Shown here: in pieces, positions 1-64,000 of the stretch | How positions within the stretch are numbered: position 1 is the stretch's first letter | How the letters are laid out: every line of letters begins with the position of its first letter | DNA from: Liolophura sinensis | Lineage: Eukaryota; Mollusca; Polyplacophora; Chitonida; Chitonidae | DNA: 64,000 nt | Direction: 5' to 3' | Assembly: GCF_032854445.1 (NCBI RefSeq) | Contig: NC_088303.1 | Span: 18,731,501 to 18,795,500, forward strand | Program-made: the position numbers and the translations under genes | The notes under the pieces: model-generated | Told to the model about the DNA's origin: nothing | The model's database searches: none | The model's input: the letters and a program-made list of their open reading frames with translations, nothing else

Positions 1-318
1 ATGGCGTTAATCTGTAATCGTTCATCCATTCATTGTGGTAAACAGCGGTTTTAAAAAGTGTGTACAAGTTCCTCCCACGAAAATCAGTGGATACAGAATA
101 AGGTCAAATGACCGCAAAGCGAGAACTGGACGGTGCTTTCGAGATGTAGCTTAAGTTAAGCAATTAATACAACCCACCATGCATCAGGCTCATAGTACAG
201 ACGAGCAGTGCACGCGATCGATGTTTACCAAAAACCAAACTCCTTGTGCGAAATCAAACACCAACATATCCCGTGAGATAAAAACTAAGCACGATTTCCA
301 CCACTGGTTGCATTCCGC
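1..318. other. Flanking non-coding DNA
   Basis: No exon, RNA gene or recognisable transposon was seen in this stretch before the minisatellite. Confidence 0.4.
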
Positions 319-900
319 CTACACATAAATAAACATGACCCTATTCTCCGTGATAATGAGGACGCACTGCACATAAATAAACATGACCCTATTCCCTGTG
401 ATAATGAGGACGTATTGCACATAAATAAACATGACCCTATTCTCTATGACAATGAGGACGTACTGCACAGAAATAAACATAACCCTATTCTCTGTAACAA
501 TGAGGACGTACTGCACAGAAATAAACATAACCCTACTCTTTGTGACAATGAGGTCGTACTGCACAGAAATAAACATGACCCTATTCTCTGTGACAATGAG
601 GACGTACTGCACATAAATAAACATGACCCTATTCTCTGTGACAATGAGGACGTACTGCACAGAAATAAACATAACCCTACTCTTTGTGACAATGAGGTCG
701 TACTGCACAGAAATAAACATGACCCTATTCTCTGTGACAATGAGGACGTACTGCACATAAATAAACATGACCCTATTCTCTGTGACAATGAGGACGTACT
801 GCACAGAAATAAACATAACCCTATTCTCTGTGACAATGAGGTCGTACTGCACAGAAATAAACATGACCCTATTCGCTGTGACAATGAGGACCCTCTGACT
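319..900. repeat. 48-bp minisatellite, about 12 units
   Basis: A 48-bp unit (core AAATAAACATGACCCTATTC) is repeated about 12 times, with units starting near 322, 370, 418 and so on. Since 48 is a multiple of 3, several frames stay open on both strands, which creates false ORFs of up to about 200 codons. Three unit variants recur in the same order between 514 and about 895, giving a 144-bp higher-order repeat of nearly three copies. No coding role is supported: there is no signal peptide, splice site or known domain. Confidence 0.93.
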
Positions 901-1154
901 TATTGACCACTTCACTGGTATTAACCACTCGCTTATGAATTATTTATATTCACTAGCTAGCAGATTTTTTTTCAAAACCAGTCTGAATTCAATCTGTGTT
1001 CAGGCGAACCTTGTGGAAAAAATTCTGTAGCCATATAAATGATTAGCTTTTAGATGGTTTTATCTGAAAAATACACTACAATAACAGTGCAATGTATGTT
1101 TACGATTTGTAATTCAAGGTGACCCTTCACATGTTTATGATGCTTATCAAATTC

Positions 1155-1404
1155 TACGATTGACTACTGTTTTTCGACGTACTCGAGGATATTTCACTTA
1201 TTATGGTGGGAGGAAACCGGACAGATCTCCGGGAAAACCCACAACCATTCACAGGTTACTGGCAAACCTTTCCAATTACGGACGGAGGGAAAGTCAGCAT
1301 GAGATGAATTTGAAATCCCAGCGATATCGTTGGTTAAAGTCTCCTAGGTTATTACGCCGCGCTGGCTCGGCCTAATACCACCTCGGCCACGGAGGCCACT
1401 GAGA
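1155..1404 (+). mobile_element. SINE, (AAAT)-tailed family, plus copy without tail
   Basis: This copy matches the repeat seen many times in the window: a 'CGTACTCGAGGATATTTCACTT' type core, then 'GGTGGGAGGAAACCGG', 'AAACCCACAACCAT', 'CAGCATGAG' and 'CTCGGCCACGGAGGCC'. The last part looks like the complement of a tRNA-type 5' head, so the element reads in the opposite sense to the plus strand here. It is a non-autonomous retroposon and is degenerate. Confidence 0.7.
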
Positions 1405-1411
1405 TTCTATG

Positions 1412-1770
1412 AATGAATGAGTGCATGGGTTTAGCGTCGTACCTAATTTTTCAGTCATATGACGACGAAGGAGTCCTTAGATTGCATATAGTGTGCCCCT
1501 TGTTGCAGGACGAATTTCCACCGCTCTGGGGTAAACCTCCGACCTTTGGCAAGTTTGGCTTGTCTATCAAGTTTATCAATCAAGTAAGCCACCCCACCCG
1601 AACAATTAAATTGATACGGGTTAACCACTATTCCCTGAATGCTGAACGCCAAGCGAGGAAGTTATAACTTCATCTTTTAAGAGGTCTGAGGTGTGACCGG
1701 ACCCAGGATTGACCCTGGATCTACTGCCCCCTAAGCGGACGCTCTACCAACTGATCTATCGGGGCCAGTC
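1412..1770 (-). mobile_element. tRNA-derived SINE (second family)
   Basis: On the minus strand a tRNA-like head lies at about 1690-1765, with an A-box-like 'GATCAGTTGGTAGAGCG' and a B-box-like 'GGGTCAATCCTGG'. It is followed by a body that recurs at 14170-14480 and, in part, at 42650-42714 ('CAATTTTTCAGTCATATGACG'). The ends of the tRNA-like part cannot form a proper acceptor stem, so it is a SINE head and not a tRNA gene. Confidence 0.7.
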
Positions 1771-2227
1771 AAATGACTTACTGATAGTAATATGATAACA
1801 TATACATTTGAACATGAAACATCCTTCACGGACCTGATCGGGCACTGCTGCATATTGTCCGCATTCTGGACGGAACTTGGATTGTACAACAACAGTATTT
1901 ATGTAGAACATTTCACAACGATACATCCCACAATTCTTGAGTTTGCTAATGTTAGCTCTTTTTCTGTTGATTCTAGAGATTTCCTGAGCAGTCAGTAATG
2001 TCAGCTGTATCATCACCGGTAGACGTGTTTACACTGTTCTCTTCCCAGCCTCTTTGGAATAGTGCCACAACGATCTAATGCATATCCCCCGAGCCAATCA
2101 ATAAACACGTCATACGGAACACGTGACGGCCTGTGAATATTGTTGTGTGCTTCGAGAAAATGATTAATCAGCTCGAACCCACAATTTACGTGTGATGTAC
2201 ATATACACGTATGTCTTGCTCTTTTAG

Positions 2228-2445
2228 CAATCAGATTTACTTATTTATTTATTTACGATTGTTGTTTAACGCCGTAGACAAGGATTTTCACTTATATGAT
2301 GGTGGTCAGCTTTATGTGTGGAGGAAACCACATTGACTGGGGTAAACCGCCCACCTTTGGCAAGTTACGGAGCAACTGTTCTCCCACCATAATGCAGGCC
2401 GCGGTTTTCTTGAGTACAGCGTAAAACATGAATCAAATAAATAAG
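2228..2445. mobile_element. SINE-related fragments, chimeric
   Basis: A plus-sense fragment begins with (ATTT)n and 'GTTTAACGCCGTAG', and a minus-sense tail ('TTCTTGAGTACAGCGTAAAAC' followed by AAATAAAT) ends the block. The two halves suggest two abutting, decayed copies of the (AAAT)-tailed SINE. Confidence 0.5.
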
Positions 2446-4940
2446 GAAATAAAAAGTTAAATCAGCTATACTGTCTATAGACAGTTTCGAACAACCGTCA
2501 AGCTTTCGAAAAAAATAAACTGGGGCTGAACATTGACGAGTTCATCATTGAGTTTAGCTAGAAAGCTGCAACAACGAAAGACAGAGTCAAATACAAAATA
2601 CTACTATATGGGAAATAAAACCAAAGCAGCAACGACATGGTGATATTTGTCAAACAGTCACACGTAACCCCTGAAATCAGTCCTCAAGGCTTTTGATCTT
2701 CAAGGTTCATTTTCTTTCCTATGTTGCCTTACGATCTACTATAATCATGAAGGATAAAACACCGAGAGAAACAAAGCAAATAAGCTTACAAAAGCAGTCG
2801 TAGGATAAGATGTGTCGCATTGAAGGTTACAGTTGGCGTACCCTATCAATGTTTTGTGAGGCATGGCGTGGGGACTTTTATTGTGGTGGTACTTTGGCTA
2901 CCTTATGACGTTGCTTCATGACATAGTTCATGAACGCGAAAGTTTTCGACAGTACTATGTCAGATCTGAGAGATAGTGAGCTCCCCATGATAAAACATCT
3001 TGTCTTAATGAAGTCGGTGGACATGCATATGGACAACCTTTCGGTGTGATCTCTATGTGCAAGGTATCATACGTGGTCAGTGTTTTATTCCCATAAGTGC
3101 TTTCACCTTATGACTAGCACAGACAATGTGTAGATACCGCCATAATCAAGTACATGTAACTGCTCCATATACAGCGTCTTTTAAATCTGATAACTTCTGG
3201 CCATGGGAACTTTCGAGCGCAAATCAGGCGTATATAAGGCCAGTTCAAAATACAAGCAATAAAATTAGGAATCTTGCAATCTGCCAGTACATGTGTATTC
3301 CAAGAGAATGCAACACCTCATCGTTGAACTACCTGGACTCCATATGCCCATGATATTCAAAGTCGAGTGTTATGACAACCCGAAATACATGCCAGACCTG
3401 TGTCATTATCTTGTCCGTAAACGAACGAAAATCTGGCTCAAAACTTCTACGTCTGAAGATTCCCTCTGGAAACGCAGTGGGAGGCAAGCTCAGCCTGACA
3501 GATCTTAGCACATCTTCAAAAGACAATGGTTTTTGTTAGACAGGGGACATGTATTGGTGTGGGTGCCAGGTGCGTTGACCTTTACACTAATTGCACAAAA
3601 TACGGCCCAAGACCGGGTGTAAGTGAATACCAAATTCAGGCATGCTGATGTTTTCATTCGCTAAAAACCATAAACATTAAGTACTTCAAAATTCGAATGG
3701 TTATATGAAAGAAATCTTTAAGTCGAACACGTTTATACATAGGATCTGCTGACATTCTGGACTACAGTTTCTCACAAAGATTGAAACCTCAACAGGTTCA
3801 TCATTAGGCGCTTTAAAAGACAGACCATTGCGATTTTTAAACGTTAAGGGTTGAGGAAAAATTACAAATGCCAGAATTTGATTACTTGTTTTTCAGTATG
3901 TTTAACCTTGTAGAACAAGTTTGCAACAATAGGATAAAAGTCACAACAAGATACGTTTTGTGTGGGGTGTGGTTGTGTGGCTAATATCTGTATATTAAAT
4001 TAAAGGTTGTGCAGGCGTCAAACCGGATTTCGGATTTGTTCCGGACATAAACTGGACATTACCTTACTGGCTTCCCTCCAGGTATTTTGTCGTCCTAAAC
4101 AACGGACAAGATTGGGCAGAGATGTTTTCTTAAAACTCATTTATTATTTATCATAGAGTCAGCACTATTACCCATTCCCGCTAGCAATGGAATGGCTAAT
4201 GTATGGGGTAGAAGAGCTTGCGCTTGAAGATATATTTGAGAGCTGGTATTTGTCCAGCCCTGTGATGTTTTTATAGCTATATATCTCACCATCGGGCTAC
4301 TTGTTAATCCTTACATATCAAGTCGACTCTATATATCAGTCTGATATGTGATGTAGGGGGGAGATAGCCTAGTGTCATAGTCTATATAATAGCGTGTACA
4401 CGAAGGTCAAGACTTATTTTTACTCCATTAGCGTCACAGATATTTCCAACCCTTTCATTTCTCACCCAAAGCCTGGAATTACCCAGTTAACACCAGGCGA
4501 TGGTTACATTTCAGTAAGGCATAATGATTGTACACATATCGAGAAAGAAGTAACCGATATGCATTTCAGTATAACTGAACTCCGATATGTTAAAAGGCAT
4601 TAGTATCTCTGTTGTTTAGACTTTCTTTTCATATACAGCTTCATATTATTTTAACAGTCTCCATGTTTTTAGACTGAAATCTGTCCCTTTTTCACTGCAC
4701 TCGGTCAGCTTTTTATGTAGAGTAGCCTAGTTATAGTGATATAATTCTTAAGGGATGCTTTGAGCGCTTGGAATAAAAGTGAAATTGAGATACTCACGTA
4801 GTTTTGCCTGGGAGTTCTGTGATTAACATTGCCGCCTAAAGGAGCGCCTTTCATTTAAGGTGTGTCTGCGTGACTATATCTCACAACCAACGCTTTCTCT
4901 TCAGCGCTGAGCCAAATCTTACAATACAGAATTTGAAACG
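2446..4940. other. Non-coding DNA, no exon recognised
   Basis: Only short open frames occur here. None has a credible combination of acceptor, donor, phase and domain. Upstream exons of the CUB/LDLa gene were looked for and not found. Confidence 0.4.
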
Positions 4941-5715
4941 TGTTACGACATAAACTGTCAATATTATAAAGAGATGGCTTGTTCGTAATACACGACAGTT
5001 TAGCCGCACAAAAAAGTAACCAAAACCAGCAGATTTTATTTTTCAACAATTTATTAGGTTTAACAAGAACAGATAACAAGACTTATAGAAATACTAAAGT
5101 ACTTAAGTTTAACAAGAATGGATAACAATATCTATACAAATACTAAAGTACTTACATGTACAATTGTGTCAAGTCCAAATGGACGCATATACTCCACAAT
5201 GCTGAAAACCACAAAGGCACAAATGCACAGAGGCAATATTCACAAGAGGGAAAATCCACAGTATAATTGAGTGTATGAAGAAATATACACAAAATTCCAC
5301 AGACAAGGTCCGTGTACTAATAAGCACTGTGTACACAAGAGCACAAATTAAATATACAAGTTCAGACTGAACAAGTGCTCAGTGGAGATATGATATAACA
5401 AAGTCAGAGGCTATAAAGACACCAAAATTCATCACAAAAGTCCTACTAAGGTAACACACAGCGAAATTATCCAAAACTCTCAAAAATTCTCCTTTCTCCT
5501 TTCTCGTCCTTTGACTTGCTTTCATAGGTCTTATATAGACTGGTGGAATTTTCTAGAATAAGAAAATTCTTGAACACTTGTTGTAAACAAACAGGCCCCG
5601 AACTGAGCGTATTCTGGAACATTCTAAGGCAGAGGCAGACAGCAGGCCCTAAACTCAGGATATGTAAACAGTGGCAAGCTAAATTTAGAAGCTAACGGCA
5701 GTCGTTCACATAACA
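4941..5715. mobile_element. Solo-LTR-like element, copy 1
   Basis: This ~775-bp block is repeated at 52436-53180 in the same orientation. Both copies start TGTT and end AACA (the TG..CA ends of LTRs). Copy 1 is flanked by AACG on both sides, a likely 4-bp target-site duplication. A TATA-like motif lies near 5530. No internal retroelement coding sequence is attached, so a solo LTR is the best reading. A non-autonomous DNA element is the alternative. Confidence 0.55.
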
Positions 5716-5756
5716 AACGCAACGCATTGAAGGAGCTCATTGAATAGCGTAAGTCC

Positions 5757-5905
5757 AGACCATGTTGGCTTTCTGACAGGTGATACGATGGAAGATCTAC
5801 CAGTAGCCTGCTGATGGTCGTAGGTTTCCCCGAGCTCTGTCTGATTACGTCCCCCGTCGTATAAGTGACATATTCTTGAGTATGACGTAAAAACCACTGG
5901 AATAT
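5757..5905 (-). mobile_element. SINE fragment, (AAAT)-tailed family
   Basis: Minus-sense copy with 'GTTGGCTTTCTGACAGGTG', 'CGTATAAGTGACATATTCTT' and 'GAGTATGACGTAAAA' landmarks. A short piece of the same end ('GTTGGCTTTCTGACAGGTGA') recurs at about 6390-6412 inside the next gene's intron. Confidence 0.6.
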
Positions 5906-6057
5906 GAATGAATGCTGAAGCTCTAAATGTAAGGTGAATCAATTCAACGTATAAACAATATACAACATGTGCAGATTTGTTAACGACCTTCTTACAGTAT
6001 TAATACAGAGTCCTGAACACTTGACGATTTAACGATTGTCAACCGTCTGTTTTGTAG

Positions 6058-9000
6058 TGAACATCCCCGGCTCGTTCTGTGGGGCGGTGCTGGGTGAGAT
6101 CTCCGGGGCGGACGTTAGGAGCACTCACCATCCTAGCAGTCCCAGTTGTTCGGTTACGCTGGACGCAGGCAACAACCAGTACTCCGCAGGCAAAAAGTTC
6201 ATGGTCATTTTTTGATACTGTCAGCTTCAAAGATTGTGGTGTTAGTCTGTCCTTCTTTGACTCAGGGGATATTACAAGAAATCTCATGGTAGGTTACTTT
6301 AATCAGTCTAAAGTTTACTGAAATTAAAATTAAAATGCCTTTCCATGGCATTAAAAATTATTGTCCACTACATATATATATATGTATATGTTGGCTTTCT
6401 GACAGGTGATACGATGGAAAATACGATTTATCGTTTATCTTTTCACTCACTAATTCAAACAAACGTTGTATTCCAGGCCAAACTAACCTGCAACTCTCCC
6501 ATTCCGCCACCCTGCTTACTTCCGGCCGATTTTTGACCCTTCATTTGAGAACAGCAGACACCAGAGAGGATATTCTTTCCGCATAACTGTGACGTCATTC
6601 AGCGAGCGTAAGTTTATCGACATAACGCACCGATAATGAGCAGATGACTCACGGAACGTGCCGATATTAGAAAGAAAAATCACAAAAAAGACAACGCTAA
6701 GTTATTTCCTAGTGAGGTGGTGTTCTTGGTGTGTTTACTTGCATATATAACTTTATTATGATGTGTGGTGATAGTTATTCATGAAATATGTTCAGAATTG
6801 AACATTGGACAATTGGTTTTGTACATGTATTGTACATGTATGGCAGTACAATTGCATAAGAACAACTGGCATCTGGACACTGTTGCCTTTCTGCTGGATA
6901 TGTCAAAACAAAATAACATCTTGGAAGCCAAATGCCTCCTCCTCAGAACGAGTTAAAATAATGACGCCCTTTGAAAAAAAAAACATTCAAGCCAAATCAG
7001 AAAAATATGATATGCATAATGGCTGTGTGTCAAAACCGTTTTTCTTGATACTACAATTTCCCAATATGTGACAAACAATGTTACGGTTATATATTTCAGA
7101 AACCTGTGATGATTTTCGATGTGCTAATGGCTATTGTATAGACAGCGATTTAATGTGTGACAAAATAGACCATTGTCAAGACGGAAGTGACGAAACGCCA
7201 TATTATCCTGCTGAATGTTCGTGTGAGTTGAGTTCTTTTAACTTTTGTTTGTAAATTTTCAAATAAAAAACTTTGAACTTTGAAACAAAAAATTAAGATT
7301 TGAAAAACAAGCTCCACTTTTGTAAAAAAAAAAACACAACTTATGAAAAGGCGCATTTCTTACTTCAAAATTGATAAATTTTTTGACCAAAATCAGATGG
7401 ATTATTTCAGAAGTGGCCACTGTTTATTTCAAATATGGTTTCTAAAAGCTCGGATCACACTTCAAAAGAAAGATAATATTTCACCTTACCATATTAATAG
7501 TTCTGAATTTTTTTTAACCAATGTTAGTTATAATACATGCTGTTAGTGCTCGAGTTCTGACTTTTGTTTAAAGTGAACATGAAGTCTGCCACTATGTATA
7601 CATATAAAAAAGGATATGGGACAGTTATTACAGAAAAAAACGTAAAGAAAGTCTATAAAGGTTTGAAAGCCGAAAAGTTCAGAAGTTCAGCATTGGGGAT
7701 ATGGCACTGACGGACCATTCACTCCGAGTAGCCAAGTTGTAAAAGCCCTTATGAACTTAGCCAATCACTAGCGCTGAAAGCGTCACGTGGTAATTGGCTG
7801 TCATGTCCAAAAAACCTAATAGCTCTCGATTGTCAGCGTGCTTTCTTACAGTGGATAAATGCAATAAATCGAACTTTGCGGTTAGTTTAAGTGTTAAACT
7901 GATGCATTCTGAACAACGCATTTATGGACAGGGAACTGAGAAAGGCTGCCCGTGTCACAATGCCTACACGTTGGCCAGGAGACTTCAGTAACTTGTCAGG
8001 GTGAGCTGGCAAGAAAACTGCCTCTGCAGAGTCATTGCGTGAATAAATCAGAAGGTCCTGCTATTGTCAGTAAATTCCCCGATGTCGGTACAGCCAGCTA
8101 GGCTTAATGCAGGACAGGGAAGAGCAGGGCTGCTGAAACACGACGCTTGTGCCCACGACCAGACCGAGAGCTAGGCTAAAAGAAACATTGACCCTTTGAA
8201 AACGTGACAAAACTGATACTCTTTGGTTGGGTACGGGAGAGCTCCTAGGCATTGTAACGTCACTCCACATAGCTATAACATGGCAAAATGGCGTCACCAA
8301 GTGACAATCATTTGCTATTTATTTTGTTGATAAGCCGTGTAGAATTTTAAAAATATTTTTAGAAAATTTCTGGAATTCTCCTTTATTAATTAATTCATCC
8401 TTAGTGGCTGACTTTATGTTCACGTTAATGTTGATGTATAAATGACCTGGGTTTATGTGCGGTTCCGGTTAAATATGGTTTGATTACACAGATTTCACGC
8501 TTTCATGTCTGTTCTCGAGACTATTCGGATGGTAGTATAATCACTAAAAGTTGGCATTTTGACGGTCTCCAACCTCTGGTAAGCCATGGTCTCTCAATAC
8601 CTCCATGGCTGACAGCTGCAGCCTCACTGTGCTGGCATGCCATAAATATACAAGCCGAGTTTGTCAGTATAGTCCCCCGCCATACAGCCAAGGATATATG
8701 CCTAACGATAATCAATCTTGTCTCCGTTTTGCGAAATTGTGTCCGACTGGATATATGTCTTACTATAGACTTCAACAGTTTATAACCCTAAGGACATAGA
8801 ATGATAAACTGTTGCACTGCAGGTAAAAGTGGAAGATCTAAATCAAGCATGATTTATTGTTATCGCCTTCTTGTCTGATATATGTATAGACTATTCTTGG
8901 CATTCCAGCTTGGACGCATGTGTCTACAACTGCGTATTACGTGTTCCGGTTCGGAGTGGGCGCCATTGTCGGCCTTGTTGCCACCGTCACCATTTCCTGC

Positions 9001-12000
9001 GTTGTCGTCACGGCGGTGTTCCTTATGTGGTACCGACGAAAGGTCAATGAGTACAGACAACTGATTCAGCTAACCGAACCAGGTAGAGGATCGATTTCCC
9101 CAGGCATAGTACAAATAAGCGCATCAATCTGTCTACACTGTGACAAATATACAAAGTGCAAACTTCTAAGTGTTTCGCGATAAGCTAATGTCAGATTGTT
9201 GTTTCCGACGCCTTTTGTTCGAGTGATCATTGATTTTCAATACTTCACGTCTGGAGCCGTACAAAAAATTCATATTCCAGAGTCGACGTCGCCTAATTAA
9301 GTTTATGGTTGTGGGCCTGAGGATTCTAATAAACATGGTAAAAAGATAGTATTTGTTTATCCTACTTAGGCCACGTAAGTCCGGGAAGATTGGGGGGGGG
9401 GGGGGGGGCATGAATGGTCAATGAGCACCGTAGACATGGTAGAAGTTGAACAACGCATGGGCCAAAAAGCAAGAAAGGCGAATCAATATTCTGCGCGAAG
9501 TATGTTGCACTTGTACACAAAGACATTATGTACATTAGTTAAACAGAATGGAGGCAACAGTTTGAATAAGAGCACTTAAATCCTTTTTACCGGACACACT
9601 CCACGTACAGCTTCTAACTAACTTCGTGTCGAAAGAGCCAATTAATTCCATTTTCGACCCTGTGGCAAACCGTGATTTCAAACATACAGGAAATAAAGAA
9701 AAGTCATGCGCTGTGTATAAGCCAGCATCGGTAAGTGGGCAGATCTGCAGCAACCTAGGACGGGTTTTTTTCCAGCCATAATGCTGGCAATCGGCGTGTA
9801 AGAGAAATATTCCCATGCACAGCTTGAAATACTAACCAAGTAATTAAACAAATAAATATGAGCCAGTATCCTGTATTCATTTGATTTATATATTTGGTAT
9901 TTTACGCCTTACTCAGGAATATTTCACTTATACGACGGTGGCTAGCATTAAGCACTGGGAGGAAACTGGGCAGAGCCCGGTGAAAACCCATGACCATCGG
10001 CAGGTTGACGCCAAAACCTTCCTATGTACGACCGGGGAGTAAGCCAGCATTTAGTATAAGACGTTGCAACCACCACGACAAGATATGTTGAAAGCATATT
10101 TATTTGGACAGTAGATTTTACTGCACTCTTGTTCATTGGACCACGGTGACAGTAAGCGGTGTTCATGTGGCCACATATGGCATGCAAGTCTATAGTTCAT
10201 ACGTGGATAAACTCATGTTGTTTGGGGGTGGGGTGTTAAGGCATTTATGTGTTAATGGAAACGATTCGTCGTTAGTATCAAAAGCTTTAATATTATTATA
10301 CTATTAATATTAAGTCTGGAAATAAAGAACCTACAGTGCAAAGGTTGATAAGGAGTATAGCTGGTCTGGTAAGTCACTATTAGTGGCTTCTTCTCAAGAT
10401 TTGGTTTTTAATACAGTACTAGGTGTAAACCAACGACCTTTGGCAATATACTGATTAATTTTCCCACGTGTGGTCTACAGATTTGCACACCAAATTGGGG
10501 AGAAGACAAGTGGTCTTCAACGCACTTTAGACGCGATTGGCTGTATCAGCATCGCTGACCACTTACTGTCACGAAGGTCCACAGACATCGAGACCGAGGG
10601 AATTTGACCTATAGGCAAATTCCCTGCACGTTGTACGTAGTACCGATTGAAAGGCCCGACGATTGAAATGCTAGCACATTTATAACTCCTTGTCAATCAT
10701 TCAATCAAAATGTCGAAGATGTGTCTTAATCGCTTTGTATTTAATGGGAAAGATAGATAGATAGATGAATCTGTCATTTGATATTTGATGTTTCCACAGC
10801 TTACTCGTTACAAGCCTACCCACAAAGCGACGATAGTCCACTGTCGGATACCCCGCCCTCCATGTACCCAGTGCCCGGAAGTGCCATGGGACCACCCAGT
10901 AAGCTTATACTAAAATCTGTCCTCATTTGTGCAGGAGATTTGCAGGATTTCTGTTGATGGCGGATTTACGTCAGAAGATGTGTCAGGTACCCTGCGAGAT
11001 GTGGTGGCTCCATCCGGGACTTGCCCGACTGCCGTTGTTCGAATCAAGTATAATTTAGTACCTTGTACCAAAAATCAAACGGATAAGTAAATTAAAACAC
11101 AAATGTAAGTCTGCTATATGCTGACACCATGGGAGTATCCAGTAGGATTACACCTGGATCATATCATTATGAACTTGGGCACATTTCACTAAGCCATTTC
11201 TGACTTTAGTCAAAATTTGGATTTTAAAGCTTAATTTTGGGCGAAAATAAATTTAAATCTTTCACCACTCCATTCATGTTACCATCAGACAAGTGTCCAA
11301 ATTTAAACTTTCAGTATAAAAATGTAAGAACTGTGACCTGATTTTTAACTTCAGCCTAGTCAGAAATGCTTTTGTGGAATCGGCCCCTGAAACCTGAGCT
11401 AATACGTTGTTCTGAATTAAGCATCAAAGATTAGTAAGACTAGTTTACTGATGAATGGACTGGTTGGTTTGCCACACTGTTTACACCAGAGATACGATAT
11501 TATTTGCAATGTTTTTAAATAAGGAATGCTTATCATGTTATTGTTTTGCTGCACTTATGCATGCTTATCCCTGTCATCGAAATGCATACTTGATTGCTTT
11601 AACTACCTCGAAATTGAAGAGCAGCTTATTTTGTTTTCTGAATAAATCAGTTGCTATGAGGTTTTTGGCACATGCACTCTCTAGTGCTAATCTGCTACAT
11701 GCCGTCAGGAGGTTTGCTATACAAAGTAATATTTTAAAACCCCAATACACGCAGTTTGAGCCACTCAGTTTCAAAGTTTAGTGTATTTGTCTGACCTAAA
11801 CAGATGTTAAGCATCCCCCAGCATGTGAATGTTTCGTATTTGCTTTAGCTAGACAATATAAATAGATGAATCAATTTCATGAGGCAAACAAAGTGCTTCA
11901 ATCAAAAAAAATTACCACTTGCTCCCGCATATACATATGTTTTCCAGTAGATAGTAACGTGTACTGATGAGATGACATGTCCTGGCACTATAATATAAAA

Positions 12001-12372
12001 CACTAGCAGGGCGAGTAAAACCAGGCCATTGATGACAGTGTCACAGTTCGTAAATGATCTCATCCAAAAAGTGACAGCTGGTAAATGATCCCATCTAAGA
12101 AGTGAGATTTGGTCTGTTGCCAGTGTACTTCAGGTAGAGTTTCAACTCTAAAGCGCACGTTTTAGCAACTTACAAAGCCCCTATGGTACTGTGGATTAAG
12201 CATAGTTAAGTTAAAAACACAATTTACTGTTTAGCATTATTCAAGCAAGCAATAACATGAAAACATTGCGTTTCTAATTTTAGCGTATTCTGGAGAAACC
12301 ATAACGGACTATGGGTCTACGGCGAATATACCATTGATTGAAGAAACGTCTTTTAACGGTTGTAAAGTGTAA
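6058..12372 (+). CDS. CUB / LDLa single-pass membrane protein, 3' part (NETO-like)
   Basis: Six exons are supported: 6058-6288 and 6477-6607 (CUB-like), 7100-7222 (LDLa), 8909-9082 (membrane span), 10800-10898 and 12284-12372 (cytoplasmic tail, TAA stop). From 6607 on every junction is phase 1. The LDLa exon shows the six-Cys pattern with FRCANGYCIDSD and CQDGSDE, so the calcium-binding acidic residues are present. The next exon encodes about 22 hydrophobic residues ending in VFLMWYRRK, a type I membrane anchor with a basic stop-transfer. The tail of about 80 residues is Pro/Ser-rich and ends NGCKV. CUB, LDLa, membrane span is the order found in neuropilin-and-tolloid-like (NETO) proteins, which are auxiliary subunits of glutamate receptors. 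That family name is inference. The 5' end (signal peptide, first CUB) was not found. The CUB exons hold apparent frameshifts (see findings). Confidence 0.7.
7100..7222 (+). other. LDLa domain exon of the NETO-like gene
   Basis: Acceptor ATATTTCAG and donor GTGAGT bound a 123-nt exon, phase 1 in and phase 1 out. It encodes a complete LDL-receptor class A module with Cys spacing typical of the family and the C-terminal acidic CxDGSDE motif that binds calcium. Confidence 0.9.
7600..7990. mobile_element. Dispersed repeat X, uninterrupted copy
   Basis: This stretch matches 52190-52435 plus 53190-53305 (shared 'GGCCAATCACTAGCG', 'AGCTCTCGATTGTCAG', 'GTTTAAGTGTTAAACTGATG' and others). It lies in an intron of the NETO-like gene. 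It is the intact version of the site that the second solo-LTR-like element interrupts. The class of element X is not recognised. Confidence 0.65.
8909..9082 (+). other. Transmembrane exon of the NETO-like gene
   Basis: A 174-nt exon, phase 1/1, between TTCCAG and GTAGAG. It encodes GVGAIVGLVATVTISCVVV followed by TAVFLMWYRRK. The hydrophobic span with basic residues on its C-terminal side predicts an extracellular N-terminus. Confidence 0.85.
9392..9408. repeat. Poly(G) run
   Basis: A homopolymer of about 17 G in an intron, seen directly; its length in the assembly is uncertain. Confidence 0.9.
9720..10045. mobile_element. Two opposed SINE copies (AAAT family)
   Basis: A minus-sense copy (about 9720-9860, with AAATAAATA tail remnants) is followed directly by a plus-sense copy (about 9880-10045: 'TTTTACGCCTTACTCAGGAA', 'GGGCAGAGCCCGGTGAAAAC'). 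Both are in an intron of the NETO-like gene and are degenerate. Confidence 0.65.
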
Positions 12373-14160
12373 AGTCTTGTCGCTTCTCTTCTCCACTGGC
12401 CGCACTAGAGAATTAGGCAAAGCTCCTCTCCCGTTTTCACTGTAACAGACAACAGATTATTTGACTGTGTCATATATCGTGGAACCTTGAAACGCGTAGC
12501 AGATGCTGATGGCTGTAGAAAGTCTGGGACGATTGCTCCACTAAGCGTCCACGTTCTTCTCGTCGGTGGGTCGAATACGTGGACAGCATACTAACATGGC
12601 GGCGAGGTACGCGGTTCACTGTGAACCAGTGGATACAATGGTAAGCCTATACAAGTACAACAATGTGGTAACAGTATTCCGATCTTCACTGCCCTGATGA
12701 AGACAGAGCTGTTTTTGTCCGATGACTTTTGAAACGAATTATATTAATTGCGAAATTTTCGTATTCCGGTTGACCGTATGAAAAGATTTCTTTGATTGAG
12801 TGTGATAAGTACAATAATTCAGCAAGGACAGTTTTGAGGAGGTATATGATGATGACAAATCACTTAACATGAAATCGAGGTCACAGACAGATTTTGTTTC
12901 AGAAAGAACGTCTCAGAACAACTAGGAACAGTCATCAACTGGGGTACTAAAATGAAATGTATTAAACACTGGGAAATAGCAGCACAGCTTCATCCATGGC
13001 TTGTCATACAGACATGGATACTGCTGTTATACTTTGTGGAAGTTATTTTTGGAATGGAGTGGTGTGAAAATATTCCTTCCGGTGAGAAGAACAGTTTATA
13101 AGAATTGGGACGAAACATTTACAAACCAATCTACAATCATAGCAGATGTTTTAGAATGGACAACATTGGGCAAAGACTAAAAAAGCATCTGTAACTGGTT
13201 TATTGAACAACGGGAAGCAGTAACGCTCAGTAACCTGTGGTTGATTTCGAGAATCGATAATACTGATCAACGGATAGCAGCTGACTATCACTGGTCCTTT
13301 TCGAACTAAAACTCATCAACGTGGAAGAGTACTTGACATTTTTTCTAAATTTTGTGACTGTTTTTTTTTTAAATTTACAGTGTGAAAATATTCCTGTCAG
13401 TGACAATGGCACGTAGTAAGGACCAGGAAGGTCCTTACTACGTGAAGTTTGGAAGTAGTGTACAGTGACAACTATTTTTCTTCCAGAGTGAACACCACTT
13501 AAAACGGATAACAGTCATCCATTGCTGGTGTTTTAAAATGGATCATCATGGATCAACATGAAACAGTTCTTGGCAGTCGTTGATGGCTAGATTTTTTCAT
13601 TGGATAAACCACAAGCATGGTAAACCGTTCTCACTTCTAGGTCTAATGCCAAAGGTTTGAGAATGGGGTATCTGGTTATAGTCGTATTTAGTTCGTAGTT
13701 AGAGCTTTGTTGGTGCCGTTTTAAGCTGTCTGGGCTGAAGTAACAATTAAAATGCAAACGTCCACCTGTATGTTTGTTAAGAAGCAAAAACAGGAGGGTG
13801 GGAGGGGTGGCATCATTCACATTATTAACCCACGTTTGATGGGTTGAATTGTTATTTTGCAGGAAACAAACAGGAAGAAAAATGTATTGTTCAGCATATA
13901 TATATGTAACACACGCGACAAGCTTTGTGCTTGTTCAGAACATCTCGTTTCAGATCATTCCAAAGAAACACTCTACTTGCATTTGTGCCCGTTGATCAAA
14001 ACGGAATGTAAAAATCTTTCCTTTTGTTTTATATAAAAAAAGTTTCTATGCTGGCCAACTGTACCTGTGATTATTCTCACGAAGTTGATGTACTTTTGTA
14101 AATACTGTGAATAAAATACACCGGACAAACTACGTGGTTGTCTGCTATGAGTGTTTGGTT
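12373..14160. other. 3' flank / intergenic DNA with hairpin
   Basis: No coding exon was recognised downstream of the TAA at 12370-12372. Decayed internal repeats occur ('GTGTGAAAATATTCCT' appears twice, at about 13065 and 13380). A perfect 15-bp stem with a 5-nt loop lies at 13410-13444. Confidence 0.5.
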
Positions 14161-14480
14161 GAATTAAAGAGTGAGTGAGTGAGTGCTTGGGGTTTAACGT
14201 CGTAATCAACAATTTTTCAGTCATATGACGACGAAGGAATCATTAGAGTGCATGTACGTGTAATGTGCCTCCTTGTTGCAGGACGGATTTCCACTACTCT
14301 TTTATTTAGTGCTGCTTTACTGAGACGACTTACCGAAGGCAAGTAAGCCGCCCCGCCCGAGCCATTATACTGATACGGGTCAACCAGTCGTTGCACTATC
14401 CCCTTCATGTTGAACGCCAAGTTACAACTTCCTCTTTCTTATGTGTGACTCGATCAAGGATTGATCCTGTATCTACCCGT
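14160..14480 (-). mobile_element. SINE (second family), minus copy
   Basis: Shares 'CAATTTTTCAGTCATATGAC', 'CTTGTTGCAGGACG' and 'GCCCGAGCCATTATACTGAT' type sequence with 1412-1770. The tRNA-like end ('GACTCGATCAAGGATTGATC') is truncated. A GAGTGAGTGAGTGAGTG run starts it on the plus strand. Confidence 0.65.
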
Positions 14481-14614
14481 TGAATTAAAGAAGTTTGTAC
14501 ATATGACACCATGTTTGTTTCATAAATGTTCTTGAAGACGGCCAAGGGACATTTTGCATGATGTATGCAGTAGTATTTCGACCATATGTATATGCTATTT
14601 CCAATGTGCGTATG

Positions 14615-14775
14615 GCCTTCGTGACAGAAGGTGATCAACGACACTTGTGTGACCTTCGTAACAGTAGGCGGTCAACGACACTTGTGTGACCTTCGAGACA
14701 GGAAGCGGTCGACGACACTCGTGTGACTTTCGTGACAGTAAACGGTCGACGACACTCGTATTACCGTTCACACAG
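14615..14775. repeat. 37-bp tandem repeat, about 4 units
   Basis: The unit contains TGTGACCTTCGTAACAGTAG and CGGTCAACGACACT. Units diverge by several substitutions each. The short open frames over it are artefacts. Confidence 0.8.
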
Positions 14776-14799
14776 TGTGACATTCCAGCTTCTCGCCCA

Positions 14800-17700
14800 C
14801 CAATATCACAATGGCGTGCATATCACAAGTGAGAAAGTCTGTCAGTAACTTGCCAAAAGTCGGTGGTTTACTCCGGTACTCCGATTTTATCCAAATTGAC
14901 CGCCATCGTATAAGAATGGTGTGAAACAAAGTCAATTAACATTGATAACGAGACTGTCACAAGCCGGTCCCAGTGCTGATAAAGTTATGATGCTATCACA
15001 CTGGAACACTACCACATCCATTATTTTCCTCATGATGAACCATTAGCCGATTACCATGAGTCAATAGATTTCTTTAGATAAGTGATGTATAAATGATTGG
15101 CTATAGCTGCTATGCTCAATTAAACAGGTAAAAATTGCGTTTAGAAAGCGCGATTTGTCGTATGAACCCGTCGAATTCGAATATACTGGAAAGAATATGG
15201 AACAGACGTTTAGTCGTACGATTTGTTAAATGTGGCAAAAAGATCTTCAACTTTACGAGCTAATACAACGAATTGCAACGTGTAAACGGAGCTTTCTAAG
15301 AAGTTCGATTCCCCCAGGTCTGGTTTTCTCTAGTTCCCAGCGCAGTTTTCGTTTCTTTTTTATTTGTTTTTGTTTCTTTTTTTGCGCGCGAAAAGTGAAT
15401 ATGTGACAATAATAGAGATTTTCCCTCAATATAATCGGTGTCATCCATTTTGGTGTTGATGCGATTTTTCAAATGGAAAACCTTTGTCTGAAGCCACTGT
15501 AGTTATGGGTACATGATTTCTGGACATTGTGATCCTCGTAATCCTCATGTAACAACAACTACAAGTCTCGTGCGCGCTGATCAAAAGCCAAAGCTTCGTA
15601 ACTGGTACACTTCCTTACTTTGGCACCGAACACCTGGAATGAGTCAAGACCAGGTCAGTTCGGTGTTAGTATCCTGATGGGAGTAACACTGCGTCATGTC
15701 TAGACCGTCCCGGTGAAATTGCCAAAAGACAAGGCAAAGAGTTTACAAAAGTTATTGCCAAAAATAACTGGGGATTACATTCCCTCCCGAACCAGTAAAG
15801 GGTTATTGTTCTCGATGATACCCATTACTATAAACGACCAGTGCTTCTTAGAAGAAGATTTGGCCAACAACAGCAACGCAAATCGGGCCATTGTTTGAGA
15901 CAAGTCATTTGTGTGACTTTCATGGACCATGCCGTCGGTTCTTTTTAAGGGAATCGCCATGCATGCATTGTTTAAGGCTAGTCAAACACATGAGTTTTAT
16001 ATTATACTTCACAAATTAAACATAGTTTGCCATACACCCACACTACCCCTCCCCCTCCCATATATTGAGGGGTGGGGGTGTTGAAAAAACCTACTATCAC
16101 TTTATGTTGGGAGCTTTAAAAAAAGGCTTGACCTTCAAACTATGTATTACAGCCCAACATACACGAGATAAAAAATGCTAAACCTGATATTTCTGCTCAG
16201 CCAATCAAAGGATTACAGTGACCCCTCATAGTACACGGATAGCCTTACCTCGGGTAAGTGATTTGAATATCAAAGACCACTCCAATGAACTGGGGCTCGA
16301 ACTCCCTACAAAGAAGTTTTTACTACCTTAGCTCAACATTTGCTCAGCCTATCGCAGGGTTGCAATTTGCCACCCATAGTACATGGAAGGTCAAAAGCAG
16401 TTCGCGATTTGCATATCAAAGACCACTGTCCACAATAACATCTTTTACCATTTCAACGATTTACAACTCTATAACATACGAAGTCACTGCTCTACAATCT
16501 TTACGCATAGGACAAATAATTATATTTGTGAGAGTATAATAATTGTACCTTTCTTTTTGATTTAATGGCAAGACCTTAGCACTGTCTAATTAAAGAATAA
16601 TACCTGTGTATGGCAGTGTGATTCTACTTTATTTTGGTTTAGAGGTCTGTATTTGAACATATCGCCTCACTTGAACATTTTGCAATTTTACAAACTGCTC
16701 AACCGGACGAGCTACCGGTGCTCTCTGAATGCCTTTGTTGAACATATAAAACTGTGATGTTTTAGTATACATAGTCATTTTGGAATTTACTTTCGTACTA
16801 ATTTAAAAATGGGAAAAGTGGAGGCCACGCCTGTTTTTAAAATGAGCCAATTTTCTCCAGATTGCCTGTTCATCTGCTTTTACTGGTAATGGCCTGCAAT
16901 AAGGATCGTGACACGCACCTTCGTGACAAGCACCGTTGTCCCAGGCAACATCACATCAACAGCATTAAGTGCAAGGTTCAACAAGAGTTCAAAAACAGAC
17001 AAATAAAGTTTTAGCGATTTGGAATTATTCACTATATCACAGGGCAACCCTATTATCAATCCCTATATACCACTGATTATGGCCCGATAAGCGTGGTCTA
17101 GTAATTACTATTACTAGATCACGCTTATCTCCGGATGTGTTTACAGGTTATAATCGCTCCAGATAATCCTTCTTGCAGTGAAGGAGAATCTTCAACCTGG
17201 ACTCTTCCACATCAGCTACTTGCACGCCAACTTCGTGCTACAAGAGCTGTGACAATTGGACGACGACAAGTATCCAAAGCTGGAGGAAAATCCAATAAAT
17301 TATTAACTCCATAAGCTACTGGCACAGGCTAAACCCTGAAACACACGCCACATCTAGGCCAACAGTGGGGAGAATAGAGAGATAAACGTCCACTGGGGGT
17401 CGTATGGGCGGGAGGCTCGAAGAATAACAACATACACAAGGGGAGGGGGAACCGATTGTGAACGACTGGTGGGGTAGCAGATGTAGATATTAGCCATTAT
17501 AGTCCTTCCTTTGTCATCCTACTAGCTATATTTTATTAGCTTTGCTAAACCCAATAAACATACTGAAGTTGTAATTTCAGTTGGATTTTTGGTCACTAAA
17601 ATGCGCAATTTTCTTTTTTTGTATCGTTTGTGTTCTTTATCATACTATATTTATTGCAGTTCCAAAACGCTCTTAGCGGATTTCCAGCAGGAAACAAAAC

Positions 17701-18100
17701 CACGAAACGTAAGTTGGAGATTAAAGTATTCATTGGAATACAACACCAATGTTTCCTGACGCAATAAACTCTTTCTATACACGCATAAACAGCTCCTCAG
17801 TTGGCATTCCCTGTTGGAAGATAGAGAACGACTGGCGAACAATCCATTAATACACAGCTCCCAACGAGAGATGACCAGGGTATATCATCAACAAACAGCT
17901 TGTGATTATTGCACCAGAGCTTAGTTTGAATAGATTTCTCAGATTTTACAATAAATTGGTAATTTGTCTTTTATACACTGGGGTTTTTTTTCAGAAAAGT
18001 TAGTAAAGTGCTTCCATCTAATTTGTTTGTATGAAATATAATATTTTTTTTATTACACTGTGCATATAGTGTCAATAGCCTAACTTAGGTCAGTTCCACT
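14800..18100. other. Intergenic DNA, no gene recognised
   Basis: About 14820-14940 resembles the decayed repeat at 33200-33400 ('GTCAGTAACTTGCCAAAAG', 'GGTTTACTCCGGTACTCCG'). A near-perfect hairpin lies at 17087-17128. Otherwise only short, unsupported open frames were seen. Confidence 0.4.
17087..17128. repeat. 19-bp-arm hairpin
   Basis: ATAAGCGTGGTCTAGTAAT pairs with the right arm ATTACTAGATCACGCTTAT across a 4-nt loop, with one mismatch that could pair as G-U in RNA. Confidence 0.8.
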
Positions 18101-19600
18101 GCCACCGACTCATCATACAGAAAAGATTACAAGGGGATTTTAATTGATTTGAAACGTACTGTAGGAAAACAAATCACCCATGCAGAATGCAACATCAAGC
18201 AACATCGTCCACATTACGGTCGAATTCTAAAAATGGTATGGCGGAGTTTGAAATTTCCAGAGGAAGTGATATTTAGATTTCAAGTTACGGGTCAGACTGA
18301 CCCTTGCAATCAATACAGTCGTAAACGTGTAAACGTTGACTCCGGCCCGATAAAATGATCGAATTGACGACAACCGAATCGATTAACTTTCAGACATTTC
18401 CGTTTCATTCCTGTCATTTTCCATAATATCGATACCAATAAACGTGCCATAAATCCAGCTGGCTTAATCGTAATAGATTTTCTAGCGGAATCACTGCACT
18501 GTGTCGCAGTTTGGAACTGCACTGTTTTCCAACGTATTTGTATGAAGCCTTTGAAATGGCGATTTCTGTTCCATGAGGCTGTAGTGCGCCAAGTCTATCA
18601 AGCAAACAAAAATTCTAAACTTAGTTTGGATTAGGGCATGGAAACAGGAATTTGTCTGCTGCGTGTTTATGTAATTGAACTTAGATAGTACCAGATACAG
18701 TCTCGATTTGCATGGTTTGCGCAAGAAAGGAAAAAAATCGAATCGACTTCTTTCTCAACGTATAAACTGTTCTCCACAGTGACTTACCAGGATTAAAGCG
18801 TGAAGGCCTGTAACAAGCCAAATGGAGATATTTAATTGAACCAAAAATGACCATCACAAGTTTTTTTCACATGCCTCCTTATTGAGTCGATCTCAGTGTT
18901 TATGAGGGATGATATCGATTGATTTGGTTGCATAGCGCTCGCAAATCGCAAATTTATCATACAGTCAGAGAAGGACAAATTCAGCGATAGATGCATCCTA
19001 TACTGGAGAAATGTTGGACGCAATCCAACAATATGGATGTGTGATTTAGAGCGTCTGACGCGAACCAGGAGGTTCGGATCAACCCAAGCCACGCCATCAA
19101 ACGCTCTGGCTAAAACTTTAAAATTGCAGTATACTGGACGGTCAGCAAAATCTGACTGGGTGGGCTGGCCTGTTTGGTATCCCCAGCATGGCATTACATT
19201 GAAGCAATGATATAAATATGGCGCATTTGAGATTAAAAGGTGAAAATAAAGTTGCACGGACGTCTTATTGACATCCTGTAGAACGGACCTGTAGAACATT
19301 TAGACTGATACGCAAAATCATCGTGTAATCACAATTTTACTCTACTTATACAGGAACATGCTTTTCCGGGTTAGAACGAAAAAGTCAAAGGGCAGACAAC
19401 CTACAAATCCCATAAACAGATCTGTAAGTTATCTCCCATCAACAGTTGAGACTTGCAGGCCTTATACACTTTTTGTATGCCCTTTATCAAAGGACGGGAC
19501 GGCTGATGGTGTGGCGCCTTGGCCCGCTTGTCGCAGCTATTTCTCCACTTAATTCCTATATACAGTGTAAATATTTTTGTAGATGCGTAAATACACAGGT
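18100..19600. other. Intergenic DNA with an unassigned 155-codon frame
   Basis: The longest open frame (minus, 18832-19299) has no signal peptide, domain or splice context that I recognise. Nothing else in the stretch supports a gene. Confidence 0.35.
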
Positions 19601-20090
19601 GATACACAGATACATAGATACGATGTGTATCACAGTTGTTCATGTCCATGGTTGCCATGGTATCCAGATTGCTATTTCCCTAATATCTGTACTATATAGA
19701 TAGGTATGAACTTCGTGTCCCAGGTACAAACACAATTCTCTTTCATACATGGTTTTAATTTTTATGTATACATTTTTATGGTTGCCATGTGACTGTATTG
19801 TCATTTTCCTGATATCTACTATAAATAGGGTTCCAAAAAAGAAAAAAGCATTTGTAAGCTTTCACAAAATGAATGTACTTTAATTCAAATGGCACAATTT
19901 CACAAATGGGTGTTTTTTTTAATTTTAATTCTTTATTTATTTAACGAGGATTTCTCACATCCTAATAGCTACAACGGAGATCTCCTTATTTGAATTAAAG
20001 TACATTCATTTTGTGAAAGCTTACAAATGTTTTTTCTTTTTTGGCACCCTATTTATAGTAGATATCAGGAAACGGTCACTATGGCAACCG

Positions 20091-20189
<99 letters not shown>

Positions 20190-20300
20190 GCAACCTGCGA
20201 CTTATGCGTTTTCGTTTTGGGAGACTATAGATAGGGGTTTGAACTTCAATTTCGAGCTACACCTCAATATTTGTTTTGCATTTGCTATTTTAGTTTTTGG
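19600..20300. mobile_element. Foldback element with (TA)n
   Basis: Arms 19779-19890 and 19988-20090 are inverted copies of each other (about 105-112 bp, few mismatches) around a ~97-bp loop. A (TA)n microsatellite, about 20094-20186, abuts the outer end of the right arm. The flanking sequence ('GTCCATGGTTGCCATGG', 'CTATTTCCCTAATATCTGTA') belongs to the same family as the ~165-bp tandem repeat at 50210-50700. This is a candidate foldback or MITE/Helitron-like element. Confidence 0.65.
20094..20186. repeat. (TA)n microsatellite
   Basis: Uninterrupted TA dinucleotides for about 93 bp. The IYIYIY open frame across it is an artefact. Confidence 0.97.
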
Positions 20301-21047
20301 TTGATACACAAATACAGAGATGCTGAGGTCTTGCAGTTTTCCGTGGTTGCTATTCTAAAAAAATAATCTATTAAATTTAACTTTGAGTCTATGGTTTTAG
20401 TGATGCTAGAATATATTGTGTTATTCTAGCAGGATATTGTGTTAAACATAACATAGCTAGTGTATTAATTCGACATTAAGGTTGCTTGAGACTAAGAGGA
20501 CACTATGTTGAACATCACACGTTCATGTGTCATAACAACAGAATACATTCTAGCATAACTCACACAGCAGGCTTTCTGTTAAAGTTAACAGATTTTTTTC
20601 AAGTCTATGATAGATCGATTGCTCATCTCTACCGTTTATCTACAATAAAAGCAAAAAAAAATTACTTAGGTGTTTATTGCGTTCACCTGAACTCCTGTAT
20701 GTCTTTTCGTCAATTTCTTAATCAGCTGTATGGTACATTCGATCAGGCAGCCGTCCACATTTATCCTCTTCCAGGAAATCCCAGACTGACGCATGCATTT
20801 CGGTAACGTCGTGTTATTTTTATGTTAACAGGACAAACAAACGCATTAATACCTCGATATGTTGCATGAAGTCAAAGTCTAATATTCTCTAATTTGTAAA
20901 CTTTTAGCCTGGACTCGGAGTTAAAGTGGTAACACGATGTACGAATCAAATGTCTTTCCGGTTCATGTGCTTGAGATTGACCGACACCACAACCTCATAC
21001 TGTGACGCCGGGAGGGGAGTATGTGTTGTGAGTACGGTACAGGATAA

Positions 21048-35980
<14,933 letters not shown>

Positions 35981-36449
35981 TTCCCCTCTAAAAAAGGAAA
36001 GTATTCACCAGTTGCAATTCGCGGAGTGGAGAAAAGACAAAAGGAGGAAGAATGTGACAGTGATGTTCTAGAGGCATCCTATTAAATATTGTTCATTTTG
36101 CCAAGAAGCATAGTCTACAAGGTTCACACACGCAGATTATGTAGACAAAATATCAAAGGGGAAAACGGTTTTATTTTGTGTTTATGCATATTTTGTGTGT
36201 AAAACCGAACGGTGGAAATTGTGGAATGTACGTCAAAGAGTAATACAAACGATCGAACACTTGTAACAACAATGACGACTAGCTTTTATCAGCCGTTACA
36301 GGGATTGATGCATACACACCGTTCTTTTACCAAAAGAATTGCAAGATAGACTGTTGTACTCAAAATTTACATTGCGGTATTGGATATTGTTTTGTGAAAA
36401 CGAAAGAAAAAAAAATCCCTAATATATCTCTCAAATATGAATCATTGAC

Positions 36450-37320
36450 ATACTACAGGCATAAATATATGACATTTACATTATTCACTTGATTAATTGG
36501 GAGAACGCTTGTTTCGTTTCCTTATATGGGGAATTTACAAGATGGGGTTGCTTACATTAGACATTTGTATGATTCACCTTTTTGCCTGTAAAACATTTGC
36601 ATAGCAGGTTTGATCATATGATGCATTGGTTTGATATATGTAAACTTGAGTACATATACATCTGCTTCGTAGGTTTGCTTATATAAAAAAATTTACTTCA
36701 TAGACTTGCCCATACGAGACATTTTCAAGACAGATATGTCTATTTTTATGATGTGATTGGTGGGTTTGCTTAATGAAAATCCTTAGGTTTGTTACACTTG
36801 TTTCCTTGGTTTCTTTATGAGACATTAGCATGGCGCGTTTGTCTATAAGAGACATTTGGGTAAATGTTGATAAACGAAAAGACGCGTGTTTGGTTTGTTT
36901 GTCTAATTGAGTTTTTTACATGGTAGATGTGTTTTATGGGGCATTTACATAATAGGTCTGTTTATGTGGGCATTTGTATAGTAGCTTTGTTTAATTCAAA
37001 CATTTGCGTTGTAGACTTGGTTGTGTGAGACATTTGTATTCAAGGTTTGTTTTTATGAGACACCTGTATGTTAGGTTATGAGGTTATTATCTTTGTTTAT
37101 ATTTGGTATCTGAATAAAAGCGTGAAAATGTCAGACAAAAATCATAAATGATGTTGACTAAGGCCGTCGGGATTTTATATGGTAGCTGACAGCATCCGTT
37201 TAGACCGTGGCAAGTTGTATTGAAACGGTGACCTCCGCGGTGTCGCGGGAGACGCTGGGGGCGCTAGGCGGTATTATCTTGGTTTATATAATATAATATA
37301 AATATAATATCACAGCATAC
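36450..37320. repeat. Segmental duplication copy A, 3' flank of homeobox gene 1
   Basis: This stretch is highly similar to 42630-43440 and 45015-45240. It is made of loosely repeated 'GAGACATTTG..TAGGTTTG' units of about 35-40 bp. AATAAA at 37113-37118 on the plus strand may serve as a distal poly(A) signal of the EGF gene. Confidence 0.8.
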
Positions 37321-37417
37321 TAAGTGTTAACAAGGGCTTAGCATGTCGGATCTCTGTAACCGGAAACATTCCGTACGCTGTGACGTTACAAATCTTGACG
37401 GAATCAAGATTCTTCCG

Positions 37418-37431
37418 CCCCCCCCCCCCCC
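37418..37431. repeat. Poly(C) run
   Basis: About 14 C in a row, directly visible, between the EGF gene and homeobox gene 1. Confidence 0.9.
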
Positions 37432-37795
37432 CTCCTCCGCTTCTCGGTACTTGAATTACAATTCTTACACATTTGAGAATTTTTTTTCTAAACGCACACT
37501 CTCCTGGCTAAAAGCACCCTGGATGTAAGGCATGGTGTTACGTCTATCTTTACGGCGCTCGGTATACACCCCTTCAGACTGGTATTATTCCACTGTATTT
37601 CCTCTTTTAAGTAAATAAATTATACACAAAAAATAATAATAATAAATATTTATTTTCTTTTAAACACAGGTTCACTCACAGTTTCATTCAAATAGACAAT
37701 ATCTAATTAGGTATACTAATTAAGCACTCAAGTGCTCATATACGTGGCGTGTCTGACGTACAGCTTTTGACAGAATTGTGTTCCGTCGGATGTGT

Positions 37796-38633
37796 CTATC
37801 TTGACTCCATCGACTTGATGTCAGCTACAGAAGAATGGGAAGTAACATAGGCTGTACATCGGTCATTATCGATTCCCTTGTCTCGGAAGGCCGCAACAGA
37901 ATGACAGTAACTAGAAGTTCTGGCCAACTCACTCGCAGGGGGAAATTGGAAAATTCCACTTAAACCAGGGCTGGACCCTGGTGAAAACATCGGCGAAAAG
38001 GGAACAGGTGGACATGCGAAATCAGACGGAGTTTCACCACTCAGGTCAAGCTGACATTTGCTCTGTACACTTTGTGCCAGTGAGGTGGGCATCATAAAAG
38101 AAGCAGGTCGTTTCTTGGTATATTCTCCGGTAGACTGGTGGTAAGAGCGTGTATTCTTTCTTCGAAATCGGGCTCTACGGTTCTGAAACCACACCTGAAA
38201 AAAATACAATACGAACGGTTGGAAAAGAGATAATCCAAAAAATGAAATTAATTCGACATTTTTAATGAATTAGAGATACCAGCCCCAATGTATAAAGTGT
38301 TCTTACCCGCACATTGGCCTCGGTAAGGCAGAGTTGTTGTGAGAGATACTCCCGGTCCATTCTGCCTGGGTAATGGTTCTCCTCGAACTTCTGTTCTAGA
38401 ATCTCCAACTGTTCGGCGGTGAATCGGATTCGTTTGTGGATTTTGGGTGTCAGCTCGGGTGCGGAGAAGGGAGCTACAGGGTAGGACACTGGGAAGAGAT
38501 ATCTAGCCCCGCTGTTGTAAGGATCAGACGGAGGTGTGAACCGTAATGGTAAAGGATGGACAACTGGAAAGTAATGTCTAGCCGAGATCTGGTTCTGATG
38601 ATAGAAGAGGCGAGAGGCCTGTAGCATATCCAT
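37796..38633 (-). CDS. Paired-like (PRD class) homeobox gene 1
   Basis: Exon 1 is 38633-38307 and exon 2 is 38194-37796 on the minus strand; 241 residues. The homeodomain spans about residues 65-124. F8, L16, W48, F49, Q50, N51 and R53 are present, so DNA binding is expected, with Q50 specificity. The single intron falls between homeodomain residues 46 and 47, the classic PRD-class position. No paired domain is seen. The tail is Pro/Ser-rich (PPVPFSPMFSPGSSPG) and ends KSMESR, a motif shared with the other two genes. Start chosen by alignment to gene 4 (MDM..). An AATAAA on the minus strand lies near 37645. The lineage assignment beyond 'paired-like' is uncertain. Confidence 0.93.
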
Positions 38634-38699
38634 TTTGGTAAATAACTGGAGTTGTGTGTTCCACAAGAAAATGGTAATGTTGTCATTTATGATAAGTGC

Positions 38700-38960
38700 T
38701 GAATTTAAATAGTTTGTCATCTGCAAAGTAGAATTCTGATTGGTGCTTTATATGAAATATCCCACTGATAGCTAAATAACAGAAACTCTGTGTTTTCTTC
38801 CTACGGATTATCGGATTAGTGTAATCCACCTCTGGAACCGCGTTTTTTTTCTGACATATGTGAAAGACACCATCAAAGATACGAGGGTCTTGGAAGACAC
38901 TCTCAATGATTTGGCTATGTAAAGAATTGCTCTCAAAGATATAAAAAAACATTGATGGGT
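38700..38960 (-). promoter_or_regulatory. Promoter of homeobox gene 1 with TAATCC cluster
   Basis: On the minus strand: a TATTTAAAT box at about 38703-38711, a CCAAT box at 38739-38743, and three K50-homeodomain sites. GGATTA lies at 38805-38810 and 38813-38818, TAATCC at 38822-38827. The order and spacing match the gene 4 promoter. The upstream ~130 bp, with 'GAGAGTGTCTTCCAAGAC', are also conserved. Confidence 0.75.
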
Positions 38961-41222
38961 GGAGTTACAGAAAGACAGAAATGGTGGACAATAGATAAAT
39001 GGTTTGTTTAAGTCTTACATACAGTATTGTTTTTCGTTGAAAATGTTTGTGGTATCATGCTTATGATTTACTGTTGCTCTCTCTTTGCTTTATCTGGATA
39101 CGTTAAACAACAGGAAACCTTTTGTACAGAAAACAAATTCTTAGAAAAACATTGTTCCGGTTTTTTAAAAAAGTTTTTACTTTTGGTGTAAATGCTAAAC
39201 CAAAAGCTGATGCATCCTTTAATCACAGTCAGATTTGGGGTTTTTAATATTACAAATATGAAGGGCGTTTGCTCTATATGTCGCAACTACCTTTGGCAAG
39301 AAGAGGAAATCAAATCACAGTAGCTGTTATTGTGTGGGAAGAATTTGTGCTTCAGTCTTCAGTTACAGTGAATCTATTTCTATCTATGCGTTTGTTTGGG
39401 ATTTGATTTAGTGGGGGATCAAGAACACAGAAAGCTAAGTATATTCGCTAGTACACGCAAGAAAATTTAAATTTGGACTCTTTGAGAAATATGGACCTTT
39501 TAACCTGAAGTAAAAATACTCAGTGTAATGGTTTTATACCTGCTCTAACTGAAGCCTTAATTTAAATATGCTATGTAACCCTTTAGGTCAATAACCGAGC
39601 AGATCCCTCGTGTGTCACCAAAGAGATTATTAATTTGTACATAATTTTATTTCATGAAGGCATTAGTTAAAGTCTTAACCGTCCATTTTATTCAAGGGGT
39701 GATGAAAATAATGACCGTGTGATTATCAGCTGATTTCATGTCTCCTGTATAACTTTGTTCTATACAAGTTCAAAGAAGACACTCTCAAAGACCAAGAATC
39801 TTTAGGGAGGTCACAGAAATGTTGAACAGCAGCCTTTTGATGAGAGATTAGCTGGTGTCGAGCGTATTTTGTGCCCAGGGATTATAGACAGCTATCTACT
39901 TGTGAATTTTTTTTTTAGAAATGTGAGAAAGACACCCTCAAACACACGAGGGTTTAAAAACAATATTCCAAAAATTGAAAATGCTGACGAACACTCTTGA
40001 AGACCTTACAGTCTTTGGCGGAATCACAGAAGATAAGATAAAAAATGGCTTTTTTAAGATTGGTACAGAACATTCTTTGTATGTGTGAGTGTTAGGTGCA
40101 GTAAATATGGCATGTTTAAGTGATGCCTTAGGTTTGTATAAGTAAATACAGTGTGTAAAAGGCAACAGTTTCAAAAATTTAAATCATTCATTATATTTAT
40201 CGGGACAAACTTTGATCTCAATGTCTGCCATTTCTTGTATAAGAAGACAAAACCAAAACCTAAGTGTGGCATAAAAAATTAAATACGATGATTATTCTTC
40301 CGTGTTAGATGAGATAGGTTCTACGTGAACACGATACAGATGCATCCATATTATACATTCGTGAAGATCTTTTCTCTGATACTACTTCAAGTGTTACGTT
40401 TTGGATTTGCCGGAACAAGTTATTCTTTTAAAGACTAGAAGACTCCTGTGCCTTTATTGAGTCCTATTCCAGACTGACAAGTTTCCATTCTCTCCTATCT
40501 TCTTTCATTGTCTTGCAAGATTTACTATAACTGGACACTCTGGATATTGTATGCAGGCTACTGACCATTATAAGATATATCTTTGAACGCTAATTGAAAT
40601 ATAGACGCTCAAGCCTTATCGAAGTTCAAGGAAAATGACGATTGCATTCTACTGTCATTGTATTTTAATATACAGCTTCAGATATTACATATGCATATAT
40701 CATTCTACGTGAGTTGTGTTTTATATTTTCAACACTAGAATGTTTCAGTGTAATGATACGCACATTTTCTAAGGAATAAGGGAATTATTGTATCTAAAAG
40801 ATATCTACAGTTCATTCGTTGTGCACATATTGTACCAGTGTGTATATACTGCACATACGTGTATTGGTTCATATTATTTGTAAAGGTTTCGTTTCAAATT
40901 TCACATGTGTTTAAACACAGAAAACCTCTGAAGCCGAAAATCTATAAATGTTAATGTAAAAGTATGTATGCTTGTTTTTTTTGGCTATAAATAGTTTAAT
41001 TGGGGTCAAAGTGAGTAATGATGTCGCAAATACCAGAACATCAAAGAAAATGGGAGCATCTCTTAAGTGCAAATCACTGCAGGTGGCGTTATTGCTGCAA
41101 CCAATCAAATGACAAGATGTCAAATCCAAATCGTACTTATAATGTAAGCAGCAAACATGTGAGACATACCAGACCTCAGATATTCTGCTAGCTGTCATCG
41201 AAAGCTCTAAACTGGAGAAATA
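38960..41222. promoter_or_regulatory. Divergent intergenic region between homeobox genes 1 and 2
   Basis: This region separates head-to-head genes. Degenerate copies of the gene 1 upstream module ('GAAAGACACCATCAAAGA', 'GAAGACACTCTCAA') recur at about 39775-39825 and 39920-40035. 38940-39250 matches 45420-45710. CCAATC at about 41100 may be part of the gene 2 promoter. Confidence 0.5.
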
Positions 41223-42072
41223 ATGGATATTGTGTCTGCAGCTCGCATCCTGTATTACCGGAATACTAACACACAGCAGCGATATGCAAACAGAAGGACA
41301 TCTCCAGAAACTCCAGCCGTGCCAAGGTTGTACACTCGAACACTTTTACGGCAACAGGAATTAGAGATCCTAAAACTTGTGTTTGCGGCATGTCATTACC
41401 CAGATAAGGTGGTTGTTGAGAGTCTTTCGCAACAACTGAATGTCCCTACGTCTCGTATACAGGTACTATTTATATTAATCTAGATATATTATGTTAATTA
41501 CCGACAAAATTATGGGGGTGAAAACAATTACCTTTGCAATTTTGTCTGCGAAAATACGATAGACGCCATTATATTAATCAAAGGTTCCTTCGCAATTTAT
41601 TTTGTAGTCAATTCCAGGGGACGGGGCGTACAAAATTATTTCACATTTGACTAAACTTGTATCTTGTTTGCTTTTGCAGGCATGGTTTATTAAACGGAGA
41701 GCAGCTCGTCGACGCAAGGAAATATCTTACATTGGAAGCAGAAACAACGTGGCCATAGAAAATTTGGAACGACCAGCCCCTGTTGTAGAGTCACACCAGA
41801 GACAAGCAAACACCGATACTAAGGGACAAGACATGATGATAATGGCCACTCAAGGAATACAAGACCCCGGTCAGCTTTCGGAGCCCTATTCCAGATTGCC
41901 AATGACTCCCTTCTATCCAATCTACTCCCGTGGTTTTCCCACTCCTCCGACAATGACTATGGCTGGACACTCTGTACACTGGCTCCCCATGCAATACCCA
42001 CACCAGCCCCAGTCAGGTTACAATGCCATTTCCTGCTCGACTCCAGACATATATTCTATGGAAAGACGTTAA
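41223..42072 (+). CDS. Divergent paired-like homeobox gene 2, Asn51 replaced
   Basis: Exon 1 is 41223-41462, exon 2 is 41680-42072; 210 residues. The intron sits at homeodomain 46/47, as in gene 1. The domain is recognisable (R5, L16, F20, Y25, SLSQQL, W48, F49, R53), but recognition-helix residues are I50 and K51 (WFIKRR), and position 8 is Leu instead of Phe. Asn51 is nearly invariant in homeodomains and contacts adenine, so DNA binding may be lost or changed. The frame is open and the splice sites are good, so the gene looks maintained. The tail has PMTPFYPIYSRG and ends SMERR, parallel to SMESR of gene 1. AATAAA lies at about 42163. Confidence 0.88.
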
Positions 42073-42629
42073 TCATTAGTGTTTTTGTGTGCAAAGAGTG
42101 TGCGAAGAAATGTAATGACAGGCCTGATAATAAGGCTACTCTTGTTCCTGTTGGAACCATAATAAATATCTTGGTGTATGGATTGAAGTTATTTATTTTT
42201 GTTATTCTTCATCCGCCGTGGTGACATTATAACAAACATTATGTCGCTACACGTATTTTCAGGATTACACAAGGATGACACAATTCGGGTTTTACGGTAA
42301 AAGCGATATCCGCCATGTAGTAGTGATTATTCAAGACGAGAGGCCGATATAATAAATACATTTTCCTAGTTTAAAAGTGTAATTTACCCCATAAAAGTTT
42401 TCTTTGAGCAATACTGTGAATTAGATACACTCATTTTATCACAAGCATAGTCTAGCGCTTATTGGGTGGTGCATGACAATTTTTGTCAATGTCAATGGTA
42501 CTAATAAACAAATAGGACAATAACACAAAAATCTGATCAATAAAGATGCAATATTTTGCAAAGTATAGACCTACAAATGAATCATTGGAAAGGATCCGTT
42601 GCGACTAGATAGGAAATCGTCCCACTAAA
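42073..42629. other. 3' flank of homeobox gene 2
   Basis: Holds the AATAAA at about 42163. I see no further exon. Confidence 0.5.
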
Positions 42630-43533
42630 CGTACTATAGGTATAAATATATGAATGAATGAATGATTATGGCTTTACGCCACATCGGCAATTTTTCAGCC
42701 ATATCGTGGCGAATAAATATATGACATTTGCATTATGCGATTGCTTAACTGGTAGAATGCATGTTTTGTCTGCTTATACGTGGTGCGTACATGATTTAGT
42801 TGTTCAAGTTTAGTTGTGTACATGATCTAGACATTTGTATAAATAAACTTTTTTGCCTGTAACACATTTGCATAGCATGTTTGATCATACGAAACATTGG
42901 TTTGGTACATATTCTGCTTCGTATGTTTGCTTATATTAATGTGTTCATAGGGTTGTCTACACGAGACATTTTCAAGCCTGGCATGTATATTTGAGCCACC
43001 TACTTGTTATGTATACTGATATGACGTGATTGGTTGGTTTGCATAATGAAACATCAACAGGTTTGTTGCATTTGTTTCCTTGGTTTCTTTATGAGACATT
43101 AGCATGGCGCGTTTGTCTATGAGAGACATTTGGGTAAATGTTGATAAACGATAAGACGTGTGTTTGGTTTGTTTGTCTAATTGAGCTTTTTACATGGTAG
43201 ATGTGTTTTATGGGGCATTTACATAATAGGTCTGTTTATGTGGGCAATTGTATAGTAGCTTTGTTTAATTCAAACATTTGAATTTTATGAGACACTTGTA
43301 TGTTAGGTTATGAGACGTTTCCGTACTATCTTTGTTTATATTTGTTATCTGAATAAAAGCTTGAAAATGTCAGACAAAAGTCACAAATGATGTTGACTAA
43401 GGCCGTCGGGATTTTTATATGGTAGCTGAATTTGGTAAATGTTGCATTGTAGATTTGGTTGTGTTAGACATTTGAATTCAAGAATTGTTTATGTGAGACA
43501 CTTACATGTTAGCTTATCGTCTTTGTTTATAAA
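42630..43533. repeat. Segmental duplication copy B, left part
   Basis: Matches 36450-37180. A ~55-bp second-family SINE fragment is inserted at about 42655-42714, between two copies of ATAAATATATGA. A partial internal duplication (about 43330-43430 against the sequence beside the Tc1 element) makes a third copy of the 3' flank. Confidence 0.75.
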
Positions 43534-45009
43534 CTGACGGCCAAAAGAAACTTTACAAAGAGTTCAAATCAATTTATTTTGCCAAAGCAAAAAACAGGGT
43601 GACTGGAGTTTAACATATTGAAAAGACCAATGACTTCAGATATTGAAAGTCTTGAGGAAGAACTGACAAAGCAGCCCTCAAATCATTCTACAAGTGAACA
43701 AACAGAGCAGGGGTAGAAAATAGCCATTACATCTTTGTTAACCATGGGCAGAGTAAAAAAAAGTTGATTATTTTTAAAATCAGATTATTTTCAAAACAAA
43801 TCAATATCGCGTGCAGCGACCCCTTGCTTCAATGCTTCCAAAAACTCTCTAACGCATAGAAAAAGTCAGTCGTCTGATGACGTGGGATTCAATAGACAGT
43901 TTTTGTTGGTTGGCCGCAAGGTGTGGCCGTTGTCTTACTCGACGACCCATGATATCCCAAAGGTGTTCTATGGGGGACATATCTGGGGAACGTGCTGGTC
44001 ACGGCAAGACGTTGACGTCGTTGGCTTCCAGGAAGTTCTGCACAACTCGAGCTGTATGGGGTCTGGCGTTGTCATACTGGTACAGGACACCACGCAAAAC
44101 AACAGGACGTAGGATTTCACCCAAATAACGTTGAGCTGTTAGGTTCCCGTAGATGATGACCAGTGGTGTCCGTTCCTCTCCACAAATCCCACCCCACACC
44201 ATCACGCTGCCGCCACCAAATGGTACCACCTCCTCGACGCATGATGCAGCCGTTCGTTCGCCTCTTCGACGGTAAACTCACTGTCCGCCATCGGCTCGAA
44301 AAAAGGCAGAAGCGGCTTTCATCCGTGAAAGCAACTCGTTGCTAATCACGTCGCTGCCAACGGCGTACCATTCGAGCCCATTGCAACCTCTGGTGACGAT
44401 GTCCGACAACTGACCTCTGAATGGTGGATAGGCCCTAATTCCGTGAGCCATAAGTCTCCTGGGCACGGTCTGCCGACTGACCCGGTGACCTAAGGCATTG
44501 ATTGACGATGACGTCACTGTCAGGACACGGTTCCTCAGGTGTAAGAAGCACAGGTATTCGTCTTCTCTGGGCGTATTTAGCCTAGGCCTGCCTGTTCTTG
44601 GCCTGTCCGATCACTGCCCTGTCTGTCTGTGACGTTGCATTAAGTTTGACATAGTTACACGAGAGCAGTGTAATGTGGGCATGGGTGGCTCCTATGGATA
44701 CCATACCCATGGCCCTCTCGCGTGGTTCTGGAGTCAATCCAGGCATTACTTTGGTCGCTATAAGTCAGTGTGCAAGTCCGGCACACTGTGTGTAACGTTT
44801 TTATACACTTATTACATGTGCAGTTGCGACCATTAATGGATCACGTGATTCTTCAACTTTTTTCGTTGTCTCCAAAAAAGTTCGTGTGGGTGTATATGAC
44901 GCTTGTCGCACATGGGAATATGCTTCAAACAATGTTTACCTACAATAATTTGCTGAAAAGGCTGGTTAAATTTAACTCACGCAGTCGTAAAGCTTCTTTT
45001 GGCCGTCAT
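43534..45009 (-). mobile_element. Tc1-like DNA transposon, inactive
   Basis: Terminal inverted repeats start CTGACGGCCAAAAGAAACTT (43534) and end AAGCTTCTTTTGGCCGTCAT (45009). The element splits sequence that is continuous at 37100-37115 in copy A, with a TA at the left junction. The minus strand holds a broken transposase. The length, about 1.48 kb, suits the family. Confidence 0.85.
43849..44735 (-). pseudogene. Tc1-like transposase remnant
   Basis: Minus-strand pieces include the HTH region (INALGHRVSRQTVPRRLMAH), the central GGGSVMVWGGI with YGNLTAQRYL, the second catalytic Asp in YDNARPHTARVVQNFL, and SPDMSPIEHLWD with the third acidic residue (DD34E type). The conserved Trp codon after NVLP is TGA, and further stops and frameshifts interrupt the N-terminal part, so no active enzyme is encoded. 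Confidence 0.88.
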
Positions 45010-45720
45010 TTTCTTTGGTATCTGCATAAAAGCTTGAAAATGTCAGACAAAATCATAAATGATGTTGACTAAGACTGTGGGAATTTTTATATGGTAGCTG
45101 ATAGTGTCCATCTAGACCTTGACCAGCTTTATTACAATGGTGACCTCCACGGGGTCGCGGAAGAGGCCGGAGGTGCTAAACGGTATTATCTGGGTATATC
45201 TAATATAATATAAAGACAAATATAATATCACAGCATACTCCCACTGATAACTAAATAACAGAAAATCTGGTGTCATGGGCAGCTGCCTACGGATTATCGG
45301 ATTACTGTAATCCACCTCTGGAACCGCGTTTTTTACTGACATGTGTGAAAGACACCATCAAAGATACGAAGGTCTTGGAAGACACTGTCAATGATTTGGC
45401 TATGTAAAGAATTGTTCTCAAAAATCTAAAAAAAAAAGCATTGATGGGTGGAGTTACAGAAAGATAAAAATGGTGGATAATAGATATATGGCTTGTTTAA
45501 GTATTACATAGAGTGTTCTATGTTTTTCATTGGAGCTTTTTGTAGTATCATGTTTATGATTTACTGTTGCTCTCTCTTTGCTTTATCTGGATTAGTTAAC
45601 ATGAAACATTTTTCTAAGAAAACAAATTCTAGAAAAACATTGCCTCGACCTAATTTTTTACATTTGGTGTAAATGCTAAACCAAAGAGCCATGCACCCTT
45701 TAATCACAGTCAAAATTTGT
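45010..45720 (-). pseudogene. Ghost homeobox locus: promoter kept, coding exons deleted
   Basis: 45015-45239 matches the 3' flank of gene 1 (37100-37320), and 45240-45710 matches its upstream region (38758-39250). The two are joined directly at about 45239/45240. The interval equivalent to 37321-38757 (both exons, TATA and CCAAT boxes) is missing. Three K50 sites remain: GGATTA at 45291-45296 and 45299-45304, TAATCC at 45308-45313. Confidence 0.82.
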
Positions 45721-45899
45721 CAAAAGCCACGGCTACAAAATTGAAGCATATAATCCAGCGACAGTCGAATGTTTAGATCAGCCTCAGTGGTGCTTAGATT
45801 TATTTCCATTTGTTTCAGAATTGAGCATGAATCAAGTTGTACAACAATCCTATTGTAATTTTGTAAACATTTAATAGGGATCATAAATCACCAGCACAA

Positions 45900-46010
45900 C
45901 TCCTCTGTAGGTTACGACCTGAACCAGGAATACCCAGCCGTGCATCTGCAGCTAGGATACTGAAACAGGGTTACTGGAGTTCCTTGTAAATGATATAGCA
46001 GGCCTGCTAT
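45900..46010 (+). pseudogene. Possible relic of exon 1 of a gene 2 paralogue
   Basis: Short stretches (CCAGGAATACCCAGCCGTGC; TCTGCAGCTAGGATACTG) resemble parts of gene 2 exon 1 (CTCCAGCCGTGCC; TCTGCAGCTCGCATCCTG), but out of order and broken by stops. This is weak evidence. Confidence 0.25.
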
Positions 46011-46365
46011 ATCAACAGTTCAAACGGTGATTCTCTTTTACTATGTCCATTTTCCGAGAAAACTGAATTCATCACTTGGTACTTCATTGCGGAAGTGCAC
46101 AACTTTCATCTGCCTAGACTACTATGCGGAAAACACCTTCGACGTTAGAAAGCTAGAGTAAACGTGACGTCACCTTGCTCTCGAAATGGTGATGTGCTGA
46201 AGCTGTGTCAATGCGAAGCTTCACTAATCTTTTACTGGGTTGAAAAAAAATGCAAGTAATTATTTAATTCCGGTTTAAGGGACTTTCAATGGTAGTCTTT
46301 CAATGAACATAAACGTTAGTCATGTGCTGTGTTTCACTTTACCTTAAGTATTTTTATTTTTGCAG

Positions 46366-46626
46366 GCATGGTTATCAACAGAAGAACAGCTCATCTTCGA
46401 AAAGAAAAATCAACGCAGTCATGGGAAATTTAGCACAAACAACCCTTGTAATGCCACCCCTGAGACAAAGAAACACAGATGCGGAAGGACAAGATATGGT
46501 GCTAATGTCCACTCATATGGAATATGGGGATTTGGACATTCCCAATGTGTTGACGCAGTCCATGTTGATTTCCCTGTATGCTAATAAGAGAAACACCGTT
46601 ATATGTGTCATATGGCGAACTGGGTA
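46366..46626 (+). pseudogene. Exon 2 pseudogene of a gene 2 paralogue
   Basis: The acceptor TTTTTGCAG and GCATGG match gene 2 exon 2. One base is lost after TGG TT, which shifts the frame inside the recognition helix; a second change about 40 bp on restores the frame. From there the sequence parallels gene 2 (RQRNTDAEGQDMVLMSTH against RQANTDTKGQDMMIMATQ), but no SMERR end is found. In the unshifted frame the helix reads INRR, so the ancestor had Asn51. The matching exon 1 is absent or unrecognisable. Confidence 0.82.
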
Positions 46627-47760
46627 GGCATCATGTACGCTTGGTGATCAAAAGAAGAATTATTTCATTTGGGGTAGAATAATATATGGTTTAAATCAGG
46701 GTAAACTGCCTTCCTAATACCATTATACAAGGCTCTATTTTTTGATTATATGAGTAATTTCTATAATCATAAATGAATAGATAAATGAGATTAAATTCAT
46801 CTGTGGAGAAACTGGTATGGTTTTCATTTTGATTACCCAAATTTTAGATCCCTAGATGGCCTAAAAAATTCAAGAAATTTTAACAGGCCAATTTCTTCAG
46901 ACTCATAGGGAATCTACATTAGCATCACCTAAAGGCATATTTTATCGACAAATTAAAAAGAAATTGCAACTAGAACATTACATATACGTTTTATCTGACC
47001 CTCTGCGGATAGCTTATACAAAATTTCGAATGTCATACCACGAATTACCTGTTAAAACCGGTAGATTTTAAACATTCCTAACAATGATGGATTTTGTACT
47101 CTCCATTGCCCTGTTTTAAAAGTTGTTCACCCCGGGATATTATATACGTTATCCGGCAATGTAAAAATTAAGTGGGTTGATGTGTAAATTTATCCATTTC
47201 ATTACCACTTATTTTTTTCATGCTGTACATACGTATGTACACTTCTGTTTTCTATGTAGCGGCCTGCTGTATATTTCTCTGACTTTACCTTTACATACGT
47301 TTATTCATTGGTTTAAATGTATTGAGAGGATGATCTGTACTACCTGCATCGTCTGTGGTAACTCATTCTTGGTCACGTGTGAAACTTCTATCTTCATATG
47401 CCACATGTATGTGTCCCGAGAGTAAATAAAGTTTAAGCCTAAGCCTTTCGTGACACCCAAGGATTCTCCCTGGTTATTTACCACGGAGTTACACAGCATA
47501 TTTAAACTAATACTTTATTTGAAACAGACATAATACCATAACAATGATTACTATTTATTTGAGGTTAAATATTTCGCTTTTTTTCTTTGCAATGGATTTC
47601 CTCATGCTTAACCAATCCAGACAAAGCACAGGCAGAGCATCACCAAACCATAAACATGACACCACAAACAGTTTCATCGAAAAAGAATACACTATATAAT
47701 ACTTAAACAAATCGTTTATCTCTTATCCACTATATTTGTCTTTCTATAACTAAACCAGTG
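46627..47760. other. Intergenic DNA
   Basis: Only short, unsupported open frames occur, and no repeat family was recognised with confidence. Confidence 0.4.
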
Positions 47761-47769
47761 AATGTTCCT

Positions 47770-48103
47770 TAGATCTTTGAGAGCAGTTGTTTACGTCGCC
47801 AAGCCATCGAGAGTGTCTTCCAAGACTTTCCTGTCTTTGAGAGTGTCCTTTACACATACCACCAGAAAAAAACGCGGTTCCAGAGGCGGATTACAGTAAT
47901 CCGATAATCCGTAGGCAGAAAAAACACCGCCCACTACACCCGAGTCCTTGTTATTTAGCTATCAGCGGGAGACTCTGCACAAAGCACCAATAAGAAATCT
48001 GTTTGCTGACCGCATACTATTTAAATCTAACTCAAGCCGTAAATGACAGTATTACCATTTCCTTCCAGAAGACACACCTTGAAAACTCCAATTATTAAAC
48101 AAG
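47770..48103 (+). promoter_or_regulatory. Promoter and 5' leader of homeobox gene 4
   Basis: Contains GGATTA at 47888-47893 and TAATCC at 47897-47902 and 47905-47910, a CCAAT box at about 47985, and a TATTTAAAT box at about 48018. The order is the same as at gene 1. About 300 bp are alignable with the gene 1 upstream region in inverted orientation. Confidence 0.78.
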
Positions 48104-48936
48104 ATGGATATGCCACAGGCCGCTCCCCTCTCTTACTACCAGTGCGAGATCTCGGCCAGACATCGCCTTCCAGTTGTCCATCCTTTACCATTACGGTTCA
48201 TACCTCAGCCTAATCCTTACATAATTGGCGCAACACATTTCTTCCCATTCTCCTACCCATTACGAACTGTATCTGGACCTCATGTGGAACCTAAGTCCCA
48301 CACTCGAGTGCGATTCACCGCCGAACAGTTGGAGATTCTAGAACAGCAGTTCGAGGAGAACCATTACCCAGGTAGAGTGGACCGGGAGTATCTCTCACAA
48401 CAACTCTGCCTTACCGAGGCCAATGTCCGGGTAAGAACGCTTAATGCATTGGGGCTGGTGTCTGTTCTATTAAGAATGTCTCATTAAAGTTTATCAATCA
48501 TTTTATCTGTTTTCTCATCGTTCGTATTGTATTTTTCCAGGTGTGGTTTCAGAACCGGAGAGCCCGTCTTCGACGAAGTAATAAATGTTCTGACCTTCGG
48601 GTTACCGGACAAAACATCAAGAAACAATCTTCTCCTTTGGTGATGCCCACCCCACTGACACAAAGTCCTGAGCGCAAATGCCAGCTTGACCTGAATGTCG
48701 TAAGTCCATCTCATTTAGCACGTCCACCTGTTCCCTTTTCCCCGTTGTTTTCACCCGGATGCAGTCCTAGTTTTAGTCGAATGTTCAAATTCCCCCCGAC
48801 ATCTGATTTGGATAGAACTTCTGCTCACTGCTATTCTGCTGCGGCTTTCCCAGACAAAGGAATCGATGATGGCCGATGTACAACCTACGCCTCTTCCCAT
48901 TCTGTGTCTGACATGAAGACCATGGAGTCAAGATAG
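48104..48936 (+). CDS. Paired-like (PRD class) homeobox gene 4
   Basis: Exon 1 is 48104-48430, exon 2 is 48541-48936; 240 residues. Exon 1 is 327 nt, exactly as in gene 1, and the homeodomains differ at only a few positions. Q50, N51 and R53 are present (WFQNRRARLRR), and the intron lies at homeodomain 46/47. The N-terminal part shares SARH..PVVHPLPLRF and the tail shares PPVPFSPLFSPG, ending KTMESR. It is the close paralogue of gene 1 in opposite orientation. AATAAA lies at about 49074. The presumed role is a transcription factor in the nucleus; the target genes are unknown. Confidence 0.94.
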
Positions 48937-49089
48937 AGAGAAGCGACCGGAACACAAGTCTGCCACGTGTTACTAATCAGAGTTTCCAGACTCTGGGAAG
49001 TGCTATCATAATTTATCGGTATGTTATTTATACATGGAAATATGTGAGTGTGGTTTGAAATACAACTTACTTGAATAAATTCCAACATG

Positions 49090-50210
49090 AGCTGTATAAG
49101 CTAAATTATCTCAGATGTGTGTTATTATCAATAACCTCACCTTGTATTGTTCTCATTTAAAAACACTAATACAATGGAATAAAATGAGTGAGAATTTAGA
49201 AATAGCTAGAGGTAAATATACAGGGATTACGTAAAAGGACTCATTGTTGAATGTGGTAAAATGTTCATGATTAACCTGATCCTGAAATTAAATCTGAAGG
49301 TTGCTTGTAAAGCAATATGCAATTGCATTTATATAGTTACCTAGCAGATGTGTCTTGCGAATTGAAAAAAGTTATCTCCAAGTGATTTGGATAATCATGA
49401 TCAGTTTAAAGCATTGGTCATACTTGTGTGTCGTAGATCTTAATTTGTATGTGTGGACCAGCTTCAAGATGTATGTATGGAGTCCTGGTAAGTTAACTCT
49501 GCGGCAATACAATAGACTGGGTAACGGGACCAAGGCATGTACCAGCAGTGTCTAAACAACTGCGGAAGCAACCGATTGGTACAAAATGACATCAGCAAAT
49601 AAACATTTATGAGTTTTGTTGGGATTTGTTCTTATCATCTCTCGCCATATACATATACTATGTACAAGTAAGTACATGTATATAAGATAAATCCAAGTTA
49701 AATCTAAGTTAAACTGAATGACGATAATATTTATGGCGACAAAATATTTTCCGTTTTTTTTTTTTACTTTATACTTTTATTTTTTACATGTAAAATAAGG
49801 TTCATTTTGACACATGTCCAGGTAAACGCAAAGTGCGCATAGTTTTACTCATGACAGAAACCGTTCCAAACTCTTTTTTTGTATCGAAGACTGACGAAGA
49901 GAAAAATACATGTAGGATGCACAAAAAAAACAGGCAATATGGTAGCAACAAACAGGAAACATCAACTGTATTTGTGTGTAAAAATGTACTTTATTTATTG
50001 ACATTTTTATTTTATTCTCGTTTAACGTTATACCCATGCATTTTTATGCTCTCGTCGCCATTAGGTGGAGCGTATTATCTTATAACCATTTTGTCCTTCT
50101 GTCCGTCCGTATCCGTGTATCTCCAAGTATATATCTCCAATTATTTTCCATGTGCAGTTTTAATTTTTGTTTTATACATAGGTACTGATTTGATGATAAG
50201 TCGCGACTCA
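49090..50210. other. Intergenic DNA
   Basis: No exon was recognised. The 148-codon frame at 49833-50279 is low-complexity, overlaps the repeat family that follows and shows no domain. Confidence 0.4.
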
Positions 50211-50700
50211 CATATGTCCATTTCCTCGGTTGTCATGGTAACCAGGTCGCCATTTTCCCTATATATACTTTATAAATAGATATGATATCATGTCCAGGCA
50301 ACAACTCTAACTGTCTTCCACACAGAGGTTTAATTTTTGGTAGATACATAGATTCACAGATGGCGATATGTTGTCGCTAACACGTGTCCATTTCTGTGGT
50401 CGTCATGGCAAACAGATTGCTATTTACCTGATATCTACTATATAGTCAGACCTGGAATACTTTTCCAGGCCACAACTTGTTTTCCATATTCAATTTTTAT
50501 TCTTGGTGGATACTTAGTTATACAGAGGTGACGATGTGTGGGGACTCACATTTATCCATTTTCAACGTTATAATGGTAATCACTTTGCCACATGCCCTAC
50601 ATGTGTCATATAAATAGGTATGGCTTCACTGGCAAAGACATATGGCAACTTAGATGTTATCATGTCTGTGATTATCGGGGGAACCTGGTAGACAGTTTTC
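50048..50700. repeat. ~165-bp tandem repeat, about 4 units
   Basis: Units are aligned on 'GTCCATTTC..GGTTGTCATGG' at about 50217, 50387 and 50553, plus a more diverged unit before. They alternate with 'TTTAATTTTTGGTAGATACAT' segments. Related sequence is at 19600-19830. The unit size recalls the core repeats of some bivalve non-autonomous elements, but I cannot check identity. Confidence 0.7.
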
Positions 50701-51243
50701 CTATCTGCAGCGTGTAAATTTAATAGGTCTGACTCCGATTTTATCATTGCATATGTAGATTGGATTTTTTATGCATACATGCATATGGAGGTGACGATGT
50801 ATATTTGGATTTCCGTGGCTGTAATCTTTGTGATTCATTTCGAAGCTCTTTTTAAGTAGCGGAATTGAACTTTTACCAGCTTGAAACGGATATCGTTTGA
50901 TTTGTACATACAGGTCAATAGGCGACTCGTGGCCGTAATGTTGACATGGGGGTGGGGAGGTAGGCGCGACTCGTGCTCGTGATATTGACATGCAGGCGAG
51001 GAAGTATTCAGGACATATGAGATACATGCACTCATGGATAAGTAAAGGCACGTGGCATGACTCTGCATATAACACTTGTCTTGAGACATTCATCACGTGC
51101 AAGTATCATAAACAAGCAGTGATAACAGTTGAGTTATAGGGTAGGGTTGTCTATAGTAAATGAAGAAAATTGTGATACACACAATCTAAACCGCATTCTT
51201 CAGTTGGGCCACTGCTTCAACAGCATAACGTCTGAGTGGCAGT

Positions 51244-52049
51244 ATGGCACTCTCTATTATCACACCTTTACTACTGTTGCTGGGCGTTGTGTATGGACAG
51301 CGGGAAAGATATAAGGGGTAAGTGTCGAATCTTAGACAGGTTAACAACTTAGCCACAACTTTTGTCTCATTGCATTCAAATGAATTAAAATACTTGTTTC
51401 AGCATTATCATGAACACTTGTTTTCGTAAGTGTTCTAACAGGAAATCTTAAGTTTTCACGTACGCGTCATTTCCAAAGACAGATTTAATTGTTCTGTTTG
51501 GCATAATCTATGCGTGGAAACAGACATTCGTATAACAATCGTCAGTCAATATGGACGTTCCCGGCCAATAATCACAAGACCAATTCCCAAAACGACTTTT
51601 AACACAAACTACCAAGGATCTAAGAAAGTACGAAAATAGGACAGAGCCATGCCAACAGAAGCAGCCACCAGTTTTCAGTGTTGTTAGAAAGACGCAATGT
51701 ATGTTTGAGGCGAATGGGTGAAATCCGTATGCAAATATATCCGACGTAGCGGTCTAATTCAACACGATGAATACAACCAATAGTGCGGTACAATTTGCAC
51801 CCATTGGGATACCTATACACTGTTGATGTATGGTTTCCCCCGAATTTCACATAGATATTATTAATAACAAATTCAAGCAACTCAACATCGAAATATCCCA
51901 TGAACGGTAACCTTTGTATGTAGTGGAACAAAAGAAGGCTTTGTTTCCTTTGACGTTTACCTAGCAGTGACCCGTTTTATTGAACATCGATACAGTTAGG
52001 GATGAAATTTTATCTGTTTAATCTGTGAGAGGAATAGTAGTAGTAGTAG

Positions 52050-52142
<93 letters not shown>

Positions 52143-55100
52143 ATATAGATATAGATATAGATATAGATATATACATAGAAAATAACAGAAAAATGATATA
52201 GAACACAGTTATCACAGAAAAAGATGTAAAAAAATCTATAAAGTTTTGAAAGCCGAGAAGATGAAGTTCAGCATTGTGGATATGGCACTAACGGACAATT
52301 CACTCCGGGTAGCCATGTTGTAGAAGCCGTTATGGACTTGGCCAATCACTAGCGCTGAAAACGCCTTGTGATAATTGACCGTCACGTCAGACATATTAGC
52401 TCTCGATTGTCAGAGTGATTTCTTATAGTGGGTAGTGTTGCGACACAAACTGTATTATAAAGAGATGGCTTGTTCGAAATACACGACAGTTTAGCTGCAC
52501 AAAAAAGTAACCAAAACCAGCAGATTTTATTTTACAACAATTTATTAGGTTTAACAAAAACAGATAACACGACTTTACAAATACTAAAGTACTTAAGTTT
52601 AACAAGAAAGGATAGCAGTATCTATACAAATACTACTTACATGTACAACGGTGTCAAGTCCAAACGGACGCATATATTCCACAATGCTTAAAAATTGCAC
52701 AGAGGCAATATTCATAAGAGGGAAAATCTACAGTATAACTGAGTGTATGAAGAAATATACACAAAATTCCACAGACAGGGTCCATGCACTAATAAGCACT
52801 GTGTACACAAGAGCACAAATTAAATATACAAGTTCAGACTGAACAAGTGCTCGGTGGAGATATGATATAACAAAGCCAGAGGCTATAAAGACACCAAAAT
52901 TCAGCACAAAAGGCCTACTAAAGTAACACACATCGAAAGCATCCAAAACTCTCAATAATTCTCCTTTCTTTTCTTTTGACCTGCTTTCATAGGTCTAATA
53001 CAGACTGGTGGAATTTTCAAGAATAAGAAAATTCTTGAACACTTATTGTTAACAAACAGGCCCCAAACTGAGCGTATTCTGGAACATTCTAAGGCAGAGG
53101 CAGACAGCAGGCCCTGAACTCAGCATATGTAAACAGTGGCAAGCTAAATTTAGAGGCTAACGGCAGTCGTTCACATAACAATAGACAGACATCAATGCAA
53201 TAAATTGGATTCTGCGGTTAGTTTAAGTGTTAAACTGATGCATTTTGAATTACACATGTATGAACAGAGAACTGAGAAATGCTGCCCGTGTCACAATGCG
53301 TAGGTGTTGCCTGAATTTTTGTCCTTGCCCAACCGTACTTTTTCTAAAATGACTCTACTTCTTGTTGTCCCTTCGTTATGGGAGTAGGTACAAGTCTGGT
53401 GGTGCAGCTTCTTTATCCCGCACAATACAGATTAACACGGATTAACGCGAATGCAAATTTTTTCTCTCGATTGAGGAGATTATCTCTTTTAATTTATGGT
53501 TGCGAATTTATGTATATAATCTGTCCATAACATTGTCTTCAGCAAACAACGAAAACAACAGGTAAACACTTTCACTACAAGTGTACGGCTAATGCACGAT
53601 ACTGATCAGTACCATTCTGTACTACACGGCAGCCGTATCGTGTAGTAGCTGTGCGGAGGCTGCCTACCGAAAGGTTATTGGCTACACTGTGTCGTATATA
53701 TCCACTGGCATGGAACAGTAGCGACCCTAACGGTAAGTCATCATATGCATCAGGGAAGCTAAAGTACAGCATGCTTTGTTGAGTACTTTATGTTTACCCT
53801 CATTTTTATACAGGCACCAAGTATGGCGATTAACTCCGAAATCTCTGACACAACTTGAATATCTGGACAATCTTAGACAAAAATCGCACACTAAAGAGGT
53901 ATGTGAAATTCTACACATAGTGTCTATTATTTATTTATTTATTTATTTAATGATTTTGGTCCGAGTGTTTAGCGCTCTAGAACAGCACAATGACCCAAAA
54001 ACATCTCACCAATGCCATCACTGTTAATTTAAGTGCAACTTATGCTGGCTTCCTCTTCGATTGTACATGGGAAGGTTTGTCAGAAGCAGCCTGCGGATGG
54101 TCGTGGGTTTCCCCCAATCTCCTCTCACCATGTTTCTTGGTGTTCAAGTTGGGTTCAAGGAAACCTAACGTTGAAGTCAATCGTTAGGTTTTTGGTCATC
54201 GGAATATCTTCTTCCCAAGCTTACGTTATCATTGTGCACCTGTACTTACATGTAACTTTTTGAGCAATGGAGTTCATTTATATCAGACGACGCAACTTGT
54301 TTCGTGGTGTCACTATATTACTATTGGTTTGATATGAAGTTACAATTTAAATATGCACCCATAATCAGGGCTGCAGTTCACTTAAATGATCCCTTACCAT
54401 TTTTTTTCACTTAGGTCAAAATGGGATTAAATATGACTGCCACAAGAAAATCTGCATGCTTACCTTCTGATCACAATTAGGTAGACTTCTGGAAGGACCC
54501 GTCGTCAGTTGGAAGACCTGTTGTACTGAGAGTTCCATCTAAAAGACGGAATGAGATTTACATCGAACTCGGACTTCAAGGATTTGTTCCCGAAGTTACC
54601 ATCAAGGACCTGCAACAAAACATCGACGAAGAAGAGTCCCTGTATACACAAAATTCCTTTGCTGATTTAAAGGACTTTGACTACAGCAAATATCACCCAC
54701 TATCTGAGGTAAGTCACTACATGTATGTGGTAAATTATCTTGTTTGTATAATTTATGCATCATTCTTTGTGCCTTTGCGACAATAAGATGTCCCTATCAC
54801 CTCTATGATAACTATTAGCAAAATTGCATACTTTAACCGAAAAGAACAAGTTATCACATTACCAAATATGACTAAAAAACTAGTTATTTCGATAGGTTTT
54901 TTAAAATCCTTAAAAGAAAAACTTAAAAGATTAAAAAGTACAGACCAGAGTCTGCCTAAATTCCAGGCGTAACTACTGCAGACAGTGCCATACCATTTAG
55001 AATATACTAAGGCAATATTCGGCTGCGGCTTAAATAAAAAAACTACAAAATGGAAAGTAAAAACTAGAGCAGCGACGACGGTACATTTATGACGGTTGGT

Positions 55101-58100
55101 TGATGACCATAATTAACAAGCCTCTTGTTAAATTACCTGTTAAGGTTTTAGTCATGTAAATGTATAGATAGCAGCAACAAATACTACCCCTGACACCACG
55201 ACTGACGCAGAATTAGGTAAATAATTATGCAGTTTATGTCAATAGGAACTTGGATAATAACTTGAATAGGATAATGTAGATGTCACTGGTTTAGAATTAC
55301 TCATGTGCTGCGAAGTTTTCACTTTTACTAAACAATGACATCTTATTGATTTAACAAAGCTTACTCTATTTCAGGTGAACGCGTGGATGGAACAGATCGC
55401 TGCAAAATACCCAGAACGTGTAACACTGTTTAACATCTCCAGCTCTTACGAAGGCAGGACCATTAGAGCTATGAAGGTGAGTTCTTCTACTGCAGTGGCC
55501 GATTTGTTGCAGCGTCCTCCTCGCTTGCGGGTTACCGGGAAAGTGTAAAGAACAAGAAAAAAAAAACACACATTACACGCATTATTAGAGAGTGTAATCT
55601 CCTGCGCGCACCTACCCATGTTACCATTTGTCTACATATACTGGCAAGATTGTGAGCTGCTTACCGAAGACAAAAAATAGCATGTGTTAGCAAGGCAGCG
55701 GTTTGCTGCGTGGCACAGAATGACTGCATGGGTTTGCTTCACCACAGATTGCTAATGGAGATCTCGTCCATTCAGCGGAGAGAACTTTCCCTTTGTTTTC
55801 ACTATTGATTCGAAATCAGACTCATACTTGTATGTGGATGTATCTGTGGTGAACGTATGTTCACGAGACACAAATGTTAACGAGTTTGTTTGGTGGTCAG
55901 ATTGTAGGCAAAGCCACTGGTTCTAAAAAACCTGGTTTCTTTTTTGACGGAGGAATCCACGCACGGGAATGGATATCGCCAGCCACGGTTATCTACATGG
56001 CAGCCCAGGTAAGATCACACTCGCCTGGTACAACTGGCCTTAATACTGAACAAGTGTTTAACCCTCTTTTCAGACATGTTCCCCAGCATAAATAAGTATG
56101 TACAATGTGAAGCTTCGGTTTCGCATTTTATGACGCATGCTGCCTGTAACAGTTAGACAGGTTTGTCATTTTTGTGTACTGCTACGTCATCACTTTGTGA
56201 GATTTCTGTGACGTATTCGCAACGGACATCAGCCACCATACACGTCAGTACAGATACGAAAATATATGAGGTAGTTTTACATTATATTCTGCTATGAATA
56301 GTGAGGAAACTATTCTTTTACCTCTGTTTCCATGAATACATTTGAGCCAGTTTGTTAATAAAAATGAATAATAAAACATAAATTCTGAAAATCAAAACAG
56401 GCACCCGGAGCCTATTAGGACGGAAACAAGTCCAACGGTAACAGTTATCGTACCTCACTTCGCATCTATATCCGTGTAAGAAGACCTGCAAAACTATTCT
56501 GTTTTCTTTTGTTCTTTGTTTGTTTGTTTTTTTTTTGTCAAGCATACGGTTTGATTTTTGATGAGGTATAGATTTATCACCTTCTGCGCACATTCGTTGA
56601 GAAATATGATCGACACTGTGATGGGTAACGGGGAAAATAAACTAAAAGAGCCTTCATCTTTCTCGACCTCTAAGTAGAAAATGTCGAACAGAGAGGGGAT
56701 TAACCTTAAGAATTTCTTAAAACTGTAGTGTTGCATTTTTGACCCACATTTTCAGCTGATTGAGCAGTATGGGAAGAATCGCAGCATAACAGAAGTCGTC
56801 GACGCACTGGACTGGTTCATACTTCCGGTCTTCAACGTGGACGGTTATAACTACACGTGGACAACGGTAGGTCGTTTTGCTATCCTTTCAGTTGTGACGC
56901 GTATTAAACAGTTTAGCTCGATATGTGCACAAATGATTGACGAAGCGTTTAATAAAATTACTTTTGTAAGGTGTGATATTGCTCATTTGTTTAAATTTTG
57001 TGTTCATTCCAAAACTGTCGTAAACATTTAGAATCTAAACTAATACAAAATATTAAAGACTATATCATAGAAATTGAACCCAGAGCATAGTGTGGCATCG
57101 TTAGTTGACAAATGGTCAATTGTGTTACCGACGAAATGCGGCCTCTTGTCAATTTATTCAACCTATTTACGTATATGCCTAAAAGGTAGACGCCCCTTAG
57201 CATCATGGTTTAAGCAGAATTAGGTAAAAAATGTAATGATGTTGACTGCGTTTATTAGACCTCACTGGTCTAAAATTACCTGAACTAGCCTCACAGTCAA
57301 AGTGACTTTCAAGTATATATGTAGTATTGGTTTGTACTGGCCGCTCCATTCCTAAGAATGAAGTGCTTCACTACAAGGCAAACATGATTTGTTCTATTCA
57401 TTAAAAGTGATTTTTGCTGGCATTCATTTTATGTTGCAGAACAGAATGTGGCGGAAAACTCGGTCAAAACATTTCAATTGTTATGGAGTTGATCCGAACA
57501 GGAACTGGGACTGGGAATGGTGCAGTAAGTAACCTTGTAATTTACCATAAATAATGAGCATTATTTCGCTTTGTCATTATTTCAAATGTACAAAAACTTG
57601 AAAGAAGAATAACAGAAATGCTAACAAAAACAGCACAAGACAAATTTGGTATACCTCCATTTGTCACCGGACTCGGATTATTAGTTAAGCAAAATCGTCT
57701 CAGAATCTCAGAGCTGTCCCACAAGCATGGATCTACTGGGAGTTCCATTACATCGATTCCGCTCATTAGTAGAACAGGAAATGGTACGAATCCTTACACT
57801 AGTTCTACGATAAGAACATAATCTTACGAAACTCTAAAATCGTCACAAGCATTGTTTGGCACCTCAAATTGGTACACCTGTCCTTAAAGGCTGGTTGGAT
57901 ACAGTCATCTATTTTATTTTAGAAAACTCAAAATTGAAATTATATCCTAACAGATTCCAAAGTATGAATTAAAAAACAATGCATCATTTCACTTACAGAG
58001 CAAGGTGCTAGTAAAGACCCTTGTTCCGACTCCTACTGTGGTCCCAGTCCATTCTCCGAATCCGAAGTGAAGGGCGTGGCTGATTTCTTGAACGCCGTAC

Positions 58101-60563
58101 CAGGAAGGTTCAGGGCGTACATAGACTTCCACAGTTTCTCTCAGTTATGGATGACACCATGGGGCTACACAAAAGATCTTCCCCCAGACTTTCCTCTACA
58201 GGTAAAGTTACAATCGATTTCTTTTAACTTTATGCCCACATTCAGCTCTCTGTAACATACTCATTATCAAGAATGCCTCAGTGACACGTAACACGACAAG
58301 CTCTACAGGTGTTAGACGTCAATGGCATCGCAAGGAAAATGGAGTTAGAATACTTTTAATTCATAACGTTAAACTCCCACAAGCATGTTTTTGACATCCA
58401 GATCTCACTGCTCCATCCAGACGTCATAATTATTAAAAACAAACGAGGGCATGCTTGATAATGGGCAGTGTCGAGTATGTTTTGACACCAGTTACCTCAA
58501 CTGTGACCCACTCTAGTACATACCCTGTTTCTGACAGTTCCACATGTGAAATAGAGAAATATAACATTTTATCATTTTATCAAGTTATTTTGTCTCTTAT
58601 AGCTACATGATCTCATGGCAATATGTCAGTAATTTGAATTTAGGAAATTTTGTTTTGATTTGAGAAAGTCGCATAGACTTTGTTACTGCGTGCAGTTAAT
58701 TGTAATTGCAGCTTTTGTAAAACAAATGTATCTCCACTCCTTTTATTATTATTAAAAAAAGTATATAAGCAGGACTTTATTTACATTGACATGGACGTCC
58801 AACATATCGGCGTGTAGAGCTTAAGGTGTTACTGATGACAGGCAATAAGGTAGCGAGGATGAGTTAATTACGGATAGCTGAATGTAAGCAACAATGTAAA
58901 AGAAACATACTGTGAACATCAAGATACCGATGGATGGCTTCAGCGCGATATTATCAGATTATATTAGCCCATCATTAGGCCTGTGATTGAATTGGCAAAC
59001 AAAATGAATGGTGATACTAACGCAGCCTGTGTATCTCCAAATATGCCTCTTCTTGATCACATCTGAATCGCATAATTTGAGGTGAATATCATTTGACTAT
59101 GAAGACTATAGCATAGAGAGAAAAATCCAAGCGTCACATCTGAATGGCATAGTTTGAGGTAAATATCCTTTGACTATGAAGACTAGCATAGAGAGAAAAA
59201 TCAAAGCGTCACATCTGAATCGCATAATTTGAGATGAATATCCTTTGACTATGAAGACTAGCATAGAGAGAAAAATCAAAGCGTCACATCTGAATCGCAT
59301 GATTTGAGGTGAATATCCTTTGACTATGAAGACTACAGCATGGAGAGAAATATCAAAGCGCCACATCTGAATCGCATAATTTGAGGTAAATATCCTTTGA
59401 CTATAAAGACTATAGGATAGAGAGAAAAATCAAAGTGTCACATCTGAATCGCATAATTTGAGGTGGATATCCCTTGACTATGAAGACTAGCACAGAGAGA
59501 AAAAATCGAGAGTCGTGTACAGTGTGATAGCTGGCAAATGTTCATATGTAACCGGTGAATTACGGCCTCTTGTCAGTTAACTTCCGTTGAGGTTTTATTC
59601 TAACTGTTCAAGAAAGTGGTCACACGTAACCGGTGAAATACGGCATCTTGTTAGTTCACTTCGGTTAATATTTTATTCTAACTGTTGAAGCAAATGCTCA
59701 CACGTAACAGGTGAAATACGGCCTCTTGTTAGTTCACTTGGTGTTAATATTTTATTCTACCTGTCGAAGCAAATGCTCACACGTAACAGGTGAAATACGG
59801 CATCTTGTTAGTTCACTTGGGTTAGGGTTATATTCTAACTGTGACAGGCGTACTATCGGTTCGGGGCATTTCGCACATTAGAGACCTCATATATTTATGA
59901 TATCTGTATAAATATGTGGTCTCGACTTATTGGTTTTCTTGCTAAATTTACGAAGGACCGTACTTTCCTGTTTCAGAACGCATGCTCAGCGGCTGCTGTC
60001 GATGCCTTAACAGCTGTGCACGGGACCAAGTACAAGTATGGGACTCTCGCCAGAGTCATCTGTGAGTATATACTACATTATGGTTTAAATAGCCAACAGA
60101 CAATGACATATGTGTTAATCACATATTGACACGTTTAACACATTCTACACGTTCTAGGTCACCAAGTCCTGAACCTTGCGTTTTTATCAGGTACCTCATA
60201 ATAAAGTCACTTATTTGGTTCTGAAACATTTTCTTTACAAATACAGAATATGTTACAACTTAACTGATTGTTAATTGAGAAACAGGTTAGGTCTACATTT
60301 GTATTCTTGTGGAGAGAGTGAAATGCTGAATATGCATGTAGAATTTATTATACATGTATAAATGATACTTTGTAGATATATCCAGTGGGAGTAGCGCTGA
60401 TTGGACGTACGGTGCCGCGAAAATTAAGTATTCCACAGGAGTGGAGCTTAGGGATACTGGAAAGTACGGCTTCCTCCTACCGGCCGACCAGATCATTCCG
60501 TCAGGAGAGGAAACTTTGCAAGGATTACTAGCCATGGCGAAATTTATAGTGAATAACCCGTAA
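51244..60563 (+). CDS. M14A zinc metallocarboxypeptidase, prepro-enzyme
   Basis: Ten exons: 51244-51317, 53814-53898, 54481-54708, 55375-55476, 55901-56008, 56756-56866, 57440-57524, 57999-58201, 59977-60061, 60376-60563. They total 1269 nt and encode 422 residues, the usual length. There is a signal peptide ([10 protein letters not shown]), then the activation segment (HQVWRL..VDFWKDP), then the enzyme. HAREW holds zinc ligand His69 and Glu72, DPNRNWDW holds Arg145, DFHSFSQLW holds His196, and [10 protein letters not shown] holds catalytic Glu270. The specificity position 255 is Ala (GSSADW), not Asp as in B-type enzymes, so an A-like preference for non-basic C-terminal residues is inferred. 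HSFS replaces the common HSYS. Poly(A) signal AATAAA at 60627-60632. Expected to be secreted, perhaps digestive. Confidence 0.95.
52015..52165. repeat. (TA)n / (TAG)n / (GATATA)n microsatellites
   Basis: TAG triplets, then an ~80-bp (TA)n to about 52141, then GATATA hexamers. All lie in the first carboxypeptidase intron. Confidence 0.95.
52190..53310. mobile_element. Dispersed repeat X interrupted by a solo-LTR-like element
   Basis: 52190-52435 and 53190-53305 are the two halves of the repeat seen whole at 7600-7990. The LTR-like block sits between them, in the first intron of the carboxypeptidase gene. Confidence 0.75.
52436..53180. mobile_element. Solo-LTR-like element, copy 2 (nested)
   Basis: About 745 bp, starting TGTT and ending AACA, and closely similar to 4941-5715. 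It is flanked by GTAG and ATAG, a likely 4-bp duplication with one change. The empty site is visible at about 7850. Confidence 0.6.
53965..54130 (-). mobile_element. SINE, degenerate
   Basis: 'AGCACAATGACCCAAAA', 'CATCTCACCAATGCCA', 'TGGGAAGGTTTGTCAG' and 'TGCGGATGGTCGTGGGTTTC' place it in the (AAAT) family. It lies in carboxypeptidase intron 2. Confidence 0.65.
59055..59510. repeat. 75-bp tandem repeat, about 6 units
   Basis: Unit core TCACATCTGAATCGCATAAT, TTTGACTATGAAGACTAG and GAGAGAAAAATCAAAGCG. The unit is a multiple of three, so the minus strand shows a repetitive 86-codon frame that is not a gene. It lies in carboxypeptidase intron 8. Confidence 0.92.
59525..59845. repeat. ~79-bp tandem repeat, about 4 units
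   Basis: Unit core CACACGTAACAGGTGAAATA, CGGCCTCTTGTTAGTTCACT and TATTTTATTCTA. Single diverged relatives occur at about 55115-55170 and 57110-57165 in other introns of the same gene, and may be seeds of the array. Confidence 0.88.
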
Positions 60564-60726
60564 AAAGTTACGTGAATTGATTCAGTTGCAATAGTACTCC
60601 GAGCATTGTTATAATTTTTGTGTTGAAATAAAGTAATTGTGTTCAGTGCTGTGCCCTATGGCTTTGCGTTACAAAATTGTAATTGCTTCAAAACGACACG
60701 GCACATACGACGTGTCATTTCGTTGG

Positions 60727-60875
60727 ATTTGATTTATTTATTTATTTGATTGGTGTTTTACGCCGTACTCAAGAATATTTCACTTATACGACGGCGGCCA
60801 CCATTATGATGGGAGGAAACCGGGCATAGCCACGACCATCCGCAGGTTTCTGGCAGACCTTCCCACTTACTCGTT
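60727..60875 (+). mobile_element. SINE, 5'-truncated young-looking copy
   Basis: Starts with (ATTT)n and 'GATTGGTGTTTTACGCCGTA' and runs to 'GGCAGACCTTCCCACTTA'. It lies just past the first carboxypeptidase gene. Confidence 0.78.
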
Positions 60876-62580
60876 GGAATTAATTAGTCGCATAAAAATA
60901 GTTTGAGAAATACTATTTCGTATAACCGCCTTCACAAGCTGCGATTTGTCGATTTCTACAAATCGTATTTCATAGCCATCTTTCTAATTTTATTGTGTTA
61001 CGCGCCGGTCAGTCAGTAACTAATGGTACAGTGTTGATGATTTACCCCAAAAGGCTTTTCTCCACCCATAAAAACTGATAGTATAAGTAAAGAAATTCTT
61101 GAGCATGGCGTTAAATAAGGATTAGGGAAAAAAACAAAAACAAGCCAGTATTCAGCTGCTGCACATCATTCAGGCAGCGCTGTCAGCACATCACAAGTTT
61201 TGTAATGGGTCGGTATATGAATGCACGGCGTACACATATAGGTACAGACTAACTTCCACCGAGATGTGAGTTGATAGATTGATCCAGAAGATACTATGTC
61301 AGAGATCAAAGCTTATCCTTTGTAGGTGGACTACATGTGAGCGTATGAGGTCAGGTGATTTACATGAACAAGTTTCCAATAATTCACCCACATATAGCAG
61401 CATGTGTCTATAGTCTTCCAGCGAGCTGTATATATATGGTCACTACTCATATTTTCACCCATTGTCAGTAGAACGAAGGATAAGTGGGATTTAAACGGCT
61501 ATCACCGGTTATTGTAAAGGGTACGGGTTGAGTCATATTATCAACGTTAAGGTACAAATATATGGGAAGGAGATATACCTGCTGATTACTTCCTTCATAT
61601 TTGTATTCATCCATTCATTCACTACGGTGGCATTTATAAGCGCTAAAGCAACGAGCAAGTAGCAAGTGGTGCTGGATAAAGAAAGGTTAGGATCTTAATG
61701 AGTACATAAATGGTGTTGTTTAAGATTCTTTACCGTGTTTACCGGAGATCGAATCCGGACTGACCCCGAGATAAACCACCTGAATTTGGCATTTTCTTGC
61801 ACAAACTTATCACAGCTCCATCGACCACTCATTGTTACTAAGGTCCCATAAACAACGAGTGAAGGGAAATGTCTAAATTCCCTGCCCTAGCGGCGGATGT
61901 ATGGGTTGACAGTCGTGCTGCTTACAACTGAGCCTCATCGTACTCCGCCATACTTTACGGTACACGACAGAATATCAGATCATAATCAATGACAAAAAAA
62001 GTTAATTTATTGTGAAACAATATAAAAATAATTTATTGATGAAAATGGCCCATGGACAAATAACGTGACAAATGTTCGTCCCCGGAAATTCATACTTTCA
62101 AAAAAATACAGGAGCAGATAACCTATTGATGGATGATATGACACTAAAATAACTGCAGTCTGGTGGTTAATAAACGAATATAAAAGACACTAAAAAGAAT
62201 TAGTTCCAATAACAAGAAGGATAATAGAAAGAAGAAACACATAGCACATGTGTCTTTGGCGGTTTTAAGTTGCAATAGGCATAGGTGTATAGGTTATACA
62301 TACATGTACTTATGACACATTTATAAACTGCATGTAATAATGACCCTCAGGTCTTGAGAGATATGTAGTTGAAATTCACTTACAAACCCTAAAACCTGCA
62401 AGGAGGTCCAAGAGGAACATATTATATGGTAGCTATATCAGACTGGGATATTATCATAAGCCACGTGCACCGTCATTCCGTTACTTATTAACCACATATC
62501 ACATGGCCAAAGTCAATGGTTTGACGATGTCTGTACTAACAGATAACGGCTTACCTCAAGTCAGTCAAATGAGGGAGGGT
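60876..62580. other. Intergenic DNA between the carboxypeptidase genes
   Basis: 60990-61130 is a decayed repeat of the third SINE-like family. On the minus strand 61735-61955 has tRNA-like box sequences ('GGATTCGATCTCC', 'GAGGCTCAGTTGTAAGC') and may be another SINE. No exon was seen. Confidence 0.4.
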
Positions 62581-62587
62581 CAGGTCA

Positions 62588-62600
62588 GCGTATAAACATC
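62588..62600 (+). promoter_or_regulatory. Possible TATA box of carboxypeptidase gene 2
   Basis: GTATAAAC lies about 90 bp before the ATG at 62684, a plausible TATA position. No other core element was identified. Confidence 0.4.
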
Positions 62601-62683
62601 AGGTGGGATATGTTTAGTGATCATGCGGGAAGAGGCCTAGCCGGCAGAGCAAACAGATTTGTTCATACGTTCAACCAGGCAGC

Positions 62684-64000
62684 ATGAGGGGTCTGTTGAC
62701 GATATTGGCGTACGTCCTGGCGTTCGTGACGTTAACGCTAGGTGAACGTATTAGATATGACGGGTAAGTGTTTAGGCATAGAGCACTTGCCAAAGAATCG
62801 ACTTAGAATTAAAATCGTGTCAGTTTATATTAAAATAGAAAAACATGAGAAAAAAATGAACTGTTTGGACATATGTGTTTGAAATAAAATAAATAGCTTC
62901 ACTTGATTGCAGCTCGGAACGGCAAACTGCAAAACAGTTGCAAGTGAATATGTCTTGATATTTAAATTATCTTTCTCCAAAGCCACCAAATATGGCGAGT
63001 GATTCCTACTTCTCGAATCCAGCTGGATTTTCTGGGCATTCTGAAGGAAGAGTCACAAAAGTTTCAGGTAATAAGAAGACGACTTTCTACAAGGGCCTTA
63101 AAAAGATATATAACAAATGCATTGTTTGCAAAAACCCCTGTGTTGGCGGTTAATTTGAGCAAAGTGTTAAGAAAATAAATAGCGGAGTGGAGCTTAAAGG
63201 CATAACCCCATTGGAAAAGATACTGGTCAAATGTTAAGCATCTCATAAATACAGCATATTCGGATGTAACATAGTACACATTGTTGTTCCTTCGCATCCA
63301 CACGATCAGTGTCCAAACACTGTACAATGTTGATTGTTCATTTCGTAAAATGTTCAGAGACTTACACGTATTCTGATTTGACATCTAATAGTGTCTTCTA
63401 TATTCTACAACAGAGATCATGTATTTTTTGTTACGAATCCTGGCATCGAGGCGTTGATGAAGCTGGCTAGGTGGGTGCGAAGCAGGAACGACAATCTTGG
63501 AAAAGAATAACTCTACGTGTAACATTTCAGTTGGACTTCTGGAAAGAACCATCGGCTCTTCACAGACCAGTGGTGTTCAAAATACCTCCAAGCAAGCGTA
63601 ATGAGATTTACATCCGACTCGGACTCCAGGGTCTGGTTCCAGAAGTTACGTTAAAAGACCTGCAGAAGAACATTGAAAAGGAAGACGCTCTCTATACTCA
63701 GAAGTCCTTTAATGGGTTGGAGAATTTCGACTACAGCAAGTACCATCCTTTGTCTGATGTAAGAAACTTTTTAGAATAGGTTTGATTTTTGATGTTATCC
63801 TTGTCCGATGGTAGGTCTGTAACTTTATGTGTGCAATGGACCATTCATCTCAGACACAGTCGTGTGCACACACTTGTAAAATTTCCCATATATTTAGAGT
63901 TTTAAATCTTCAGAAAAGACAATATACACAGGTACCGGAAATAGAATTACGAAAAAGTCTCACGCCACTTGACTACCGTTCCTTGAGATTATTGACCAGG
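62684..64000 (+). CDS. Second M14A carboxypeptidase, 5' part (runs off window)
   Basis: Exons 62684-62763 (signal peptide MRGLLTILAYVLAFVTLTLG), 63414-63474 and 63531-63758. Intron phases (2, 0, 0) match the first gene, and exon 3 is 228 nt in both. The exon 3 proteins are about two thirds identical (LDFWKEPS.. against VDFWKDPS..). Only the activation segment is inside the window; the catalytic exons must lie beyond position 64000. The second intron is only 56 nt if the donor GTGCGA at 63475 is used, and exon 2 is 8 codons shorter than in gene 1. It is a tandem duplicate in the same orientation. Confidence 0.85.

Follow-up and report, generated by a model that had tools for sequence, protein, structure and literature searches.

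The gene analysed here is a two-exon paired-class homeobox gene, hereafter called the K51 gene, which lies at 41223-42072 (+) and encodes a product of 210 amino acids. Positions refer to the window, by which we mean the whole stretch of 64,000 nucleotides that was analysed (C9:18731501-18795500) from a chiton (Mollusca, Polyplacophora). Exon 1 (41223-41462, +) carries the N-terminus and homeodomain positions 1-46 and is supported by its frame and the Pfam homeodomain. Exon 2 (41680-42072, +) carries homeodomain positions 47-60, the tail and a TAA stop, and the two are separated by a GT-AG intron (41463-41679, +) in phase 0, at the 46/47 position of PRD-class introns. The first-pass annotation had described a frame open over both exons, intact splice sites and a PRD-class intron, and all of this is borne out: the spliced frame has no stop over 210 amino acids. 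It had also likened the end of the tail to that of the relatives, and here the SMERR end is present, but the relatives end in SMESR and TMESR. Candidate TATA boxes are found at 40986-40992 (TATAAAT) and 40943, and candidate polyadenylation signals (AATAAA) at 42161-42166 and 42351, all on the plus strand and all by consensus match only. The homeodomain is not a chance resemblance, because the Pfam Homeodomain model matches with 45.5 bits (E 6.5e-12, cut-off 22.9). A whole-genome protein search found a single copy of the gene in the assembly.

Asn51 of homeodomains makes the key adenine contact, and few transcription-factor residues are as highly conserved. This near-invariant residue of the PRD class is absent from the K51 gene, where codon 51 (41692-41694, +) is AAA and encodes lysine. 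The WFIKRR recognition helix reported at first is thus confirmed, and helix 3 reads A47 W48 F49 I50 K51 R52 R53 A54 A55. The numbering is safe, as the homeodomain aligns without any indel to PRRX2 and PAX6, which together with CRX are its best matches in a PDB sequence search. R44, Q46, P26 and D27, which we take to be paired-type residues for the class assignment, are all present. We file the gene as a divergent PRD-class member by its intron, sequence and neighbours. Asn51 does not strictly define this class, because human SEBOX, which is filed there, is also without it.

The rarity of Lys51 was investigated with sequence patterns run on 609,464,459 bases in 632 contigs. These exon-2 patterns require an exact AG acceptor, V/A47 and W48-F49, and the counts apply to that kind of exon. 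The unbiased count of residue 51 comes from the PRD-type pattern which accepts any residue there and demands Ala54, and this gave 53 matches in the genome and none in the reversed control. Asn is found in 46 matches (11 of them belonging to one tandem array) and Lys in one, the K51 gene. The remaining six do not look like homeobox sequence: one has a stop codon, one has Thr51 together with Ser53, and four are identical and lie within 0.9 kb (C9:764408-765303). The exact Lys51 pattern, without the Ala54 demand, has 2 genome matches and also 2 in the reversed control; the genome matches are the K51 gene and a second one whose reading frame is flanked by stops. For the Asn51 pattern there are 59 genome matches against 0 in the control, of which 42 were translated, including 2 chance matches. 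In total 53 homeodomain exons were read and 39 paired with an exon 2 (40 including the K51 gene). For 10 of the 14 unpaired exons an exon 2 lies in the fetched stretch, always with Asn51, and the other 4 stretches showed none. Dropping five genes judged non-PRD and one exon that starts inside the homeodomain left a reference set of 33 rows, in which Asn51 is found in 33/33, partly by construction, with 30 of the 33 exon 2s coming from the pattern that demands Asn51 and 3 not.

Lys51 is not the only unusual residue of the gene, which also departs at positions 17, 31, 42, 47, 50 and 55. Among the 33 paired-type homeodomains of the genome, position 31 is R in 31 (I in the other two) and V in the K51 gene, position 42 is E in 32 and here T, and position 17 is E in 30 and here K. 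Position 55 is K or R in all 33 and here A, and position 47 is V in all 33 and here A, the Val count being shaped by the search, which demanded Val or Ala there. The residues R5, T6, L16, F20, Y25, P26, L34, R44, W48, F49, R52, R53, A54 and R57 are kept. With a profile score of 15.2, compared with 59.1 for the lowest reference, the homeodomain has diverged further than any other in the set. Its hydrophobic core is largely intact: at 11 of 12 positions which we take to be core, its residue occurs in at least one of the 33 references. We also considered whether DNA contacts were lost selectively over core residues, which the counts do not support, as conserved sites are retained at similar rates in both (6/8 core, 7/10 DNA-contact). 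The homeodomain pairs 31-42 and 17-52 form salt bridges. Both pairs are lost in the K51 gene, raising the possibility of a less stable domain.

The K51 gene is flanked by two intact homeobox genes, one on each side. The left neighbour (37796-38633, -; exon 1 38307-38633, exon 2 37796-38194) encodes 241 amino acids and ends in SMESR, and the right neighbour (48104-48936, +; exon 1 48104-48430, exon 2 48541-48936) encodes 240 and ends in TMESR. Both have the WFQNRR helix with AAC at codon 51. The right neighbour, queried with one wrong residue, scores 77.6 bits against the Pfam homeodomain compared with the 45.5 of the K51 gene. In both neighbours exon 1 ends with Arg46 (CGG; 38307 and 48430), a position which is Gln in 25 of the 33 paired-type homeodomains. 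A block of 52-56 bases sits upstream of both (38797-38848, -, and 47863-47918, +) and once without a gene (45283-45338, -), the gene-less copy being 96% like each of the others. In both neighbour promoters it holds three GGATTA/TAATCC sites with identical spacing, which we take to be K50-type homeodomain sites, and none of these sites is found in the 400 bases upstream of the K51 gene. Remains of a third neighbour-type copy are found at 45009-45219 and 45283-45717, and also at 43324-43429; they represent the promoter side and 3' flank, are 78-96% like those of the left gene, and enclose no coding part.

Two decayed relatives of the K51 gene lie close by. The first, which we call the sister, consists of an intron end and exon 2 sequence (46332-46524, +; exon 2 from 46366) and is 75.8% identical to exon 2 of the K51 gene over 157 aligned bases. 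It has a 1-base deletion in codon 49 and further gaps, and in the register of the K51 gene it reads A47 W48 (base missing) I50 N51 R52 R53 T54. No significant exon 1 was found for it; a candidate at 45945-45975 with an apparent SAARIL was dropped, as its score was matched in 57 of 500 shuffles. The second is a fragment of an exon-2 tail (40430-40549, +) which matches 41852-41981 with 70.8% identity over 120 aligned bases. Codon 51 of the sister is AAC, as in both intact neighbours, and it shares Ala47 and Ile50 with the K51 gene. Therefore, K51 is derived and arose after a local duplication, and Ala47 and Ile50 had changed before it. The replacement of Asn51 by Lys, as first annotated, is in this way polarised, with Asn ancestral, and on this sequence comparison it is a one-base change (AAC to AAA) on an already altered recognition helix.

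Sequence comparison thus shows the K51 gene to be related to the decayed copies, and less firmly, by end motifs and position, it points to kinship with the intact neighbours. All three intact genes share a start of the form MD(M/I)..A....Y and an end of the form (S/T)ME(S/R)R. When parts of the proteins were compared with 5000 shuffles, as good a score was reached by 1 shuffle for the N-terminus against the left neighbour, 1 for the tail against the right, and 6 for the last 20 residues against the left. The weaker parts are the last 20 residues and the N-terminus against the right neighbour (47 and 59) and the tail against the left (87). In a genome protein search with the K51 gene, the right neighbour appears at no better than E 0.33, and there is no match to the left one up to E 1. 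The best other genome protein matches are unrelated PRD genes elsewhere, at E 3.8e-5. No promoter homology was seen between the K51 gene and the neighbours (scores of 10 and 8, compared with 393 between left and right). In a homeodomain tree of 39 rows, from which only the exon starting inside the homeodomain was dropped, the K51 gene sits on a branch 2.74 changes per site long and groups, with 88/75 support, with another two diverged genes, those at C3:22.05 Mb and C9:8.21 Mb. Long-branch pull is likely, and the tree does not fix the position of the gene, since a clade with its neighbours is not rejected (p-AU 0.317). We discarded kinship with those two genes, as K51-type ends are missing in the stretches read.

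Tandem arrays of homeobox genes occur elsewhere in this genome. Twelve near-identical PRD-type exon 2 matches are found every 2.5-2.8 kb at C9:8214551-8245440, where a diverged homeobox gene of the paired class forms a large tandem array. At C5:1098451-1163070 there is a tandem homeodomain gene array with many copies 2,276 bases apart, in which one copy read has a TALE-like WFANKR, and at C11:25840556-25863390 several similarly scoring homeodomain exons form a local array 4-8 kb apart. The window itself also contains metallocarboxypeptidase M14 exons at 54481-54786, 56729-57031 and 63471-63779 (+), two for the activation peptide and one catalytic, suggesting tandem genes, and a tandem repeat at 322-891 with a 48-base unit in 11.9 copies, open on both strands.

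The signs of selection on the K51 gene are mixed. Compared with the sister, dN/dS is 0.50 for the 48 codons aligned, 0.10 for the 13 codons of helix 3, where there are few sites, and 0.90 in the tail; between the left and right neighbours it is 0.64 overall and 0.37 in the homeodomain. In helix 3, 6 of the differences are synonymous (9.3 sites) and 4 are nonsynonymous (29.7 sites), which gives a Fisher p of 0.004 on rounded counts, and the codon-position test of helix 3 alone gives p 0.085. Over exon 2 there is no third-position excess against either the sister (12, 12 and 14 differences by codon position) or the 40430-40549 fragment (17, 9 and 9), so residue-level constraint appears to be weak, or masked by the pseudogenes' own drift. 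Half of the distance between the K51 gene and the sister is about 0.15 changes per site. In a neutral simulation at 0.15 per site, which assumed 0.1 indels per substitution, three quarters of them frameshifting, 3.1% of frames stayed free of stops and 0 of 4000 were free of both stops and frameshifts. Because simulated neutral drift rarely leaves the frame intact, it was probably maintained during a large part of the separate history of the gene, with amino acids changing fast. A later relaxation is possible, which would need to be recent, below roughly 0.05 changes per site.

Several known systems bear on what a Lys51 homeodomain could do. The N188K variant of NKX2-5 is, by a position equivalence which we take to hold, a change of homeodomain Asn51 to Lys. 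It is the same change as in the K51 gene, but there it is a mutation found in patients, in a protein of the NK class, and not a fixed gene. In a preprint (PMC12191230), N188K is among the variants most damaging to DNA binding and has lost affinity for canonical and related sites. Its protein contacts largely survive, with TBX5 partly lower and a strong HAND1 contact gained, and its target peak number in cells is similar to wild type (PMC12191230). The N51A mutant of Ubx no longer binds DNA but still interacts with Tin, and the functional cooperation of Ubx and Tin in vivo needed DNA binding (PMC7069958). HOPX has a homeodomain fold without key DNA-contact residues and acts through proteins; one extra residue is inserted between its helices I and II (PMC9179269), and Hopx has been reported in molluscs (PMC5322547). 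Membership of the K51 gene in this family was rejected, since the gapless alignment to PRRX2 and PAX6 leaves no such insertion; in contrast to HOPX, it encodes a two-exon protein of 210 amino acids.

Within the paired class, human SEBOX has Lys51 where the mouse orthologue has Asn, and also has W53. The possibility of a non-functional pseudogene was raised for it, and the authors retained it as a divergent, functional gene (PMC2211742). Lys51 is thus shared, whereas the K51 gene keeps Arg53 and has changes at 17, 31, 42, 47, 50 and 55. LEUTX and other eutherian ETCHbox genes are also fast-evolving tandem paired-class duplicates (PMC8208926, PMC10246821), but in primates LEUTX keeps N51 under purifying selection, except for one divergent duplicate (PMC10246821). 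By their description, the oyster lophotrochozoan PRD genes (PRD1, 2, 4-8) resemble the K51 gene in being unassignable to ancient families, and neither text mentions asparagine or position 51 (PMC5322547, PMC6118893).

The reading we favour, and to which we give about an even chance, is that the K51 gene is a fast-evolving protein-coding paired-class gene whose product folds, has lost the TAAT readout and acts via protein contacts. The setting would be a small birth-and-death cluster of paired-class homeobox genes in the chiton Liolophura japonica. In a first step the base-reading positions 47 and 50 would have changed to Ala and Ile, and in a second, after local duplication, Asn51 to Lys by one substitution. 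The homeodomain most likely still folds and most likely no longer reads TAAT-type sites. If active, the protein would work through contacts with the homeoproteins of the neighbours or their cofactors, and may loosely contact the DNA backbone through R5, Y25, R53, R57, R58 and perhaps K51. We infer such a DNA-blind or loosely binding, partner-acting protein because of NKX2-5 N188K, Ubx N51A and HOPX. The first-pass annotation had offered a non-DNA-binding partner, an RNA- or protein-binding homeodomain or a new DNA specificity, and each of these functions is at this point a hypothesis. We count in favour of a kept gene the intact frame of 210 amino acids, the Pfam homeodomain, the core residues, the drift simulation and the synonymous excess in helix 3. 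Counted against are the tail dN/dS and the missing third-position excess over exon 2, the similar retention of core and DNA-contact sites, the lost 31-42 and 17-52 pairs, the wild-type-like peak number of N188K, the dependence of the Ubx-Tin cooperation on DNA binding, and the weak matches to the neighbours. A more specific version, in which the homeodomain was dismantled stepwise in one lineage (47, 50, then 51) and kept as a DNA-blind partner or antagonist of the adjoining WFQNRR proteins, we put forward tentatively and consider somewhat unlikely.

The strongest competing explanation, less probable than a kept gene but a serious one, is that the gene is dying: selection was recently relaxed, K51 was an early damaging change, and the frame is unbroken by chance. 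Two decayed relatives within 5 kb, the extreme divergence of the homeodomain, the tail dN/dS and the lack of third-position excess over exon 2 would all fit, and SEBOX offers a parallel, a human gene with K51 and W53 for which pseudogene status was raised (PMC2211742). Against this, the gene retains its splice sites and end motifs, the intron at 46/47 and most of the core, and drift of at least 0.05 changes per site leaves the frame intact in fewer than 3% of simulations, so that the relaxation would have to be recent. A new DNA specificity, with Ala47, Ile50 and Lys51 reading other bases aided by R5, R53, R57 and R58, seems improbable to us. Positions 47 and 50 changed before 51, as in a stepwise shift, and R5, Y25, R44, R53 and R57, presumably backbone or minor-groove residues, are retained. 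However, the sole tested Lys51 domain that we found, NKX2-5 N188K, lost affinity for canonical and related sites (PMC12191230). Moreover, R31, E42 and K/R55 are gone along with N51. Substitution errors in HiFi data are unlikely. It is very improbable that the species has Asn51 and that AAA is an assembly error or rare allele, for although AAC to AAA needs one base and the Liolophura japonica assembly has 14x HiFi coverage and 1.24% heterozygosity (PMC11068029), there is a single copy in the assembly and the other odd residues would stay, with A47 and I50 common to the sister.

Lys51 in a paired-class gene is already known from the precedent of human SEBOX (PMC2211742). The open-access literature searched yielded no earlier description of the K51 gene, and neither did the genome paper, whose author list credits homeobox gene annotation (PMC11068029). 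Natural genes without Asn51 reveal what homeodomains can do beyond reading TAAT. Here, a stretch of 12 kb contains the Lys51 gene, a decayed sister with Asn51 and two intact neighbours with Asn51, which makes the order of the steps readable. We regard the K51 gene as of moderate interest: it may simply be decaying, but the evolutionary steps are legible in one locus.
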